The notes beneath the pieces were generated by a model that made no database searches, was not told the DNA's origin, and worked only from the letters and a program-made list of their open reading frames with translations. Source: Butyrivibrio proteoclasticus B316 (GTDB lineage Bacteria > Bacillota > Clostridia > Lachnospirales > Lachnospiraceae). Taken from it: DNA of 64,000 bases. The stretch spans positions 2,036,001 to 2,100,000 of the forward strand of contig NC_014387.1 of assembly GCF_000145035.1 (NCBI RefSeq), written 5' to 3'. The position numbers and the translations under genes were made by a program. Positions 1-64,000 of this stretch are shown piece by piece (the first letter of the stretch is position 1; each line of letters begins with the position of its first letter).

Positions 1-2931
1 TGTAACCCCCTTAACTGTTTTGGCTTCAACATTTTCAAAGTCAAAAGAAATCTCACTTACGCCATTTTCGTTTTTCTTCATTACAAGACATGCATCAAAA
101 GGCTTTTTATCCTTGCTCTTAAAGCCTCTGATCGTACCAGTCCGTCCTTCCTTAAGAAGTTCTATGACATTCGCTTCAGAAATCTGCTTTTGAGCGATCT
201 TCCCTATGAAAAACTTACAGGACTGTGGATCATCTGCCTTGAAATTCTCGCAGCCAAAGCCCACTGTTTTCTTAATTATTCTTCCGCCGCAATCAGGACA
301 GACAACATCTGCAAGATAATCCGGCTCAACGCCCTCAAAGTCAAAGGTTATCTCTTTTTTGCCATTTTCAGATGTCTTCATTACAAGCTTGGCATTAAAC
401 GGCTTGTTATTCTTGGACTTAAAGCCTCGTATTACCTCAGTTTCCTCTCCGGAGAGAATCGTCCTCACCTGTTCCTCAGTCAGTTTCTTGCCAGCAACCT
501 CGCCAAGATAGAAGTAACAGCCTCCTTCTTCTTTTCCTCGGTTTTCGCAGGAATATCCGTTTACGGTTCTGATAATCCTGCCACCGCAGGCAGGGCAGTT
601 CATATTATCTACATATACGGTAGGAACATCATCAAAGTTAAAGCTTATAGCATATTTGCCGTTTTCATCCTTGCCAAGTCTCAAACTTGCGCTAAAAGAG
701 CTCTTGTTCTTGCCGACAAACCCTTCTATTACACCGGTCTTACCTTCGGTAATAAGAGTCTTAACAGTTTCTTCATCAAGATCTTTGCCTGCTATCCTGC
801 CGACGCTAAATGTGCATTTTATCTGATCATTGAAGTAATTACTACAGCCATAACCAAAAGATGTAGTAGTTATTTCTCCACCACAGACAGGACACTTGAT
901 TCCAATAGGTTTCCTGGAAGCCAGTCCCTTGGACTCTTTGCCTGTGAACTGGTTAATTCTTCCGACAATCTCAGTGGTAAGGTCTTTTTCTATGAGTTTA
1001 CCTGTTTCTCTTCGAATGTATTCTTCAAGCTTGGCTCTGTAATCCTGCCCATTAACAGAGCCGTTATAAATACCCTCAAGTCCTTTTTCCCAGCTGGCCG
1101 TCATCTCCGGATTAAGGAGCGTTGGTACAGACAGATATACAACTTCGTATATCATCTCCCCAAGCTTTTCAGGGGTTATGATCTGGCTCTTACTCTGAGC
1201 CAGATACTTGTTGTCAATGAGCTTTTGGATAATTGCAGCTCTTGTAGCAGCAGTTCCTATACCCTTTTTCTTGATTGTTTCTCTAAGCTCTTCATCCTCT
1301 ATCAGATTGCCCGCATTCTCCATGGCAATTACAAGATCACCTGACGTATATCTCTTAGGCGGCGCTGTCGCACCCTCTTTTATCATGTAATCATTAACGG
1401 ATATCCTATCGCCTTTGTGAGCATTTTCGACAAACTTAAGGAATTCCTCTTTGGAAATTCCAACATCTTCCTCATCTTCAGAAGAGTTGCCCTCTTCATC
1501 GCCTTTTTTATCTTCTGCCTTCTTATCCTTAGGTATTCCGGCAACTTCCAGATATCCCGGTGATACCAGTACCTTAGCAGCGGCAAAAAACTTCTCATTC
1601 CCAACAGCAATCTGAAGTTTTGCTGTTTTATATTCTGCAGAAGGGTAAAAAATAGATACAAACCTCCTGCATATCAAAAGATATACGTTCATTGCAAGTG
1701 GCGACAATGATCCCATAGCACTTGTCTGCCCTGTAGGAATTATCGCATAATGATCAGTAACCTTAGAATCATCTGTATAAGGAGATTTCTCAATTCCCTT
1801 GTACAGGCCATTTTTGAGGACATGATCTACAAATCCGGATACCTCGTTAACTGCGGACAGTCCCTTTACGTTTTTATAGATTTCCTTGGCTACAGCAGTA
1901 GTCAAAACTCTGGCATCTGTTCTTGGGTAAGTCGTGAGCTTTTTCTCATAAAGCTCCTGTGCTATCTCAAGAGTCTGAGAAGGGCTTATCTTAAATCTTT
2001 TGGTACAATCAGCCTGAAGCTCTGTAAGATTATACAAAAGAGGTGCTCTCTTCTTGGAGTTACCTGTTTCTATACTGTCAATTACAGCCTCTTTCCCGTT
2101 AAAAGAGTCAATAAGAGCTTTGGCGCTATCTTCCTTCTTAAATCCGTTCTCTTTGTACAGAAGTGGAGACTCGAAATAAGCAGAGCCTGATACAGCCTTC
2201 CACTCAGCCAAAATTTTGGCATCAGAAAAAGAACCTACAATTCTGAAAAATGGGGTCTTCTCAAAGTTCCTGATTTCTCTTTCTCTTCGAACCACCATTC
2301 CCAAAACGCAGGTCATTACTCGACCAATAGCAATAGCTGTGTATGATTTGGTTGCCGCAGCGTCGTTTATCAGCTTGCCATATTTAACAGACAAAGCTCT
2401 TGAAAAGTTAATTCCAAGGCTATAGTCCTCTATAGCACGCATGATTCCTGACTCTCCAAGAAGTGCATAATCTGACATCGGCCTAGCCTGTGCGATTCCT
2501 CTTCTGACCTCTTCGTCTGTCATGGAATCGATCCACACTCTAAGCTCTGTCATTCCATCTCTGACACCACCATAGTTTCTGATATTCTCTTCTATGGTCT
2601 GTCCTTCTTTTCCCGAGTCGCCCGCCCAGTAAACCGTATCAATATCCTCCCTGTGGAGCAGGTTATTGATAAGCTTATATTGGTCTGCACTATTTTTAAT
2701 TACGCCATATTTATATTTGGCCGGAAGAAAAGGTAAATCTTCCAGCCTCCATTTTTTGTACTTAGGATCGTACTCTTCCGGATATACCATCTCAACAAGG
2801 TGACCAAAGCACCAGGAAATGACATACTGGTCATTCTCGATATATCCGTTATTATTGCCGGAAACATTCAGAACTCTCGCAAAATCTCTTGCGACTGAAG
2901 GTTTCTCTGTTATTATCAGTTTCTTAGCCAT
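1..2931 (-). CDS. topB: DNA topoisomerase III (type IA), C-terminus beyond window
   Basis: Open for 977 codons from an ATG at 2931 and running off the left edge, so the C-terminus is missing. The N-terminal Toprim domain starts MAKKLIITEKPSVARDFA (metal-binding E9). Its acidic loop at D105 reads AGDSGKEGQ instead of the classical DPDREGE. The catalytic tyrosine is Y335 in TTYPRTDARVL. From about residue 678 there are three copies of a four-cysteine zinc finger (CPVCGGEI, CPACGGRI, CPDCGGRI), each followed by a roughly 60-residue topoisomerase C-terminal repeat. The family passes and decatenates single strands. The ATG overlaps the stop of the upstream ATPase gene by 8 bp, which suggests translational coupling. 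Family assignment is firm; the Toprim variation may be a subfamily trait. Confidence 0.93.
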   Translation of the reverse strand, partial: MAKKLIITEKPSVARDFARVLNVSGNNNGYIENDQYVISWCFGHLVEMVYPEEYDPKYKKWRLEDLPFLPAKYKYGVIKNSADQYKLINNLLHREDIDTVYWAGDSGKEGQTIEENIRNYGGVRDGMTELRVWIDSMTDEEVRRGIAQARPMSDYALLGESGIMRAIEDYSLGINFSRALSVKYGKLINDAAATKSYTAIAIGRVMTCVLGMVVRREREIRNFEKTPFFRIVGSFSDAKILAEWKAVSGSAYFESPLLYKENGFKKEDSAKALIDSFNGKEAVIDSIETGNSKKRAPLLYNLTELQADCTKRFKISPSQTLEIAQELYEKKLTTYPRTDARVLTTAVAKEIYKNVKGLSAVNEVSGFVDHVLKNGLYKGIEKSPYTDDSKVTDHYAIIPTGQTSAMGSLSPLAMNVYLLICRRFVSIFYPSAEYKTAKLQIAVGNEKFFAAAKVLVSPGYLEVAGIPKDKKAEDKKGDEEGNSSEDEEDVGISKEEFLKFVENAHKGDRISVNDYMIKEGATAPPKRYTSGDLVIAMENAGNLIEDEELRETIKKKGIGTAATRAAIIQKLIDNKYLAQSKSQIITPEKLGEMIYEVVYLSVPTLLNPEMTASWEKGLEGIYNGSVNGQDYRAKLEEYIRRETGKLIEKDLTTEIVGRINQFTGKESKGLASRKPIGIKCPVCGGEITTTSFGYGCSNYFNDQIKCTFSVGRIAGKDLDEETVKTLITEGKTGVIEGFVGKNKSSFSASLRLGKDENGKYAISFNFDDVPTVYVDNMNCPACGGRIIRTVNGYSCENRGKEEGGCYFYLGEVAGKKLTEEQVRTILSGEETEVIRGFKSKNNKPFNAKLVMKTSENGKKEITFDFEGVEPDYLADVVCPDCGGRIIKKTVGFGCENFKADDPQSCKFFIGKIAQKQISEANVIELLKEGRTGTIRGFKSKDKKPFDACLVMKKNENGVSEISFDFENVEAKTVKGVT

Positions 2932-4300
2932 TCGTTAATTCATCTAATCCAATCAACTTAAGGCTCTCTGATGATTTTCCAGCTGCATCTGTTAGCCACG
3001 CATCAAAGCCGCCTGTTGAAAAGATAAAGATAACATCTCCCTCAAGTCTTGCTTTTCTCGCGTCAGAATGCAATTTAACATAATCTGCGTGGGTTGCCTG
3101 CCTGCCCCAGAAGCACATTACAAGAGCAGTTTCTCCGGTATCACTTTGCGCTATAATATCGATATTGCCCTCTTTGCCTATCCATTCGCCTTCTTCACTA
3201 ATCTCAAATGGGAATTGACCCCGCTCTTCTAAATTGAAGATATATTCCCTGCAGATAGCTTTGAAAGCTTCATGAACATAATCTTGCATTCCCGCAGATA
3301 TAAATATATCATAAAATTTATCTTTGGGCATCTGCATCAGACTACTTTGGTTAGGATAAACAAACCTGAAAAAGAAATTAACCATAGGATCACATATCTT
3401 ATATACACCCTTCATAACATTCTCTCTGCCGGCATTTCCAAAGGAATAGGCCTTGTAAACAAAGTCATGATGAATAAGGGTCTTAAGATAAACAGAAATC
3501 TTAGCTCTCGAAAAACCCGTGACATGATAAAGATCATTTAGTTTATTGACGCCTCTTGCCATCTCTGCCAAAAGCGTATGATAAACAGCTGTTTCACGAA
3601 GATTCTGCTCAGTAAGTCTTATCGCCTCGCCATACAAAAATGAATTGTCATTCAAAAGATTCCTGCAGATATTCTCCTTAAAGGAAAACTCATCATTAAA
3701 ATACTTCCACAGTCTGGTACGACCACCCAGAACAGAATAAGTCATTACTGCGTCTTCGTAACCCATACTAGGGAAATTGTCACGCATCTCCGCAAAGCTC
3801 AAATGCTTGATTTTCCTAAAATCATCTATTGACACAGCAAGCTTTCCAAGACTTCCTACCATGCTATTCTCAACCCAGTTGATATCGTGGCTTTCAAGCA
3901 GAAACATAAGCTGTCTGTCTTTACCTTTTTGGGCCATAAAATCACTAAGTTCGCGCATAAAGTCATCAGACATTTTAACTATATGCTCAAAATTTCTGAT
4001 TACAATTATAAAAGGATTTCTGCCTGCAAGAGAAAGGCAGGCATCAAAGATTTTAAAATATGAAGGGTACTCTTCAAGTTCAATTCCCCTGTTCCTAAGC
4101 TCCTTCCCCCACAAAAAACGCTGCTCTTTTTCTGAAGCGGATCTTGCCAGATAGTATACATTTTTCCTGTTTTCCAGAAATTTATTGATAAGCTCACTGT
4201 CATCAATATTTCTATGGCCGTATACTACCAAAACATTGGATGTTCCGCTCTCATAATATCTGTTTAAAAAATCAAGATCTTTCTGTCTTGTCTTTTCCAT
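2924..4300 (-). CDS. Archaeal-ATPase/DUF234-type protein with degenerate Walker A
   Basis: 458 residues with the layout of the DUF234-linked archaeal ATPase family: N-terminal AAA-like domain, winged helix around TGFSRAKISVYLKTL, then a DUF234/PD-(D/E)xK-like C-terminus (YKICDPMVNFFFRFVYP, then NIDIIAQSDTGETALV). Family members normally have a P-loop such as GRRRVGKT. Here the same place reads YGHRNIDDSELI, with no GK(S/T). The C-terminal E-x-K of the nuclease-like core is replaced by VMCFWG. It probably binds DNA or protein without hydrolysing ATP or cutting. The stop overlaps the topB start, so it is likely a functional partner of that topoisomerase. Confidence 0.75.
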   Translation of the reverse strand: MEKTRQKDLDFLNRYYESGTSNVLVVYGHRNIDDSELINKFLENRKNVYYLARSASEKEQRFLWGKELRNRGIELEEYPSYFKIFDACLSLAGRNPFIIVIRNFEHIVKMSDDFMRELSDFMAQKGKDRQLMFLLESHDINWVENSMVGSLGKLAVSIDDFRKIKHLSFAEMRDNFPSMGYEDAVMTYSVLGGRTRLWKYFNDEFSFKENICRNLLNDNSFLYGEAIRLTEQNLRETAVYHTLLAEMARGVNKLNDLYHVTGFSRAKISVYLKTLIHHDFVYKAYSFGNAGRENVMKGVYKICDPMVNFFFRFVYPNQSSLMQMPKDKFYDIFISAGMQDYVHEAFKAICREYIFNLEERGQFPFEISEEGEWIGKEGNIDIIAQSDTGETALVMCFWGRQATHADYVKLHSDARKARLEGDVIFIFSTGGFDAWLTDAAGKSSESLKLIGLDELTNG

Positions 4301-4333
4301 ATGTCCCCAATCATACCATAATATTAAATAAAC

Positions 4334-4374
4334 TTAAATCGTATACCATATATATTATATGATATACGATTTAA
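4334..4374. promoter_or_regulatory. 41-bp AT-rich palindrome between asd and the ATPase gene
   Basis: Perfect 12-bp arms (TTAAATCGTATA at 4334-4345 and its complement at 4363-4374) enclose a 17-bp core that is itself partly palindromic (CATATA/TATATG). It lies between the start of the ATPase-topB pair (4300, transcribed leftward) and the stop of asd (4410). It could be an operator upstream of the ATPase gene, or a weak terminator for asd, although no clear U-run follows. Confidence 0.55.
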
Positions 4375-4409
4375 TAGCATTTATACATATTTTTTTATAA
4401 ATAAATCAA

Positions 4410-5495
4410 TTATTTTTTGTTAATGTATCCGCTAGCCTTCAAAAGTTCAGCACACTCAACTGCTCCGCCTGCTGCGCCACGAAGTGTATTATGTGAAAGA
4501 CCAACAAACTTCCAATCATAAATTGTATCTTCACGAAGTCTGCCAATGCTGACACCCATTCCATTCTCATAATTAACATCAAGAGTAACCTGAGGTCTGT
4601 TATCCTCCTGCATGTACTGAATAAACTGCTTAGGTGCGCTAGGAAGACCAAGCTGCTGTGGAAGTCCTGAGAACTTCTCAAGCTTCTCAATAAGCTCCTC
4701 CTTGGAAGGATTCTTTTTAAACTTAACAAACGCTGCTGCTGTGTGGCCATAGAGAACCGGAATTCTGATACACTGACAAGTAATCTTCACATCATCTGCA
4801 GGAACAATAACACCATTCTCAATTTTGCCCCAGATTCTAAGAGGTTCTTTTTCTGATTTTTCTTCCTCTCCGGAAATGAAAGGAATTACATTCCCTACCA
4901 TCTCTGGCCACTCTTCAAAGTTCTTGCCTGCGCCGGAAATAGCCTGGTAAGTTGTAGCCACTACTTCATATGGTTCATACTCTTTCCAAGCTGTAAGAGC
5001 AGGTGTGTAACTCTGAATAGAGCAGTTAGGCTTAACTGCAATAAATCCCTTGGTTGTACCAAGTCTCTTCTTCTGGAATTCGATAACATCCATGTGCTGA
5101 GGATTGATCTCAGGAATGATCATAGGAACATCAGGAGTCCATCTATGTGCAGAGTTATTAGAAACTACAGGAGTCTCAGTCTTTGCATACTCTTCTTCAA
5201 TATGCTTGATTTCATCCTTAGACATATTTACCGCAGAAAGGACAAAATCAACATCTGCTGAAACGCCCTTAACATCAGTAACATCCTTAACTACTAGGTT
5301 CTTAACAGAATCAGGAATTGGCTCATCCATCTTCCATCTGCCGCCTACAGCTTCCTCATAAGTCTGACCAGCAGAACGTGGGCTTGCTGCTACTGTAGTA
5401 ACTTCAAACCATGGATGGTTATTGAGAATAGAAATAAATCTCTGTCCTACCATTCCGGTTCCACCAAGGACTGCTACTTTCAACTTGTCGCTCAT
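4410..5495 (-). CDS. asd: Aspartate-semialdehyde dehydrogenase
   Basis: 361 residues from the ATG at 5495, chosen because AGGAGGAGTT sits 6-7 nt upstream; an in-frame upstream start would include that site. The enzyme reduces aspartyl phosphate to aspartate semialdehyde for lysine, threonine, methionine and peptidoglycan precursors. The NADP-binding loop GGTGMVGQRF is at residues 11-20, the nucleophile C158 is in VKPNCSIQS, and the acid/base H251 is in LYGHTAAAF. The extended motifs match the archaeal/long-type Asd rather than the Escherichia coli type. It lies 51 bp downstream of argH and is probably cotranscribed with it. Confidence 0.95.
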   Translation of the reverse strand: MSDKLKVAVLGGTGMVGQRFISILNNHPWFEVTTVAASPRSAGQTYEEAVGGRWKMDEPIPDSVKNLVVKDVTDVKGVSADVDFVLSAVNMSKDEIKHIEEEYAKTETPVVSNNSAHRWTPDVPMIIPEINPQHMDVIEFQKKRLGTTKGFIAVKPNCSIQSYTPALTAWKEYEPYEVVATTYQAISGAGKNFEEWPEMVGNVIPFISGEEEKSEKEPLRIWGKIENGVIVPADDVKITCQCIRIPVLYGHTAAAFVKFKKNPSKEELIEKLEKFSGLPQQLGLPSAPKQFIQYMQEDNRPQVTLDVNYENGMGVSIGRLREDTIYDWKFVGLSHNTLRGAAGGAVECAELLKASGYINKK

Positions 5496-5546
5496 AATAT
5501 AACTCCTCCTTATCTGACGCGGATCCATGCCGCATATATATTGTTA

Positions 5547-6935
5547 TTATTTCAATGAGTAGTTTTTGATAAACTCCTCATTTATAGATATTACTTTCTT
5601 CATCGCATCCGGGCTTGGCGCTCCGATGGTAAGCCTCTTATTGACGCAGGTCTCAAGACTTATAGCATTATATATATCACTATCGAACATTTCTGAAAAG
5701 CTCTTTAGTTCATCTATTGCCAGCTCATCTATAGAACAGTTCTTATCAATGCAATACAAAACAAGTTTTCCGATCACAGAATGAGCATCTCTGAATGGCA
5801 TTCCCTTATTTACAAGATAATCCGCTGCATCTGTAGCATTGGTAAATCCCATCATTGCACTCTTTTCCATTGCGCTTTTATTGAATTTAATTGTCGCAAG
5901 CATATCTGTAAAAAGAGTAAGGCAATTAGATGTATTATCTACAGCATCAAAAAACGCTTCCTTATCTTCCTGCATATCTTTATTATAAGCAAGCGGAATC
6001 CCTTTCATCGTGGTCAAAAGAGACATCAGATCGCCATATACTCTTCCTGTCTTGCCTCTTACAAGTTCAGCAATATCAGGATTCTTCTTCTGAGGCATTA
6101 TGCTACTGCCCGTAGAATAAGCATCATCTATAGTTACAAATCTATACTCATTCGAATTCCAGATTATTACTTCTTCTGAAAATCTGGAAAGATGCATCAT
6201 AATTGTCGAAAGAGCTGACATAAACTCTATGAGATAATCTCTGTCTGAAACTGAATCCATACTATTGAGTGTTGGTCCAAAGAAATCAAGAAGCTCTGCT
6301 GTATATTCCCTGTCAAGAGGATATGTGGTTCCTGCAAGTGCTCCGGCTCCAAGCGGACAATAATTCATTCTGTTATAGATATCCTTCATTCTAAGAAGGT
6401 CTCTTTTAAACATCTCATAATAGGCGCCAATATGATGAGCCAGTGTCACAGGCTGAGCTTTCTGTAAATGGGTAAATCCCGGCATATAGGTATCAAGATT
6501 ATCTTTCATGATTCCATTAAGGCAGTTCAGCATATTCCTTAGAAGCTCAGACATATGCTCCACTTCGCCTCTTGCATAAAGCCTCATATCAAGCGCCACC
6601 TGATCATTTCTGCTGCGGCCTGTATGAACCTTTTTACCGGCATCACCTATTCTGTCGATAAGATTAGCTTCCAAAAAGCTATGAATATCTTCATATTTGG
6701 TAGTTATCTCAAGCTTACCATCAATTACGTCCTGAAGGATTGAGTCAAGCCCATTTACTATCTGCTCCTTCTCTTCCTCGGAAATAATTCCCTGTTTAGC
6801 TAACATGGAAGCATGCGCTTTACTACCGCGAACATCAACTTCCAAAAACCTCTTATCAAAAGTGATTGAAGCATTAAAGTTCCATGCAAGTTCATTTATA
6901 CTTCCAGTAAATCTTCCACCCCAAAGCTGCGCCAT
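5547..6935 (-). CDS. argH: Argininosuccinate lyase
   Basis: 462 residues, the normal length for the family. It splits argininosuccinate to arginine and fumarate in the cytoplasm. The fumarase/aspartase signature GSSIMPQKKNPD (residues 276-287), the THLQ histidine (H155) and the HTGRSRNDQ substrate loop (104-112) are all present. No argG or other arginine gene is next to it; the downstream partner is asd, so the pair links two branches of aspartate-derived amino-acid synthesis. The 400-bp leader holds an inverted repeat that could be an operator. Confidence 0.96.
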   Translation of the reverse strand: MAQLWGGRFTGSINELAWNFNASITFDKRFLEVDVRGSKAHASMLAKQGIISEEEKEQIVNGLDSILQDVIDGKLEITTKYEDIHSFLEANLIDRIGDAGKKVHTGRSRNDQVALDMRLYARGEVEHMSELLRNMLNCLNGIMKDNLDTYMPGFTHLQKAQPVTLAHHIGAYYEMFKRDLLRMKDIYNRMNYCPLGAGALAGTTYPLDREYTAELLDFFGPTLNSMDSVSDRDYLIEFMSALSTIMMHLSRFSEEVIIWNSNEYRFVTIDDAYSTGSSIMPQKKNPDIAELVRGKTGRVYGDLMSLLTTMKGIPLAYNKDMQEDKEAFFDAVDNTSNCLTLFTDMLATIKFNKSAMEKSAMMGFTNATDAADYLVNKGMPFRDAHSVIGKLVLYCIDKNCSIDELAIDELKSFSEMFDSDIYNAISLETCVNKRLTIGAPSPDAMKKVISINEEFIKNYSLK

Positions 6936-7269
6936 ATATAATCTCCCATCAATCGATCAGAACTGTTCTGTACCAATATAGCAATTAGCGATATTAACCT
7001 GACATATAATACGTTTAATGATTGTAATAAAGATTGTTTTCGTATAGAAAATGTATATTTTAAAACTATTATGCATATATATACATTATTTTCACACTTT
7101 TATCAACTAAAGTCTTAAGAAATTATAATGCAAATTTAGCAGATAAAAAAGCCCTTTTAGTACAAAATAATACACAATTATTTTGTGAAACTTTAAAAAT
7201 CATTGTGCATAAAGACAAATGTCCGTGTGTCAAAGACACATATATCACCTATGTTTTCATTTTCTTTGA
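6936..7269. promoter_or_regulatory. argH upstream region with a 10-bp inverted repeat
   Basis: No coding capacity was found here. The perfect inverted repeat ACAAAATAAT / ATTATTTTGT with a 5-bp spacer is at 7162-7186. A second, shorter dyad (TGTGTCAAAGACACA) lies near 7225. The region precedes argH-asd and could carry its promoter and an ArgR-type or other operator, but neither repeat convincingly matches the Bacillus ARG box. Confidence 0.4.
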
Positions 7270-7308
7270 TAAAAAAGCACCCTTGAAATGTTAATTTACA
7301 AGAGTGCT
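7270..7308 (-). terminator. Rho-independent terminator after the MBL hydrolase gene
   Basis: On the minus strand AGCACTCTTG (7308-7299) pairs with CAAGGGTGCT (7285-7276, one G-U pair) and is followed by TTTTTT. It lies 31 bp past the stop at 7339. Confidence 0.85.
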
Positions 7309-7338
7309 CATCATACCATTATTTACTTAACGCAGGCA

Positions 7339-8709
7339 TTACTCATGCTTACAGTAGCTCCAGCACCACGCACTATTATCATAGTAGCATTCACCATTAT
7401 CAAGAACGATCGTATCATTCACATTTGGAAGAATAATCTTGCCAGCCTTCTTGGATAATAGCTGTTCCGGTCTAAAGCTATGAAGAGGGATAAGTGTTCT
7501 TGGTGCTATATCATCAACCTGCTTCCTAAGATAATAAGGTTCAGCATGGCCTCCTAGTCCGCATCTGACAACATTTATTCCGGCTACAGATAAAAGGTCA
7601 TAGAACTTAGCAAAAGATGGATCATAATCTCCAAGCGGAGCTCCATCCATGTGAAGATAAACAGAAATGACTCCTGCAAGTTCAAATAACTCATAGCTGT
7701 CCTTGTAGTCCTGCTGAAGAACATATCCTGACGGATTATCAAGGAGCATCTTTCTGGTTACCACCTGGCAATTCCTGGCAAGAGGAGCATTTATCTCTCC
7801 TCCTTCCGGCATGTAAACAGAAAATCTATCTTCTTTATAAAAAGCCGCAACATACTCAGCCTGAACAGGTGATAATACTAGTTCTCTTCCGGACTCTCTG
7901 ATTGCAGATACAAAATTATGAACACGTTCTACATTTCTATTATAGTTGTTAATGACTATGAGCCCCTGCTCTGTCTTGGCATACTCTTTCATCTTATCAA
8001 GAAGAGTAAGCTCTGATGTCTCTCTGGCAGGTCCCTCTAGTGAGAGAACATCAACATCGCCATGACTTATAGTCACTCCTTCACTTATCATAACATCAGC
8101 GCCCTTACATTTTTGAGCAAAAGCAGCGCTGATTTCAGGATGATAGCCATGGTACCTGTAATCACCTGTGTAGCAGATATTTCCGTCAGGAGTAGCTATC
8201 ATAAATCCACATGCCCCTATCACATCATGATCAACCTGAACGCAGGTAACAGTAATATCGCCAACAGTAAAGGATCCATCATAATCAACAGGAATTATAT
8301 TCTCATGCTCTCTTATTTCGAGCTCATTCATTACTCCAAGTTCATGATAAAGAGTAGCTGATTCTCTACTCATGTACACAGGCATTCTCTGGTCTAGTGC
8401 TCCAAGTCCGCCCATGTGATCTATATGCATATGAGATATGATGACAAATATCTCTTTATCTGTCTCACCATATCCCTTGATTTCTAATTTATTAGCTATT
8501 TCAGGCTCATAAATACCATCAATAGCATTAAGTACACCAAGCTTAACATAATCGTAAGCTTCCAAACCTTTTCGAAGTGGTACCTTGCTATCTATTCTGT
8601 CAGCATAGGCAAAACCAAAATCAAATAAACAAATAGCCTTATCTGTCTCTACCCCAATGACAGTTCCACCTATTTCTTTAAGCCCACTGTAAAACTTCAT
8701 TTTAGTCAT
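7339..8709 (-). CDS. Metallo-beta-lactamase-fold hydrolase, RNase J-like architecture
   Basis: 456 residues; GAGGTAA precedes the ATG. The zinc motif HMHIDH is at residues 93-98, with further ligands expected at VDHDV, GDYRYHG and the C-terminal TLIPLHSF. The spacing of a beta-CASP-like insert and the late PLHSF histidine resemble RNase J/CPSF-type enzymes, but the protein is shorter than RNase J and lacks its C-terminal domain. The substrate cannot be told from sequence. It sits downstream of an ABC importer operon but is separated from it by a strong terminator, so it probably has its own promoter or depends on read-through. A phosphodiesterase acting on the imported substrate is possible but unsupported. 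Confidence 0.8.
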   Translation of the reverse strand: MTKMKFYSGLKEIGGTVIGVETDKAICLFDFGFAYADRIDSKVPLRKGLEAYDYVKLGVLNAIDGIYEPEIANKLEIKGYGETDKEIFVIISHMHIDHMGGLGALDQRMPVYMSRESATLYHELGVMNELEIREHENIIPVDYDGSFTVGDITVTCVQVDHDVIGACGFMIATPDGNICYTGDYRYHGYHPEISAAFAQKCKGADVMISEGVTISHGDVDVLSLEGPARETSELTLLDKMKEYAKTEQGLIVINNYNRNVERVHNFVSAIRESGRELVLSPVQAEYVAAFYKEDRFSVYMPEGGEINAPLARNCQVVTRKMLLDNPSGYVLQQDYKDSYELFELAGVISVYLHMDGAPLGDYDPSFAKFYDLLSVAGINVVRCGLGGHAEPYYLRKQVDDIAPRTLIPLHSFRPEQLLSKKAGKIILPNVNDTIVLDNGECYYDNSAWCWSYCKHE

Positions 8710-8738
8710 AAAAAAATTACCTCATAAAAAAGCTGATA

Positions 8739-8775
8739 GAAAAATGAGTAGGGAAGAAGAGTCTCCCCTACTCAT
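8739..8775 (-). terminator. Rho-independent terminator of the ABC importer operon
   Basis: Minus-strand ATGAGTAGGG (8775-8766) pairs perfectly with CCCTACTCAT (8753-8744), followed by TTTTT. It ends the transporter transcript before the MBL gene. Confidence 0.9.
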
Positions 8776-8795
8776 CAAATATATCCTATAAATAA

Positions 8796-10115
8796 TTACT
8801 GAGCGTTAATTGCCTCTACAAGTGTATCGAGCCATGTCTGAGCATCAGCCTTGTCATATACAAGCTGCTCAACAGTTGAAGGAACTGTTGATCTGATGTC
8901 GTTAGAAGACTCAAATGTAGGTGAGAAGAAGAAATCCTTAGCCTGCTCATAGCATGCAGCTGCGCAAACGTTCTCATCCATGTAAGCCTTGTACTCAGGA
9001 GTCTCATAAGAAGACTGTCTGATTGGAAGGTAACCTGTACCTACAGCCCACTTTGTCATAGCTTCTGTGCTTGTGATGTACTTGAGGTACTCCCAAGCTG
9101 CAAGCTGCTTGTTAGAATCCTGTGAGAACATAACGATGTTTGTACCAGCCATGTTAGCTGCCTTGTTAACGTTTCCTGGAAGTGGAGCTACACCAAGATC
9201 CCAGCCCTCAGCCTTGATGTAAGAAACACCAGCTGAAGAACCAACGTAAGAAGCGATCTGCTGATTGCTAAGTACGTTTGAGAAATAACCATCCTCACCA
9301 ACAAGACGAGCATAGCCGTTGTTGTAAAGGTTTGAAAGGTATGTGCATGTCTCAAGACCCTTATCATCGTTGAAAAGAGCACCTGTAGCATCTACATAGT
9401 CAGCACCATCCTGACGAAGAGAAGCCTCTACAGCACCTGCAAGGTCATCAAAACCGATGAATGAAATGTTCTTAGCATCCATAACAGCCTTAGCATCAGC
9501 CTCAACATCTGCCCATGTCTCAGGAACTGTAAGTCCAAGTTCATCAAACATTGTCTTGTTATAGAAAAGAACATATGTTGACTTGTTGTAAGGAACAGCG
9601 TGGATGAAGCCAAACTCTGAACACTCATCACGATAAGCTTCTACTACATCATCCCAATTATCAAAGTCGTTAGCTACAAAATCATCAAGCTTAACAATCT
9701 TGTCAAGGTAAGGTGTAAGCCAGTTGTTGTAAGCCTGAGCAAGATCTGGAAGAGCATCAGCTGCAGCACTTGCCTGAAGCTTAGTCTGAAGGTCGCCGTA
9801 TGCACCCTGGTTAACAAGTGTAACTTTGATACCATACTCATTTGAGTTGTTGAACTCGTCTGTGATCTCTGAAAGAACTGACTCAAGGTTACCATTCATA
9901 GCATGCCAGAATGTAATCTCTGTTGCCTCGATGTTCTTAGCTTCACCAGCAGGAGCAGCCTCCTCTGTTGTAGCCTCAGCAGCAGGTGTCTCAACTGCCT
10001 CTGTAGGCTGAGTGTCAGCAGGAGTCTCTGTGCTAGCACTCTGTCCGCAACCTGCGAGCATTGATGTTGCCATAGCCATCGCAAGGATGCTTGCACCAAT
10101 TTTCTTTAACTTCAT
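8796..10115 (-). CDS. ABC transporter solute-binding lipoprotein (family 1)
   Basis: 439 residues from the ATG at 10115, chosen because AGAGGG lies 8 nt upstream and the protein then begins with a normal signal peptide. The lipobox LAGC gives lipidated C23, followed by a Thr/Glu/Ala-rich linker to about residue 60. The mature part (EITFWHAMNGNLESVL, later YNKSTYVLFYNKTMFDELG) is a family 1 binding protein resembling UgpB/MalE. It captures a sugar or glycerol-phosphate-type ligand outside the membrane. Very biased codon use suggests high expression. It is the last gene of the importer operon, 107 bp after the second permease. Confidence 0.9.
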   Translation of the reverse strand: MKLKKIGASILAMAMATSMLAGCGQSASTETPADTQPTEAVETPAAEATTEEAAPAGEAKNIEATEITFWHAMNGNLESVLSEITDEFNNSNEYGIKVTLVNQGAYGDLQTKLQASAAADALPDLAQAYNNWLTPYLDKIVKLDDFVANDFDNWDDVVEAYRDECSEFGFIHAVPYNKSTYVLFYNKTMFDELGLTVPETWADVEADAKAVMDAKNISFIGFDDLAGAVEASLRQDGADYVDATGALFNDDKGLETCTYLSNLYNNGYARLVGEDGYFSNVLSNQQIASYVGSSAGVSYIKAEGWDLGVAPLPGNVNKAANMAGTNIVMFSQDSNKQLAAWEYLKYITSTEAMTKWAVGTGYLPIRQSSYETPEYKAYMDENVCAAACYEQAKDFFFSPTFESSNDIRSTVPSTVEQLVYDKADAQTWLDTLVEAINAQ

Positions 10116-10222
10116 TTCATAATCCCTCTCTTTCTTAAAAAAAGCATCTATCATAAAAGGCTGAAGAACCTTAAATGATCAATAATACCGGGCCATAGAC
10201 CAGCCCTTCAGTATAGCAGATA

Positions 10223-11062
10223 TTACCCCTTAAGTCCACTCCTGGTTACACCTTCAATGATGTATTTTCTAAGGAATAGATAAATAATGATAATAGGCAT
10301 AACAAGCATACAGGATGCTGCCATTATCAGCTCTGTTGATGAACCGGCCTCAGTCTGGAATCTTACAAGACCATTTGACAATACTCTCATCTCCTGTGAG
10401 TTAGTAACAAGAAGTGGCCACAGGAATGCATTCCATGAACTTATTATGTTAAGGATTGCAATTGAGAAAATAGCCTGCTTATTCATAGGAACCATGATCT
10501 TGATCATGTACTTGAAGTCTGAACATTTATCTACCTTGGCAGCAAGATAAAGAGATTCCGGAACCTGCATAAAAAATCTTGTCAGAAGATAGATATAGAA
10601 TGCACTTGAAATCCAAGGAATGATCATAGCCTTATATGAATCAATCCACTTCAAATTAATGATTGTCTCGTAGTTTGTAATGATAAGCATTTCGCCCGGG
10701 ATCATAAGTGTAGCAAGGAATAATGAAAAAACAGTCTTCTTTCCGGGGAAATTGAGTCTTGAAAATGCAAATGCTGAAAGCACAGTAGTAACAAGTACTC
10801 CGCATGTTGTACATAATGTAACAATAAGTGTATTTACAAAATATCTTGCAAATGGAGCAGCTTTCCAAGCCTCACTATAGTTAACCCACTGAGGACTCTC
10901 CGGGAAAAGACTTGGTGGAATCTGAACAAGTTCTGTTGGTGTCTTAAGTGAAGATGAAATCATCCATACAAAAGGAAGGATTGTAAATATCGCACCAAAT
11001 ATCAGAACTGCATATTTTAAAACAGTAGCTATGATATTTCCTACTTTTCTTTTCTGTGTCAT
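10223..11062 (-). CDS. Carbohydrate ABC transporter permease, MalG/UgpE type
   Basis: 279 residues with six predicted membrane segments and the ABC-permease coupling loop near YLAAKVDKCSDFKYMIKI. AGAGGAAAT precedes the ATG. With the preceding permease it forms the membrane channel of an importer. The stop-to-start distance from the upstream permease is 12 bp, so the two are cotranscribed. The expected EAA-loop glycine is replaced (family usually EAA...DG; here LAAKVDKCSD), a small departure. Confidence 0.9.
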   Translation of the reverse strand: MTQKRKVGNIIATVLKYAVLIFGAIFTILPFVWMISSSLKTPTELVQIPPSLFPESPQWVNYSEAWKAAPFARYFVNTLIVTLCTTCGVLVTTVLSAFAFSRLNFPGKKTVFSLFLATLMIPGEMLIITNYETIINLKWIDSYKAMIIPWISSAFYIYLLTRFFMQVPESLYLAAKVDKCSDFKYMIKIMVPMNKQAIFSIAILNIISSWNAFLWPLLVTNSQEMRVLSNGLVRFQTEAGSSTELIMAASCMLVMPIIIIYLFLRKYIIEGVTRSGLKG

Positions 11063-11074
11063 CTTTATTTCCTC

Positions 11075-11950
11075 TTATTTTTTCTTCTTTTCACCGGTTA
11101 CTCTGAGCTGAATCTGAGTCATTACCAAAATGATAAGGAACAGAACAACTGATCCGGCTGCAGCAACACCATACTTGTAACTATTGTAGAATTTGTCATA
11201 AATGAAATACACAATAGTCATAGCCTTGTTGGCTGGGCCTGCCTTGCCCTGGAAAAGAGAGAATACTTCGTTGTAAACCTTGAAGGCACCGATCATACCA
11301 ATAACACTGGAATAAACAATCATAGGTGCAAGCTGAGGAACTGTAATCTTAGTAAATACACGAATCTTAGGTGTAGAGTCAATTCTCGCAGCTCTGTAAA
11401 GGTCTTCCGGAATAGTCTGAAGACCGGCAAGGAAAATAAGGATGTTAAATGCCATGCTCTTCCAAATAGCGAAAATGATAAGTGCAGGCATAGCATACTC
11501 AGGACGATTGAGCCATGGAATAGGATCAATTCCAAAAAATCCCAGGAAATAGTTGATAAGTCCATAGTTGCTGTTGAACATCCATCTCCAAACGATACCA
11601 ATAGCGATAACGCTGGTTACGTAAGGAAGGAAGTATACTGTCTGGAAAAATGCCTTAGTCTTGGTACAACTATTGATCAGTACCGCAATGATAAGAGAAA
11701 GAATAATTGAAGCAGGTACTACGCATATAACATAAATAGTTGTATTCCTAAGTGATAGTGCAAAATCAGGATCTGCAAAAAGCGTTTTATAGTTATCAAA
11801 GCCAATTGATGTATAGCCATGACTGATAATACTATAATCGCCCAAAAAACTCATAATGACTGCTCTTATCAATGGGTAAATTGTAAAAGCAAGCATGATG
11901 ATGATAGATGGAAGGAGATATAAATATCCCTTAAAACTCTTCTTATCCAT
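11075..11950 (-). CDS. Carbohydrate ABC transporter permease, MalF/UgpA type
   Basis: 291 residues and six membrane helices, with the coupling loop at DLYRAARIDSTPKIRVFTKI, close to the EAA consensus. AAAGGGAG lies upstream of the ATG. It heterodimerises with the 279-residue permease and couples to the operon's ATPase. The gene order ATPase-permease-permease-binding protein is that of Ugp-like glycerol-3-phosphate or oligosaccharide systems; the ligand is not determined. Confidence 0.92.
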   Translation of the reverse strand: MDKKSFKGYLYLLPSIIIMLAFTIYPLIRAVIMSFLGDYSIISHGYTSIGFDNYKTLFADPDFALSLRNTTIYVICVVPASIILSLIIAVLINSCTKTKAFFQTVYFLPYVTSVIAIGIVWRWMFNSNYGLINYFLGFFGIDPIPWLNRPEYAMPALIIFAIWKSMAFNILIFLAGLQTIPEDLYRAARIDSTPKIRVFTKITVPQLAPMIVYSSVIGMIGAFKVYNEVFSLFQGKAGPANKAMTIVYFIYDKFYNSYKYGVAAAGSVVLFLIILVMTQIQLRVTGEKKKK

Positions 11951-11972
11951 ATTGTTCTCCCTTTTTCACCTA

Positions 11973-13016
11973 TTAGAATCTGCCTATAAGCTTTTCTGAA
12001 GAATCAAATACAAGGATATGTCCTTCACGAACAGAAGCCTTAATTGTATCTCCCTCAGATACCTGCATATAAGAGTGAACAAGAACACGAACAACAGACT
12101 GACCAAGTTTAGTGAACAGAAGAAGGTCACGTCCTGTCATACGAAGATTGTCAACAGCAAAAGAGATTCCGTTTTCATCTATATAGAAAGATTCAGGTCT
12201 GATTCCTGCATGATAATGTCCATCAGCAAGCTTGGCACCTGTTCTAAGAACCACTTCGCCTGATGTGATAACTCCATCCTTAACATCAACTTCAATGTTG
12301 TTGATTTCAGGAGTTCCAAGGAAATTTGCTACAAATTCATTTGCAGGATTAAGGTACATTGTCTGAGGTACCTCATACTGCTGGAGAACGCCTTCCTTCA
12401 TAACAGCAATACGATCAGAAATACTCATAGCCTCTTCCTGGTCATGTGTTACGAAAATAGTTGTAATCTTAACTTCCTGCTGAATACGTCTGATTTCTTC
12501 TCTTGTTGCTACACGAAGCTTAGCATCAAGGTTTGATAAAGGCTCATCAAGAAGAAGAACCTGAGGTTTCTTAACAAGAGCTCTGGCAATAGCAACTCTC
12601 TGCTGCTGACCACCTGAAAGCTCACTTGGTTTTCTATTCAAATATTGTTCAATCTTAACAACCTTGGCAATCTCAAATGCCTCTTCCTTGGCCTGAGCTT
12701 TCTTGACGCCACGATTGATAAGTGGGAATGTGATGTTATCCTCTACTGTCATATGTGGGTACAGAGCATAGTTCTGGAAAACAAGTCCAATCTCTCTGTC
12801 CTCCGGAGCAATAGATGTTACATCCTTGTCTCCAAAGAATATCTTACCCTCTGTAGGTGTTGTAAGTCCTGACAGCATAAAAAGAGTTGTAGATTTACCA
12901 CATCCGGATGGTCCCAAAAGACCTACAAGCTCGCCATCATTGATTCTGAGATTCATATGATCTACTGCGTTTAGACTGCCATATGTTTTTGTCAGATTCT
13001 CAATTCTAATGTCCAT
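11973..13016 (-). CDS. ABC transporter ATPase, MsmX/UgpC family
   Basis: 347 residues. Walker A GPSGCGKST is at 35-43, Q-loop VFQNYALYPHMT, signature LSGGQQQRVAIARAL, Walker B LLLDEPLSNLDA and the switch His in FVTHDQ are all intact. The C-terminal roughly 110 residues form a TOBE/MOP regulatory domain (GIRPESFYI). It energises the sugar importer encoded downstream; MsmX-type ATPases can also serve other importers, and no other sugar-importer ATPase is in the window. GGGGT precedes the ATG. First gene of the operon. Confidence 0.94.
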   Translation of the reverse strand: MDIRIENLTKTYGSLNAVDHMNLRINDGELVGLLGPSGCGKSTTLFMLSGLTTPTEGKIFFGDKDVTSIAPEDREIGLVFQNYALYPHMTVEDNITFPLINRGVKKAQAKEEAFEIAKVVKIEQYLNRKPSELSGGQQQRVAIARALVKKPQVLLLDEPLSNLDAKLRVATREEIRRIQQEVKITTIFVTHDQEEAMSISDRIAVMKEGVLQQYEVPQTMYLNPANEFVANFLGTPEINNIEVDVKDGVITSGEVVLRTGAKLADGHYHAGIRPESFYIDENGISFAVDNLRMTGRDLLLFTKLGQSVVRVLVHSYMQVSEGDTIKASVREGHILVFDSSEKLIGRF

Positions 13017-13070
13017 TTTTTACCCCTAATTCTAATAAATTGATATAAAAGATTTAAAGTCGCAAAGGCT

Positions 13071-13098
13071 ATTATACTATATAATGTTCAATTATAAA
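13071..13098 (-). promoter_or_regulatory. Candidate promoter of the ABC importer operon
   Basis: On the minus strand a perfect TATAAT (13076-13071) lies 16 bp after TTTATA (13098-13093). Position is 55 bp upstream of the ATPase start. The -35 match is weak. Confidence 0.4.
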
Positions 13099-13141
13099 AT
13101 ATTTATTAACAAATTAACAAAGTGCTCAAACTCGCGATAAA

Positions 13142-13176
13142 ACAAGGACGGAGCCACCCTTATAGCGGCTCCGTCC
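13142..13176 (-). terminator. Likely terminator of the PhoH gene
   Basis: Perfect 10-bp stem GGACGGAGCC / GGCTCCGTCC (13146-13155 and 13167-13176); on the minus strand it is followed by TTGTTTTA. It lies 140 bp after the PhoH stop. A weaker dyad, TTTACAAT / ATTGTAAA around 13222-13255, lies between the two. Confidence 0.65.
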
Positions 13177-13315
13177 ACATTATATCAATATAAACTTTTT
13201 TAGTTTCAGAAATATATCATATTTACAATATGTATACCATTACATTGTAAAACCAGTTTCCAATAATGTCAAAACTCCTATTCTATTGATTCCAATATAC
13301 AGGTAAAAAGTGTTT

Positions 13316-14707
13316 TCAGAAATTGTCTTTATCCTTCATTCTGTTGACTGCATCCATTGCAAGTTTACTTCTCTCACATTCTGATGCCGAAAGAGAAATC
13401 TGCCAGGCAAGAGGGCTTCCCTTCATGTGTTCTGATGCATAAGACAATCCATTAGTCCTCTCATCGAGGAATGGCCTGTCAATCTGATTAGGATCGCCAA
13501 GAAGAATTATTTTGGTATCTTTGCCGGCTCTCGTTATAATTCCTTTCGCCTGAGTAGGAGTCATGTTCTGAGCTTCATCAATTATCAGATAGGTTTTCAG
13601 AATAGATCTTCCTCTGATAAAGTTCAAAGCTTCACACTGAACAATTCCCCTTTCAAAGACTTCATCAGTCTTGCCCTGAAGCTCTTTTTCGTCCTTGTAG
13701 CGTTCTTCTTCATTAGAATCAATAAGCTGCTCAAGGTTATCAATTATAGGCCTCATAAGAGGAGAAATCTTCTCCTGCTCATCTCCGGGAAGAAATCCAA
13801 TATCATCGTCAAACTGCGAGTTTGGTCTGCAGATCAGAATTCTACGATACTCCCCCGTTGGCCTGTTGATCATCTTCTCAAGACCTACAGCAAGAGAATA
13901 GAAAGTCTTGGCAGTTCCAGCCATTCCTTTTACGATTACAAGTGGCGCAACATCCGCAGGCTGCATCAAAGCTTCCTGAAGGAAGTATTGTCCGGCATTC
14001 CTCGGCTTAACACCATAGGGCTGGCTCTTCTCAAATTCAAGCTTCTTGATGTATTCGCCGCAAACACGCCCCATCTGGGTTTTGTTAGTGGACTGGTCAG
14101 CTCTTATAACCACAAATTCATTTTCATAGAGCTCCGGTGTATACTGATTTCCCTCCTCATCACAGCAATATACCTTGCTGACAGGTATCCCCTTTTTCTT
14201 AAAATCTTTAAATGCCTCTTCCGGTGCGTATACGGAAATACGGCCGCTGTACTGTTCTCCTTCTCCCGCTACCTGCTCTGTAGTAAAGTCTTCAGATCTG
14301 ACGCCAAGAATCTGGGCTTTGATACGCATCAGAATGTCCTTGGTAACCAGAATAACCTGTTCTTTACTACTATCACTAAGTCCCTTACAAACCTTCAGGA
14401 TACGGTTATCAGATTTATACTCTGCCATATCCTTTGGAAGCTCTACATCCTTAAAGTTCTTCTCAACTCTAAGAAAGCCTCCATTGTCAAGCTTAACTCC
14501 CTTGACCAAATCCCCTGCGCCTCTAAGCTGCTCTAAAATCCTGATAGCCTCACGGACATTTGCTCCTCGCTCGCCCTCGTCCCTCTTGTGGCCATCGAGT
14601 TCCTCCAAGACTACCAGCGGAAGAACGACCTCGTTGTCATCAAAGCACTTAAGAGCGTGAGGTGCCTGAATCAAAACGTTGGTGTCCAATACGTAGATCT
14701 TCTTCAT
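13316..14707 (-). CDS. PhoH family protein, PIN-PhoH fusion
   Basis: 463 residues from the ATG at 14707, which has AAGGGGG 8 nt upstream; a longer in-frame extension lacks a site. The N-terminal PIN nuclease domain (VLDTNVLIQ, with D8; LEELDGHK) is joined to a PhoH ATPase domain. Walker A is GMAGTAKT (261-268), where most relatives have GTGKT, and Walker B is LIIDEAQN. PhoH2-type fusions are thought to act as RNA helicase-ribonucleases. The gene sits alone between two terminators. Confidence 0.9.
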   Translation of the reverse strand: MKKIYVLDTNVLIQAPHALKCFDDNEVVLPLVVLEELDGHKRDEGERGANVREAIRILEQLRGAGDLVKGVKLDNGGFLRVEKNFKDVELPKDMAEYKSDNRILKVCKGLSDSSKEQVILVTKDILMRIKAQILGVRSEDFTTEQVAGEGEQYSGRISVYAPEEAFKDFKKKGIPVSKVYCCDEEGNQYTPELYENEFVVIRADQSTNKTQMGRVCGEYIKKLEFEKSQPYGVKPRNAGQYFLQEALMQPADVAPLVIVKGMAGTAKTFYSLAVGLEKMINRPTGEYRRILICRPNSQFDDDIGFLPGDEQEKISPLMRPIIDNLEQLIDSNEEERYKDEKELQGKTDEVFERGIVQCEALNFIRGRSILKTYLIIDEAQNMTPTQAKGIITRAGKDTKIILLGDPNQIDRPFLDERTNGLSYASEHMKGSPLAWQISLSASECERSKLAMDAVNRMKDKDNF

Positions 14708-14783
14708 GCGTAGGTCCCCCTTATTTGTATGACTTATGCATTTATTATACCATATCTTGTGTTTTAACAATAATATGTTTAAT

Positions 14784-14831
14784 AAAAAAAGCATCTGACT
14801 TCTTGGGATCAAAGTAGTCAGATGCTTTTTT
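14784..14831. terminator. Strong bidirectional-type terminator after sulP
   Basis: AAAAAAGCATCTGACT and its complement flank a 15-nt loop (arms 14785-14800 and 14816-14831). A-tracts and T-tracts on both sides give U-runs on either strand. Both neighbours are minus-strand genes, so it ends the sulP transcript before phoH. Confidence 0.92.
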
Positions 14832-14832
14832 A

Positions 14833-16479
14833 TTACTTTATTTCAGCTGCTCTCTTAAGAGCTTCATCAATATGAGGAAGGAAGTTTTCTCTTCCTACAA
14901 GGTCTACGAAACCATCTTTTTCCATAGTATTCATCGGCTGTTCATTAACATGTGAGAACACAAGCTGAACTCCGTTTTTATTGCACTTCTCATAAAGCTG
15001 TTCAAATGAGTGCATAGCTGTTGCATCAATAGCAGGTACACCACGCATTCTGATAACAAGGGCTCTTGTGAAGTCCTTAAAGCTTATAGCTGCAATCTGC
15101 TCAGCATCGCCAAAGAACATAGGTCCGCTGATCTCATATACTCTTACATGCTTAGGGATATCTTTAAGTCCCGGGCCATCAGGATCATCCTCAGGATCAT
15201 AGTACTTCCAGCCACGGATTCTGGACTCTTCGCTCATTCTCTTCATGAACAGGAGGCACGCAAGAACCATACCAACTTCAATAGCTACAACAAGGTCAAA
15301 TACAATAGTAAGAACAAAAGTTGTTACAAGTACAATAATGTCGCTCTTTGGAGCAGTCTTACACAGATGAACAAAAGTTTTGTACTGGCACATATTATAA
15401 GCAACCATGAAAAGAATTGCTGCTATAGTAGGCATTGGAATAAGAGCCGCATATGGCATCAATACTACAAGTACAAGCACAAGACAAACTGAATGAACCA
15501 TTCCGGCAACAGGTGTTCTGCCACCATTCTTGATATTAGCTGCTGTACGTGCGATCGCACCTGTGGCTGGAATACCTCCGAATAAAGCAGATCCGATATT
15601 ACCTGCGCCCTGTGCAACAAGTTCCATATTTGATCTGTGTTTGCTGTCTATCATGCTGTCAGCAACAACGCATGACAAAAGCGACTCGATAGCTGCAAGA
15701 ATAGCAATTGTAACTCCGTCTCCGGCGACTGAAGTAAGTGTCTTAAAGCTAAATGCTGGAATTGTAAGAGTTGGAAGCTGTCCCTTGATCTCATACAAAT
15801 CCCCGATTGTATTTACGTTCATACCAAGGAGCTTAACCATCAAAATTCCAACAATAACTGCTATAAGAGATCCCGGAATTTTCTTGCTGATCTTAGGCCA
15901 TACAATCTGAATAGCAAGACATACAAGACCTACGATCAAAGCCTGTAAGTTAAAGGTGCTGATATTACGGACTATAGCTGCAGCCTTATCTACAGTTTCT
16001 ACCGTAGCTGTTCCGGCAGGATATGTAAGTCCAAGGAAATCCTTGATTTGTCCGATAGCAATAGTTACAGCGATTCCTGCTGTGAATCCTGTAGTAATAG
16101 TATAAGGAATAAACTTAATAAGTGATCCCAGTCTGAATACACCCATTAAAATAAGAAGAACTCCTGCAAAAATAGTAGCAAGCGCAAGTCCTTCCATGCC
16201 CTTATTAGCAACAATTCCGGCTACTATCGTAGCAAAAGCTGCTGTAGGTCCTGCAATCTGGACTCTGCTACCACCGAGGAAAGAAATAATAAATCCTGCA
16301 ACAATCGCCGTGTACAAACCTTCCTCCGGGCCAACACCTGAAGCAAGTGCAAGTGCAATTGACAGCGGCAATGCAATGATAGCCACAATTATTCCTGATA
16401 CAACATCCTGTGCCAGCTGCTTACCAGTGTATCCCTTGAGGGCTGTAAACAGCATCGGCTTTAATTTTTCGTTTTCCAT
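14833..16479 (-). CDS. SulP family anion permease with STAS domain
   Basis: 548 residues from the ATG at 16479 with GGTGGAGG 5 nt upstream; an in-frame GTG four codons earlier overlaps that site and is unlikely. About 12-14 membrane helices (GIIVAIIALPLSIALALASG, GPTAAFATIVAGIV) carry sulfate or a related anion such as bicarbonate. The C-terminal STAS domain (LVIRMRGVPAIDATAMHSF, about 455-545) is typical. It is monocistronic and has no sulfate-assimilation genes nearby, so substrate remains open. Confidence 0.93.
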   Translation of the reverse strand: MENEKLKPMLFTALKGYTGKQLAQDVVSGIIVAIIALPLSIALALASGVGPEEGLYTAIVAGFIISFLGGSRVQIAGPTAAFATIVAGIVANKGMEGLALATIFAGVLLILMGVFRLGSLIKFIPYTITTGFTAGIAVTIAIGQIKDFLGLTYPAGTATVETVDKAAAIVRNISTFNLQALIVGLVCLAIQIVWPKISKKIPGSLIAVIVGILMVKLLGMNVNTIGDLYEIKGQLPTLTIPAFSFKTLTSVAGDGVTIAILAAIESLLSCVVADSMIDSKHRSNMELVAQGAGNIGSALFGGIPATGAIARTAANIKNGGRTPVAGMVHSVCLVLVLVVLMPYAALIPMPTIAAILFMVAYNMCQYKTFVHLCKTAPKSDIIVLVTTFVLTIVFDLVVAIEVGMVLACLLFMKRMSEESRIRGWKYYDPEDDPDGPGLKDIPKHVRVYEISGPMFFGDAEQIAAISFKDFTRALVIRMRGVPAIDATAMHSFEQLYEKCNKNGVQLVFSHVNEQPMNTMEKDGFVDLVGRENFLPHIDEALKRAAEIK

Positions 16480-16631
16480 AATATCCTCCACCTATGTATC
16501 TGTAATAAGCAAACAAAAATACCCTTTATATCTTATCAATATAAAGGATATTAAAGCCTAGGCTATTATATTCCCACGAATACTTGCGGTCAATAATAAA
16601 TGTAATTTTCCGAATAATGAACTTATCAGAC

Positions 16632-16659
16632 TTTATACTTATTTAATTTTTGTTACAAT
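16632..16659 (+). promoter_or_regulatory. Possible promoter of the small peptide gene
   Basis: TTTATA (16632-16637) and TACAAT (16654-16659) with a 16-bp spacer would start transcription about 70 nt before the peptide's ribosome-binding site. The -35 match is weak. Confidence 0.3.
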
Positions 16660-16737
16660 TTTGATAGAAAAGTTTACGTCATCACATTTTTGGAAGATAA
16701 TAATATTATCTAAATCTTGTGAAGGGAGAAACGTGGT

Positions 16738-16905
16738 ATGAAAAATTGGAATAAACCGGAAATCAATTCAGTAACCCTTAACAGCACAGAAGTACTTAAG
16801 ACTGTTAAGATAAATGTGGGTGATTTAGAGTTTGGTAATCCAAAGGATATTTATGTAGTAATGTCTGAGGGCTCACCTGACGATCCTATAGAAATCCCAT
16901 CATAA
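16738..16905 (+). CDS. 55-residue RiPP-precursor-like peptide
   Basis: A complete small gene: AAGGGAG 9 nt before the ATG, 55 codons, stop, and a strong terminator 30 bp later. The N-terminus MKNWNKPEINSVTL carries a W-x2-P-x-I pattern similar to the Y-x2-P-x-L motif by which lasso-peptide leaders bind their recognition element. The C-terminal half is acidic (D and E around residues 28-53), has no cysteine, and ends in EIPS with a C-terminal serine. The convergent neighbour is an HPr-kinase-like gene. In the paeninodin lasso system such a kinase phosphorylates a C-terminal serine of the precursor. No lasso cyclase, protease or transporter is nearby, and no Asp/Glu sits 7-9 residues after a plausible core Gly1, so this is not a standard lasso peptide. 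The product class is unknown. Confidence 0.65.
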   Translation: MKNWNKPEINSVTLNSTEVLKTVKINVGDLEFGNPKDIYVVMSEGSPDDPIEIPS

Positions 16906-16934
16906 TTATATGTATTGATTTTGCTTATTATAAG

Positions 16935-16961
16935 AGCCACAGGTTTCCCTGTGGCTTTTTG
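16935..16961 (+). terminator. Terminator of the small peptide gene
   Basis: AGCCACAGG-TTTC-CTGTGGCT stem followed by TTTTT. With a gene ending at 16905 it supports an independent short transcript. The stem could also stop transcription from the opposite gene. Confidence 0.9.
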
Positions 16962-17018
16962 TAATATGTCATCTCTGCTTTATTCTTTACATATTTATAA
17001 TATGTACTTATAAAATAA

Positions 17019-17987
17019 TCAAACTTCTATTCCTCTATATATATTTTCTACAATATCAGCAATCTTATCCTGCGAATTACCTGTAGCAGGTCTGACAATC
17101 ATATACACAGGGCACTTCGATGCTATCTTGAGGCAAAGCTCTCCATATTCTCTGCTATTCTCCCAGTCTCCTGTAAGACGATGAAGGAAAACATTACGGC
17201 GAATTGCCATGAGCTGGTTAAGTCCAGACAGCTTTTGAACTGCCACATCCTCAGTTTCACCAACCAGAAGATAAATCATAAACTGTAGTTTCTGAGGTTT
17301 TGAAACGAATTTGTCTTTTACAGGAACAAGGAATTTATCTTTGGTCTCATCTATATAAATAAGCTCATCCATGTCAAAATTCCTGCTCTCAACTTCATTT
17401 CTGCAAAGCTTCTGATATGGAAAGGCAGGATAAACATAAGCACATTCAGCAGCACTATCATGCACACCACTCTGATCAGACACTCCTTCCTTATCAGAAA
17501 GTCTGACCGCAGCAACATCATCAGCCATTATGCCAAAGCCTCTTTCCAGCATTTTTCTGGTCAGTGAAGATTTACCGGCGCCCATCTCTCCCGAAATAAG
17601 GAATGCCCCATCTTTTCCGGCCACAGCGCTGCAATGAATTGCTATAGTCCGCCTCTCGTATAACAAAATAGCCATGCAATAGCCCAAAAGCCATGCCGAA
17701 ACTGTACTTGGTGTATATCCCTCCTTGGTCTCAAAAATAATATCTTTTCCATTGCGGATCATATAGTATCCGCCCTTATTAAAAAAGCTTGAAGTCTCGG
17801 AAGAAATCACATATTTAAGTTTCATTGCATCAGCCTTTTGAACTGCCGAAACAACTTCATCGGCACACTTCTCCTGTCGAATAAATATAGTGTTCCCGGC
17901 ATCTCCTTCATCAGCCCCGGCCTTTTCAAGCTGAATAAACGTGTTTTCTGTTTCTATTATAAGTCCGTAAATTCTGTATCTGTTCAC
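17019..17987 (-). CDS. HPr kinase/phosphorylase-like kinase
   Basis: 322 residues from a GTG at 17987 with GAGGGG 5 nt upstream; a longer in-frame TTG start would include that site. The C-terminal half has the HprK/PEP-carboxykinase fold: AIHCSAVAGKDGAFLISG, Walker A GEMGAGKS (133-140) and ADDV (155-158), the same order as HprK (GDSGIGKS...ADD). The N-terminal roughly 110 residues are not the HprK hexamer domain. Proteins of this type occur beside RiPP precursors, where they phosphorylate the peptide. It converges on the 55-residue peptide gene. True HprK, acting on HPr for carbon control, would carry its own N-domain, so that role is unlikely. Confidence 0.75.
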   Translation of the reverse strand: MNRYRIYGLIIETENTFIQLEKAGADEGDAGNTIFIRQEKCADEVVSAVQKADAMKLKYVISSETSSFFNKGGYYMIRNGKDIIFETKEGYTPSTVSAWLLGYCMAILLYERRTIAIHCSAVAGKDGAFLISGEMGAGKSSLTRKMLERGFGIMADDVAAVRLSDKEGVSDQSGVHDSAAECAYVYPAFPYQKLCRNEVESRNFDMDELIYIDETKDKFLVPVKDKFVSKPQKLQFMIYLLVGETEDVAVQKLSGLNQLMAIRRNVFLHRLTGDWENSREYGELCLKIASKCPVYMIVRPATGNSQDKIADIVENIYRGIEV

Positions 17988-18095
17988 TCTTACCCCTCGC
18001 AATCATAGTTCTGACTTATAAAGTATAACAAAAGACTATATTTAATATCCATATATTTTTGTTTTTCAGTTTTTGTTTTTCTTTTTTGCAATTTA

Positions 18096-18131
18096 ATACG
18101 GAGAGAGCCGTAATGGCAACTCCCTCCGCAT
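18096..18131 (-). terminator. Hairpin after the flagellin-like gene
   Basis: Minus-strand ATGCGGAGGGAG pairs with CTCTCTCCGTAT (two G-U pairs). It lies 37 bp past the stop. The following sequence is AT-rich but not a clean U-run. Confidence 0.55.
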
Positions 18132-18167
18132 TCTCAAATATATGTTAAGAAAAAAAAACTACCTACT

Positions 18168-18932
18168 TTATGCAAAAATCGCCATTGACTTCTGCTGCTC
18201 ATCCTCCTGACGCTGTTTCTGAAGAATTGCCTGATAAGAATCCAGTGCCTGTTTGGTCTTAAGTTCTTCAAGAGCCTTAGTCACTTTTTCTTCTTCCTTG
18301 TCCATCTGGTAACCATTAAGTTCCATAGCTGCGTGTGAATTGTATGTAAGAGCACTCTCTACGCCATTTGTCTGCGCTCCGGTTTCAGCTCTCTGACTTG
18401 AAACCTTCTCTATGGCTTTATCGATAACACTCATATCAAAATTACCGGTAACATCATACTCCGAGATTCCAAGTGCATCAGTTGTCGCATTATGTGTTGC
18501 AACAGATTCAGTTGATCCGTTACCATCCGAAGCTACCTTTAATGAACCATCATTATTTGTCAGATTCTTTTCATTATAAGTAGTACTCTCAGCTAAATCA
18601 TTAATACCCTTTAAATATTCCTTGATCTGGGTCTGTATACTCTCTTTATCATCCTGTGAAAGAGTTCCATTCATAGCCTTAACTGATAATTCTTTGATTG
18701 ACTGAAGATAATCTTCAACACCAGATAAAGCTCCATCCTGAATATTAAGTGCCGATTTTGCTGAAGTAAGATTTTCAGATCCTGCATCAAGTCCATTTAC
18801 CTGTGATTTGGTTTTTTCCTGAATTGCAAGACCTGACGCGTCCTCTGACGCTTTGTTAATAGTACCGCCACTTGCTATAGAAGAATATGCGGAATAATCC
18901 TGATATCCGCCTATGGAAGATACACCACTCAT
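18168..18932 (-). CDS. Flagellin-domain protein lacking the canonical N-terminus
   Basis: 254 residues; AGGAGGTC precedes the ATG. Residues about 25-125 match the flagellin N-terminal D1 region (INKASEDASGLAIQEK, then DGALSGVEDYLQSIKELSV and TTYNEKNL). A shorter C-terminal flagellin helix follows (SSQRAETGAQTNGVESAL). The first about 20 residues that normally form the D0 helix (MRINHNIAA-type) are replaced by MSGVSSIGGYQDYSAYSS. The end is a charged, Gln/Lys/Glu-rich helix (KQRQEDEQQ) rather than the usual LLQ motif. No other flagellar gene is in the window. It may be a non-polymerising paralogue, cap or capping-competitor; function unknown. Confidence 0.75.
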   Translation of the reverse strand: MSGVSSIGGYQDYSAYSSIASGGTINKASEDASGLAIQEKTKSQVNGLDAGSENLTSAKSALNIQDGALSGVEDYLQSIKELSVKAMNGTLSQDDKESIQTQIKEYLKGINDLAESTTYNEKNLTNNDGSLKVASDGNGSTESVATHNATTDALGISEYDVTGNFDMSVIDKAIEKVSSQRAETGAQTNGVESALTYNSHAAMELNGYQMDKEEEKVTKALEELKTKQALDSYQAILQKQRQEDEQQKSMAIFA

Positions 18933-19203
18933 AAAGACCTCCTAGATTTTTGCATCCCTGCAATAACCAATCATCCATGTACCATGCTTCCCTGCAAATA
19001 ACCTAAACAGCCTCCATGCTATTTCTTGTTAAGCTCATCCTAGCACTGTATCCTCCAAAATATTATTAAATATGTATTAAATCAGGCCTTTAGTGGAGTT
19101 CAATTTCAATATCACAGACATATTATTGTAATAATTATTCAATTTTCAGTATTGGTAAAAGAATTTTATACATTTCACATTTTATAATAATTTTCTTCAC
19201 TTT
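18933..19203. other. Leader of the flagellin-like gene; no further gene seen
   Basis: Long AT-rich leader without coding capacity. On the minus strand two similar segments, TTATTTGCAGGGAAGCATG and TTATTGCAGGGATGCAAA, occur close to the ribosome-binding site. No sigma-D type (TAAA-N15-GCCGATAA) promoter was found. Confidence 0.4.
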
Positions 19204-19230
19204 TTGAACACAATTAGGGTTTAGTATAAT
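19204..19230 (+). promoter_or_regulatory. Promoter-like pair for a candidate small RNA
   Basis: TTGAAC (19204-19209) and a perfect TATAAT (19225-19230), spacer 15 bp, directly upstream of a structured non-coding stretch that ends in a terminator. Confidence 0.45.
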
Positions 19231-19236
19231 AACCAA

Positions 19237-19337
19237 GTTAGTGATGCAGCTCGGTTCACGAATCAAATCGGAACCAAATCACTATCTCCCCCTCATAAGA
19301 AAATCGCAGGCACTCACGTCCCCCCGTGGGTGTTTTT
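19237..19337 (+). ncRNA. Candidate small RNA with C-rich loop (about 100 nt)
   Basis: Starts 7 nt after a TATAAT box. First hairpin: TAGTGAT (19239-19245) pairs with ATCACTA (19278-19284), with an inner GGTTC/GAACC stem. A single-stranded stretch TCTCCCCCTC (19285-19294), complementary to Shine-Dalgarno sequences, follows. Then a terminator hairpin CACTCACG / CGTGGGTG (19311-19332) and TTTTT. This order (promoter, stem, anti-SD linker, intrinsic terminator) is that of Firmicutes regulatory RNAs such as RsaE/RoxS, though no sequence homology is claimed. No open reading frame of note. Confidence 0.5.
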
Positions 19338-19344
19338 GCGTTAT

Positions 19345-19373
19345 ACAAAAAAGAATGTCGCTCGCGACACTCT
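19345..19373 (-). terminator. Terminator of the small membrane protein gene
   Basis: Minus-strand AGAGTGTCG-CGAG-CGACATTCT stem followed by TTTTTTG; 33 bp past the stop at 19406. Confidence 0.8.
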
Positions 19374-19405
19374 TTCTCCGATACGCGGATGCTTTAGCAT
19401 CATTT

Positions 19406-19864
19406 TCATCTTACGCGGAAAAAATAATCACTCCCCGTACTTTCCATACATCTCTGCAAGTTTGGCAATTTCTTCTGGAGTAAGATCTCGGCAGCATATC
19501 TCATAAGGCCATCTTTGTCGCCTTCAGAAACATACCCCATAACCTCTGTCACAGATTCAGCATCCATATGGTTCTCAACTATCTCGGTAACAACTTCCTT
19601 ATCTTCTTCGGACATATTTTCAAGGATCTGCGCGACCTGAGAATCTTCACCTGCAACCTTGACAGCATTTTCAGTAAGAATATCTACAGTTTTCTCAGCA
19701 GCAGCTTTTTTAACAGAACCTTTTAACATAGGAAGTGCAAAATTTATGAACAATAAAACGACCACTCCCAGAATCACAAGCGACATCATAAGCCTTCCAA
19801 ATCTGCTGTTTTTCTGCCCCTTTGCGCCATTTTTATATGCTTTATTTCGATTATTTTTTGACAT
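19406..19864 (-). CDS. Small single-pass membrane protein, probable 3' frameshift
   Basis: 152 codons in the open frame. Basic cytoplasmic start (MSKNNRNKAYKNGAKG), one membrane helix (LMMSLVILGVVVLLFINFAL, about 25-45), then an acidic extracytoplasmic helical part. After YAAEI (about 19490) the frame reads an unlikely LLQKKLPNLQRCMES. Shifting back by one base gives DLTPEEIAKLAEMYGKYGE and a stop at 19428, which looks like the genuine ending. A one-base deletion or sequencing error is therefore likely. Function not recognised. Two candidate small RNAs flank it. Confidence 0.65.
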   Translation of the reverse strand: MSKNNRNKAYKNGAKGQKNSRFGRLMMSLVILGVVVLLFINFALPMLKGSVKKAAAEKTVDILTENAVKVAGEDSQVAQILENMSEEDKEVVTEIVENHMDAESVTEVMGYVSEGDKDGLMRYAAEILLQKKLPNLQRCMESTGSDYFFRVR

Positions 19865-19961
19865 TTTTTCTTATTCTCCCATAAATTATTTAGAATAGGT
19901 CATACTTCTTTTAGAGTTCAGTCACAATTTGGCAACAGTTAGATTGTAATATATACCTATC

Positions 19962-20076
19962 AGAAGGATATACCTTCTGAACCCCCAACAATACTTTTTT
20001 TCATACACGGGTTGTCTGGTTCCCCACTAGGCAACCCCTCCTCCCAAAAATATACCACCCATTAAGGGTGGTTTTC
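19962..20076 (+). ncRNA. Second candidate small RNA with CTCCTCC linker
   Basis: A series of structures on the plus strand without coding capacity: hairpin CAGAAGG/CCTTCTG (19961-19979), hairpin GGGTTGTCT/AGGCAACCC (20009-20037), an unpaired CTCCTCCC (20038-20045) that perfectly complements Shine-Dalgarno sequences, then ACCACCC/GGGTGGT (20054-20072) and TTTTC. A weak TTGGCA / TATATA pair lies at 19929-19955. The last hairpin also serves as minus-strand terminator for the EAL gene, so the small-RNA call is tentative. Confidence 0.35.
20045..20072 (-). terminator. Terminator of the GGDEF-EAL gene
   Basis: Minus-strand ACCACCC-TTAAT-GGGTGGT followed by ATATTTTTGG, 13 bp after the stop at 20085. 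Confidence 0.75.
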
Positions 20077-20084
20077 TTATGTAT

Positions 20085-22121
20085 TCACTGTTCTATCTTT
20101 CCATCATATCCCTCAAAGGTCTCAATATCAACCGGTTTAGAAAAATAGTATCCCTGGAAAAGATTACAACCCATCTTACATAGCATCTGTAGCTGTTCTT
20201 TGGTCTCGACGCCTTCAGCTATGACGACCATATCAAGACTCTGGGCCATATTAATAATATGCTCCAGAATAATCTCAGCTCTTCTGTGATCTTTGGAAGT
20301 AGGAAGAAACTTCATATCTATCTTAAGAACATCTACAACAAAATCCTTGAGCAGATTAAGTGACGAATATCCCGATCCAAAATCATCTATTTCTACAAGA
20401 AAGCCCTTCTTTCTAAGATGATCCATATGCTCGATACAATTACCAATATTAGAAGCAACTGCTGTTTCTGTTATCTCAAGATTCAGTTTTCCCGGATCGA
20501 TCTGATACTTATCTGCAAGCTCGCTAAATACAACTTCAATATCAAGAAATTGAAGATCCTTAGGAGAAATATTAACTGAAATCCTGTACTTTTCCTTATC
20601 TGTGCCTTTCCATAAAGACAATTGTCTCGCAGCAAGCTCCCAAACATATCTGTCCATCTTGTAGATCAGATTGGCATTCTCCAGAACACCGATAAACATT
20701 CCCGGAGGAATAATACCTCTCTCAGGATGAATCCATCTGGCAAGAGCCTCTCCGCCTGATAGTTTTCCATTTTTGTCTACCTGCGGCTGCAGGAAGATAT
20801 GAAACTGTCCTTCATCAAGCGCAGCGTGAAAACTATTTATGATTTCATTTTCACGCAAAGTATTACTGAGCATTTCATCGTCGTAGAAGGCAATTGTCAG
20901 CTCTTTTCCATCCGGTATGGATTCCATGGCCATTCTGGCCTTATCGAGCATTTCATAAATGTGTTCACGCACATTAGCTATCTGATAAACGCCAATCTGA
21001 AACTCAAGCCTATATATACTGCTGTCCAAAAGAGACGCAACATTTCTGACCGCCTCTACAAACTCTTCCTGGATAAAGTTTTTCTTTTTCATGAAAAGAA
21101 CAAACTCATCCGAATGAGTTCTTCCATATATTTCACCCTTTACGCACCACTGCTCAAGATTTCTTGCTATGCTCTTTAGCACCTCATCTCCTTTTTCCAT
21201 GCCAAAAAGCTGATTGATAAGCTTAAATTTCCGAATATTAGAGCACATTATGTAGTACTCTTCATCCGGGTTATCGGTAATCGCAGCTCTAACTGACTTA
21301 TAGAAGCCTTCCTGATTATATATACCCGTAAGAGCATCATGCGTTTCCCTGAACTTGACGCCGCCGGTATTAAGAGCTTCATCAGTAATATTCATGACAG
21401 CTATACAAGAGCCCAGTATTCCATTACCATGCTCGGTAGTTGCAACCATCTGGTGAACTTCATAAAGATATTCAGAGCCTTCATAAGAATAGTACTGACT
21501 CCAGACTCCAGAAGTATTCCTGATATACTGATCTATCAGCCAGTCCTTAATGAACTCCTGCATTTTGCTGAGCTCATTTGGAATATGAAACATTTTAAAA
21601 GCCTGTTTATTGGAATATATGCAATTTCCAGCCTCGTCAAAACAAATAAGACCTATCTCAGAATCAAGAAGGGACAGGGAAATAATCTCATCACTTACCC
21701 TTTTATTTCCAACAATGCTCACATAAAGAGCATCTTCGTTATTACCGGTCACTGCAAGAATCTCGTTTTCACGTGATCCGGAAGCTTTTTTACCATAGCT
21801 TACAAGTTCAATACAATATGAATTATTTCTGATCCCATTTTTCTCGGTTGGAACAGGAAGCGAGATCACATGGCATTCCACACCATCTCTAACCTCATTT
21901 TTTTCCTGAACTCTGTTTCTGATCGTTGCCTGATAGCTCGTGCAATTAGTACATCTCTCGCACTTTCCCCAGGTGGTATAGCACTTTTCCCCCTCAAGTG
22001 CTCCTTCCGCAGGATCAGCCTTGACCACATGACATGATGCAGGTTCAACCAGTCGTACAACATCGTACATCCCCTGCATGACCTTTATGTAATTCCTAAG
22101 TTCCTCAACGGTAATTCCCAT
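20085..22121 (-). CDS. PAS-GGDEF-EAL protein, likely c-di-GMP phosphodiesterase
   Basis: 678 residues. The N-terminus has a cysteine cluster (C at SCHVV, then CYTTWGKCERCTNC) that could bind metal or a cofactor. A PAS-like region follows (GLICFDEAGNCIYSNKQAF). The GGDEF domain (about 265-415) reads GRTHSDEF at its active loop, so cyclase activity is probably lost. The EAL domain (about 430-670) keeps GEALARW, NISPKDL, LEITETAV, IDDFGSGYSS, LKIDMKFL, EGVET and QGYYFSKP, so cyclic-di-GMP hydrolysis should be intact. It is a cytoplasmic sensor-phosphodiesterase with no membrane helix. The ribosome-binding site is weak (GGATT), so the exact start is less certain. Confidence 0.92.
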   Translation of the reverse strand: MGITVEELRNYIKVMQGMYDVVRLVEPASCHVVKADPAEGALEGEKCYTTWGKCERCTNCTSYQATIRNRVQEKNEVRDGVECHVISLPVPTEKNGIRNNSYCIELVSYGKKASGSRENEILAVTGNNEDALYVSIVGNKRVSDEIISLSLLDSEIGLICFDEAGNCIYSNKQAFKMFHIPNELSKMQEFIKDWLIDQYIRNTSGVWSQYYSYEGSEYLYEVHQMVATTEHGNGILGSCIAVMNITDEALNTGGVKFRETHDALTGIYNQEGFYKSVRAAITDNPDEEYYIMCSNIRKFKLINQLFGMEKGDEVLKSIARNLEQWCVKGEIYGRTHSDEFVLFMKKKNFIQEEFVEAVRNVASLLDSSIYRLEFQIGVYQIANVREHIYEMLDKARMAMESIPDGKELTIAFYDDEMLSNTLRENEIINSFHAALDEGQFHIFLQPQVDKNGKLSGGEALARWIHPERGIIPPGMFIGVLENANLIYKMDRYVWELAARQLSLWKGTDKEKYRISVNISPKDLQFLDIEVVFSELADKYQIDPGKLNLEITETAVASNIGNCIEHMDHLRKKGFLVEIDDFGSGYSSLNLLKDFVVDVLKIDMKFLPTSKDHRRAEIILEHIINMAQSLDMVVIAEGVETKEQLQMLCKMGCNLFQGYYFSKPVDIETFEGYDGKIEQ

Positions 22122-22404
22122 AGAAAATCCAATCCGTAAAAAGAATTAGCTCAAAGACAATAGTTCCTCATTTATTATTCTATTATGTTTTACTTACAAC
22201 AAATTAAAAAGTTTTATAAACTTTTAGGTTATTTTAAGGTTAAAAAGATATAGTTTTTTCAGAAAGGACAAACACTTTCATAACAACTTTTTTACACCAG
22301 CCGGAGTAGACCCTCATACTACTCCGGCACTCCCTATTAATACAGAAAAATACAAAAAATCGCCAAGTTTTCTCCCTGGCATTAGTCCATAAATGCATGA
22401 GCCA
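22122..22404. other. Divergent intergenic region with a perfect 10-bp hairpin
   Basis: AT-rich spacer between the EAL gene and the HerA-like gene. It has a perfect GC-rich inverted repeat, GCCGGAGTAG (22300-22309) and CTACTCCGGC (22319-22328), with a 9-bp loop. No U-run follows on either strand, and no gene ends here, so it is not an ordinary terminator. Confidence 0.5.
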
Positions 22405-22413
22405 TGCTATAAT
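22405..22413 (+). promoter_or_regulatory. Extended -10 promoter of the HerA-like gene
   Basis: TGCTATAAT at 22405-22413 is a perfect extended -10 box. No good -35 is seen. The leader contains a small GCCG/CGGC hairpin just before the ribosome-binding site. Confidence 0.6.
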
Positions 22414-22460
22414 TGACACTAGAGTGTTAGCCGTTTTTAGCGGCGGAATGGAGAAAGGGT

Positions 22461-24038
22461 ATGTATAAAGACGGGAAAATATGGGTAGCTAACAATGATA
22501 ATGGGGAAAATGTATTTCTTTTGCCTAAAATGGCTAATAGGCACGGGCTTATAGCGGGTGCTACAGGAACCGGTAAAACAGTCACCCTGAAGGTCCTTGC
22601 AGAATCTTTCAGTGACATGGGAGTACCGGTATTCTTAGCTGACGTCAAGGGCGATCTGTCCGGAATGGTGCTTGAGGGCACAGATTCAGAGGATATGCAA
22701 AAGAGAATTCAGAAATTCGGTCTTGATCAGGCAGGCTTTAAATATCAGAAATATCCTGCTACTTTCTGGGATGTTTTTGGCGAAAAAGGTATTCCGCTTC
22801 GCACTACTGTCTCAGAGATGGGACCACTTCTTTTATCAAGGATACTAGGTCTTAACGACCTTCAGAGCAATATCTTGTCTATTGCTTTCAAAATTGCAGA
22901 TGACAATGAGCTTCTTTTAGTTGATACCAAGGATTTAAAAGCTATTCTCAACTATATTTCCGAGAATAACAAAGAGCTTGCTGCTGATTATGGCAACATA
23001 TCCAAAGTAAGTATTTCAGCAATTGTCCGAGCTATAGTAGCTCTGGAAATTGCAGGCGGTGACAAATTCTTTTTCGAGCCTGCGCTTAATATCAAAGACT
23101 GGTTTACTATAGGCGAAGGCGGCAAGGGAATGATCAACATTCTCGACAGCACAAGCCTTATAAATAACGGTCAGCTGTATGCGACCTTCCTTTTATGGAT
23201 GATGTCTGAACTGTTTGAGACACTTCCTGAAGTTGGCGATCTTGATAAACCCAAGATGGTATTTTTCTTTGACGAAGCCCATCTGTTATTTGACGATGCT
23301 CCCAAGCTTCTTATGGACAAGATTGAGCAGGTTGTTAAGCTCATCAGATCCAAGGGCGTCGGCATCTACTTTGTAACTCAGAATCCAAGAGATATTCCTG
23401 ATGGTGTTCTGGCTCAGCTCGGTAACAAGATCCAGCACGCACTTCACGCTTATACCCCTTCCGATATGAAAGCAGTTAAGGCCGCTGCTGATTCATTTAG
23501 AGAAAATCCGGCTTTTAAGACTGCCGATATTATTCAGGAACTGGGCGTCGGTGAAGCTGTAGTTTCATTTCTGTCCGAAGACGGAACCCCAACAGTCGTT
23601 GAAAGAGTAAAAATTCTCCCACCACAGAGTCTGATGGGAGCTATAGATTCCTCTGTCAGAGAAAAAGAAATCAAACAGAATGTACTATATAGCAAGTACT
23701 ATGAGCCAGAAGACCCTGATTCAGCTTATGAATTCCTGGAAAGAAAGGGACTGGCTGATGCAGAAGCTGCCGCTAAATTAAAGGCTGAGCAGGAAGCTCT
23801 TAAGGCAAAAGAAAAAGAAGAAGCCGCTGCTGCTAAGGCTAAAGAAAAGGCAGAAGCCGCCGAAGCCAAAAAGAAAAAGCAGGCTGCTAAATCAGTTGGT
23901 AATGCAGTTGCAGGAACAGTCGGACGAGAAGTCGGCAAGTCTCTTGGCGGTAAGTTTGGTAAGTTCGGCAAGACCCTTGGCGGAAATCTCGGTGCAAGCC
24001 TTGGAAGGGGCATCCTCTCAACATTCTTCAAGTCCTGA
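22461..24038 (+). CDS. HerA-like helicase/ATPase (DUF853 family)
   Basis: 525 residues; GAGAAAGGG precedes the ATG. Walker A GATGTGKT is at 33-40, Walker B is MVFFFDEAHLLF, and a sensor-like YFVTQNP follows: the HerA/FtsK-type core of DUF853 proteins. The C-terminus adds an Ala/Lys/Glu coiled coil (about 420-470) and a Gly/Lys-rich tail (GGKFGKFGKTLGGNLG). DUF853 proteins are hexameric DNA-translocase-like ATPases of poorly known role. No NurA-like nuclease partner is adjacent. One of the few plus-strand genes, transcribed alone. Confidence 0.9.
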   Translation: MYKDGKIWVANNDNGENVFLLPKMANRHGLIAGATGTGKTVTLKVLAESFSDMGVPVFLADVKGDLSGMVLEGTDSEDMQKRIQKFGLDQAGFKYQKYPATFWDVFGEKGIPLRTTVSEMGPLLLSRILGLNDLQSNILSIAFKIADDNELLLVDTKDLKAILNYISENNKELAADYGNISKVSISAIVRAIVALEIAGGDKFFFEPALNIKDWFTIGEGGKGMINILDSTSLINNGQLYATFLLWMMSELFETLPEVGDLDKPKMVFFFDEAHLLFDDAPKLLMDKIEQVVKLIRSKGVGIYFVTQNPRDIPDGVLAQLGNKIQHALHAYTPSDMKAVKAAADSFRENPAFKTADIIQELGVGEAVVSFLSEDGTPTVVERVKILPPQSLMGAIDSSVREKEIKQNVLYSKYYEPEDPDSAYEFLERKGLADAEAAAKLKAEQEALKAKEKEEAAAAKAKEKAEAAEAKKKKQAAKSVGNAVAGTVGREVGKSLGGKFGKFGKTLGGNLGASLGRGILSTFFKS

Positions 24039-24155
24039 TAATAGAAGAATCAATTTATATGCAATAATACTCAATTCTCGGACGACCAATCTTATTAACA
24101 TTCTTCAGAGCTTGACAGAGTTTATTATCTTTGTATGAAGTACATTTTAGAATAA

Positions 24156-24357
24156 TAGCTAAAAAAATAATAAATCAGCGAATCATTCGCAGGAGCTGAT
24201 GATTACTGAAACGATAAAATAGAGATATCATTTCCGTTTTGGGACAATTGTTTGAGATGCGTAGCATCGAGTACTTTGTCCCAGGAAAATGATATCTCTA
24301 TTTTGAGTTACAAGTAATCACAGCAACGAGAAGTGAGCTGATTCATTATTTTAGCTA
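24156..24357. repeat. 202-bp imperfect palindrome, MITE-like
   Basis: The outer ends TAGCTAAAA and TTTTAGCTA are perfect complements. The two halves pair almost throughout: ATAAT, AATCAGC/GCTGATT, GATTACT/AGTAATC, AAAATAGAGATATCATTT with its complement, TGGGACAA/TTGTCCCA and ATGC/GCAT at the centre. It fills the gap between the convergent HerA-like gene and carB. Its size and structure fit a miniature inverted-repeat transposable element; it could also act as a bidirectional terminator. No transposase is in the window. Confidence 0.7.
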
Positions 24358-24361
24358 TAGC

Positions 24362-27300
24362 TTATAACTTGTCGTGATATTCCTGAAGAGAATTGATATG
24401 GCCACAGCCCTTCTCTTTCACCTCATGAATGCCCTCTGCCGCAGCCTTACCTGCAGCAACAGTTGTAATGTATGGTATGCGGGCTTTGATCGCATCGCGG
24501 CGAAGATATCCGTCATCATGCTCAGCTCCACGGCCAATCGGTGTGTTTATGATAAGCTGAACCTCACCATTCTTGATAATGTCTTCTACATTAGGACGTC
24601 CGCCCTCGTAATTCTTCATTATCTTAGTAGCTTCAATTCCAGCCTCTGTAATAAGATCATAGGTCTTACCGGTTGCATAAATCTTAAAGCCGTCTTTTGC
24701 AAAGCTCTTTGCAAGGCAGGCAGCGTGCGGTTTGTCCTCCTGATTAAGTGAGATAAGAACAGCTCCTTCAAGAGGAAGTCCCATTCCAGCAGCCTCTTCT
24801 GCCTTGAAGAAGGCTTCTCCGGGAGTTTTGGCAAGTCCGAGTACTTCTCCAGTTGATCTCATCTCAGGTCCCAGAACCGGATCAACTTCAGGGAACATAT
24901 TAAATGGGAACACTGCCTCTTTTACCCCATAATAAGGAGGTTCAGCATCCTTCTTAGTAGCAATTAGTTCCGGCACAGGTGATTTACGGCCTGTAAGCTC
25001 TGCAGTAATAATATCTGTAGCAAGAGGAACCATCCTGATTCCGCAAACCTTGGATACAAGCGGAACTGTTCTGGACGCTCTTGGATTAGCCTCAAGAACA
25101 TAAACAGTATCATCCTCAATCGCATACTGCATATTCATAAGTCCCACGACATTCATCTCAACAGCTATCTTTCTGGTGTACTCTTCGATAGTCTTAAGAT
25201 GCTTGTCTGAAATATGCTTGGATGGGATTATGCATGCAGAGTCTCCTGAATGAATACCTGCAAGTTCAATATGCTCCATAACCGCAGGTACAAAAGCATG
25301 CTCTCCATCACTTATAGCGTCAGCCTCACATTCAAGCGCATTATGAAGGAATCTGTCAATGAGGATAGGTCTGTCAGGCGTTACACCAACAGCAGCTCTC
25401 ATGTATTCTTCCATCTGCTCTTTGCTTCTGACAATTTCCATTCCTCGTCCGCCAAGAACAAATGAAGGTCGAACCATTACAGGATATCCGATGCGTGCCG
25501 CTATTTCTTTGGCTTCCTCAACATCAGATGCCATTCCTGCCTCTGCCATAGGAATTCCAAGCTTCTCCATCATCATGCGGAACTGGTCTCTGTCCTCTGC
25601 AAGGTCAATAACTTCAGGGGTTGTACCAAGAATATTAACGCCCTCTTCCTTGAGCTTGGCAGCAAGATTAAGTGGTGTCTGACCACCAAACTGAGCAATT
25701 ACGCCAAGTGGCTGCTCCTTGCGGTATATCTGCAGAACATCCTCAAGTGTAAGAGGCTCAAAGTAGAGCTTGTCTGAAGTATCATAATCAGTAGAAACAG
25801 TCTCAGGGTTACAGTTGACAATGATTGTCTCAAAGCCGAGCTTTTTAAGCGCCATAGCAGCATGAACGCAGCAATAGTCAAACTCAATTCCCTGACCGAT
25901 TCTGTTAGGGCCGCCGCCAAGGATCATGATCTTCTTGTTCTCACCTGTGGAAAGCTTCATAGGATGCTCTAAAGCGCTCTCATCCTGATATGTTGAGTAG
26001 TAGTAAGCACTGCCATCTGTGCCATATACATGGACACCATCCCAGGCTTCATTAAGTCCAAAGCCCATTCTGGTGTTTCTGATATCATCTTCGGAAACTC
26101 CCAAGAGCTTTGATAAGTACTTATCCGAAAAGCCATCTTTTTTGGCTTTAATCAGGGCTTCCTTAGCCGGAACGCTTCCCTTTGACTCTGTTAAAAGAGC
26201 TTTCTCTTCTTCAACAAGCTCTTTTATCTCATTAAGGAAATAATGCTTAACCTTGGTTATATTAAAGATTTCTTCTACGGTAACTCCCTTTTTAATTGCC
26301 TCATATATGAGGAAGTATCTTTCAGATGAAGCGTCCTTTAATAATCTAAGAAGTTCTTCCCTGGACATTTTCTCAAACTTTTCAATACATCCAAGTCCAT
26401 AGCGGTCTTTTTCAAGGGACCTGATTGCCTTCTGGAAAGCCTCTTTGAAGTTCTTACCGATACTCATAACTTCTCCAACCGCTCTCATCTGTGTACCGAG
26501 CTTATCTTCTACTCCCCTGAACTTCTCAAAAGCCCAGCGTGCAAACTTAACAACAACATAATCGCCATTAGGAACATATTTATCAAGGGTTCCAAATTTA
26601 GAATCAGGGAGTTCTGAAAGAGTAAGTCCTGTAGCAAGCTTGGCTGAAACAAGTGCAATCGGAAACCCTGTAGCCTTGCTGGCAAGAGCTGAAGAACGTG
26701 AGGTTCTTGGGTTAATCTCTATTACGATAACTCTTCCGCTTACAGGATCATGCGCAAATTGTACGTTAGTTCCACCAATAACGCCGATGTGCTCTACAAT
26801 TTTATATGCCTGACGCTGGAGCTCTTTTTGCAGGTCTTCTGAAATAGTGAGCATAGGAGCTGTACAGAAGGAATCACCTGTATGAACGCCTACAGGATCA
26901 ACATTCTCAATAAAGCATACCGTGATCATGTTGTTGTCCTTGTCACGAACAACTTCAAGTTCAAGCTCTTCCCAGCCAAGAATTGACTCCTCAACAAGAA
27001 CCTGATGAATAATAGATGCCTGAAGGCCACGTGCGCAAACTGTCTGAAGCTCTTCCTTGTTATATACAAGTCCGCCACCGGCGCCGCCCATTGTATAGGC
27101 AGGACGAAGCACTACAGGATATCCAAGTTCATCAGCTTCGGCAAGAGCCTCTTCTATACTGTAACAAGCCTTGGAACGAGCCATTTCGATACCAAGCATA
27201 TCCATTGTCTTTTTAAATTCTGTTCTGTCCTCGCCACGCTCAATAGCGTCAACTTGAACACCAATAACTTTTACGTTGAATTTGTCGAGAATTCCGGCCT

Positions 27301-27610
27301 TGTATAATTCAGAACACAGATTAAGGCCTGACTGTCCACCAAGATTAGGTAGAAGAGCATCTGGCCTTTCCTTTTCAATAACTGCTGCTACACGTTCCAC
27401 ATTAAGTGGTTCGATATAAGTCTTATCCGCCATCTCCGGATCCGTCATGATAGTTGCCGGATTGGAGTTAACTAAAACAATTTCATATCCAAGACTCCTA
27501 AGAGCCTTGCAGGCTTGCGTACCGGAATAGTCAAATTCACACGCTTGCCCAATAACAATCGGTCCCGAGCCGATAATCAAAACTTTGTGTATATCAGTTC
27601 TTTGTGCCAT
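24362..27610 (-). CDS. carB: Carbamoyl-phosphate synthase large subunit
   Basis: 1082 residues, full length. Two ATP-grasp halves are visible: the first begins [20 protein letters not shown], the second [20 protein letters not shown]. The C-terminal MGS-like allosteric domain covers about the last 140 residues ([19 protein letters not shown]). It makes carbamoyl phosphate for arginine and pyrimidines with the CarA glutaminase. No carA is adjacent, which is somewhat unusual for Firmicutes. GGGAGGAG precedes the ATG. The 3' end abuts the palindromic element. Confidence 0.97.
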   Translation of the reverse strand: [1082 protein letters not shown]

Positions 27611-27703
27611 GATACTCCTCCCAATATTTAGATTTTTCCATCTTTACCATTTTATTATCAGGCACCTGTTTACACAAGAAATTTTTTGAACAAAATAAAG
27701 AAA

Positions 27704-29464
27704 TTAATTTCTTACCACTCTGTTTCTTCCACCTTCTTTTGCCTTGTAAAGGCCGTCGTCAGCTCTTTTAACAAAAGTTTCAAGGGTGTCTCCCGCTATG
27801 TTCTGGGTAACACCAAAGCTCATAGTTATATGCTGCACAGTAACAAAGCAGTTATCCTGAATTTGCTTTCTGAGGTTTTCTGCAAATTCAACTGCCTCAT
27901 CAATACCCGTATCCGGAAGGACATAAATAAATTCTTCTCCTCCCCATCTGCCAAACACATGCTGTGCCTCGAGATTATCTCTGATAATATCTACAGAGGC
28001 CCTTAGAACCATATCTCCAACATCGTGGCCATAAGTGTCATTTACATGCTTGAAGTGATCAATATCCATGAAGATGATCGATGCCCTGTTTCCGCCCTCG
28101 TTGCACTCAGAGAGGATTTCGTTTACCTTGTTTTCAAGCTCCCACCTGTTATAAATCCTGGTGAGCTGGTCAGTATAGGCTATCTTGCCGAGCTCTTTAT
28201 TCATGGAATCAAGCTCTATTGAAGTTCTCTCAAGGAAATTCAGAATTCTGTCAACAAACGGGATATAATCTCTTTCATCTTCCTGAATCTGTGTATCGTC
28301 AATATAAGTAACACCGGGTCTAAACTCGTCTTCAGCATCAGGATCTTCTTTAAGTCCCACAGCTACAAGAGCGCTGTTTAGAACGCCGCCGCTTCCAGAC
28401 GCAGATTCATAGATTTCAGCATATCCCACAGCAACCGAGACTTCCGGATACAGAATCCTATAGCTTGCTGTCTCACTACTTGCTTTTTCTTTGAGGAAAC
28501 GGACTCTGTTACCACATTCAAACAAAAATACCGCTTCCGGATTGAAATTCTTGATTCCGCGCACAGATTCGCTGATAGTATCCAGAAGATTATCCGCGCT
28601 TCCGTATGAAAGTCTTAGCTTTTCACCTTTTACCACATCAGAAGTAAAATGAATAGAATTATCCTCTCCATAAGCCGAAGGAACCCTTGCTATCACACAA
28701 TCCCTTCTATGGAAGATCATAGGAAATTCGCATACATTCTCGACAAAATATTTGCCTGGGCTAACCTTGAGATATTTGGAATAAACTTCAGTAGCAGGCC
28801 TGTGATCAATTTCTGCAATAATGTTATCGCCCTCTGTCTTGGTGACAACCATCTCAACACCAATTTCCTTAAAGCCCAGACAGTTATCCATAAAAATATG
28901 GAGATCAGTTCCTGCAAATATGACAGAAACTATCTTGTTGTCTCCAGCTCTTTTACCATAGGCCTTGGCCGTGTTAAGGGCTCTGATGCTTCGCCCCGCC
29001 TTAGCTCCGAACATCGGCAGTTTATGATGGCTAAATTCACTGACAAAAGAATGTATGACCGCGCTACCGCATGAATAGCAGGTAAGCATGCACTTCGCAT
29101 CATCTATATCCTGAAGTGCTTCGTTGATCATTCTTCCGGCAACAAATCCGGTGGCTATATTAAGATCAAAATCATATTCTATCAGACGAGTTTTCTTAAA
29201 ATAAGTAATATTAAGCTCGATTGGATTATCCTTAATATCAAATTCCTCGTCAGCTATGTTAGCACAGGTAAGTCCTATGAGGCAGGCATTACTGCAATTT
29301 GCATTGATGTAGTCTACAATAGCTTCATCATCGGCATCAATCTTGGGATTGTACAGCTGCATAAGCACTCCGGAGGCAGACTTGTAATCCTTGCTGTCTT
29401 TGATAACATCCACTATAGTCACAAGCTCTTCATAGGTATGAAAAGAATATTTTTTCTGATTCAT
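27704..29464 (-). CDS. FIST-domain diguanylate cyclase
   Basis: 586 residues from the ATG at 29464 (GAGGTAAAA upstream); an earlier in-frame ATG adds 11 residues without a good site. The N-terminal FIST and FIST_C sensory domains (about 20-390; NACLIGLTCANI, KLPMFGAKAGRS) are thought to bind small ligands such as amino acids. The C-terminal GGDEF domain (about 430-586) has an intact GGEEF loop and DIDHFKHVNDTYGH, so it should make c-di-GMP. No membrane segment. It is the counterpart of the EAL protein at 20085. Its upstream region is unusually long and packed with repeats. Confidence 0.92.
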   Translation of the reverse strand: MNQKKYSFHTYEELVTIVDVIKDSKDYKSASGVLMQLYNPKIDADDEAIVDYINANCSNACLIGLTCANIADEEFDIKDNPIELNITYFKKTRLIEYDFDLNIATGFVAGRMINEALQDIDDAKCMLTCYSCGSAVIHSFVSEFSHHKLPMFGAKAGRSIRALNTAKAYGKRAGDNKIVSVIFAGTDLHIFMDNCLGFKEIGVEMVVTKTEGDNIIAEIDHRPATEVYSKYLKVSPGKYFVENVCEFPMIFHRRDCVIARVPSAYGEDNSIHFTSDVVKGEKLRLSYGSADNLLDTISESVRGIKNFNPEAVFLFECGNRVRFLKEKASSETASYRILYPEVSVAVGYAEIYESASGSGGVLNSALVAVGLKEDPDAEDEFRPGVTYIDDTQIQEDERDYIPFVDRILNFLERTSIELDSMNKELGKIAYTDQLTRIYNRWELENKVNEILSECNEGGNRASIIFMDIDHFKHVNDTYGHDVGDMVLRASVDIIRDNLEAQHVFGRWGGEEFIYVLPDTGIDEAVEFAENLRKQIQDNCFVTVQHITMSFGVTQNIAGDTLETFVKRADDGLYKAKEGGRNRVVRN

Positions 29465-29650
29465 ATTATCTTTTACCTCACTGTGCAGTACAAACATAGA
29501 CGGTGGTGAAAATATTCTCGGTAATTCATATAAAAATATATGCTACTTCATTATAATAATAGCATATATTTCACGCATACCACCAGTTTTTATGTACACA
29601 TACCAGATTGTTTATGAATATGTATTATAGATTGATTTCTTATTTACGTA
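29465..29650. promoter_or_regulatory. FIST-GGDEF upstream region with a perfect 12-bp inverted repeat
   Basis: AAATATATGCTA (29534-29545) and its exact complement (29560-29571) flank a 14-bp loop, about 70 bp upstream of the start codon. It may be an operator or a leader hairpin. Confidence 0.45.
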
Positions 29651-29828
29651 TTATGATCTTAGAGAGATTACTTGTTTAAGAATTATGATCTTAAAGGAAT
29701 TCTTTTTAATTATGATCTTATAGAGATTACTTGTTTAAGAATTATGATCTTAAAGGAATTCTTTTTTTATTATGATCTTATAGAGATTCTTTTTTAGAAT
29801 TATGTTTTAAAGAGATTCTTTTTAAGAA
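29651..29828. repeat. Six-unit degenerate tandem array (~30 bp unit)
   Basis: Units start at 29651, 29683, 29710, 29742, 29770 and 29800 with the shared core TTATGATCTTA (the last is degenerate). Two versions alternate, one continuing TAGAGATTACTTG and the other AAGGAATTC, so the higher-order period is about 59-60 bp. Not coding. Confidence 0.85.
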
Positions 29829-29878
29829 TAATACTTGAGGATAGCTTTTTTGCATATTTATATTTCTGCACCTTCATT

Positions 29879-30065
29879 TAATACCAAGATATTGGAAAAT
29901 CTTACTTTGGTATTACATAAATCAGTTTTATTAACTATTGTCCGTTCATTATGTAATAACAATGGGGTCATGATATTTGTATTGTTATTATTCTAGCGCT
30001 CAGGGAATCCTATTCAAAAAGAAAACGATAATAACAACTCAATGTATTTATATGGCTTGGTATTA
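29879..30065. repeat. Array A: three 37-bp elements at exact 75-bp period
   Basis: Elements at 29879-29915, 29954-29990 and 30029-30065. Each begins TAATACCA or TAATAACA and ends with TGGTATTA or TGTTATTA, separated by exactly 21 bp that differ between copies. Spacers are 38 bp and unrelated in sequence. The same element recurs at 51902-52203. No further copies are found at the expected phase on either side (29804, 30104). Confidence 0.85.
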
Positions 30066-30125
30066 AATCAATTTATACATAAACGATATTATGATATAGA
30101 TGTCAAAAGTCACAAATACACCTAC

Positions 30126-30785
30126 CTAATCACCTTGACAAAATTCCAGTGAATCAGGTTCAACGTGACATTTCAAGAAAAGTACTTCAACTCCGGCAGC
30201 CTTAGCAGCATCAAGCGCTGCTCCAAACTCCGGGTGGGTTGAGATATTGGCTCTGACTTCTGATACTCCATCCATCTGTATTACAAAAGTAAGCAAAGCC
30301 CTGTAGCCCGCACGTGTAGCTACAGCTAGTTCCTGCAAATGCTTAACCCCGCGCTGCGTAGGAGCATCAGGGAAATACCCAACACCATCTATCTCAAGAG
30401 TGCATCCCTTGACTTCCATTAGATATTTGTCTTCCCCTCGTTCCATATAAAAATCAATTCTGGAGTTGCCATACTTATATTCAGGGATAACCTTGTCATA
30501 CCCTTGCGTAGAGAGCCACTCTTTTACCACCTTGTTAGGTGCCTGGCTGTCTATATTAAAAAGAATACCATTATCCTTCCTGACTGCCACAAGGTCATAT
30601 CTGGTCTTTCTGTCAGCTGTTCCCGGCTCAGTCAGCCACACCTCACATCCTGGAATCAGAAGCTCTTTGCACCTGCCAGTATTCTTGACATGGACAATTT
30701 CTCTTTTCCCATCGATATCGACTTCTGCAATAAAACGATTAGGGCGATTTACAAAGACCGCTTTGGTTATGTTGTCGTATTTCAT
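30126..30785 (-). CDS. sfsA: SfsA family DNA-binding/nuclease protein
   Basis: 219 residues, normal SfsA length. Family landmarks include NRFIAEVDIDG, HVKNTGRCKELL, NIDSQAPNKVVKEWL, RIDFYME and LMEVKGCTLE, the last carrying the E-x-K of a PD-(D/E)xK-like fold. Named for sugar fermentation stimulation in E. coli; the biochemical role is likely nucleic-acid binding or cleavage. GAGGAGTAA precedes the ATG. It follows a small membrane protein gene by 8 bp. Confidence 0.93.
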   Translation of the reverse strand: MKYDNITKAVFVNRPNRFIAEVDIDGKREIVHVKNTGRCKELLIPGCEVWLTEPGTADRKTRYDLVAVRKDNGILFNIDSQAPNKVVKEWLSTQGYDKVIPEYKYGNSRIDFYMERGEDKYLMEVKGCTLEIDGVGYFPDAPTQRGVKHLQELAVATRAGYRALLTFVIQMDGVSEVRANISTHPEFGAALDAAKAAGVEVLFLKCHVEPDSLEFCQGD

Positions 30786-30793
30786 ATATAGGA

Positions 30794-31087
30794 TTACTCC
30801 TCAATCTGCGAATGTTTCCTCGCACGTATATTGATGATCAGTAGGAACAGGTTGCCGACCAGAAGTGAAATGATTGCTAAGATCACCTGCGCCGGTAAAA
30901 AGAGCTGCAATATAAATGCAGCATCGTGAAAATCTGATGACGTCACAGATACGATAATATCAAAGCCTATCAGTATGAGTGTCGCACAAAACACAATAGC
31001 CGTATATACACTATGTTTTCTGACTTTAACCAGCGTAATCAGACACCACATTGGTAAAAAAGATAATACAAGATCTACAAAAAACAT
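30794..31087 (-). CDS. Small hypothetical membrane protein
   Basis: 97 residues with three predicted membrane helices (VDLVLSFLPMWCLITLV, YTAIVFCATLILIGFDIIV, ILAIISLLVGNLFLLII) and a short basic C-terminus. TGGGGGA precedes the ATG and sfsA starts 8 bp after its stop, supporting a real, cotranscribed gene. Family not recognised. Confidence 0.65.
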   Translation of the reverse strand: MFFVDLVLSFLPMWCLITLVKVRKHSVYTAIVFCATLILIGFDIIVSVTSSDFHDAAFILQLFLPAQVILAIISLLVGNLFLLIINIRARKHSQIEE

Positions 31088-31206
31088 ATTTGTTCCCCCA
31101 AAAAGATATGTGCTAAATTAACGTTTTCTAATTAATTAACATGTCATTTGGAGAATATGTTGCGTATTGTTTAATTACCATTGGAAACGGTCAATATCTA
31201 TGATCA

Positions 31207-31794
31207 TTATCCTCGAGGGAAGTCGTCATATTTGAGCCCGTCGCTATAGTAACCTTCATCATCTGAATCCGAGAAACCCCCATCACCAAGGTCACCAGCG
31301 AAACGAGAATCCATCATGATCTGTCTGAACAGCCCGTGGCATCCATCGCTACAGTCCCTCCAGGTAGCATCAAAGTTCCCTGTATACCACGGATCAGCTA
31401 CATCCCCATCTCTGTCAGCAAACTCCAGCATCTTGAATATCTTTTTATCCGGATCTCCGCCAAATATCCCATTCAGATTTCTGATGTTGGCACTGTCCAT
31501 TCCAATAATGAAGTCAAACTTATCATAGTCAGTTCTGGAAGTAAGCCTTGCCCTCTTCTGACTAACTCCAAGCTCATTATCATCCGTGCCTATCCCATGC
31601 TCTCTTAGCTTCGCTCTCGCAGGTGGATACACCGGACTTCCCACTCCATTCCATATCTCATCAGTATGGGTCGCAGATGACTCAATATGAAAAGCATCTG
31701 CCAGCCCCTGTTTGTTGACTATGTCTTTCATTATGAACTCAGCCATTGTCGAACGGCAAATGTTGCCGTGGCAGACGAATAAAATTCTTATCAT
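31207..31794 (-). CDS. Low-molecular-weight protein tyrosine phosphatase
   Basis: 195 residues; AAAGGAG upstream. The P-loop CHGNICRS is at residues 8-15 (nucleophile C8, R14), and the general-acid loop is ADPWYTGNF. Typical members have about 150-160 residues. This one has an acidic C-terminal tail of about 35 residues (GDGGFSDSDDEGYY) that is not part of the fold and contains tyrosines. Such enzymes often reverse tyrosine phosphorylation of polysaccharide-export kinases, but no such kinase is nearby. Confidence 0.92.
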   Translation of the reverse strand: MIRILFVCHGNICRSTMAEFIMKDIVNKQGLADAFHIESSATHTDEIWNGVGSPVYPPARAKLREHGIGTDDNELGVSQKRARLTSRTDYDKFDFIIGMDSANIRNLNGIFGGDPDKKIFKMLEFADRDGDVADPWYTGNFDATWRDCSDGCHGLFRQIMMDSRFAGDLGDGGFSDSDDEGYYSDGLKYDDFPRG

Positions 31795-32153
31795 TAATTT
31801 TGGCTCCTTTTGGTCCTAGGGGACGGGGTTTGTGGTCCATTTTCCATGTATGGCGCACCGTTGCAGGATTAGAAAAGTGTTCATATATCACGGTGACAGA
31901 ACTATCATATCACAGTTTGTGTAATAACTACGAATATCTGGGGAAATCATGGACATGAAAAGTAGTCAAAAAGTAGTCAGGCACATTTTTGATTCTGAGA
32001 TATTCAGAGTTCCCACACTTTATAGATAATATACTTTTCCCGTTAAGGTTCTTGATGGCAAGGACAACACTACTGTACTGTCTTAGGCAGAATTCTATGT
32101 TGTTCCTGTCAATAATACAACAATTGAGCCGTAGTAAAGATCAGGGCGATACT
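31795..32153. other. Intergenic region with short repeats, no gene seen
   Basis: Contains GGTCCTAGGGGACG at 31812-31825, identical to a copy at 43696. A 10-bp direct repeat AAAGTAGTCA occurs twice about 12 bp apart near 31959-31980. Short open frames here lack ribosome-binding sites. Confidence 0.4.
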
Positions 32154-32233
32154 GCTAAAACCAATCTTGCATACGGTCAGGCGATAGTTTTCCCATGACT
32201 GACTTCATAACCGGATGCAAGATTGGTTTTAGC
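32154..32233. repeat. Hairpin with perfect 19-bp arms upstream of the chemoreceptor gene
   Basis: GCTAAAACCAATCTTGCAT (32154-32172) and its exact complement (32215-32233) enclose 42 bp. The loop pairs further (CGGT/ACCG and GTCAG/CTGAC). It ends 97 bp before the chemoreceptor start. GTTATTTAATAATTG follows, too poor in T for a clear terminator. It may be a terminator, an attenuator, or a short palindromic mobile repeat. Confidence 0.7.
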
Positions 32234-32329
32234 GTTATTTAATAATTGTTCACAATAAAATATTGTATAATTATTTTGTCAGTTATTGTACAGTTAAATT
32301 CTGTTTTCATGGCTAAAGGAGATAATTAT

Positions 32330-33778
32330 ATGACCCCTGACCAGTATGCAAGATCAAACAAAAAAGTATTTCAGATCAACCTTATTATTGCCTTTGCTGC
32401 GCTTTTAATGGTAGTGCTGGATGCTGCAACACACGGAATGAGCCTGGGGCTTGTCATCGAGATTGTCGCTGTCCTGGCAGGTGTGCTGCAGATGACGGTT
32501 GGATTTATCAAATTCAGAGAGACCAGGTTTGGCGCAGTGGTCATTCTTGGAGGTCCGACTCTTTACTATATGATTATCATGATAATACAAAATGATATGA
32601 TTTTTTATGCATTCGCGATACCGGTAATGCTGTCGTGTATACTTTATCTGGACTTAAGGCTCTATGTGGTGGGACAGATGGCTATGACCATAGGCGGACT
32701 TATTGTCCTGGTCAGAAATCTTATTGCTACAGGTTCGATACCCAGGGACCATTTTGTGGACGGTTTCATAATCATTCTTGCGGGAATTGCCGGAATAGAG
32801 TCGCTTAAGATGAGGCGGACCCTGGTAAGAGAGGACGACGAGGCCATCAAGAAAGGGCAGGAGACCCAGGAAAAGACCCGTATCCAAATGGTGGAGATCG
32901 CCAAGGAAATTACGGGGCTGTTTGATGAGGCCCATGGGGAAGTCGATGAGTTAAAGAGCATCATAGGAAGAAACCACGATGGCATGAGGGAAATTGCGGG
33001 CAGCTCAGGAAATACCGCAGCTGCCGTGACAGAGCAGTCACATCAGATAGCAGATATCCATGAGCAGACGGAAGTGGCTGATGCCAAGAGAAATCAGATG
33101 GTTGAGATGTCCGAGAGCACGCAGAAAGCCGTTATTGATGGGACTAAGGTCATCGACCAGCTCAAGGACAAGACCGCAAATGTTGTTGAAATGAGTGATA
33201 AGACGGTGGCATCCACAAAAGCTGTCACTGAGAAGGTCGAAAAGGTTGAGAAGATTGTCGGTTCCATCATATCGATATCAAAGCAGACCAATCTTCTTGC
33301 GCTCAATGCTTCAATTGAGGCAGCGCGTGCGGGAGAAGCCGGGAAAGGTTTCGTTGTGGTTGCCGATGAGATAAGGCAGCTGTCGGAGCAGACCAGCAGC
33401 GCTTCAAATCAGATCACCAGCATCATGCAGGAGCTTTCCGCTGATGTTCAGAATGCGGTAGACTCTACCAATGCGGCAGCTGAGTCTGTCAAGGCTCAGG
33501 ACATTCTTATCAGAGAGACCGCAGATACTTTTGAAGAGATCGGGGAGAACGTTGGAAACCTTATAGGAAGATTTAATGATATCGGTACTTCCATAGAAGC
33601 TATAGGAAGAAGTGCAACGGAGATCAATAATAATATTGCGAGCCTCGCCGCCACAAGTGAGCAGGTGGCATCTTTGTCCAGTATGGGCGAAGAGGGAGCA
33701 AGGACAGCGGTGGAGAAATTTGATGAGTTTGATATTCTGCTGAAGGGGATATATGATCAGGCGCAGAGGCTGAAATAA
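32330..33778 (+). CDS. Methyl-accepting chemotaxis protein
   Basis: 482 residues from the ATG at 32330, chosen because AAAGGAG lies 9 nt upstream; earlier in-frame ATGs have no site. The N-terminus has six close membrane helices (about 15-165) and no extracytoplasmic sensing domain. It continues straight into a signalling coiled coil without an obvious HAMP. The hairpin tip [20 protein letters not shown] and [15 protein letters not shown] are canonical. There is no C-terminal CheR-docking pentapeptide. It probably senses membrane, energy or hydrophobic signals and signals to CheA/CheW encoded elsewhere. Codon use is noticeably more GC-rich than its neighbours. Confidence 0.92.
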
Positions 33779-33801
33779 TGTAATACCGGTCAGGGCAGTC
33801 A

Positions 33802-33820
33802 CGGGGACGGGAACGTCCCC
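33802..33820. terminator. GGGGACG-CGTCCCC hairpin after the chemoreceptor gene
   Basis: GGGGACG (33803-33809) and CGTCCCC (33814-33820), followed by CTTG. It could terminate the convergent genes weakly. The GGGGACG core also occurs at 31819 and 43703. Confidence 0.45.
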
Positions 33821-33876
33821 CTTGACTCACCATTCGTAATCAGGTGCAAGTACATGCATCAATTCTTCATCATGCC

Positions 33877-34755
33877 CTACTGTAAGGTAGGACTCAATTT
33901 GTTTTTCTTAAACCACTGCGCGCTAAGAGTCAGACTTTTTATCGGATCATTGTCAATCCAGTTTTTATGAGTTTCCAATACAATTGCCTTTACTTTGGCA
34001 GCCTCCTGTACAGTCTCCAAAATACTGCCCAGGGCCATATTCCCTGTTCCTAGTTCAGCCGCATCTTCCTTGAGAATAGGCGTAATGAACGGTCCTTGTT
34101 TTCTGCAGCCTCTGTCATTTATATGCCACATTACCATTCTGTCTGACAGCTTTTTTACCAGAGCAGTAACATCTGCTCCTCCGTCTGCAAGCCAGTAGGT
34201 ATCAAGTTCGAAGTTAACATACCTGGGGTCGGTGTTCATGGCGATAAAGTCCAATGCAGTTTTTTCTTCTGAGACCTTCTGTAACTCGACATTGTGATTA
34301 TGATAAAGAAGTTTTACTCCATAGGGTAAAAGAGCTTCTCCCGCCTTATTAAGCCTCTCAGCAAGTTTTTTTACCTCAGAAGCGTTCCCGTAATCAAACC
34401 TGTACATACCGGTTATAACAACGGTATCTGTTCCAAAGCTCATGGCTTCTTTAGCAACAGCCTCAGGGTTTTCTTCAATGCTGTTTAGATAGCTGTGCAG
34501 GCTTATTACTTTCAGGCCGCTCTCTGAGATCAGCTTCTTCCAATCGAGTTTTCCGCCATTACCAGTGGGCATACCGGCAAATTTTGTAAGCAGCCTCACA
34601 ATAAAAGGCGTTGGCTTGATCATGAAGTCATTTAGTTCAATGCCGTCATAGCCGGCACTCTTGATGCTCTGAAGTGTGCTGAGTGCACTCTCAAAACTAT
34701 TGCATCTGCTACCAATCATTATCTGTTGCACACCCGTTAGTACTGTGTCTTTCAT
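33877..34755 (-). CDS. Sugar phosphate isomerase/epimerase (xylose isomerase-like TIM barrel)
   Basis: 292 residues. Likely metal-site strands are VISLHSYL, LLYHNHNVE, NFELDTYWLADGG, MWHINDRG and AIVLETHKNW, in the AP_endonuc_2 / xylose-isomerase-like order. Members isomerise or epimerise free or modified sugars, including 3-keto and inositol compounds. The start ATG overlaps the TAA of the GH1 gene by 1 nt (TAATG), so it is the last gene of the glycoside operon. It probably converts the released sugar; substrate unknown. Confidence 0.88.
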   Translation of the reverse strand: MKDTVLTGVQQIMIGSRCNSFESALSTLQSIKSAGYDGIELNDFMIKPTPFIVRLLTKFAGMPTGNGGKLDWKKLISESGLKVISLHSYLNSIEENPEAVAKEAMSFGTDTVVITGMYRFDYGNASEVKKLAERLNKAGEALLPYGVKLLYHNHNVELQKVSEEKTALDFIAMNTDPRYVNFELDTYWLADGGADVTALVKKLSDRMVMWHINDRGCRKQGPFITPILKEDAAELGTGNMALGSILETVQEAAKVKAIVLETHKNWIDNDPIKSLTLSAQWFKKNKLSPTLQ

Positions 34756-36059
34756 TATTTCAAATAGCCTCCAAGATGCTTCAAACTAGGCTTTGGTGCC
34801 CTGATCTGTGTTTTCCTGTCAACTGCGCAAAGACCAAATGTCAGCGCATAACCTTTCTGCCACTCAAAATTATCGATAAGTGACCAGTGGCAGTATCCGA
34901 TGACAGGAATTCCATCATTTATACAGCTCTGAACACCCTCAATTGCCTTGTCGATAAACTCAACTCTCTGCTTATCATCTGCTGTTGCTATTCCATTTTC
35001 GGTAACCATGATCGGAACATTTGGCATCTCCTCATGCACGCGTCTTATTACATGCTCAAGAGCCTCAGGATATACTTCATAATCCATCTGTGTCATTGGT
35101 GTTCCCTCGGGGACAGGCACAATTCCATCTGGGCCGTAAGTAGTTCTTGTATAATTCTGAAGTCCAAAGAAATCATCATCCTTGATATAAGGAATGTAAT
35201 GGCTAAACTCCTCATTCCAGTCGCTGTCTGCGCGCTCCTTGCCACCTTCTATGTACTGGCAGTCGTGCAGGGAAAGCGTAATACCAACCTGAATATCCGG
35301 ATTAACAGCCTTGATTGCTTCCTTGGCTGCCTGATGCGCCTTTATAACTATCATATCGCCATTTGCATCTGTTGCAGAAACAAATGTATGCGGTTGAGGA
35401 TCTCCGAATACTTTGGCATTCTCCATTGCTGCCAGCTTCATTTTCTCCATCGGGTCAGAGAGATTAAGTCCAACCTGAACCTGTCCCTCCATGGAGTCAC
35501 CGCTGCTTTTGGCTGCATTTGCCATTTTCGCCATCATCTGCTTCTTAAATCTCTCCATGAGAGCGCCTATCTGAAGTCTCATGTTGGCCTCATTTATGGT
35601 GCAGATATACTTTATCTCGCTTCCAAGCTGCTCTGTGACGAACCTTGCATAGTTGGCAAAAAGCTCTACAACCTGCTCATTGTCCCAGCCTCCCAGTTTT
35701 ATAAGCCACACAGGTGATGTGAAATGCATGAGGGTAATAACCGGCTCAACACCATTGTCCCTGCAGCATTTGATCATCTTCCTGTAATGCTCGATCTCCT
35801 TTTCATCAAACTTGCCCTGCTCAGGCTCAATACGCGCCCATTCAACAGAGAATCTGTAAGTGTTAAGGCCTGCATCCGCAAGCATCTTGATGTCTTCTTC
35901 ATATCTGTTGTAATGGTCAACAGCATCCAGCGATGGCTCAACAAACTGGGAATACTCCATATTCTCCATCAACCAGTAATCTGAATTTGTATTGTTTCCT
36001 TCAACCTGGTGGGCTGCAGTAGAAGCGCCCAGCATAAATCCGTTCTCGAACTTGTTCAT
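34755..36059 (-). CDS. Glycoside hydrolase family 1 (beta-glucosidase type)
   Basis: 434 residues from the ATG at 36059 with GGAGG 8-9 nt upstream; an earlier in-frame ATG overlaps that site. The acid/base is E157 in CTINEANM and the nucleophile is E354 in VTENGIA. HWSLIDNFEW near the C-terminus shapes the -1 site. No signal peptide, so it acts in the cytoplasm on imported beta-glucosides, possibly phosphorylated or glycosylated ones. Residues about 165-235 form a Met/Ala/Lys-rich segment (FKKQMMAKMANAAKSSGDSM) that is atypical of GH1. Confidence 0.93.
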   Translation of the reverse strand: MNKFENGFMLGASTAAHQVEGNNTNSDYWLMENMEYSQFVEPSLDAVDHYNRYEEDIKMLADAGLNTYRFSVEWARIEPEQGKFDEKEIEHYRKMIKCCRDNGVEPVITLMHFTSPVWLIKLGGWDNEQVVELFANYARFVTEQLGSEIKYICTINEANMRLQIGALMERFKKQMMAKMANAAKSSGDSMEGQVQVGLNLSDPMEKMKLAAMENAKVFGDPQPHTFVSATDANGDMIVIKAHQAAKEAIKAVNPDIQVGITLSLHDCQYIEGGKERADSDWNEEFSHYIPYIKDDDFFGLQNYTRTTYGPDGIVPVPEGTPMTQMDYEVYPEALEHVIRRVHEEMPNVPIMVTENGIATADDKQRVEFIDKAIEGVQSCINDGIPVIGYCHWSLIDNFEWQKGYALTFGLCAVDRKTQIRAPKPSLKHLGGYLK

Positions 36060-36077
36060 TTTCCTATCCTCCATAAT

Positions 36078-38339
36078 TTAAATCTCATAACTTCCGCTTG
36101 TCAGAATTCTCTTTTCCTCGCCGGGGAGCTCCAGCTCTGCTTCCATTCCTTCAGGAATTTCAAATCGGTAGGCAAAAGAATCCGTCTCCTCAATATATCT
36201 CCATTCAGAAACTATGCGACCTTTCGGTGAATCATAGTAACCCTTTGCAAACTTAAGTCTCTCATCCGGCAGAGGCTTTATCAGGACTTTGTCAAAATCG
36301 TATCTGATTCCCAAGACACCGGACAAAAGCCATCCGGAAACAGCTCCGTAGGAATAGTGATTCAGCGAATCATGTACAGTGTCGTCTTCCCTGATACCAT
36401 CCCACGTCTCCCAGATAGTGGTAGCACCTTTCTCCACCGCATAGAGCCACGAAGGATAGCTTCTTTGCAACAGCAGTCTGTATGCAGTATCCACATAACC
36501 GTAATCTGCAAGCACGCTGCACAGGAAAGGCGTTGAAAGGAAGCCTGTATTAAGATGATAGTCATTTTTCACTACCAGCTCATTTAAGTCTTTAGCAGCT
36601 TCCACTGCCTCTTTTACAGGTAAAAGACAAAACGCAAGAGGCCTTACGTACTCGCACTGCCTGTCAGATCTTATATGCCCGTCTTTCAGAACCAGATATC
36701 TGTATGCCTCAGTCGCCTTTTCCGAGATCTCTTTATACTTATCCGCATCGGCACCATTTCCGAGAATCTCTGATATTTTGGCGAGAATCCCAGATGAATA
36801 TGCATAGTAAGCTGTTGCTACTTCAGGCTGGCCATCCTTGAATGCAGACATCATGGTCTTCATAACATCTGCCCCCGGCTCGCACCACTCACCGTAGTCC
36901 ATTCCGGTATCGATGATGTATTTCCTGTATGGGTTCTTTCCAAAGCGGTTCTTGAGCTTGCTTTTTCCGGCCCTTCTTCCGAGGAAATCCACCCACTTCT
37001 TCATCATTTCATAGTTGTCTTTAAGTATCTGCTCATCGCCATATATTCTGTACAGATTCCAGGGCACAAGAACCGCCGCATCGCCCCAGCCAACAGACGC
37101 CGAGAACATCTCTGCTATCTTGCCCGGATTTGAGTTCTTGGGACAGATATACGCCATCTTGCCATCTGAATGCTGCCCTATCCTCACGTTCGCAAGCCAT
37201 TTCTCGTAAACTCCCCTGCAGTCCATCAGGTACGCACCGGTCCTCACAAAGACCGCTGCATCGCCTGTCCAGCCTGCTCTTTCCCTTGTGGGACAATCAG
37301 TAGGAATGTCACAGAAGTTTGACTTCATAGACCATACACTGTTTCTAAAGAGCTTATTTACTTCATCTACACCACACTCAAAGCCTGCTGTTTCCTTCAT
37401 GTCCGAATACACAGCAATGCTCTTAATCTGGATGTCTGACAGTAAAATATCGCTCGTTACCTTTGCATATCTGAATCCAAACATCGAAAAATGCGGCTTA
37501 AAATCATTCCTGCCCGGCTTGCAAATATAGTTTATTTCCTGCTTTATTCCACCGGATTTGTTTCTGTCTCCGGGCTGGAAGTTTTCTATTGTGAAGTTCC
37601 CGTCCTCATCCAGGGTTTCACCGTGGATGAGACAGATCTTCTCACCGCCTTTGGCATTTTCCACGACAAAAGAAGTATATCCGGCCAGGTTCTGCCCGAA
37701 ATCAAATACGCTTTCTCCATTCGGAGTTGTGGTAAGTCTGCCTTCAAACACTTCATGTTCCGTAACAAACGGCGATGTCTGAGCTATAAGATTCCCTTTG
37801 TCAAAAGACATCTTTCTTGCCTTATGCCACTCACCAAAGCCCGAACCGGCATCGCAGGTCTCTCCCAGCTCAAGGTCCGTAAGCTTTATAGGTCCGTTTT
37901 CACAGGCATCCCAGCTGCAATCCGTAACAAGTAAAGGATTATCTATGTCTCCATCGCCTATTATCGCGCACAGAAATGAAATATCCTCTCCGTACAGATT
38001 TCTCACACCGTCAATCCCGTTGCATCCTCTGTACCAGCCATCACCCAGTGTGACGAATATCTCGTTTTCCCCGCATATCAGCGTATCCGTGATCTCATAC
38101 TCCTGATACTGAAGCCTTTTATCATACTCATCACATCCCGGTGTCAGTCGCGCATCCGTAATTTTCCGGCCATTTATCAATATTTCATACAAGCCATGGG
38201 CCGTAGCATATATGCTAACTTTCCCCTCTTTATAAGAGAATGTGGTCCTTAAATAGCCTGCTCCCTTTCTCTTATCAGGTTCTGTCACGGTTTCAGGTGA
38301 TATCCACTTTGCTTTCTCATAAATCTTAGCCGCTTCCAT
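36078..38339 (-). CDS. Alpha-L-rhamnosidase, glycoside hydrolase family 78
   Basis: 753 residues, no signal peptide. The N-terminal beta-sandwich (AKWISPE, YEILINGRKITDARLTPG, FVTLGDGWYRG) and the (alpha/alpha)6 domain carry the family motif DCPTRERAGWTGD (348-360), with general acid E353. A C-terminal beta domain follows (VLIKPLPDERL). It removes terminal L-rhamnose from plant glycosides or pectin fragments inside the cell. Coupled with GH1 and GH2, it suggests breakdown of rhamnosylated glucosides such as rutinosides, or of rhamnose-containing plant or bacterial oligosaccharides. Confidence 0.94.
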   Translation of the reverse strand: MEAAKIYEKAKWISPETVTEPDKRKGAGYLRTTFSYKEGKVSIYATAHGLYEILINGRKITDARLTPGCDEYDKRLQYQEYEITDTLICGENEIFVTLGDGWYRGCNGIDGVRNLYGEDISFLCAIIGDGDIDNPLLVTDCSWDACENGPIKLTDLELGETCDAGSGFGEWHKARKMSFDKGNLIAQTSPFVTEHEVFEGRLTTTPNGESVFDFGQNLAGYTSFVVENAKGGEKICLIHGETLDEDGNFTIENFQPGDRNKSGGIKQEINYICKPGRNDFKPHFSMFGFRYAKVTSDILLSDIQIKSIAVYSDMKETAGFECGVDEVNKLFRNSVWSMKSNFCDIPTDCPTRERAGWTGDAAVFVRTGAYLMDCRGVYEKWLANVRIGQHSDGKMAYICPKNSNPGKIAEMFSASVGWGDAAVLVPWNLYRIYGDEQILKDNYEMMKKWVDFLGRRAGKSKLKNRFGKNPYRKYIIDTGMDYGEWCEPGADVMKTMMSAFKDGQPEVATAYYAYSSGILAKISEILGNGADADKYKEISEKATEAYRYLVLKDGHIRSDRQCEYVRPLAFCLLPVKEAVEAAKDLNELVVKNDYHLNTGFLSTPFLCSVLADYGYVDTAYRLLLQRSYPSWLYAVEKGATTIWETWDGIREDDTVHDSLNHYSYGAVSGWLLSGVLGIRYDFDKVLIKPLPDERLKFAKGYYDSPKGRIVSEWRYIEETDSFAYRFEIPEGMEAELELPGEEKRILTSGSYEI

Positions 38340-38358
38340 CTAACACCTCTTGTATTCT

Positions 38359-40572
38359 TTACTGCTTTTTAATATTCATAAGAGCATTTGAAAGTGCCTT
38401 AATCTCGTCAGATTCTATATCCATTCCGCCCTGTTGCAGGAGCTTCTTAAGGGGCTGGCGGGCAATCATCTGCTGCATTGCTTCTGAAATCTCTACGCCT
38501 TCTCCCATTCCGCCTGCTGTTCTTGATGTCATTGCTGCCATCATCCTGTCGAGAATTGCTTTTCCTTCAGGTATGGCCTGAATCTCTGCCATTGTACTTG
38601 AAAGGGAAAGGTATCCCTCTTTTTCCTCAGGTTCATCTGCCTTATCAAACCAGTTTCTGACCTTTTTATCCGGTGCAAAATATGTCGGATTGGGCTCAGA
38701 AACCTTTGCTATCTCCATTTCATCAGATAACTCGCCTGAAACAGCCTTTATTGTATGTACTCCGGTTATGGGAACATTAAACTTAAATACGTGTTCTCCG
38801 CTTGCATTTCCAACTTCTACACCGTCAACAAAGAGTGTGACGGACTTTTGGTTTGAATATACCTTTATCTCTGTATTATCCTCGATGCGGTCGTGATATC
38901 TTTTTCCGCAAAGATGAACGAAAGGCTCATCAGACCACCATGCTTTATAGATATAATAAGCGTCCTTTTTCTGCTTTCTGTCAAAGGTGATGACACCCTT
39001 GTGGTTTTTGCCCGGATCTCCTGCCTCATCTCGTCCTGCTGCAGCAAATTCAAACATATTCCAAAGATATGTTCCCCAGATATATGGACGGGTGCTGAAC
39101 ATTTCAAGCATATGCTCGTGATAAACAGCCTGATAACTCTCTGTATAATCGCCTTTTTCAGGTATTGGAGACTGAAGCGTAATTACTGAATCTGCGCCAT
39201 ACTCCGTAAGTCCTATTGCCACATCGGGATGCTGATTATGGAAATCATCAAACCACTTGTCATTGTCCTCCATCTCGCCTACATACCAGCCATAGTAGAG
39301 GTTGTAGCCGCGAATATCAGGCAGTGTTACAAGAGGCGAGTCTGTCTCAAGAAGGAACAGATTTGCCATGGCAGAATATCTGATAGGATCCATCTCGTGG
39401 ACAATATCATTTAATATCCTGTGGTTCTCCAAAAGATCTTCAGTAACACCCTGCAAAGAGATTTCATTTGAAAGTGCCCAGCACATTATCGATGCATGAT
39501 TGTAATTCTGGCTTATCAGCTCTTTCATCTGGGATATGGTGTTCTCTCTTCCACTGTCCATATGTACAGTGATATATGGAATCTCAGCCCATACTACTAT
39601 TCCCTTTTCATCACAAAGATCATAGAAGTACTGATCATGCTGATAATGTGCAAGTCTTATGGAATTGGCACCCATGGAGAGGATGAGATCAATGTCCTCC
39701 CTGTGCATCTCTTTTGCCAGTGCATTGCCAACTCCTGCCCTGTCCTGATGCCTTGAAACTCCTCGAAGCGGATAGCTTTCTCCATTGAGGAAAAATCCTT
39801 TATGAGGATCAACATGAAACTGCCTTACTCCAAACCTGTCATAGATTCTGTCACACTCTTTTGTTCCATCCAAAAGAGTTGCTGTTATGTTGTACAAGAA
39901 CGGATCCTTGAGACCGTTCCATAAATGTGGCTCTTTTATCGTGATCTTACCGCAGGCAACATATCCACAGGATGCATCCTCTGCCGGAACCACCTCAAAC
40001 TCCTGCTCTGTTACACCGTCAATTGATATTCTTACGCGCTCTCCGCCGCTTGTGTATGTCTTTATTTCAATTTCAGCATCATTTCCGTTTAGTCTTGGTG
40101 TGACGTACAGTCCTTTTCCACCATAATAGTCCATGTCAAAGTGCTTTTCATCCACAACCACAAGATAAACATCCCTGTAAATGCCACCATAGAAAGTGAA
40201 ATCCGCTTTCTGTGGATACACCCTTGTATTAGGCTCGTTGGAAACAGAAACTACCATCTCATTTAAATCTGAAAGTGCCTCTGTAATGTCCGTCCTAAAG
40301 CAGGAATATCCGCCATCATGGCTCGCTACCTCACGGCCGTTTAAAACAACTTTTGCAGAGGAGTTAGCGCCTCGAAACTCCACAAACACCCGCTGTTCCT
40401 CTTCCATTACCGGTCTTTCAAATGTCTTTTTATAAAGGCAGGTTCCTCTGTAATACTGCTCAGGCCCCGTCTGTCCATCAACAGCATTCCAGGTATGAGG
40501 AAGAGTTATGCTTTTGCTCTTTCCCTCTTTTTCAAATATCCAGTTATCATTCCAAAGAATTGTTGTTCGCAT
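38359..40572 (-). CDS. Glycoside hydrolase family 2 (beta-galactosidase/glucuronidase clan)
   Basis: 737 residues, cytoplasmic. Sugar-binding sandwich (NWIFEKEGKSKSITLPHTW), Ig-like domain, then TIM barrel. The acid/base is E370 in CWALSNEIS and the nucleophile E457 in IGLTEYGADS. The C-terminus adds an Ig-like domain (KVYSNQKSVTLFVDG) and a Met/Gln-rich tail of about 80 residues with no known match. The substrate may be a beta-galactoside, glucuronide or glucoside; the operon context favours a plant rhamnosyl-oligosaccharide. GGAGAGGTG precedes the ATG. Confidence 0.93.
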   Translation of the reverse strand: MRTTILWNDNWIFEKEGKSKSITLPHTWNAVDGQTGPEQYYRGTCLYKKTFERPVMEEEQRVFVEFRGANSSAKVVLNGREVASHDGGYSCFRTDITEALSDLNEMVVSVSNEPNTRVYPQKADFTFYGGIYRDVYLVVVDEKHFDMDYYGGKGLYVTPRLNGNDAEIEIKTYTSGGERVRISIDGVTEQEFEVVPAEDASCGYVACGKITIKEPHLWNGLKDPFLYNITATLLDGTKECDRIYDRFGVRQFHVDPHKGFFLNGESYPLRGVSRHQDRAGVGNALAKEMHREDIDLILSMGANSIRLAHYQHDQYFYDLCDEKGIVVWAEIPYITVHMDSGRENTISQMKELISQNYNHASIMCWALSNEISLQGVTEDLLENHRILNDIVHEMDPIRYSAMANLFLLETDSPLVTLPDIRGYNLYYGWYVGEMEDNDKWFDDFHNQHPDVAIGLTEYGADSVITLQSPIPEKGDYTESYQAVYHEHMLEMFSTRPYIWGTYLWNMFEFAAAGRDEAGDPGKNHKGVITFDRKQKKDAYYIYKAWWSDEPFVHLCGKRYHDRIEDNTEIKVYSNQKSVTLFVDGVEVGNASGEHVFKFNVPITGVHTIKAVSGELSDEMEIAKVSEPNPTYFAPDKKVRNWFDKADEPEEKEGYLSLSSTMAEIQAIPEGKAILDRMMAAMTSRTAGGMGEGVEISEAMQQMIARQPLKKLLQQGGMDIESDEIKALSNALMNIKKQ

Positions 40573-40591
40573 GTTTCACCTCTCCAGTTTT

Positions 40592-42106
40592 TTACTGACC
40601 CATTGCAGCTTTTTTCTTCTCGCCGATACTCTTCTGGATCTCTTCCATCTTCTCGTATGTGAGCTCAGAATTCTTCATTGCCAGAAGTGTGCAGATCCAT
40701 CCCACTATAGGGAATCCGATAAGAAGTATTACAGTCATAACTCTGACGCCGAAAGTAAGCGGATCACCCTGCTGGGGAGCTGTAGTTGTATATCCTATCA
40801 GTCCAATCATGAGTGTTGCGATAGTTGCACCAAAAGATGAAACTATTTTGTCAATAAAGCTGTAAGTAGCGGATACTGTCGCAGGCATGTATTTTCCTGA
40901 GCGATCCATCTCATAGTCAACAACATCCATTCTGAACGCGCTTGTTGATACAGAAACAACCATCTTCATTGCGTTATTTCCAAATGTAAAGAGTACATAA
41001 GTGATTGCCATGAGAACTGCTCCGGTTGATAAGTTGCCACCGAATACTGTTCCCACAAGAGTTGTAGGTGTGAATAAAAGATATACCGCAAATGCGATAT
41101 TCAGTCCGATACAATTCTTGGTCCAGTCGATCATGACCTTTCTGCTACCCTGTTTTCCTGCAATCTTCGCACCAATGATTGCGAAAATAATGGATGGAAG
41201 CATTGCCACAGCAGAAAGAATTGATGAAATAGCCATTGATCCAAGCATGATTCCGTTAAGCATCGTGGATACTACCGCTGCAGAGCCTATTGTCTGAGCC
41301 AGCTTATCGGATGTTGCAGCCATGATGAATCTCTGAAGCTCTTTGTTTTCTTTGATCAGAGCCAGCATATCCTTAAAGCTTGGCTTTTCATCGGTTTCGC
41401 CATCCTTTTTGATTCCTTCGAAATTCTCGGGAATGTCATATGGAGCAATTCCTATGCATGCCAGAATGTAGAAAAAGAGTGAAACAAGTATTACCACTAC
41501 ATTGTAAGTTGCGAAGTATTCTGTTCCCTGAATGTTATTAAATCTTGGGAGAATCACAGCCGATGCCACAACGCTCATGATCATTGGCACCAGATATGAA
41601 TACGCTGTACTCCAGACACCGATTGTAGGACGCTGTTTTGGATCATTTGTCAGAATGTTCATATTGATCTGACCTGCTATACTTACGAATGTATAACCAA
41701 TGATATAGATCACATAGCAGAGGACAAAAAATGCTATTCCCGCTGCACCCGTAAGTGACAGCTTTGCCCCTATATTGCACATCAGCGTCGTAGCAATGGC
41801 CATAAGAAGCCATCCAAACATGATTGAAAATCTTACTTTTCCAAATCTGGAATTAAATCTTTCCAGGAAAAAAGCTATTACCGGGTCTGTAATTCCATCC
41901 AAAAGCCTTGATCCTGTGATAATAAGTCCTGTAACTGCAACAAGTATTCCAAAGTTGGAATTTCCAATATATGTTGCACCATTCATCAGCAGATAAAATG
42001 CCATCTGCCCTGCACCTGTCATCATCGCAAGCGCAATATGCCAGGTTTTAGCTCTTTTATAGGTTACCCCATTTTCTTCTCTTATCAGAGATTTGCCCTT
42101 ACCCAT
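40592..42106 (-). CDS. Glycoside-pentoside-hexuronide:cation symporter (MelB type)
   Basis: 504 residues with 12 membrane helices. It shows GPH family features such as GSRLLDGITDPVIAFFLERF and the RMDVVDYEM segment in the second half. It carries a glycoside into the cell with Na+ or H+. First gene of the operon, so it supplies GH2, GH78 and GH1 with intact glycoside. AAAGGGG precedes the ATG. The upstream 130 bp, shared with an AraC gene, hold a GAAAGCTTTC palindrome reminiscent of a cre site. Confidence 0.92.
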   Translation of the reverse strand: MGKGKSLIREENGVTYKRAKTWHIALAMMTGAGQMAFYLLMNGATYIGNSNFGILVAVTGLIITGSRLLDGITDPVIAFFLERFNSRFGKVRFSIMFGWLLMAIATTLMCNIGAKLSLTGAAGIAFFVLCYVIYIIGYTFVSIAGQINMNILTNDPKQRPTIGVWSTAYSYLVPMIMSVVASAVILPRFNNIQGTEYFATYNVVVILVSLFFYILACIGIAPYDIPENFEGIKKDGETDEKPSFKDMLALIKENKELQRFIMAATSDKLAQTIGSAAVVSTMLNGIMLGSMAISSILSAVAMLPSIIFAIIGAKIAGKQGSRKVMIDWTKNCIGLNIAFAVYLLFTPTTLVGTVFGGNLSTGAVLMAITYVLFTFGNNAMKMVVSVSTSAFRMDVVDYEMDRSGKYMPATVSATYSFIDKIVSSFGATIATLMIGLIGYTTTAPQQGDPLTFGVRVMTVILLIGFPIVGWICTLLAMKNSELTYEKMEEIQKSIGEKKKAAMGQ

Positions 42107-42193
42107 TATTATTAACCCCTTTCAGTTGCATGATAATCTTTGAAAGCTTTCCTGTTATGGTCATGTTATCATTTAGTTTCGCAATATGTTAGA

Positions 42194-42223
42194 ATTATTT
42201 TATCCTGATTAGTATTATTTTAT
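42194..42223. promoter_or_regulatory. Candidate AraC-type operator: 10-bp direct repeat at 20-bp spacing
   Basis: ATTATTTTAT occurs at 42194-42203 and 42214-42223, exactly two helical turns apart. It lies in the shared divergent region between the symporter and the AraC regulator. Tandem half-sites at about 21-bp spacing are typical of AraC-family operators. Confidence 0.5.
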
Positions 42224-42240
42224 TGTTTTGAGGAATAAAT

Positions 42241-43452
42241 ATGGACCACACTCTTTTTTCAGCTCTTTTAAAAAACCTGCTCTCTGTGGATGTCACGGAT
42301 GCAACAGACATGGACAGCTCTCTTTACGCCTTTGAAAAGGAATACTGCTTCAGCATAAAGATGCAGCCCATGTTTACAAGCAAGGCGCTTTACTATCTTC
42401 TGTCCTCCTCCAAAGAAAGCATGATCTATGAGCTCATAGACCAGCTCGGTATCTGCTTGTCCTTTTTTACGTTTGATAACAGGTTTTATATAATCGGACC
42501 TTATGTAAAAGAGAAATATTCAGAGCTTAAGACAGAAACCGTACTTGCAAAAAACGATGAATCCTCATCCAAATCATTGGCGTTTAAGCTGTATTACACA
42601 GCATTTCCCATTGTGTATACCGAGCAGATCACCAGTGTTGTAAATAAATGCATAATCTCTTTTTCCCCTACGGAAAGTGAGTATTCATACAGAAGACTAT
42701 CGGGATTTATTCAGGATGTATCTGAAGAAGATGATAAGACAGAACTGTCCGAGAAGAATTACAGTGAAATCTACAGGAGATATGATCAGGAAAAGCAGTT
42801 CCTTTCGATGATAAGAAACGGGGATACCAAAAACATCCTGTCCGCATTTGAAAAATTGTCCGGTCCGGAGGCTCTTTCCGATTTTTCCAAAGAGACTCTT
42901 AACTACTATGCCTCGGGCTATGGTCTGGCAATACTTAAAGCTCTTTCCAGAAAAGCTGCGGAAGAATCAGGTCTTTCAGTCATTACAATAGATGAGATAA
43001 CCCAAAAATACACCCAGCTTTCATCCGCTACAAACAATGCAGAACTTCAGACGCGCTATCAGATCGATATGATCGTTGAGCTGACAAAAGCTGTTCACAA
43101 CCACAAGCTGTCTCTGGACAAGTATTCTCCCCCCATTCAGAGGGTAATGGAATACATCAATCTTCATCTGGGGGACCATATATCAAACGATGATCTGGCG
43201 GCAAATGCCAGTATGTCCATCTCTCACCTGTCTAAGGTGTTCAAAAAAGAAACCGGCGGGACCATGACGGAGTACATCGCACTTATGCGCTGCAAAAAAG
43301 CTGCCGGGCTCCTGAAAAAGACAGATCTTCCGGTCCAGGAGATCAGCAGCTACGTCGGATATTCTGACAACAATTACTTTGTGAAAGTATTTAAAAAAAT
43401 ATATGATCTGACGCCCTCAGAATATAGAAAAACGCGTATAGTAAGCCTATAA
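42241..43452 (+). CDS. AraC family transcriptional regulator of the glycoside operon
   Basis: 403 residues; GAGGAATAA upstream. The C-terminal about 100 residues contain two helix-turn-helix motifs of HTH_18 (NDDLAANASMSISHLSKVFKKE and VQEISSYVGYSDNNYFVKVF). The N-terminal 280 residues form a sensing region of a type common in Lachnospiraceae, with no clear cupin. Divergent from the GPH-GH2-GH78-GH1 operon, it probably activates that operon in response to the sugar. Confidence 0.9.
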   Translation: MDHTLFSALLKNLLSVDVTDATDMDSSLYAFEKEYCFSIKMQPMFTSKALYYLLSSSKESMIYELIDQLGICLSFFTFDNRFYIIGPYVKEKYSELKTETVLAKNDESSSKSLAFKLYYTAFPIVYTEQITSVVNKCIISFSPTESEYSYRRLSGFIQDVSEEDDKTELSEKNYSEIYRRYDQEKQFLSMIRNGDTKNILSAFEKLSGPEALSDFSKETLNYYASGYGLAILKALSRKAAEESGLSVITIDEITQKYTQLSSATNNAELQTRYQIDMIVELTKAVHNHKLSLDKYSPPIQRVMEYINLHLGDHISNDDLAANASMSISHLSKVFKKETGGTMTEYIALMRCKKAAGLLKKTDLPVQEISSYVGYSDNNYFVKVFKKIYDLTPSEYRKTRIVSL

Positions 43453-43627
43453 TAGCTTTATCAATTCTTGCTGTACTGCTATTATGAACTGATATAGCAT
43501 ACCCTCGTGGTGTATCAGAATCTGGTCTCATGAGCCTCAAGGCTCTGTACTCTCTAATAAGACCTTGAAGATCATCATTGTCTTGATATTTCTCTATGAG
43601 TTTATCTATTTCTTCTGTACCTAACAT
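43391..43627 (-). CDS. Doubtful small hypothetical protein
   Basis: 78 codons; the N-terminus LGTEEIDKLIEKYQDNDDLQ looks protein-like, but the last 20 codons overlap the end of the AraC gene on the other strand. The ribosome-binding site is poor (TAGGATAG). It could be a gene remnant. It is the only candidate between the AraC gene and 43727. Confidence 0.3.
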   Translation of the reverse strand: MLGTEEIDKLIEKYQDNDDLQGLIREYRALRLMRPDSDTPRGYAISVHNSSTARIDKAIIGLLYAFFYILRASDHIFF

Positions 43628-43695
43628 ATATAATCTATCCTATAAGAAATGCCATATCGGAGCCGGATTTAATTGTTACTGTAAAGGGTGCAAAT

Positions 43696-43723
43696 GGTCC
43701 TAGGGGACGCCCCCTAGGGCCAG
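43696..43723 (-). terminator. Hairpin after the AraC-kinase gene containing GGTCCTAGGGGACG
   Basis: GGTCCTAGGGG pairs with CCCCCTAGGGCC around ACG. It begins a few bases after the stop at 43727; there is no long U-run. The left arm is identical over 14 bp to a sequence at 31812. Confidence 0.5.
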
Positions 43724-43726
43724 TAC

Positions 43727-45019
43727 CTACATACACAGTTTTTCTATATTCCTGCCAATCCATTCAGTCATAGCCTTGTTTATCCAGTAGAGTTCCTCGT
43801 ACTTATCTTTTCCTGCAAAGAAAGCTGTAGACACAAACTGATTTGCCAATATCATATATGGAACAGCCTTCTTTTCCGCATCTGTCAATTTTACAACACT
43901 GTCATATCCGTACATGATCTCTTTCATGACTCCTACCCAGGTAAGTAACTTATCTTCGTTTCCTTCTTCAAAAGTCTCTGACAGTATGGCTGTTGCCGCA
44001 TAACATGGATCAAATATCCTGGCGTTTTCCTCGCTTAGTTCAAAATCAATAAATCCCCACTTGTCCTTCGCCAGGATAATATTGCTCGGATTCGGATCCC
44101 TATGAATCACCTGGCGCGGCAAATCCCTATAGAGATCACAAAACTGCGCTGCATATTTCTCCATAGCTTCAGGATTCATATCGATTTTACCCTTCAAGGC
44201 TGGGACCGCCCACTCCCTGACACACTTTCCTAAGTCCGCTTCTTCCGCAATCGTGTCTATCTTGGCAAGCGCAAGATCCAATTGTCCAACGATTTCCCCG
44301 ATAAAACGTGCTTTTTCTTTATAATCGTCTAGATAAAGCCCGCTCGCCATAACTCTCTCGCCTTCAACCTTCCTTGTAAGCGTAAAGTATAGTTCTCCGA
44401 CTGTAACATATTCTTTACCATCAATAGTCGGAATAACCGACGGAGCAGTAAGTCCAACACTGTTAAGCGCTTTGGAAATCTGGTTTGCCTTCTTCACCGA
44501 GCCAAGATTTGCTGTATACTTGATCACCATATTACTTCCTACATACTTTGCGCAGTCGCTGATCTCTCCAGTTTCCGGAAAGACGATATCTGACACTTTC
44601 GCATCCTGAAGCCCCCAATTTACCAGCACTTCAGAAATCAACTTATTACTGACCATGATGTGTTCCTCCTGAAAAATATTAATCTTATAAGGTCTTTTTG
44701 CCTTATATTCCCGGAGGTATTGCGCCGGCGTATATCCGATCTCGCGGATAAAAGCTCTGTAGAAGCCCGAATATGTTTCGAAACCATATTCATAAACGAC
44801 GTCGTTTTTCTTCCTTCCCTGGCCTATCTCATAGATAGCATATAGGAGCTTTCTTCTTAAAACGTACTGCATAACCGGTATTCCAACAGCTGATTGGAAC
44901 AATCTGTAAAAGTGAAAAACAGAATATCCCGCAATCTCCGCCAGTTCTTCTGCAGTAATGTCTTCTTTTATGTTGCTATCAACATAATCCAATGTTTTCT
45001 GGATCATCTCCCTGACCAT
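43727..45019 (-). CDS. AraC HTH fused to an aminoglycoside-phosphotransferase-like kinase
   Basis: 430 residues from the ATG at 45019 with AGGAGGAGG 6 nt upstream. Residues 1-105 are a complete AraC double HTH (TAEELAEIAGYSVFHFYRLF and YEYGFETYSGFYRAFIREI). Residues about 125-430 are a kinase of the APH/choline-kinase type with the catalytic HRDPNPSNIIL and the metal-binding FIDFELSE. The N-lobe Lys region is less clear. No frameshift separates the halves. It may be a regulator that phosphorylates its own inducer or an antibiotic. It follows an HD, a GNAT and a nucleotidyltransferase gene, all of resistance-like type. Confidence 0.88.
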   Translation of the reverse strand: MVREMIQKTLDYVDSNIKEDITAEELAEIAGYSVFHFYRLFQSAVGIPVMQYVLRRKLLYAIYEIGQGRKKNDVVYEYGFETYSGFYRAFIREIGYTPAQYLREYKAKRPYKINIFQEEHIMVSNKLISEVLVNWGLQDAKVSDIVFPETGEISDCAKYVGSNMVIKYTANLGSVKKANQISKALNSVGLTAPSVIPTIDGKEYVTVGELYFTLTRKVEGERVMASGLYLDDYKEKARFIGEIVGQLDLALAKIDTIAEEADLGKCVREWAVPALKGKIDMNPEAMEKYAAQFCDLYRDLPRQVIHRDPNPSNIILAKDKWGFIDFELSEENARIFDPCYAATAILSETFEEGNEDKLLTWVGVMKEIMYGYDSVVKLTDAEKKAVPYMILANQFVSTAFFAGKDKYEELYWINKAMTEWIGRNIEKLCM

Positions 45020-45142
45020 ACGCAACCTCCTCCTTTCTGTGATATTTCGTAGCTACACATCAATCTTAATCTTCTATCATCATAATAGTATTTCCGTTTT
45101 TGCTATTTATAAAATACCCTATAATCACTAATTAATTCCATC

Positions 45143-45925
45143 TTATTTCCCTCTCCTAAGAACTACGACTTGTTTTTCAAGTTCGCTTTTCGCTTCCGCA
45201 ATCGCCTTTTTGGTGCTCTGATTTCTGGTCGGAAATTCGAACATCTGGTAAAGATATCCCTGCTCCCTGGCAAGTTCCCAACTCTTTGGATAAACAAGTT
45301 CAAAGGCAAGTGCTATATGGCCGATCAGATGCTCTGCAGGTGAATCCATGATATCGCGGTTTACTGCATGATGCTCCCTGACCTGCTCCATAACCTTCTC
45401 AGAAACGCCTGCAGAGAACAGAACATCCTCTGTAACGTTGTATATCTCCTCCATAGGGGTTTCTACATTTACTCTCAGAATATCGACCTTGTCAGCATCT
45501 CTTAAGATATTGCAAAAGACAAGCAGCTTACCGGAAACTTCTTTATCCACCCTATACTTGTTGTGCTGTCTGATAACTGTTTCAAGGTCTCTATCCCAAG
45601 ATCTGAAATCTACATAATCTGTGATCAGGTTTTCATCTCCAAAAAGAAGATCAGCACCAAATTCTGCATGGTCAACTGATTCCGAATCTATAAAGGTGTT
45701 ATATCTTTTGACCTGTTCAAACCTGCCTATATCATGGAGCATCCCTGACAGCCAAGCAAACTCCACATCCTCATCAGAAAGCTCTATACTCCTGGCTATT
45801 TTCTCGCAATTATCTGCCACTCTGTATGTATGGGCTATCTTAAGCGCTATTTTAGGGTTTGATGGGTCATAATTCCTTGTGTACTCTGCAAATTTCTCTC
45901 TAACCTTTTTTCTATCTATTATCAT
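45143..45925 (-). CDS. HD domain phosphohydrolase
   Basis: About 260 residues from the ATG at 45925 (MIIDRKKVREKF). A longer in-frame start at 45994 overlaps the previous stop by 8 bp and cannot be excluded. The metal motif is complete: H in KIAHTYRV, HD in MLHDIGRF and D in LRDADKVD. HD proteins of this kind hydrolyse nucleotides or related phosphate esters; the exact substrate cannot be inferred. It lies downstream of a GNAT gene. Confidence 0.85.
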   Translation of the reverse strand: MIIDRKKVREKFAEYTRNYDPSNPKIALKIAHTYRVADNCEKIARSIELSDEDVEFAWLSGMLHDIGRFEQVKRYNTFIDSESVDHAEFGADLLFGDENLITDYVDFRSWDRDLETVIRQHNKYRVDKEVSGKLLVFCNILRDADKVDILRVNVETPMEEIYNVTEDVLFSAGVSEKVMEQVREHHAVNRDIMDSPAEHLIGHIALAFELVYPKSWELAREQGYLYQMFEFPTRNQSTKKAIAEAKSELEKQVVVLRRGK

Positions 45926-45986
45926 CTTTTTTAATAACTGCCTTTTCCTTTCCGGGCACCCCCATTTCATATATCCGGCCCTGATC

Positions 45987-46463
45987 CTAAACATCTAATC
46001 TATATTGCATAAAGTTCCCATTATGCGTAAATCCATAAGCCGTATATAGTTTCACTCCCATATCAGACGCTGTAATGTGAACTGCACCACACCCGTAGGC
46101 TCTGGCTTCTTCCACTACTCTATGAAGCAGTTCTCTGGCAATTCCCATCCTCCTGTAGTCAGGATTGGTATACATGCTGGAGAGAAGACCGAGCCTTCCT
46201 GTTGGACATGTAAAATATGGTGGTTTCTCAACAAAAGACATCCCACTGGTTCCAATTATCTTATCTCCGTCAATAGCAAGCCAGGAGACAAATGTTCCAT
46301 CCGTCATATGCCTTTCATAATAATCTTTGAGTGATAATTTCAAATCGACACCTTCCGGAACAGTTCTGCCTGTAGATATATATTCCTCAGTAAGCTGAGC
46401 AATTCTCATATTTATAAATTCATCTAACTCAGCGTATGTCAGTTTCTTATATTGAATATCCAT
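45987..46463 (-). CDS. GNAT family N-acetyltransferase
   Basis: 158 residues from the ATG at 46463, with GTGGGGG upstream; a longer in-frame start lacks a site. The acetyl-CoA loop RRMGIARELLHRVVEEAR and the C-terminal LYTAYGF are standard. It transfers an acetyl group to an amine; substrate unknown. It lies between a nucleotidyltransferase and an HD gene, which suggests detoxification or antibiotic modification. Confidence 0.9.
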   Translation of the reverse strand: MDIQYKKLTYAELDEFINMRIAQLTEEYISTGRTVPEGVDLKLSLKDYYERHMTDGTFVSWLAIDGDKIIGTSGMSFVEKPPYFTCPTGRLGLLSSMYTNPDYRRMGIARELLHRVVEEARAYGCGAVHITASDMGVKLYTAYGFTHNGNFMQYRLDV

Positions 46464-46534
46464 AGTTTTTACCCCCACAAGCATATATAATGAAGTGCAG
46501 CATGATACTGTATCAAGATAATTGATACTTTCGG

Positions 46535-47401
46535 CTATTTCTCGCAATTATCTGCATATCTCTTTTTCATAAACTCACGCACATTTGACGATTCTTCAAG
46601 GTCAAGCGAAAATCCAAGTTTATCAGCCACATAAATAGATAAATCTTCAAAGTAATCATACATGAGAAAAACCTTATCCCACATATCTTCATAAGCCCCG
46701 CCGGCAAAGATTCCCTCAAAGCGCTTCATTTCATCTTCTGTTAGATATTTTCTAAGATACTTGGAAAAAGAACCTGTGGTGACCTTAAAGTCATTATCGA
46801 TGCCCACTTTCCAGTTGATCATCTTCATAAACATATTCATCATCAGATGCTCCATGGAGTATTTGGCATAGTAGAACTGATGCCTGCAAAGCCCCTTTGT
46901 AGCATAGTTGCTGACCCATCTGAATTCATTGACAGTATTATAAAATTCAAACTCACTTGGTTTTTGGATAAAAAAGATATCGCCAGATGTGATTTCTTTT
47001 AGCTCAGTGAAGCCATCTTTATTTATGAGTATTGTTCTAGGCTCATTAAAATCTGTCTGCTTTCCAATCTCAGAAACATCAATAAAAGTCAGATCAATCC
47101 TGTTTCCATCCTTATACTGTGTCAGATATGCAAAACGTTTTTTCCCATTATAGTCATAGGGTTCCATGTACCAGTCATCCGGAGTCTGCATGATAAGAAT
47201 ATCTCCAAATTTCCTCATATAATTCTTATCTGCAGTGAATTCTCTGATATCAGAAACAAAAAAAGTTATATCAAAGTCTGAAAAGCCATCCCGGACTGCA
47301 CCCGGAGTAACTGCAGAGCCTTCCATCGTGGCAGCGCGAATTCTGTCATCTTCAGTCGCTGTTTTTATGATCAGGTCATACATTTCATCGTAAGTTTTCA
47401 T
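46535..47401 (-). CDS. Aminoglycoside 6-adenylyltransferase-like nucleotidyltransferase
   Basis: 288 residues from the ATG at 47401 (GAGGAGGATG upstream). It matches ANT(6)/AadE-type proteins: MEGSAVTPG, then DGFSDFDITFFV with the catalytic D-x-D, and WYMEPYD. The first motif is usually GSR-A or GSAxNP; here SAVTPG. Chromosomal members often lack proven resistance activity. First gene of a four-gene leftward cluster of small-molecule-modifying enzymes. Confidence 0.85.
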   Translation of the reverse strand: MKTYDEMYDLIIKTATEDDRIRAATMEGSAVTPGAVRDGFSDFDITFFVSDIREFTADKNYMRKFGDILIMQTPDDWYMEPYDYNGKKRFAYLTQYKDGNRIDLTFIDVSEIGKQTDFNEPRTILINKDGFTELKEITSGDIFFIQKPSEFEFYNTVNEFRWVSNYATKGLCRHQFYYAKYSMEHLMMNMFMKMINWKVGIDNDFKVTTGSFSKYLRKYLTEDEMKRFEGIFAGGAYEDMWDKVFLMYDYFEDLSIYVADKLGFSLDLEESSNVREFMKKRYADNCEK

Positions 47402-47511
47402 AGCATCCTCCTCTGTAAAAGTATATACTGCCACACAAAACTCATCAATGATTAACCGCTTCAATCCCTAGCGGAGCGTGTGATATAGGAATTTCGGAGA
47501 AATACCCTATA

Positions 47512-47542
47512 TCATAAAAGACCATGGGGCAAGCCCATGGTC
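47512..47542 (-). terminator. Terminator of the beta-helix lipoprotein gene
   Basis: GACCATGGG / CCCATGGTC perfect stem (47520-47528, 47534-47542), followed on the minus strand by TTTTAT. A second hairpin, TGATATAGG/CCTATATCA, lies just beyond at 47481-47513. Confidence 0.85.
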
Positions 47543-47558
47543 CTTTACTGAATTCTAT

Positions 47559-49046
47559 TTAATTAAGTGCTACTCCGTTTACATAAAGAGTATATCCGTT
47601 TGTATCGACGCAGGAAATATCTCCGTCAAAGGATGTGATGTAAGTATCTGCTGTAAGAGTCCAGGTGCTGTTCTTATCTATAGAAACCGTAACAGTTCCA
47701 ACCTCTGTAGAAACCTCTTCTCCTTTGGCATTTGTTATGTTTCCATCTATTGTTCCGGTAAAGTCTGAACCATCTGTAAGGTTAAGCGTAAGCTCAGAAT
47801 CACTACCTACAAGAATTGTTCCCTCGAGTGTCTGGCCAATTGCATTTAATGTAGCTGTATTTGTATCTCCGTTCCGGCCATCTGCACAGACTGAAAGAAG
47901 GATATTCTCAGAATCCTCATTAACAATCTTAACATTCTCAAGATTGATCACAGCTGTTGTATTAGTAACATGGAATACGTGACCATTCTTACTGGTAAGT
48001 GTACCGCCATTCATAGTAAAAGTAGATGTACCGCTGTCTGCATCTCCTGACATAGACTGGTATATCATGATCGTATCATAGAATGTTGCATTGCCATTGG
48101 TATCAGTATTATTGGCAGTCATATCACAGTCATTTAAGGTAATAGAATTAATACCCTCGATGCAGACTCCCTCTGAAAGGTTAGACACAAGAGTTGCATC
48201 AGAAACCGTTATGTCCGCAGTTGAGTAAATAGCAGGTGAGCCAAGCCCGTTTGTTGTATATGTACCGCCATTTACTGAAACAGTACCTCCGCCTCTGTCA
48301 GTTCTAATAGCTGCTGATGATCTTCCGCTGGTTTCAACAGTAAGATCAGAAGCTTTGGTAATGCCGCCTCCGGTTGTCATGATACCGCCAGAGCCATCTC
48401 CTGTAGTTGTAATTGTACTGTCAGAGATAATTACGGTTGTTCCATCTCCCTCAGCACCATTTTTACCGCCGTTTCCGCCATAGGAGAATACGCCGTTGGC
48501 TCCGTCAGCATCTGATGTAATACTTGCTCCTGAAATAGTGGTTGTTGAACCATCTTTTACCAGAACAGCTGCATTTAGTCCATAGAAATTGCAGTTATCT
48601 CCGCCATCAGAATCCCCGGTCTTGGTAACTGTAGCATTTGTAATCTCAACATCATCGGATGTAGCGATCAAAAGAGCACTTTCATCAGCAGTAGTACTAG
48701 CATAGGTCTCTCCATCCTGCGAATCAGCGCCTGTTATCTCTACTGCTCCCTTATAGTCTATATCAGCACTGCTGCTTCCGCCTTCAGGAGGATTCCCCGG
48801 AGCCTCGCCATCAGGCTTCTCTCCCGGAGCTCCATCAGGTGCTTCACCATCAGGTTTTTCAGGAGGGTTTTCACCGTTCTGATTCTCAGAAAGCTCTGTA
48901 TTTTCTATAGCTACACTTTCTTGCGAAGACGCAGTATCTTCACCTTCAACAGTAGCTGTGCTTGTTTGTCCGCAGGCTGTAAGTGCTACGCACATGATTG
49001 ATACAACTGCAATAGATAGTTTTTTCTTTAACTCGTTTCTCTTCAT
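47559..49046 (-). CDS. Surface lipoprotein with parallel beta-helix repeats
   Basis: 495 residues. The signal peptide ends in a lipobox (ALTAC, C25). A Pro/Gly/Glu/Asp-rich linker (PPEKPDGEAPDGAPGEKPDG, about 60-92) follows. The rest is Thr/Ser/Asn/Gly-rich with 15 or more short beta-strand repeats such as TTVIISDSTITTT, TVSVNGGTYTTNG and STFTMNGGTLTSKNG. This is the pattern of a right-handed beta-helix, as in DUF4353/carbohydrate-binding surface proteins. It is probably an adhesin or polysaccharide-binding protein; no catalytic residues are recognisable. A CCTGATC/GATCAGG hairpin (49069-49087) lies just upstream of its ribosome-binding site. Confidence 0.82.
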   Translation of the reverse strand: MKRNELKKKLSIAVVSIMCVALTACGQTSTATVEGEDTASSQESVAIENTELSENQNGENPPEKPDGEAPDGAPGEKPDGEAPGNPPEGGSSSADIDYKGAVEITGADSQDGETYASTTADESALLIATSDDVEITNATVTKTGDSDGGDNCNFYGLNAAVLVKDGSTTTISGASITSDADGANGVFSYGGNGGKNGAEGDGTTVIISDSTITTTGDGSGGIMTTGGGITKASDLTVETSGRSSAAIRTDRGGGTVSVNGGTYTTNGLGSPAIYSTADITVSDATLVSNLSEGVCIEGINSITLNDCDMTANNTDTNGNATFYDTIMIYQSMSGDADSGTSTFTMNGGTLTSKNGHVFHVTNTTAVINLENVKIVNEDSENILLSVCADGRNGDTNTATLNAIGQTLEGTILVGSDSELTLNLTDGSDFTGTIDGNITNAKGEEVSTEVGTVTVSIDKNSTWTLTADTYITSFDGDISCVDTNGYTLYVNGVALN

Positions 49047-49144
49047 AATAGTTTAACTCCTTTTTACACCTGATCACTTGGATCAGGTCTGTTGTTAAGG
49101 CAATTATGAATCCGAAACCTAAATTTAACTTAAAAGGATCAAGC

Positions 49145-49759
49145 TTACACAAGTTCCAGCTCATCCCCGGGCTTTAGAACTATTTTACCGGGAGCTTCAA
49201 AGCGCTGAGCAACCTTCATATCAAAGCCGGTTTTGTCTTTTACCGGTTCCATATGATATGGGATATTGTGCTTGGCGCCTATTATCTTTGCGCACCTTGA
49301 CGCCTCTTTTACATCCATGTTATAGACGCCATCGCAGCACAGAAAAGCGTAATCAAGTTTTCTACTCTCAAGCCTTGTCATATGCGGAGTGGTCGATGTA
49401 TCCCCGGAAAAATACACCTGAACGCCATCAGAAAAAGTGAGGATAAATCCAACGCATGAAGAAGCGTCGTGATTCTTATTATATCCGGCCTCCACACTAT
49501 CAACCTTCACATACCCAAGGTTGAAGCTGTTATGGCTCCCTCCCAGTAACGCATCAGTCCACTTAATCACGTCGCAGCCATCATTTCTCTTAGTAATCAG
49601 CTTATCCTGAACGTGGTCATAGTGATCATGTGTCATCAAAATAAGATCTGCAGGAAGATCGTATCCATCCCCCATAAATGGATCAATGTAGATTACTTTT
49701 CCTTCATCTGTCACAATACGTACACTTGCATGTCCCTGATATAGTAGTTTTGCTGCCAT
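49145..49759 (-). CDS. UlaG-like metal-dependent hydrolase (MBL fold)
   Basis: 204 residues from the ATG at 49759 with GGAGGGA upstream. The zinc motif is THDHYDH (about 47-53), then YFSGDTS and IPYHMEP. This is the compact UlaG/L-ascorbate-6-phosphate lactonase-like subfamily (YxGHASVRI at the N-terminus). Substrate not inferable. 98 bp separate it from the beta-helix lipoprotein. Confidence 0.9.
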   Translation of the reverse strand: MAAKLLYQGHASVRIVTDEGKVIYIDPFMGDGYDLPADLILMTHDHYDHVQDKLITKRNDGCDVIKWTDALLGGSHNSFNLGYVKVDSVEAGYNKNHDASSCVGFILTFSDGVQVYFSGDTSTTPHMTRLESRKLDYAFLCCDGVYNMDVKEASRCAKIIGAKHNIPYHMEPVKDKTGFDMKVAQRFEAPGKIVLKPGDELELV

Positions 49760-49873
49760 GTCCTGTCCCTCCAATCACCCCAAGCAAATATAGAAAACTA
49801 AACTCATATTACTGCTTTTATTATAGCAAAAACATGGCTTTTTTCGCCTTATAAACCGATAGAAAATAATCAG

Positions 49874-50650
49874 TTAATAAATATCTTTTAATATTCCAAA
49901 TGTTTCTCTTACCATGTTGTTAGGAAGAAATTGATACTCGGTAAATGCCGCAATCCCCGTTATCTCAGCATCTGTATGGCGTCTTGCCAGCATCATTCCT
50001 CTGAAAAGATGAAAATTGTTAGTGACTATGCCTATAGTCATATCTTTGTCCGGATTTATAAGCTTCATAGCATTTACTATATTTTCATCGGTATCAAGTG
50101 ATGTGCTCTCAACAATTATCCTATCCTCAGAAATCTCTTTTTCCATCAGATAAATCTTTCCGCCCTCTCCTTCAGATATCGGCTCATTGCTCCCCTGACC
50201 TCCGGTAACTACTACTTTGGTATCAGGATTGTTTCTAAGATATTCTATAGCTGAATTCAGACGATACTTGTAAATGATGCTTGGACCGGACGATCTCATC
50301 TGTGCTCCCAACACAATTATATAATCTGCTCCGGGTGCTCCCTTAGAAAAAAAGGCAGTCAGGATACACACCTGACATATCGTAAACACAAGTACTCCTG
50401 CCACAACTACTGTTCTAAAGGCATATCTGACAGCCTTTGGAACTCTTGACCACAGCTTCTTCTGGTCCATAACAAATAAAAAGCCAAAGAATAGAGCCGC
50501 AGCAATCCATATCACAAAAGAATATGTTCCGCTTCCTACCATGTATACTGCAATTGAGTACAAAAATGACAACACAGATATGATCAGATATATGTTTTTC
50601 AGAGATAAAAATCTCTTTTTCTTAGTTATATTAGCAATACTATTCCCCAT
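49874..50650 (-). CDS. YdcF/ElyC (DUF218) family membrane protein
   Basis: 258 residues from the ATG at 50650 (GGAGAAAG upstream). Three or four N-terminal membrane helices (about 15-100) precede a DUF218 domain: DYIIVLGAQMRSSGPS, VVVTGGQGSNEP, ESTSLDTDENI, IVTNNFHLFRG. The family includes ElyC, SanA and YdcF, linked to envelope polysaccharide and lipid-carrier metabolism. It starts 94 bp from a branched palindromic element. Confidence 0.9.
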   Translation of the reverse strand: MGNSIANITKKKRFLSLKNIYLIISVLSFLYSIAVYMVGSGTYSFVIWIAAALFFGFLFVMDQKKLWSRVPKAVRYAFRTVVVAGVLVFTICQVCILTAFFSKGAPGADYIIVLGAQMRSSGPSIIYKYRLNSAIEYLRNNPDTKVVVTGGQGSNEPISEGEGGKIYLMEKEISEDRIIVESTSLDTDENIVNAMKLINPDKDMTIGIVTNNFHLFRGMMLARRHTDAEITGIAAFTEYQFLPNNMVRETFGILKDIY

Positions 50651-50743
50651 ACTTTCTCCATAATTTATCATAAGAATTTGTTCTCAATATCATTTAATTC
50701 ATATAAATACAGATTTCCGTTCTTCCTCAGAAATTCGATAATC

Positions 50744-50890
50744 TATGACATCTTGAATCAAAGATTCAAGATGCAAGCAAATAGGCCATTCCAAAGCGAC
50801 TTCGTCGCAGGGCCTATTTGCCACCTGAATCATATTCTCACGAAACCCGCAGTAAATGCGTGTTTCTGTAATTTCATCTAAGATGTCATA
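50744..50890. repeat. 147-bp branched palindromic element
   Basis: Outer arms TATGACATCTT (50744-50754) and AAGATGTCATA (50880-50890) are exact complements. Inside are GCAAATAGGCC (50777-50787) with its exact complement (50811-50821), capped by a GCGAC-TTC-GTCGC hairpin, and a GAAAC/GTTTC hairpin at about 50842-50866. An alternative hairpin ATCTTGAATC-AAA-GATTCAAGAT uses the left outer arm. It fills the space between the DUF1848 stop and the YdcF gene. Structured RNA or mobile palindromic repeat. Confidence 0.7.
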
Positions 50891-50891
50891 T

Positions 50892-51821
50892 TCATAGAAA
50901 CAAGCTCAGCTGATTATCTATATATGATTCCATTTTAACATCATGAATGACATCTCCCTCTTTATAATTTCCAATAAGGAATGGGGAATTTGGATCATTA
51001 AGCTTCATATTTCTTTTGACTGCTTCTATATCATTATTGGCATAACAATATCTGCACAAATGCCCACAACTATCGTAAGCACCTATATCTCCCGAAAGAT
51101 AGCAGGCGCACTCTTTTCTTGCGGGCTTTTTATTTGGAACGATGAGCTTTTGTCCTATAGCCTTCTCGTAGGTTTCTATAGTCATGCATCCTCTGCAGTC
51201 CGCACCATATTCTGCAAGGAACTGTCCTTCGCCGCAGGGCTTAACTACCATACCATAGGAGGTTGCAATCTTTATCAGCTCTTTTCCCAGGAAATACTGA
51301 TCTTCCCTTGATACGGAACGCACCGCCGGGAAGTTTCTCTTTACCTTCTCATATAGATCAATAAAACTGATCACTACGGTCTCCGTGTAGCCGCATAGAG
51401 AAGCAGCCATCTGCTCAAATGCTCTTAGATGGTACTCTACTGTGTATCTGTCATTTATGAGTATCGGGTCATACCTCCAACCTATGCTATTTATGCCAAC
51501 CATTTGTGATAAAGTTTTAAAATCTTCAAGAATCTTATGTTTGTCAGGAACATGCGGCTCAATATCTCTCCCATATGGTGTGATAGTCACAAACCAATAT
51601 TGTCCGTAATCCTTAATGATGTCCATATATTCAAAGAAAGGCGCAGGATTCTTGGAGCAAAAGCCAACCACATCCACTGTTTCCGGGCTCAGCCTGTACC
51701 TACTGACCTGCTCCGGGTTAAATGGATTTCTTACGCATACTATTTGCTCTTTGAATCTGTTTGCCAGCCACTTGGGATAAAAGGCCGGGATATCTGTTCT
51801 CTGTCCTGTATTTATGATCAT
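50892..51821 (-). CDS. DUF1848 family protein with C-terminal cysteine cluster
   Basis: 309 residues. The N-terminal TIM-barrel-like region has DUF1848 landmarks (SGQRTDIP-like start, VRNPFNPEQVSRY, WFVTITPYG, WRYDPILIND). The C-terminus carries CMTIE, then CACYLSGDIGAYDSC and CGHLCRYCYAN: a C-x3-C-x2-C spacing like the radical-SAM cluster motif, but placed at the C-terminal end. It probably binds an Fe-S cluster. Activity unknown. Its ribosome-binding region (AAAGGTATTA) coincides with a degenerate half-site of the adjacent 37-bp element array. Confidence 0.85.
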   Translation of the reverse strand: MIINTGQRTDIPAFYPKWLANRFKEQIVCVRNPFNPEQVSRYRLSPETVDVVGFCSKNPAPFFEYMDIIKDYGQYWFVTITPYGRDIEPHVPDKHKILEDFKTLSQMVGINSIGWRYDPILINDRYTVEYHLRAFEQMAASLCGYTETVVISFIDLYEKVKRNFPAVRSVSREDQYFLGKELIKIATSYGMVVKPCGEGQFLAEYGADCRGCMTIETYEKAIGQKLIVPNKKPARKECACYLSGDIGAYDSCGHLCRYCYANNDIEAVKRNMKLNDPNSPFLIGNYKEGDVIHDVKMESYIDNQLSLFL

Positions 51822-51901
51822 GTAACTAATACCTTTGTCATTTTTTTATACTATCCTTTAGTATATAAATTAACTTTGCCAAACCATTTTCTTGCTCAAA
51901 A

Positions 51902-52203
51902 TAATAACATTAGGAACTAATGCTATTCTCTGGTATTATAATTTTTCTATATGAAATATCAAAATAATACCACAATATACAAAAACCGCTTCTTGATATT
52001 ATGAAAAGATCTTATAAAAAGATTTGCAGTGTCTTTTTATAATACCATACAAGCTATAATCAGGTTCTTGTTATTACAAATACTACATTTTTAGTCTTCT
52101 TATTCAAATATTGATAATACCAAACCGCCCATTTAATTTGTCATAGTATTATTTCAAATTCATCCATAATACCAAATCTTATCATTTCTATGTCATGGTA
52201 TTA
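51902..52203. repeat. Array B: five 37-bp elements with conserved inverted ends and variable cores
   Basis: Elements begin at 51902, 51965, 52040, 52115 and 52167, each exactly 37 bp long. Left ends are TAATAACA or TAATACCA (x4); right ends are TGGTATTA, TGATATTA, TGTTATTA, TAGTATTA and TGGTATTA. The 21-bp cores are all different. Spacers are 26, 38, 38 and 15 bp, so two steps are exactly 75 bp. A degenerate left half-site, TAATACCT, sits at 51827, again 75 bp before the first unit. No coding capacity; the element is shared with 29879-30065. Confidence 0.9.
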
Positions 52204-52219
52204 TTATTTTAATAGAAGC

Positions 52220-52276
52220 GTGCGCCGCTAGGCGCACCATAAAAAAGCCCATGTCATTGACATGAGCCTTTTTATT
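52220..52276 (-). terminator. Terminator of the double-glycine peptide gene plus a second hairpin
   Basis: Minus-strand AAAAAGGCTCATGTC-AAT-GACATGGGCTTTTTT (52276-52241) is a strong intrinsic terminator just after the stop. A perfect GTGCGCC-GCTA-GGCGCAC hairpin follows at 52220-52237. Confidence 0.9.
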
Positions 52277-52289
52277 ATATACCTCATTC

Positions 52290-52487
52290 TTAATCCCAGA
52301 ACATCTCTTTACAATCAGGACAGAAATATTGATACTCGTGTGCATCCCAGAAGATCCATCTCGTAACGTCCCTCTCACCGCCTGTACGGCATTTGCGTTC
52401 ATGTAAGCAATGTTTCTTCATTCCATCAAGATAGAGTGATCCACCTGCTACTTTCTCAAGTTCTGCATCTTTCATAGCTGTATTCAT
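52290..52487 (-). CDS. 65-residue peptide with double-glycine leader and Cys/His core
   Basis: A short gene with a strong site (GGAGGGG, 6 nt before the ATG) and its own terminator. Residues 1-16, MNTAMKDAELEKVAGG, match the double-glycine leader of class II bacteriocins and Nif11-type precursors. The 49-residue core contains HCLHERKC and a C-terminal CPDC, a spacing compatible with a zinc ribbon or disulfides, and is rich in aromatics (RWIFW, YQYF). No peptidase-containing ABC transporter or modification enzyme is in the window, so secretion or modification would depend on distant genes. A role as bacteriocin, signal or RiPP is inferred. Confidence 0.65.
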   Translation of the reverse strand: MNTAMKDAELEKVAGGSLYLDGMKKHCLHERKCRTGGERDVTRWIFWDAHEYQYFCPDCKEMFWD

Positions 52488-52597
52488 TTATGTCCCCTCC
52501 ATTTATTTTTGTTATCTGTAGTTTTATACGAAACAAAAATATATCTGGCAAAAACTCAGACAGCTATCTTTAAATCGTTTTCTCAAATCGTCGCAGA

Positions 52598-55345
52598 TCA
52601 ACACTCTGAACAGATCATTTTCTTAAGTTCATCAAAATCAATGCTCCGTTCAGGCACGAACTCCTCTGAGGAAATATATTCATAAATAGATGACAGCAAT
52701 GCTCTGCACTCGGGATAATCCATCAGATCATGAAGCCCCATCGAGGAAATAAACACTTTGCCCTTAAGACAATTAAATTCCAGAAGCATTCCCATATTTC
52801 TAAGATAGGCATAGCTATCCATAACAGTCACTATACTCTTTATGCCTTCAGGCAAAATAATAGCTCTCTGGGAAGCCTGCATAAACCACTGATAATCCGT
52901 ATAAAAGTCTGTCGGATAATCCCTGAAAAGAGGATGCTTATCATCTATTAAAAGGCCCATGCTGCCTTCCTGGCTTGCAAAGGTTCCAACAGACCAAAAA
53001 TCCGTAGTGAAGGTTGATTTAATCGATGAAGGAATTTCCTCTTTGCTGGAATCAGGAGCTAAAAAGACAACTCCTCCATTTTCAAGGACCTTTCTTGCCT
53101 CATTATCCAGAACCTTTGTCTGATGCACGTTCGCAGGCTTAACAGGATTTTGGCTGCCTGGCATGTACACAAAGATCCTATAAGTATTATCAAATCCGGC
53201 AAAAGACACATGAAGGTCAACTGCGCTATTTTTCTTAAGTCCAAGCTTACTAAGACTAATCTCTATCTCACCGACATCAGACAGACTACCCTGTTTGCAG
53301 ATGTCAGGCTTATCTTCCTCGTTTTCATAAAAGACATATTTCTGCTTGCAAACGCTGACTTCAAGTCTTCCCTCTATGTCACCCTTGGAATAATTTGCAA
53401 CTCTGACCTTTGCTCTTAGAACCTCATCCTCAACATAGGTGTACTTCTCCAAATATACAAGAGGCAGCACATCGGTAAAAAAACTCCTGAATCTGCCGGG
53501 TTCAGCAAAGCTGTAAGGCTTAGGCACAAGGTGAGAATTGAGCATGCCAACCAGGGCTGTTCCCTGCCCCGGAAAGTCCTGAAGTCCCAGAAGAGATATT
53601 CCTGAATAATCTCTGCTTCTAAGGGCTGCTTCTACCTCTTCTCTATAGCCCAATAACGATAATTCGCCGGTAGCTTCAACCCACTTCTCCCAGTTATCCA
53701 AAAGTCCTTTTTTAGCAACTTTTTCCTTGATCAGTCCAAGATTATCCGGCCTTGTAACCCCATGGAAAAGATCTATCTCCTTAAAATCAGGTAATACCTC
53801 AAACTGACCAACTTCAAAGCTGTATACAGGTCCTTCATACTCTTTGCGTATTTCAGCTACAGTATCATCATAGTTATGACAGGCATTTGGATATTCATTA
53901 TTAAGATACCCTTGCATGCCATCAAAGGTTGCCCTCATAGGTAGACCTTTATAGCGCATAGCTGTGTAGAAGTCGCTGTCAGGGTCAGCCCCCTTCTCTC
54001 CATAAAAAGCATTTGAAGAAAACGCAAAAAGCCTTGTCTTATCCATTTCGTGGCACAGCTTCAAAAGCTCTTTAACTATAGGCGCTCCATCCTCTTTGTA
54101 CTGAAGTTCGTTTCCAAAGGTCATCATCACGAAGGATGGATGGTTAGCATATGTTCTGATAATCTCAGATAATTCTCTTCTATAGTAGCCTGCTGCCGTC
54201 TGGTCAGAAAATGCATCTGCAGGATTCCAGTGAGATAGCTCAGGCTGCATCATGATTCCCAACTCGTCTGCTGCCATAAATGCCTCTTCCGGCGGACAGT
54301 GAGAATGAAATCTAAGGCAATTAACCCCATAACCCATATAGGTTCTGATAACCTCTTTCCAAGCATCCACACTTACCGGCGGATGCCCTTCTTCCGGAAA
54401 AACAGCGCAGTTTGCTTCACTTCGCAAAAAGATTCTGCGGCCATTAAGGCACAGATGCCCGTCTATATCTTCAAAAGACCTGATACCGAAAGCTTCTTCT
54501 AATACATCTGAGCTTCCTTCTTTCCCCGCATTCTTAATAAGCACCGCTCTTACATGGCATAGCCTTCCCTCATATTCATCCCATAAAAGGTCATCAGGAA
54601 CTCCTGCGTCAATGCTCATTTTGAAATACGATTTTCCTGCTGTACCTGCAATCTCGAGTGTACCCGTTCTGCCAAGTTCTTCAAACTCAAGCTCAAGTTT
54701 TTCTCTAAACCATTTATCTGATTCTATACATACTTCCGTATCGAGTATCCATCTGCCATCCTCCAGGCTTCTCTTAGGATAGACTCTGATGCTTTCGATA
54801 AAAGTTCTCTCTCTGATCAACAGGCCGAATCTTCCAATTATCCCGTTCCAGTTGGTCTGTGTCTCATCGGTAGCAGCTGAAGAATAGACTATGTTGTCAT
54901 GAGGAAGCCCCTCGTAGCTGTTATCCGATGTTATCTCTATAACAGCCCCCTTATGTAAAAGACCTGTCACCTCGAATATATACGGAGTTGAAAGACTTCC
55001 TGATATAGAAGGCACTGATACACCATCAATAGACAGTTCCAAAACTCTGGCTCTCTCTGCAATCAGAAAATATCTCTTTTCCCCAGCCATTTCCTGATCA
55101 CAGACTCTTCTAAAAACTGCCTTACCTTCATAGGTATGGTTTCTTGTAAATCTTGTCGCTATCACCTTACTTGCAGAAAGCGCTTCATTCTCAATATAGT
55201 TTTCGTCCTGATAAAGCTTTTTTGCCGGCTTATCCTCATAGCCTATGTTATTGGTATCAAGCGTTCCCGGAAGTATAGCTTTATGCCTGCTGCCATCTGC
55301 AAGCTTAACCTCCCACTCTCCGGCAAGACTTAAAAAGTTACTCAT
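52598..55345 (-). CDS. Large cytoplasmic glycoside hydrolase family 2 protein
   Basis: 915 residues from the ATG at 55345 (AAGGGTGA upstream). Galactose-binding-like N-terminus (LAGEWEVKLADGSRHKAILPG), Ig-like domain, TIM barrel (CLRFHSHCPPEEAFMAADELG). The acid/base is Glu in MMTFGNELQ and the nucleophile is probably Glu in YSFEVGQFE. The C-terminal about 300 residues form extra beta domains and a glutamine-amidotransferase-like segment (GGVVFLAPDSS ... TTDFWSVGTF), as in some GH2 beta-galactosidases/glucuronidases. No signal peptide. It starts 11 bp after the stop of the DUF5107-TPR gene, forming a two-gene operon. Confidence 0.9.
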   Translation of the reverse strand: MSNFLSLAGEWEVKLADGSRHKAILPGTLDTNNIGYEDKPAKKLYQDENYIENEALSASKVIATRFTRNHTYEGKAVFRRVCDQEMAGEKRYFLIAERARVLELSIDGVSVPSISGSLSTPYIFEVTGLLHKGAVIEITSDNSYEGLPHDNIVYSSAATDETQTNWNGIIGRFGLLIRERTFIESIRVYPKRSLEDGRWILDTEVCIESDKWFREKLELEFEELGRTGTLEIAGTAGKSYFKMSIDAGVPDDLLWDEYEGRLCHVRAVLIKNAGKEGSSDVLEEAFGIRSFEDIDGHLCLNGRRIFLRSEANCAVFPEEGHPPVSVDAWKEVIRTYMGYGVNCLRFHSHCPPEEAFMAADELGIMMQPELSHWNPADAFSDQTAAGYYRRELSEIIRTYANHPSFVMMTFGNELQYKEDGAPIVKELLKLCHEMDKTRLFAFSSNAFYGEKGADPDSDFYTAMRYKGLPMRATFDGMQGYLNNEYPNACHNYDDTVAEIRKEYEGPVYSFEVGQFEVLPDFKEIDLFHGVTRPDNLGLIKEKVAKKGLLDNWEKWVEATGELSLLGYREEVEAALRSRDYSGISLLGLQDFPGQGTALVGMLNSHLVPKPYSFAEPGRFRSFFTDVLPLVYLEKYTYVEDEVLRAKVRVANYSKGDIEGRLEVSVCKQKYVFYENEEDKPDICKQGSLSDVGEIEISLSKLGLKKNSAVDLHVSFAGFDNTYRIFVYMPGSQNPVKPANVHQTKVLDNEARKVLENGGVVFLAPDSSKEEIPSSIKSTFTTDFWSVGTFASQEGSMGLLIDDKHPLFRDYPTDFYTDYQWFMQASQRAIILPEGIKSIVTVMDSYAYLRNMGMLLEFNCLKGKVFISSMGLHDLMDYPECRALLSSIYEYISSEEFVPERSIDFDELKKMICSEC

Positions 55346-55356
55346 ATTTATCACCC

Positions 55357-58300
55357 TTACTCCTCACAAATTTTAAGGTATAACGCTGCAAGCTGATGAT
55401 TCTTATCAAGAAAAAGAGCTTTCTCAAACCACTCTTTTGCCTCTTTGTTCCTGCCAAGTCCCATATTGCCAAGTCCCATAAGATAATAGCAGTGTACCCT
55501 GTTCTTGACATCCATATCCGCATCAAATACAGACATATCAGGCATTGACACAGCAAAATAGTCCATTACAAACTTATCATTAACATGGTGCTCTCCGTAG
55601 TCCAAAAGCTTATAAAAACGTGTATTTGCACTGTTGATATCTTTGAGCTCTCTAAATCCCATTCCCTGGAACAATATCATATCCGCAGGCTGATCATAGT
55701 AATACATCATTCCTGCAGGCTCACTTCCCCCAAGCGTTGCTCTCTCATAATTCTCTTTGGCCTTTGCTTCATCTCCCATAGCCTTATAGCACCTGGCAAG
55801 AAGGTAATAAAGGTTATTGTCCTTGGTTCCTTCAAGTCTTCCTTCTCCCAGATTCTCAGGATAGGAAAGTGCTTCCTCTATAAGCTCTACTGCTTTCTCA
55901 GGCGCCTTCTGCTCCAGAAGCTTTCTTGCCATCATGAAAAGAGATAGCTTAAACTGCGTAGTGATCTTACCTTCAGCGCCCTCCCAAGTCTGGAAAGAAT
56001 GACTGATTGTCTCTGCATGAGCTTTTTCATATTCTCCGCAGAGATTGAGTATTGTTACATACTCAGTATAAAGATCATCCCTCTTATAAATCAGCTCTTT
56101 GTTCTCTTCAAAGTTCCTTAGTCTGTCCCTGCAGGATAATCCAAGTCTCTGATATAGCTGATCAAGTTCAAGAAATACTCTTGCATCGCTCTTATTAAGT
56201 TCAAAGGCTCTCTCAAGACACTCTTTTGCCTTATCCTTGTCATTACACTTATTATAATAGGCAATAGACAGATTCCTTAGTAGTGTTGGGAAAGTATCAT
56301 CAAGCTCTTTGGACTTCTCCCAGAGACTAACAGCCCTTTCATATCCAAGCTTATCATAATACAGGCACCCAAGATAATAATATGCCTTGGCTCCACTTGG
56401 ATTAAGCTCTATACACTTTTCCAAAACAACTATATCTTCAAGCTTATTAGGGAAACAGTACTTAAATGAAGCATTTTCAGCCCTGTTAAGCTCATCTTTG
56501 ATATTCTTATCAGTTTCCCCGAGCATGTACAGGTAGTAAGCCCTGTAGTAATACTTAAGCGGACTCTCCTGCCTACACTCAGCAAGTACTTCAGCTGCAT
56601 ACTCATACATTCCAAATTCTGCAAAGTCTCTTGCCGTCTGAAGGAAATTCTCTATATCACCGGTGATAACACTCTCTTTGCAGCTATCATCCAGCTTATA
56701 TAAGAGCCATCTTGATACAAAGTCGAAAGCATCAACGTCAAGATTCTCATGAAGATAACTTTTCGCTTCATCTTCCCTTCCCAGAATTGTTAAAAGAGCT
56801 CCCTTAAGCCCCCTTGCCTTGATGTTATGGCAGTTCTTAACAAGCCCTTTTTCTATCAGCATAAGAGCTTCTTCATATCTTCCTCTTATGGCATCTATAA
56901 CAGCCAGATAATAAAAAGACATCTCCTGCTGAGCACTTGTCCAGGTTGCTTTATAAAATGCATCATACGCTTCATCCATCCTCTTCTGATAGAAAAGAGA
57001 TAATCCCAGATTATAATAAGCCTCACTGTCATATGGATTTGGATTTAAAAGAGTAAGTCTCTGAATGGCTCTTCTAAAGAACTTTTCTGATTTTTCAAAC
57101 TCGCCCCTTCTTAAAAGAAGCATTCCATAGGCATTGTTGATCCTGATATCGCCTTCATCTCTTTTAAGCCCTTCAAGATAATACCCGTCAGGTAGCCAGG
57201 TAGCATGACGGTACTGTTCAATATGCTGACCTGTAAGATATAGCTCTTCATTTGTAAGGATATCCCCGGGAGCCTTAGCTGCTTTGGCAGGCTCCGCAAG
57301 TTTGGGGATACCATAATTCTTTTCCTGATAAGATACTAACTCCTCTCCCTCATGATATACCGCGATCTTAACCTTATATCTGTCAGCATCTTTCACGGAA
57401 AGAACTTTCTCGTATACATTTTCAGGTGATATATTAGCCTCTTCATCAAGGATCTTCTCGCCGTCATTTGTGATCACGATCCTTGCATTTTCAAACAGCT
57501 CTGTAGCATATACTCTGGCCCTTATTTCATCATCCGAAACTTCAAGGCTTACGGCTGCTGACAAGCTTGCATTCTTGACATATCCAATCTTTTTGTATGG
57601 CATGAAATACTGCTTGAATTTCTTTTCCTCATAGGGCCCAAGCCAGGTAAAATCAGGCTGATTGTCACAGTAGACACCTGTCATAAGCTCAATATAAGGT
57701 CCATCTTCATCTGTAAGGTTTCTATCCCATGCCTTGCCAAAATCTCCGCATCCCCAGGTCCACTGTTTCTTACCGGGAGATACATGATGATCAGCTACAT
57801 GCAAAAGACCTGCTTCTTTCCCATAGTCATAGCCACCCACAAAATCAAAATCAGATTTTTCAGCCATATATGAAGTAGGCACCGGGATATTTTTGTATCT
57901 GGAAATATCTACACCTGCACTGTAATCGTGCTTGTAGTACTCTCCTGTCGCAATAGGAAATCTTGATACAGCTCTTTTACCATGATCATATACAGAGTGA
58001 ACATCAGGCGGAAAGACCGACTGGGTATTGTCATTAACAGAAACTGCTGGGTTTGCCCACCACAGGAAGGTCTGCGGAAGCGGTGTTCTGTTATAGAGCT
58101 GACCTTCGATTTCTATAAAAGACTTATCTGGATACAGAGTTATCGAAGTAATAACCCTTGTTCCGTACATTCTGTCAACGTCTCCTAATAAAAGCGATTT
58201 GGACCCGTCTTCGTTTTCCCTTATCTTGTACTCAACCTTCATATAAGTAGTTGGCCTGTGATGCTGTGGCCAGTTAAACTCAATACCGCCTGAAATCCAT

Positions 58301-58626
58301 GGACCTGTAAGTCCTACAAGCGCAGGTTTGATCACGTGATTGTAGTACACAAAGTCATAGCCGTTTGTCTTGTCGTAGGCTCTTTGGATCCTTCCTCCAA
58401 GTTCAGGCATAACCATTACCTTGATGTATTTATTTTCAAGAAAAACAACGTCCCACTCCTTGTCCTTCTTTTCCCTTTTTATTTCCTGGATCGCAGGGTA
58501 GGGATAAATCTTGCCACTGCTTCCCTGATAAACTCTCTTTTCCAGAAACATAGGATTAATGTCCGGCTCTCCTATGTCATAGGTTGGAATTTTAACCTTT
58601 TCTTCCCAGATCTTAACTGTATCCAT
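55357..58626 (-). CDS. DUF5107 domain protein with TPR repeats
   Basis: 1089 residues. The first about 400 residues are DUF5107, a galactose-mutarotase-like beta-sandwich (YIKVMVMPELGGRIQRAYDK, GGIEFNWPQHHRPTTYMK). The remainder is a long TPR array (EAYYNLGLSLFYQKRMDEAY, KAYYYLGCLYYDKLGYERAV) ending near LDKNHQLAALYLK. DUF5107 proteins recur beside glycoside hydrolases in gut bacteria and may recognise or process oligosaccharides; no activity can be shown from sequence. No signal peptide. AAAGGAG precedes the ATG. Divergent from an AraC regulator. Confidence 0.88.
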   Translation of the reverse strand: MDTVKIWEEKVKIPTYDIGEPDINPMFLEKRVYQGSSGKIYPYPAIQEIKREKKDKEWDVVFLENKYIKVMVMPELGGRIQRAYDKTNGYDFVYYNHVIKPALVGLTGPWISGGIEFNWPQHHRPTTYMKVEYKIRENEDGSKSLLLGDVDRMYGTRVITSITLYPDKSFIEIEGQLYNRTPLPQTFLWWANPAVSVNDNTQSVFPPDVHSVYDHGKRAVSRFPIATGEYYKHDYSAGVDISRYKNIPVPTSYMAEKSDFDFVGGYDYGKEAGLLHVADHHVSPGKKQWTWGCGDFGKAWDRNLTDEDGPYIELMTGVYCDNQPDFTWLGPYEEKKFKQYFMPYKKIGYVKNASLSAAVSLEVSDDEIRARVYATELFENARIVITNDGEKILDEEANISPENVYEKVLSVKDADRYKVKIAVYHEGEELVSYQEKNYGIPKLAEPAKAAKAPGDILTNEELYLTGQHIEQYRHATWLPDGYYLEGLKRDEGDIRINNAYGMLLLRRGEFEKSEKFFRRAIQRLTLLNPNPYDSEAYYNLGLSLFYQKRMDEAYDAFYKATWTSAQQEMSFYYLAVIDAIRGRYEEALMLIEKGLVKNCHNIKARGLKGALLTILGREDEAKSYLHENLDVDAFDFVSRWLLYKLDDSCKESVITGDIENFLQTARDFAEFGMYEYAAEVLAECRQESPLKYYYRAYYLYMLGETDKNIKDELNRAENASFKYCFPNKLEDIVVLEKCIELNPSGAKAYYYLGCLYYDKLGYERAVSLWEKSKELDDTFPTLLRNLSIAYYNKCNDKDKAKECLERAFELNKSDARVFLELDQLYQRLGLSCRDRLRNFEENKELIYKRDDLYTEYVTILNLCGEYEKAHAETISHSFQTWEGAEGKITTQFKLSLFMMARKLLEQKAPEKAVELIEEALSYPENLGEGRLEGTKDNNLYYLLARCYKAMGDEAKAKENYERATLGGSEPAGMMYYYDQPADMILFQGMGFRELKDINSANTRFYKLLDYGEHHVNDKFVMDYFAVSMPDMSVFDADMDVKNRVHCYYLMGLGNMGLGRNKEAKEWFEKALFLDKNHQLAALYLKICEE

Positions 58627-58750
58627 GCTACTCTGCTCCTTTTATTTTCCTCGTTATTAAAAACTATATTAGATAATAAAATACACTTTCTCAATTATTA
58701 AACTTGCCTTATAATATAAAAAAATTGCTCTAATCATCGAGGTTTATAGC
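58627..58750. promoter_or_regulatory. Divergent promoter region, DUF5107-GH2 operon and AraC gene
   Basis: AT-rich. TTATTAAA occurs twice, 41 bp apart, and a perfect TATAAT on the plus strand lies about 37 bp before the AraC start. The -35 elements are poor, as expected for activator-dependent promoters. Confidence 0.35.
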
Positions 58751-59590
58751 ATGTTTTCATCAGAAGAAAAAATAACAGGTGGATCCCAGTATTTTTTTTA
58801 CACTCCAACTGAGACTTCCAAATCTCTTTTCCTATACCCTACAGTAATTGGAAGCTTTGAATACCTGCCTTCCTACTCACTTATAAGAAACAGATATGAT
58901 AGTTATCTCATTATTCTGATTGAGAGTGGGACTATGGAAATATTGCTCGATGGAAAATACTTGCCCGCAGGAAAAGGTGACGTTATCCTTCTTAACTGTT
59001 ACAAGCCGCATGCCTACAGAACGTCTACAGGATGCAAGACCCTTTGGCTTCATTTTGACGGCAAAATGGCAGGAAGCTACTACGATAACCTCACTCAGGA
59101 TAATACCAATATTCTTACTATCAAGAACTTTAATGCAGTCCACACTTTACTTGGACGCCTGTTTAGATCCTTTGAAGAACACTCAGCCAAGAGCGAGGCA
59201 CAGATGAGTATAATGATAGGCAATATCTTACTGGAACTAATGTCAGGCAAGGCATCAGTAGAGCCCGTTCAGAGCGGCATTAATAAAGTTACGGAATACC
59301 TTACTGATAACTTTTCCAGAGATATATCCTTAAATGAAATGGCAGAACTTGCAGGGTTTTCGCCCTACTATTTCCTTAGAAGATTTAAAAAAGAAACCGG
59401 CCTTACTCCCCACCAGTTTCTGATATCCGCCCGTATGTCCGCTGCCAAATATAATCTCTCCAACACCGGCATGACTGTATCTGAAATTGCTTATGCCTGC
59501 GGCTTTGAAGACGAAAGTGCCTTTTGCTACTCTTTCAGGAAAAGAGAAGGCATCACACCAAAAGAATTCAGGCTGTCAAAAAACAATTGA
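58751..59590 (+). CDS. AraC family regulator with N-terminal cupin
   Basis: 279 residues; CGAGG upstream of the ATG. The N-terminal cupin-like sensing domain (LIILIESGTMEILLDGKYLPAGKGDVILL in part) contains the KPHAYRT strand. The C-terminal double HTH (LNEMAELAGFSPYYFLRRFK; VSEIAYACGFEDESAFCYSF) ends near residue 275. It probably activates the divergent DUF5107-GH2 operon upon binding a sugar. Confidence 0.92.
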   Translation: MFSSEEKITGGSQYFFYTPTETSKSLFLYPTVIGSFEYLPSYSLIRNRYDSYLIILIESGTMEILLDGKYLPAGKGDVILLNCYKPHAYRTSTGCKTLWLHFDGKMAGSYYDNLTQDNTNILTIKNFNAVHTLLGRLFRSFEEHSAKSEAQMSIMIGNILLELMSGKASVEPVQSGINKVTEYLTDNFSRDISLNEMAELAGFSPYYFLRRFKKETGLTPHQFLISARMSAAKYNLSNTGMTVSEIAYACGFEDESAFCYSFRKREGITPKEFRLSKNN

Positions 59591-59621
59591 AAAAGGGATC
59601 AACCTAAAGTTAATCCCTTTT
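59591..59621. terminator. Bidirectional terminator between AraC and fructokinase genes
   Basis: AAAAGGGATCAAC pairs with GTTAATCCCTTTT (one mismatch) around CTAAA. It is preceded by A's and followed by T's, and lies between two convergent genes. Confidence 0.88.
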
Positions 59622-59643
59622 CGCATATTCTTTATTCTTATCA

Positions 59644-60609
59644 TTACTTGTTTGTTAGAAAAGCTGTTATTTCTTCTTTGGTTGGCATTACAGAAAGCGC
59701 ACCTTTTCTGGTGGTTATAATGGATGCCGCAGCGTTTGCAAACGACAGGCATTCAAACAATCCGTCTTTTGTCAGATTATCAAGTCCGTTTCTATGAACG
59801 TAATCTATGGCACAGGCACAGAAGGTATCGCCTGCTCCTGTAGTCTCTATAGTAGCAGGATTTCTGTACCCGTCTTTTTTGATCACCATATCTTTATAAA
59901 GAGCTATACTTCCTTCAGGTCCAAGTGTGGCAAACACGATTGGAATACCAAAGTCTCTCTTTATTTTCCTTGCTCCTGCCTCTATATCCTTAAGGCCTGT
60001 AAAAAGCTCAATCTCATTATCTGAAATTTTCAGGATATCACAGTTTTCAAAGCCATATTTCATAGCATCTATTGCATCGTCTACGTTCTTCCATAAAGGT
60101 TCTCTGTAATTTGGATCAAAAGATATGACTGCTCCGCTCTCTTTAGCTATTGTAACAGCTCTGACAGTTGCCTCTCTTGCAGGTTCGTCTGTCATTGACA
60201 GTGTTCCAAGATGAAATACATCTGCATTCCTTATAAGCTCAGCATTCTTCTCAACATCCTCTGCTGTCAGCATCATGTCTGCTCCGGGCTTTCTGTAAAA
60301 AGAAAAATCTCTGTCTCCATTTGGAAGTTTATTAACAAATGCAAGGGTAGTATTTACCTCCTCGTCAAAGACAAGTCCGGTAGAGTCTATACCCTGCTTT
60401 TCAATTCTCTCTTTTAACATCCTTCCGAAAAAGTCGTTTCCAACCTTGCCGATAAAAGCTGTGCTGCCTCCTAAATTCTGAAGCATTGACAGCACATTAC
60501 AGGGTGCTCCGCCTGGATTAGCCTCAAATAAAGGATTTCCCTGGTTGCTGTCTCCGCTTCCTGTAAAATCAATAAGCAACTCCCCCAGCGCAACTACATC
60601 TTTTTTCAT
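59644..60609 (-). CDS. Fructokinase (PfkB/ribokinase family)
   Basis: 321 residues. N-terminal DVVALGELLIDF and NPGGAPCNV, then the nucleotide/anion-hole motif TTGAGDTFCACAIDY with the catalytic Asp. It phosphorylates fructose released by the GH32 enzymes to fructose-6-phosphate. The start (GAGAGGAAAT upstream) is 3 bp after the GH32 stop, so the two are tightly coupled. Last gene of the fructan operon. Confidence 0.93.
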   Translation of the reverse strand: MKKDVVALGELLIDFTGSGDSNQGNPLFEANPGGAPCNVLSMLQNLGGSTAFIGKVGNDFFGRMLKERIEKQGIDSTGLVFDEEVNTTLAFVNKLPNGDRDFSFYRKPGADMMLTAEDVEKNAELIRNADVFHLGTLSMTDEPAREATVRAVTIAKESGAVISFDPNYREPLWKNVDDAIDAMKYGFENCDILKISDNEIELFTGLKDIEAGARKIKRDFGIPIVFATLGPEGSIALYKDMVIKKDGYRNPATIETTGAGDTFCACAIDYVHRNGLDNLTKDGLFECLSFANAAASIITTRKGALSVMPTKEEITAFLTNK

Positions 60610-60612
60610 AAG

Positions 60613-62094
60613 TTATTTCCTCTCAAGCTCATACATAGTAACATCCATAAGAAGTTCTCCAACTGCCTTAAAACTGATACCTTCAGCTCTGACATCTGTA
60701 AGGATTACCATAGACATTGCCTGCTGTCCATTATTGATGAAGAGCTCCATGCTGTATCTGTCAAGAACAAGTCTAAGTGAAATCTCACCCTTATTTCCTG
60801 CAACCTTACATCTTCTCTGATGAACAATGGCTCTTCTGCTTCCTGAATGCTTTCTGTCTATCTTAACAATATTGTCAACAGGGTCATATTCAATCGTTGA
60901 ATAAGCCTTGCCATTATCAGCAAAACGAATTTCAAATTTTTTATATGAAAGCTCTGCCTGTGTAGATCTGACTCTTACTGTCATATCTACGCATCTGCCT
61001 TCAATACTTGAAAGTGAAGCACTATCAGAAATAAGTACATTCTGTCTGCTGATTCTTTTGCCGTAATAATTCTCTATCTCTCTGGCAGGCCACTGAATAA
61101 GTCTGTTATCCTTAATAGTTATTTCCCTTGGAATACTCATCTGGCCAAACCATGGGAAGTCATCGCGCCTGATTCCGCATGTATCCCAGTTCTGCATCCA
61201 GCCGATCATGACTCTTCGTCCATCAGGAGTCTTGATTGTCTGTGGCGCATAAAAATCAATACCATAGTCAACAGCCTGACAGTTTTCTTCGCAGAATTCT
61301 CCATTTTCATCGATACTTCCTATCACACACAAGGTGCCGTTTCCGTTGTGGAACTCAAGCTCTTCAGGAAGCATATCCTGAGGGCTTGTGAGAAGGACCT
61401 GTTTGCCATCGTGGTTAAAGTAATCAGGGCACTCCCACATTACACCGAATCTGTGATTGTTCTTGATAACAGTCTTATCATAGGACCAGTTGATACCGTC
61501 ATCACTTACAAACTGTAATATCTGTCCATCGATATCCTCAGTTTTATTGCCAACTACTATGTAATATTTGCCATTTTCACGCCATACCTTAGGGTCTCTG
61601 AAGTCATATTTGCCGGCGCCCTCAGGAAGCATAGTGCTGTCAATTACAGGATTATTGGCATACTTCTCATAATCCTTGCCGTCACCAAAAGCAACACACT
61701 GGGTCTGAACCTCTCTGATGTTGCCATCTTCATCTTCCATTTTCTGAACTCCTGTGTACACCAGAAGTTGTCTGCCATCTTCCATTTCAATGGCACTACC
61801 TGAAAAGCAACCGTTCTTGTCATATTCCATATCAGGAGCTATAGCAGCAGGATAATATTCCCATGTGATCAGATCCTTACTAACCGCATGTCCCCAGTGC
61901 ATAGGTCCCCATACTGTCTCATATGGATAATACTGGTAAAAGAGATGGTATTCACCCTTATAAAGGCTAAAACCGTTAGGATCATTCATCCATCCACATC
62001 TTGGTGTCAGATGAAAAAGAGGCCTCATTTCAGGGGCGATCATCTTTTCCTTTCTCTCTTCATATTCACGTGCCTTGTTTAACTTATCACTCAT
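60613..62094 (-). CDS. Glycoside hydrolase family 32 (beta-fructofuranosidase)
   Basis: 493 residues from the ATG at 62094 with GAGGATA upstream; an in-frame GTG four codons earlier overlaps that site. Nucleophile D38 in WMNDPNG, transition-state D167 in FRDPKVW and acid/base E221 in WECPDYF are all present; a C-terminal beta-sandwich follows. No signal peptide, so it cuts imported sucrose or short fructo-oligosaccharides. Between an extracellular GH32 and fructokinase, it handles the intracellular step. Confidence 0.95.
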   Translation of the reverse strand: MSDKLNKAREYEERKEKMIAPEMRPLFHLTPRCGWMNDPNGFSLYKGEYHLFYQYYPYETVWGPMHWGHAVSKDLITWEYYPAAIAPDMEYDKNGCFSGSAIEMEDGRQLLVYTGVQKMEDEDGNIREVQTQCVAFGDGKDYEKYANNPVIDSTMLPEGAGKYDFRDPKVWRENGKYYIVVGNKTEDIDGQILQFVSDDGINWSYDKTVIKNNHRFGVMWECPDYFNHDGKQVLLTSPQDMLPEELEFHNGNGTLCVIGSIDENGEFCEENCQAVDYGIDFYAPQTIKTPDGRRVMIGWMQNWDTCGIRRDDFPWFGQMSIPREITIKDNRLIQWPAREIENYYGKRISRQNVLISDSASLSSIEGRCVDMTVRVRSTQAELSYKKFEIRFADNGKAYSTIEYDPVDNIVKIDRKHSGSRRAIVHQRRCKVAGNKGEISLRLVLDRYSMELFINNGQQAMSMVILTDVRAEGISFKAVGELLMDVTMYELERK

Positions 62095-62102
62095 TTCTAT
62101 CC

Positions 62103-63467
62103 TCACTTACCGTAAATCATTACATTTTCTGCCAATGCATCTGTAAGCTCAATTTCCCAATCCGCTCCCACAGCTGCATAAATTCTGTTTGACAGAGCTT
62201 TTATTCCATCTGCATAAATAACTACAATATCTTTTTCAACCACAACATCTATATGATATTTGGTTCCGCTTTCCAGCCTGATCGGCTGATTGTTAGGAAA
62301 AGCATTAAAAGATATATTATCATCCTGATTGTCGATGCTAAGCTTGTATTCTTCTCCGCTCTCAGGATTACTAAACACCAGGTCCATTCTGCCGGCTTCT
62401 TCCATATCAAGGTCAAAAGAGAGGTGACAAGTTTCCGGCACCTTCCCTAGATCCAGCGCATTATCTTCAGAAGAAGCATTTAACAGTTCTTTTGTGAAAT
62501 ATTCATTATATTGATCAGGCATGCATACCCCAAGTCTGCCGTCTGATAATTGTCTAAGTTCATATACCAGGACACTTCCTGCCCATGTATACTTCAGGCT
62601 GTCCTTTTCTCTTTTTTTGCGGTCCAGAAAGCCTATAAGATACCTCTTACCCTTGTATTCACAAGTTTTGGCTGCATAGAAGCCATCCCCATCGAAAGTA
62701 TCAATCTCCTCTTTTTCCCATGGTCCAAAGAAATTATCCGAAACTCTGTAATAGACCACGTTGTTCCAACTAAATACCAGATAATACTTATCTCCCATTT
62801 GGAAGACATCCGGGCATTCCATAAAATACAGATTCCGACTGGTATAGAAATCTCCCTTAAAAGTCCAGTTCTCTAAATCCTGTGACTCGTAATATACTAT
62901 AGCGCTCTCGTTTTCTTTTTCTTTTCTTGCTCCCACAAGCATCAGATAGCCATCATCAGTTTTATAAACCTGCGGATCACGAAAATCGTTTGTACTATAC
63001 CCTTTTGGTGCATGAATTATATTGTCATAGTCTTTGGTAAAGCTTTTGTTATCTTTACTTGTAGCATGTAACACACATTCTTTATCTAGTCCATATGTGT
63101 CGTAGTAATCATTATGTCCTGTGTAGAAACAATGATAGTTTCCCTGTTCATCCCTGATAAAAGAACCGGTTCCTACTGCAAGATCCTGTATTTCTGAATC
63201 CTCTGCAAAAGGAAGAACTTCTCCTTTATCCTCAAAGCTTAAAAAGTCCTTGGTATAAAAACGGTGAATGGGATGATAGCCCACACCGTTATGATCTGTT
63301 TCATATAAATAATTCAGATATACTCCATTTTCTTCTGAAAGAGCCATTACATCTCCAACATAACTGTCCTCAGCCCTTGGAAAAAGAGTATCTGCATTTT
63401 GGCTATCAGCACATCCTGTGAGCATACAAGCAAGAAGTGCTGCAATTATGGCAACTTTTCTTTTCAT
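62103..63467 (-). CDS. Surface-anchored GH32-type lipoprotein (extracellular fructanase)
   Basis: 454 residues. A short signal peptide ends in the lipobox LTGC (C19). The five-bladed propeller carries FRDPQVY (catalytic Asp) and MECPDVF (acid/base Glu). The nucleophile motif, WMNDPNG in the neighbouring enzyme, is reduced to YVGDVMAL near residue 37, as in divergent GH32/DUF4975-like members. A C-terminal sandwich follows. It probably trims fructans at the cell surface for the ABC importer upstream. No ribosome-binding site stands clear of the terminator hairpin just upstream, so expression is probably lower than for the binding-protein gene. Confidence 0.88.
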   Translation of the reverse strand: MKRKVAIIAALLACMLTGCADSQNADTLFPRAEDSYVGDVMALSEENGVYLNYLYETDHNGVGYHPIHRFYTKDFLSFEDKGEVLPFAEDSEIQDLAVGTGSFIRDEQGNYHCFYTGHNDYYDTYGLDKECVLHATSKDNKSFTKDYDNIIHAPKGYSTNDFRDPQVYKTDDGYLMLVGARKEKENESAIVYYESQDLENWTFKGDFYTSRNLYFMECPDVFQMGDKYYLVFSWNNVVYYRVSDNFFGPWEKEEIDTFDGDGFYAAKTCEYKGKRYLIGFLDRKKREKDSLKYTWAGSVLVYELRQLSDGRLGVCMPDQYNEYFTKELLNASSEDNALDLGKVPETCHLSFDLDMEEAGRMDLVFSNPESGEEYKLSIDNQDDNISFNAFPNNQPIRLESGTKYHIDVVVEKDIVVIYADGIKALSNRIYAAVGADWEIELTDALAENVMIYGK

Positions 63468-63472
63468 TTTTT

Positions 63473-63499
63473 AAAAAAGGGAGGAGAAAATCTCCTCCC
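63473..63499 (-). terminator. Intra-operon terminator between binding protein and GH32 lipoprotein
   Basis: GGGAGGAGA-TTT-TCTCCTCCC perfect stem followed by TTTTTT, ending 6 nt before the next ATG. The purine-rich arm contains the only Shine-Dalgarno-like sequence. Confidence 0.9.
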
Positions 63500-63519
63500 T
63501 GCCTTTCCGGTTATATGAA

Positions 63520-64000
63520 TTACTTATAGAACTCATCAAGATATTTCTGGTAGATAGAGAGATACTCATCAAGACCATATGCATTAACCTGCTTGAGGTA
63601 CTCATCCCACTCAGCATCTGTAAGACCGTTCATAACGAAGTTACTTCTGCTGGAGTTGATATAGCTGATAAGATCTGTCTGGATAGTTGTAAGAGCCTCT
63701 GTATCATCAGCTGTCATAAATACGTTAGGATATACATACTTGCAGTTCATATCGTCTGTGTAGTACTCCTTGATCCAGTCAAGACGGTACTGAGCGTCAT
63801 CAGGGCATGTAACATATACGCCGTAGTACTCATCAAGGATTGCAAGAGGACCACCAACACACTCAGCCTCACGAACTTCTACAGGAGAAGCATCGCCAAG
63901 TGGTGCATGCTTGAGCATCTTGTCGCCGTTTGCATTTGTTGAAAGCTCGAAGATATCAAACTCATCATCCTCGCCATATGTTCCCCAGTTGTTCTGTGGT
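63520..64000 (-). CDS. Extracellular solute-binding protein (LplA type), C-terminal part
   Basis: 159 codons to the stop; open to the right edge (frame begins at 63999, reading PQNNWGTYGEDD). The C-terminus, DAEWDEYLKQVNAYGLDEYL then IYQKYLDEFYK, and YGVYVTCPDDAQYRL are characteristic of LplA-like lipoprotein binding proteins of ABC importers for complex oligosaccharides. Strong codon bias suggests high expression. It heads toward GH32 and fructokinase genes, so fructo-oligosaccharides are the likely ligand. The signal peptide and partner permeases are outside the window. Confidence 0.85.
   Translation of the reverse strand, partial: PQNNWGTYGEDDEFDIFELSTNANGDKMLKHAPLGDASPVEVREAECVGGPLAILDEYYGVYVTCPDDAQYRLDWIKEYYTDDMNCKYVYPNVFMTADDTEALTTIQTDLISYINSSRSNFVMNGLTDAEWDEYLKQVNAYGLDEYLSIYQKYLDEFYK

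Follow-up and report, generated by a model that had tools for sequence, protein, structure and literature searches.

Among described systems, the nearest counterpart of the locus studied here is the REPtron, in which, according to the available parts of two papers (PMC8266576, PMC3116915), a RAYT/TnpA-REP transposase gene lies near its cognate REP, REPIN or BIME repeats, many copies of which occur elsewhere. The locus belongs to Butyrivibrio proteoclasticus B316 (genome G000), and by the window we mean the whole 64,000-nt stretch that was analysed (NC_014387.1, contig C1, positions 2036001–2100000, forward strand). We conclude that the reported feature is a dispersed copy of a site array belonging to a nuclease family without a Pfam entry. 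We give a probability of roughly 0.68 to the reading that such arrays are binding sites of a PD-(D/E)XK-like nuclease family and have spread as non-autonomous elements. Within this reading, the linked protein very probably reads the arrays, and the odds that it also drives their spread appear to us evenly balanced. A search of open-licence PMC papers returned no PD-(D/E)XK nuclease with cognate dyad arrays, which is weak evidence of absence, and no description of these dispersed intergenic repeats of Butyrivibrio.

The original prediction was of five units, each exactly 37 bp long and fitting TAATAMCA-N21-TRNTATTA, and all five were confirmed at their coordinates. Successive units lie 63, 75, 75 and 52 bp apart, a series that contains the two 75-bp steps claimed for it. 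A second array of the same family, missed in the first reading of the sequence, lies at 29879–30065 and has three units at steps of exactly 75 and 75 bp. The units of both arrays are:

51902..51938, no strand assigned: reported array, unit 1, a 37-bp dyad, exact match
51965..52001, no strand assigned: reported array, unit 2, right half-site TGATATTA, exact to the looser pattern
52040..52076, no strand assigned: reported array, unit 3, exact match
52115..52151, no strand assigned: reported array, unit 4, right half-site TAGTATTA, exact to the looser pattern
52167..52203, no strand assigned: reported array, unit 5, exact match
29879..29915, no strand assigned: second array, unit 1, exact match
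29954..29990, no strand assigned: second array, unit 2, exact match
30029..30065, no strand assigned: second array, unit 3, exact match

When the window was searched for TAATAnnA-N21-TnnTATTA with at most one mismatch, nine matches were found against 0.49 expected, and none of 100 shuffles reached nine. Scanning the window without any preset motif for arrays of at least three units recovered the same two arrays (51902–52203 and 29879–30065) and no third. The half-site TAATACCT noted earlier at 51827 is present, and by reading we saw no partner for it at 37 bp; it is therefore given no weight. On the minus strand at 52290–52487, a 65-aa ORF with the leader-like LEKVAGGS corresponds to the double-glycine-type peptide of the earlier reading, and a terminator-like hairpin follows it just ahead of the reported array (both by reading). 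Immediately left of the second array is a degenerate tandem repeat (about TTATGATCTTAtagagattacttgtttaagaa, 29650–29850); the arrays at L020 and L021 likewise have tandem repeats to their left.

Across the B316 genome (4,404,886 bases in four contigs, C1 having 3,554,804 and C2 302,358) the exact pattern occurs in 43 places, as against 4 for the reversed control. The matches group into about 12 intergenic arrays, two of them in the window, and single matches at 1072934 and 1495853 are regarded as chance. The main unit steps are 44, 52, 63–64, 74–76 and 85 bp, and decay of a unit leaves a few longer ones. All 12 arrays sit between larger predicted ORFs, some of them overlapped by unsupported short ORFs (up to 149 aa, in L018), and the genes flanking them, as judged by reading, have no function in common. 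A second dispersed repeat (tgttgcataaatgcaac...gcgagaatgtcgctcgcgacattct) adjoins three B316 arrays (L018 at about 5760–5830, L021 at about 7835–7890 and L022 at about 5990–6070).

A site model built from sequence only was then applied to 79 genomes of the genus (E ≤ 0.5, both strands counted). It found 77 units in B316, 31 in G067, 28 in G031, 22 in G071, 18 in G009, 14 in G076 and 9 in G077, and between 0 and 4 in each of the remaining 72, so that 7 of the 79 genomes are motif-rich. Their architecture varies. Tandem arrays in G031 and G067 have a period of about 53 bp, the elements of G009, G071 and G076 consist of three units separated by a 6-bp gap and a gap of about 37–48 bp, and G077 has steps of 52 and 74–76 bp, like those of B316.

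In six of the motif-rich genomes a protein of 252–262 aa adjoins an array. The B316 protein has 255 aa and is encoded outside the window, at C1 2166019–2166783, with arrays on both sides of its gene (2164775–2165003 and 2166896–2167125). Arrays flank the gene on both sides in G067 and G076 as well, two of these three genomes having an intervening ORF, and in five further Butyrivibrio genomes with the motif an ortholog (E < 1e-120) lies beside an array. The clade defined by this threshold has members in 7 of the 79 genomes. Six of these belong to the seven array-rich ones; the other is G001, where a variant array of period 53, TGATACCA-N21-TGGTATTA, lies behind the gene. The seventh array-rich genome, G077, has an array and no gene of this clade in an assembly that is 94% complete and in which a contig end lies 599 bp from the start of the array. 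At E ≤ 1e-10, 69 of the 79 genomes have homologs, with a maximum of nine in one genome, and several homologs of one genome have different motifs. One chromosomal neighbourhood holds both array and nuclease in three species (L037, L070 and L074); in G076 a segment with the nuclease and a dehydrogenase-like gene is inverted relative to the other two species and has an array at each end.

Homolog loci were also searched for inverted pairs that recur, whatever their sequence. At least three units were found in 21 of a first set of 54 loci, with a maximum of 2 in five shuffles per locus. Among 80 loci from named genomes, 41 had at least three units and 31 at least four; the controls reached three in 0 of 80 shuffled sequences and 1 of 24 natural segments, and this sole hit, in B. 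hungatei (L035:1997), looks like a genuine array. It extends over L035:1997–2182 as dyads of TATGCCTA at steps of 74, and a further dyad array, TTCGCTAT at steps of 51–53, was seen in Butyrivibrio sp. FCS014 (L067:270–462). Once duplicates were removed there were 125 distinct homolog loci, 63 of them with at least three units (four of these 63 come from the six loci where the link was first noticed) and 39 with two; the 62 loci that fall short of three units may truly lack an array or hold a decayed one. In the 63 array-bearing loci the median distance between array and gene is 97 bp, and it is at most 300 bp in 52. The array is upstream of the gene in 34 and downstream in 29, which argues that the arrays are not simply promoters. 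Most motifs in these homolog-linked arrays differ from TAATACCA, the motif of the family in the window.

Two other families are present in B316. The TTACTGCA family has four arrays arranged as two pairs, one consisting of near-identical direct copies about 4.3 kb apart that enclose its nuclease gene, the other placed around 2.3 kb of other genes. The TATGCCYT family has one home array, two single units on C2 with near-identical cores, and two further, weaker single matches. Dispersal is thus unequal between families, TATGCCYT being found mainly as its home array as against 12 arrays for the TAATACCA family. Both B316 (L140:5202–10028) and Butyrivibrio sp. VCB2006 (L149:4975–8429) hold the TTACTGCA array together with its nuclease and two more genes, much like a recently transferred cassette; the nuclease proteins are 97.6% identical and the arrays nearly so.

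The fold of the C-terminal half of the linked protein is PD-(D/E)XK-like and includes acidic residues that do not vary; both the core fold and the acidic catalytic residues that define the superfamily are present, and nuclease activity is predicted. E151 and D181 are conserved in all 63 array-linked proteins and E196 in 62, the remaining one having D, and the acidic nuclease residues are invariant in 72 of 72 homologs. The ExK motif usually has a Lys, and this residue is missing from its expected place. A Pfam search with five homologs returned no family at E ≤ 0.001 and, up to E 1, no HUH (Y1) transposase related to IS200/IS605 TnpA. The N-terminal fold resembles prefoldin-like coiled coils and not a known DNA-binding domain, and it is the more divergent part, with a mean pairwise identity among the 63 proteins of 0.24, as against 0.44 for the nuclease part.

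Motif sharing between loci tracks the N-terminal domain better than the nuclease domain. At whole-protein identities of at least 55%, 11 of 35 pairs have a common motif, with a maximum of 4 in 2000 permutations. Where the N-terminal identity is at least 70% this rises to five of six pairs, and where it is below 40% a common motif is found in 10 of 1898; a C-terminal identity of at least 70% goes with a common motif in only 8 of 33. The L123 and L125 proteins, for example, have nuclease domains that are 89% identical, N-termini that are 42% identical, and different motifs. Contrary to the trend, L117 and L122 have N-termini that are 70% identical and motifs that differ, and both of their arrays are weakly defined.

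To describe the site itself we aligned 51 units without gaps (43 from B316 and 8 from two relatives, decayed units excluded). The half-sites are TAATAMCA and TGKTATTA, inverted and without GTAG. Apart from them, the exact centre alone is clearly constrained, the share of A/T at columns 18, 19 and 20 being 98, 96 and 90%, with the two bases in roughly equal numbers; columns 9 and 29, strands pooled, are A/T in 84%. Columns 6 and 32 are non-complementary in 30 of the 51 units, which argues against a conserved hairpin. The interiors had been described as unrelated sequence, and this stands for most pairs of units inside one array, with the exception of the constrained A/T centre and of some units that are copies of one another: units 1 and 2 of L025 are inverted copies (Watson-Crick pairs at 15 of 21 positions and A.C or C.A at the remaining 6), and direct copies are found at units 1 and 4 of L016, L018 and L026 and at units 2 and 5 of L022. 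Such inverted and direct copies suggest that elements grow by duplication, and that the half-sites meanwhile resist decay.

Units are also phased along the DNA. Over 89 unit steps, collapsed per locus, the best period is 10.54 bp with R 0.75, as compared with a 99.9th percentile of R 0.324 in 1000 uniform sets, each evaluated at whichever period from 8 to 14 suited it best. Where units are at least 35 bp long (44 loci) the A/T fraction is 0.84–0.89 at the dyad, 0.43–0.49 at offsets 4–6 and 0.65–0.71 at offsets 8–10, a profile that may reflect DNA bent around a dimer; in the 19 loci with units found at a shorter register the A/T centre is weak (0.64–0.66).

We also considered an RNA element and rejected it. 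The plus strand of L025:5725–5813 can form a long, strong hairpin (z -6.2), which arises from the two inverted-copy units; all six of their A.C or C.A differences become G.U on the opposite strand. The other three of the four elements folded gave z of -2.4, -3.0 and -1.7, and an Rfam scan of the window returned no family.

Seventeen three-unit elements from three species, home arrays included, align from TAATACCA, preceded by AAA, to TGGTATTA, followed by TTT, and most have the ends AAATAATACCA...TGGTATTATTT. The ends are sharp and the DNA outside is mostly unrelated, with about 20 extra common bases on one side in four elements. Over all pairs, identity is 5939/6528 (0.91) in the half-sites, 3790/6187 (0.61) in the gaps, 3748/8218 (0.46) in the cores and 3539/10271 (0.34) in the flanks. 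For two arrays found in one species, the orthologous locus of close relatives has none. The first, in G076 ahead of a 222-aa SdaAB-like gene (by reading), is absent from G071, whose protein is 98% identical; the G009 contig ends there, so this comparison is with one species. The second, in G076 behind a FeoB-like gene (by reading), is absent from both G009 and G071 (98 and 97% identical). Both empty sites differ beyond the array and are thus not clean excisions, and at these two imprecise empty sites and the element ends no target duplication was recognised. At L077:6364–6663 in G076 the array begins just where an 88-aa ORF ends, so that the stop codon is provided by the first half-site, TAATAACA; the orthologous position in two relatives has no array.

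These observations can be joined in a single scheme. One dimer would probably read each 37-bp dyad through its two 8-bp half-sites, which would lie on the same face of the helix, and the DNA would bend at the A/T centre of the dyad; with units at whole helical turns, neighbouring dimers could line up along the array. Which sequence is read probably depends on the N-terminal domain, and the C-terminal domain would act as the predicted nuclease. Blocks of the array would have moved to other intergenic places as non-autonomous elements, both window arrays presumably being such copies, and our best guess is that spread proceeds by nuclease cutting at or beside arrays followed by repair or copying. 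In its fullest form, which we put forward tentatively and at slightly less than even odds, the scheme describes an undescribed Clostridia module that pairs a fast-changing N-terminal DNA reader with a PD-(D/E)XK nuclease, and whose cognate phased long-dyad array is coated as a bent, nucleosome-like filament and copied around the genome.

Several other explanations have to be weighed against this scheme. The arrays could be stable sites useful to the host, serving chromosome organisation, transcription insulation or gene control, with the linked protein a domesticated architectural binder and no selfish engine. We consider this unlikely, and it is the main rival because half-sites at fixed loci resist decay: at two loci common to three species they retain 0.83–0.94 identity, as against 0.31–0.80 for the cores, as if binding were selected while the array is resident. 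The helical phasing and A/T centre would suit an architectural complex, too. A host function is harder to reconcile with the restriction of the motif to few genomes of the genus (7/79), with the two arrays of one species that close relatives do not have, with the lack of a common function among the neighbours of the 12 B316 arrays (by reading), and with acidic nuclease residues that are invariant in 72 of 72 homologs and that an architectural role would not need. A role in self-protection, addiction or defence, where the array would titrate the nuclease or mark self and the nuclease would attack DNA when released or when meeting DNA of a foreign kind, seems to us improbable. It would account for a potentially toxic nuclease with an array near its gene on either side, and it gains from a nuclease domain that is related to the C-terminal end of PDC-S68, a candidate defence protein, and from the nearly identical TTACTGCA homologs and arrays of two species; on the other hand, no defence genes are evident beside the loci (by reading), and the dispersed copies, which lie far from the gene and vary between close species, are not required by it. 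The three window cores, out of eight, that were compared with viral contigs had no exact match there, a result that also counts against CRISPR-like arrays whose variable cores are targets or guides. For the latter, constant ends and cores of a guide-like length (21 bp) are set against the A/T constraint at the core centre, the lack of a conserved hairpin, cores repeated nearly unchanged in several paralogs (L105, L116), and the finding that L025 alone among the four folded elements gave a strong structure, and we regard guide arrays as very improbable.

The original prediction had offered three readings, namely paired binding sites for a dimer or oligomer, recombinase core sites whose interiors are exchanged, and back-to-back extended -10 boxes, of which we retain the first. 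The last is suggested by TGGTATTAT, which resembles the extended -10 consensus; a pair of promoters would not require units of exactly 37 bp or spacing by whole helical turns, homologous systems of the same architecture use TTACTGCA, TCCGACTA, CCTGTTG and others that are not -10-like, and the linked gene has its array downstream almost as frequently as upstream, leaving the chance of this reading at very little. Exchange of interiors between recombinase sites does not agree with cores that are mostly unrelated or else inverted or direct copies, or with a linked enzyme that is PD-(D/E)XK-like. A recombinase-like ORF does adjoin one other homolog (L142:7006–8214, by reading), and the array-linked protein itself is no serine or tyrosine recombinase. 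Paired binding sites are favoured by the strict dyads, the helical phasing, the A/T dyad centre and the change of motif with the N-terminal domain of the nuclease, which becomes the candidate protein that would bind them.

If the arrays are indeed spread as sites of this nuclease family, this would account for one class of scattered intergenic repeats in Butyrivibrio, and the module would be present in major rumen and gut bacteria. The dozens of protein-motif pairs make the specificity code of an uncharacterised DNA-reading domain directly testable, and genomes with up to nine homologs and different motifs would offer a naturally occurring set of nuclease-fused dyad readers that can be re-programmed.

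The module shares single features with several known systems. A Tn7-like transposon has the TnsB transposase and TnsC beside TnsA, and TnsB sites at its ends. The TnsA nuclease of Tn7 shows 12% identity and no sequence relation was found, nor was TnsB or TnsC noticed among the ORFs beside the loci, which were judged by reading only. Related nuclease domains occur in the PADLOC candidate defence families PDC-S68, PDC-S69 and HEAT_CxxC_PDDEXK; residues 128–253 of the B316 protein match positions 1090–1219 of PDC-S68 (E 3.9e-27), and the match is confined to the C-terminal end of the PDC-S68 models (1202–1273 positions), excluding the N-terminal domain found here. A CRISPR array has identical direct repeats with spacers matching foreign DNA between them, whereas here the constant ends are inverted. 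Like MITEs and the enterobacterial RU/ERIC-type repeats, as far as the accessible part of one source describes them (PMC2759123), the elements are short, dispersed, intergenic and geneless with defined ends (17 elements here), and they differ in being repeated phased dyads with no target duplication seen, linked to a nuclease and not to a known transposase. A MITE derived from an insertion sequence has terminal inverted repeats together with a target-site duplication.

The likeness to REPtrons, as these appear in the available parts of the two papers cited at the outset, is closer. In both, the enzyme gene is close to its repeats (52 of 63 arrays within 300 bp here), further intergenic repeats exist and are often clustered (12 TAATACCA arrays and four TTACTGCA arrays in B316), and enzyme and repeat co-diverge, seen here as motif sharing that rises with N-terminal identity. 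The same sources have an HUH enzyme and a GTAG-tagged hairpin palindrome in place of the PD-(D/E)XK-like protein and of the long dyad with its variable core, A/T centre and whole-turn spacing, and the occurrence of up to nine homologs in one genome, several with different motifs, is a further difference. Because the HUH enzyme and the GTAG-tagged palindrome are both missing, we do not file the nuclease arrays as a REPtron, although they would work like one. That related nucleases of gut Clostridia are often found next to an array whose motif is their own suggests a self-spreading genetic module of an unknown kind, which, if our reading is correct, would have arrived independently, through a different enzyme fold and a different logic of sites, at what REP sequences and RAYTs are thought to do.
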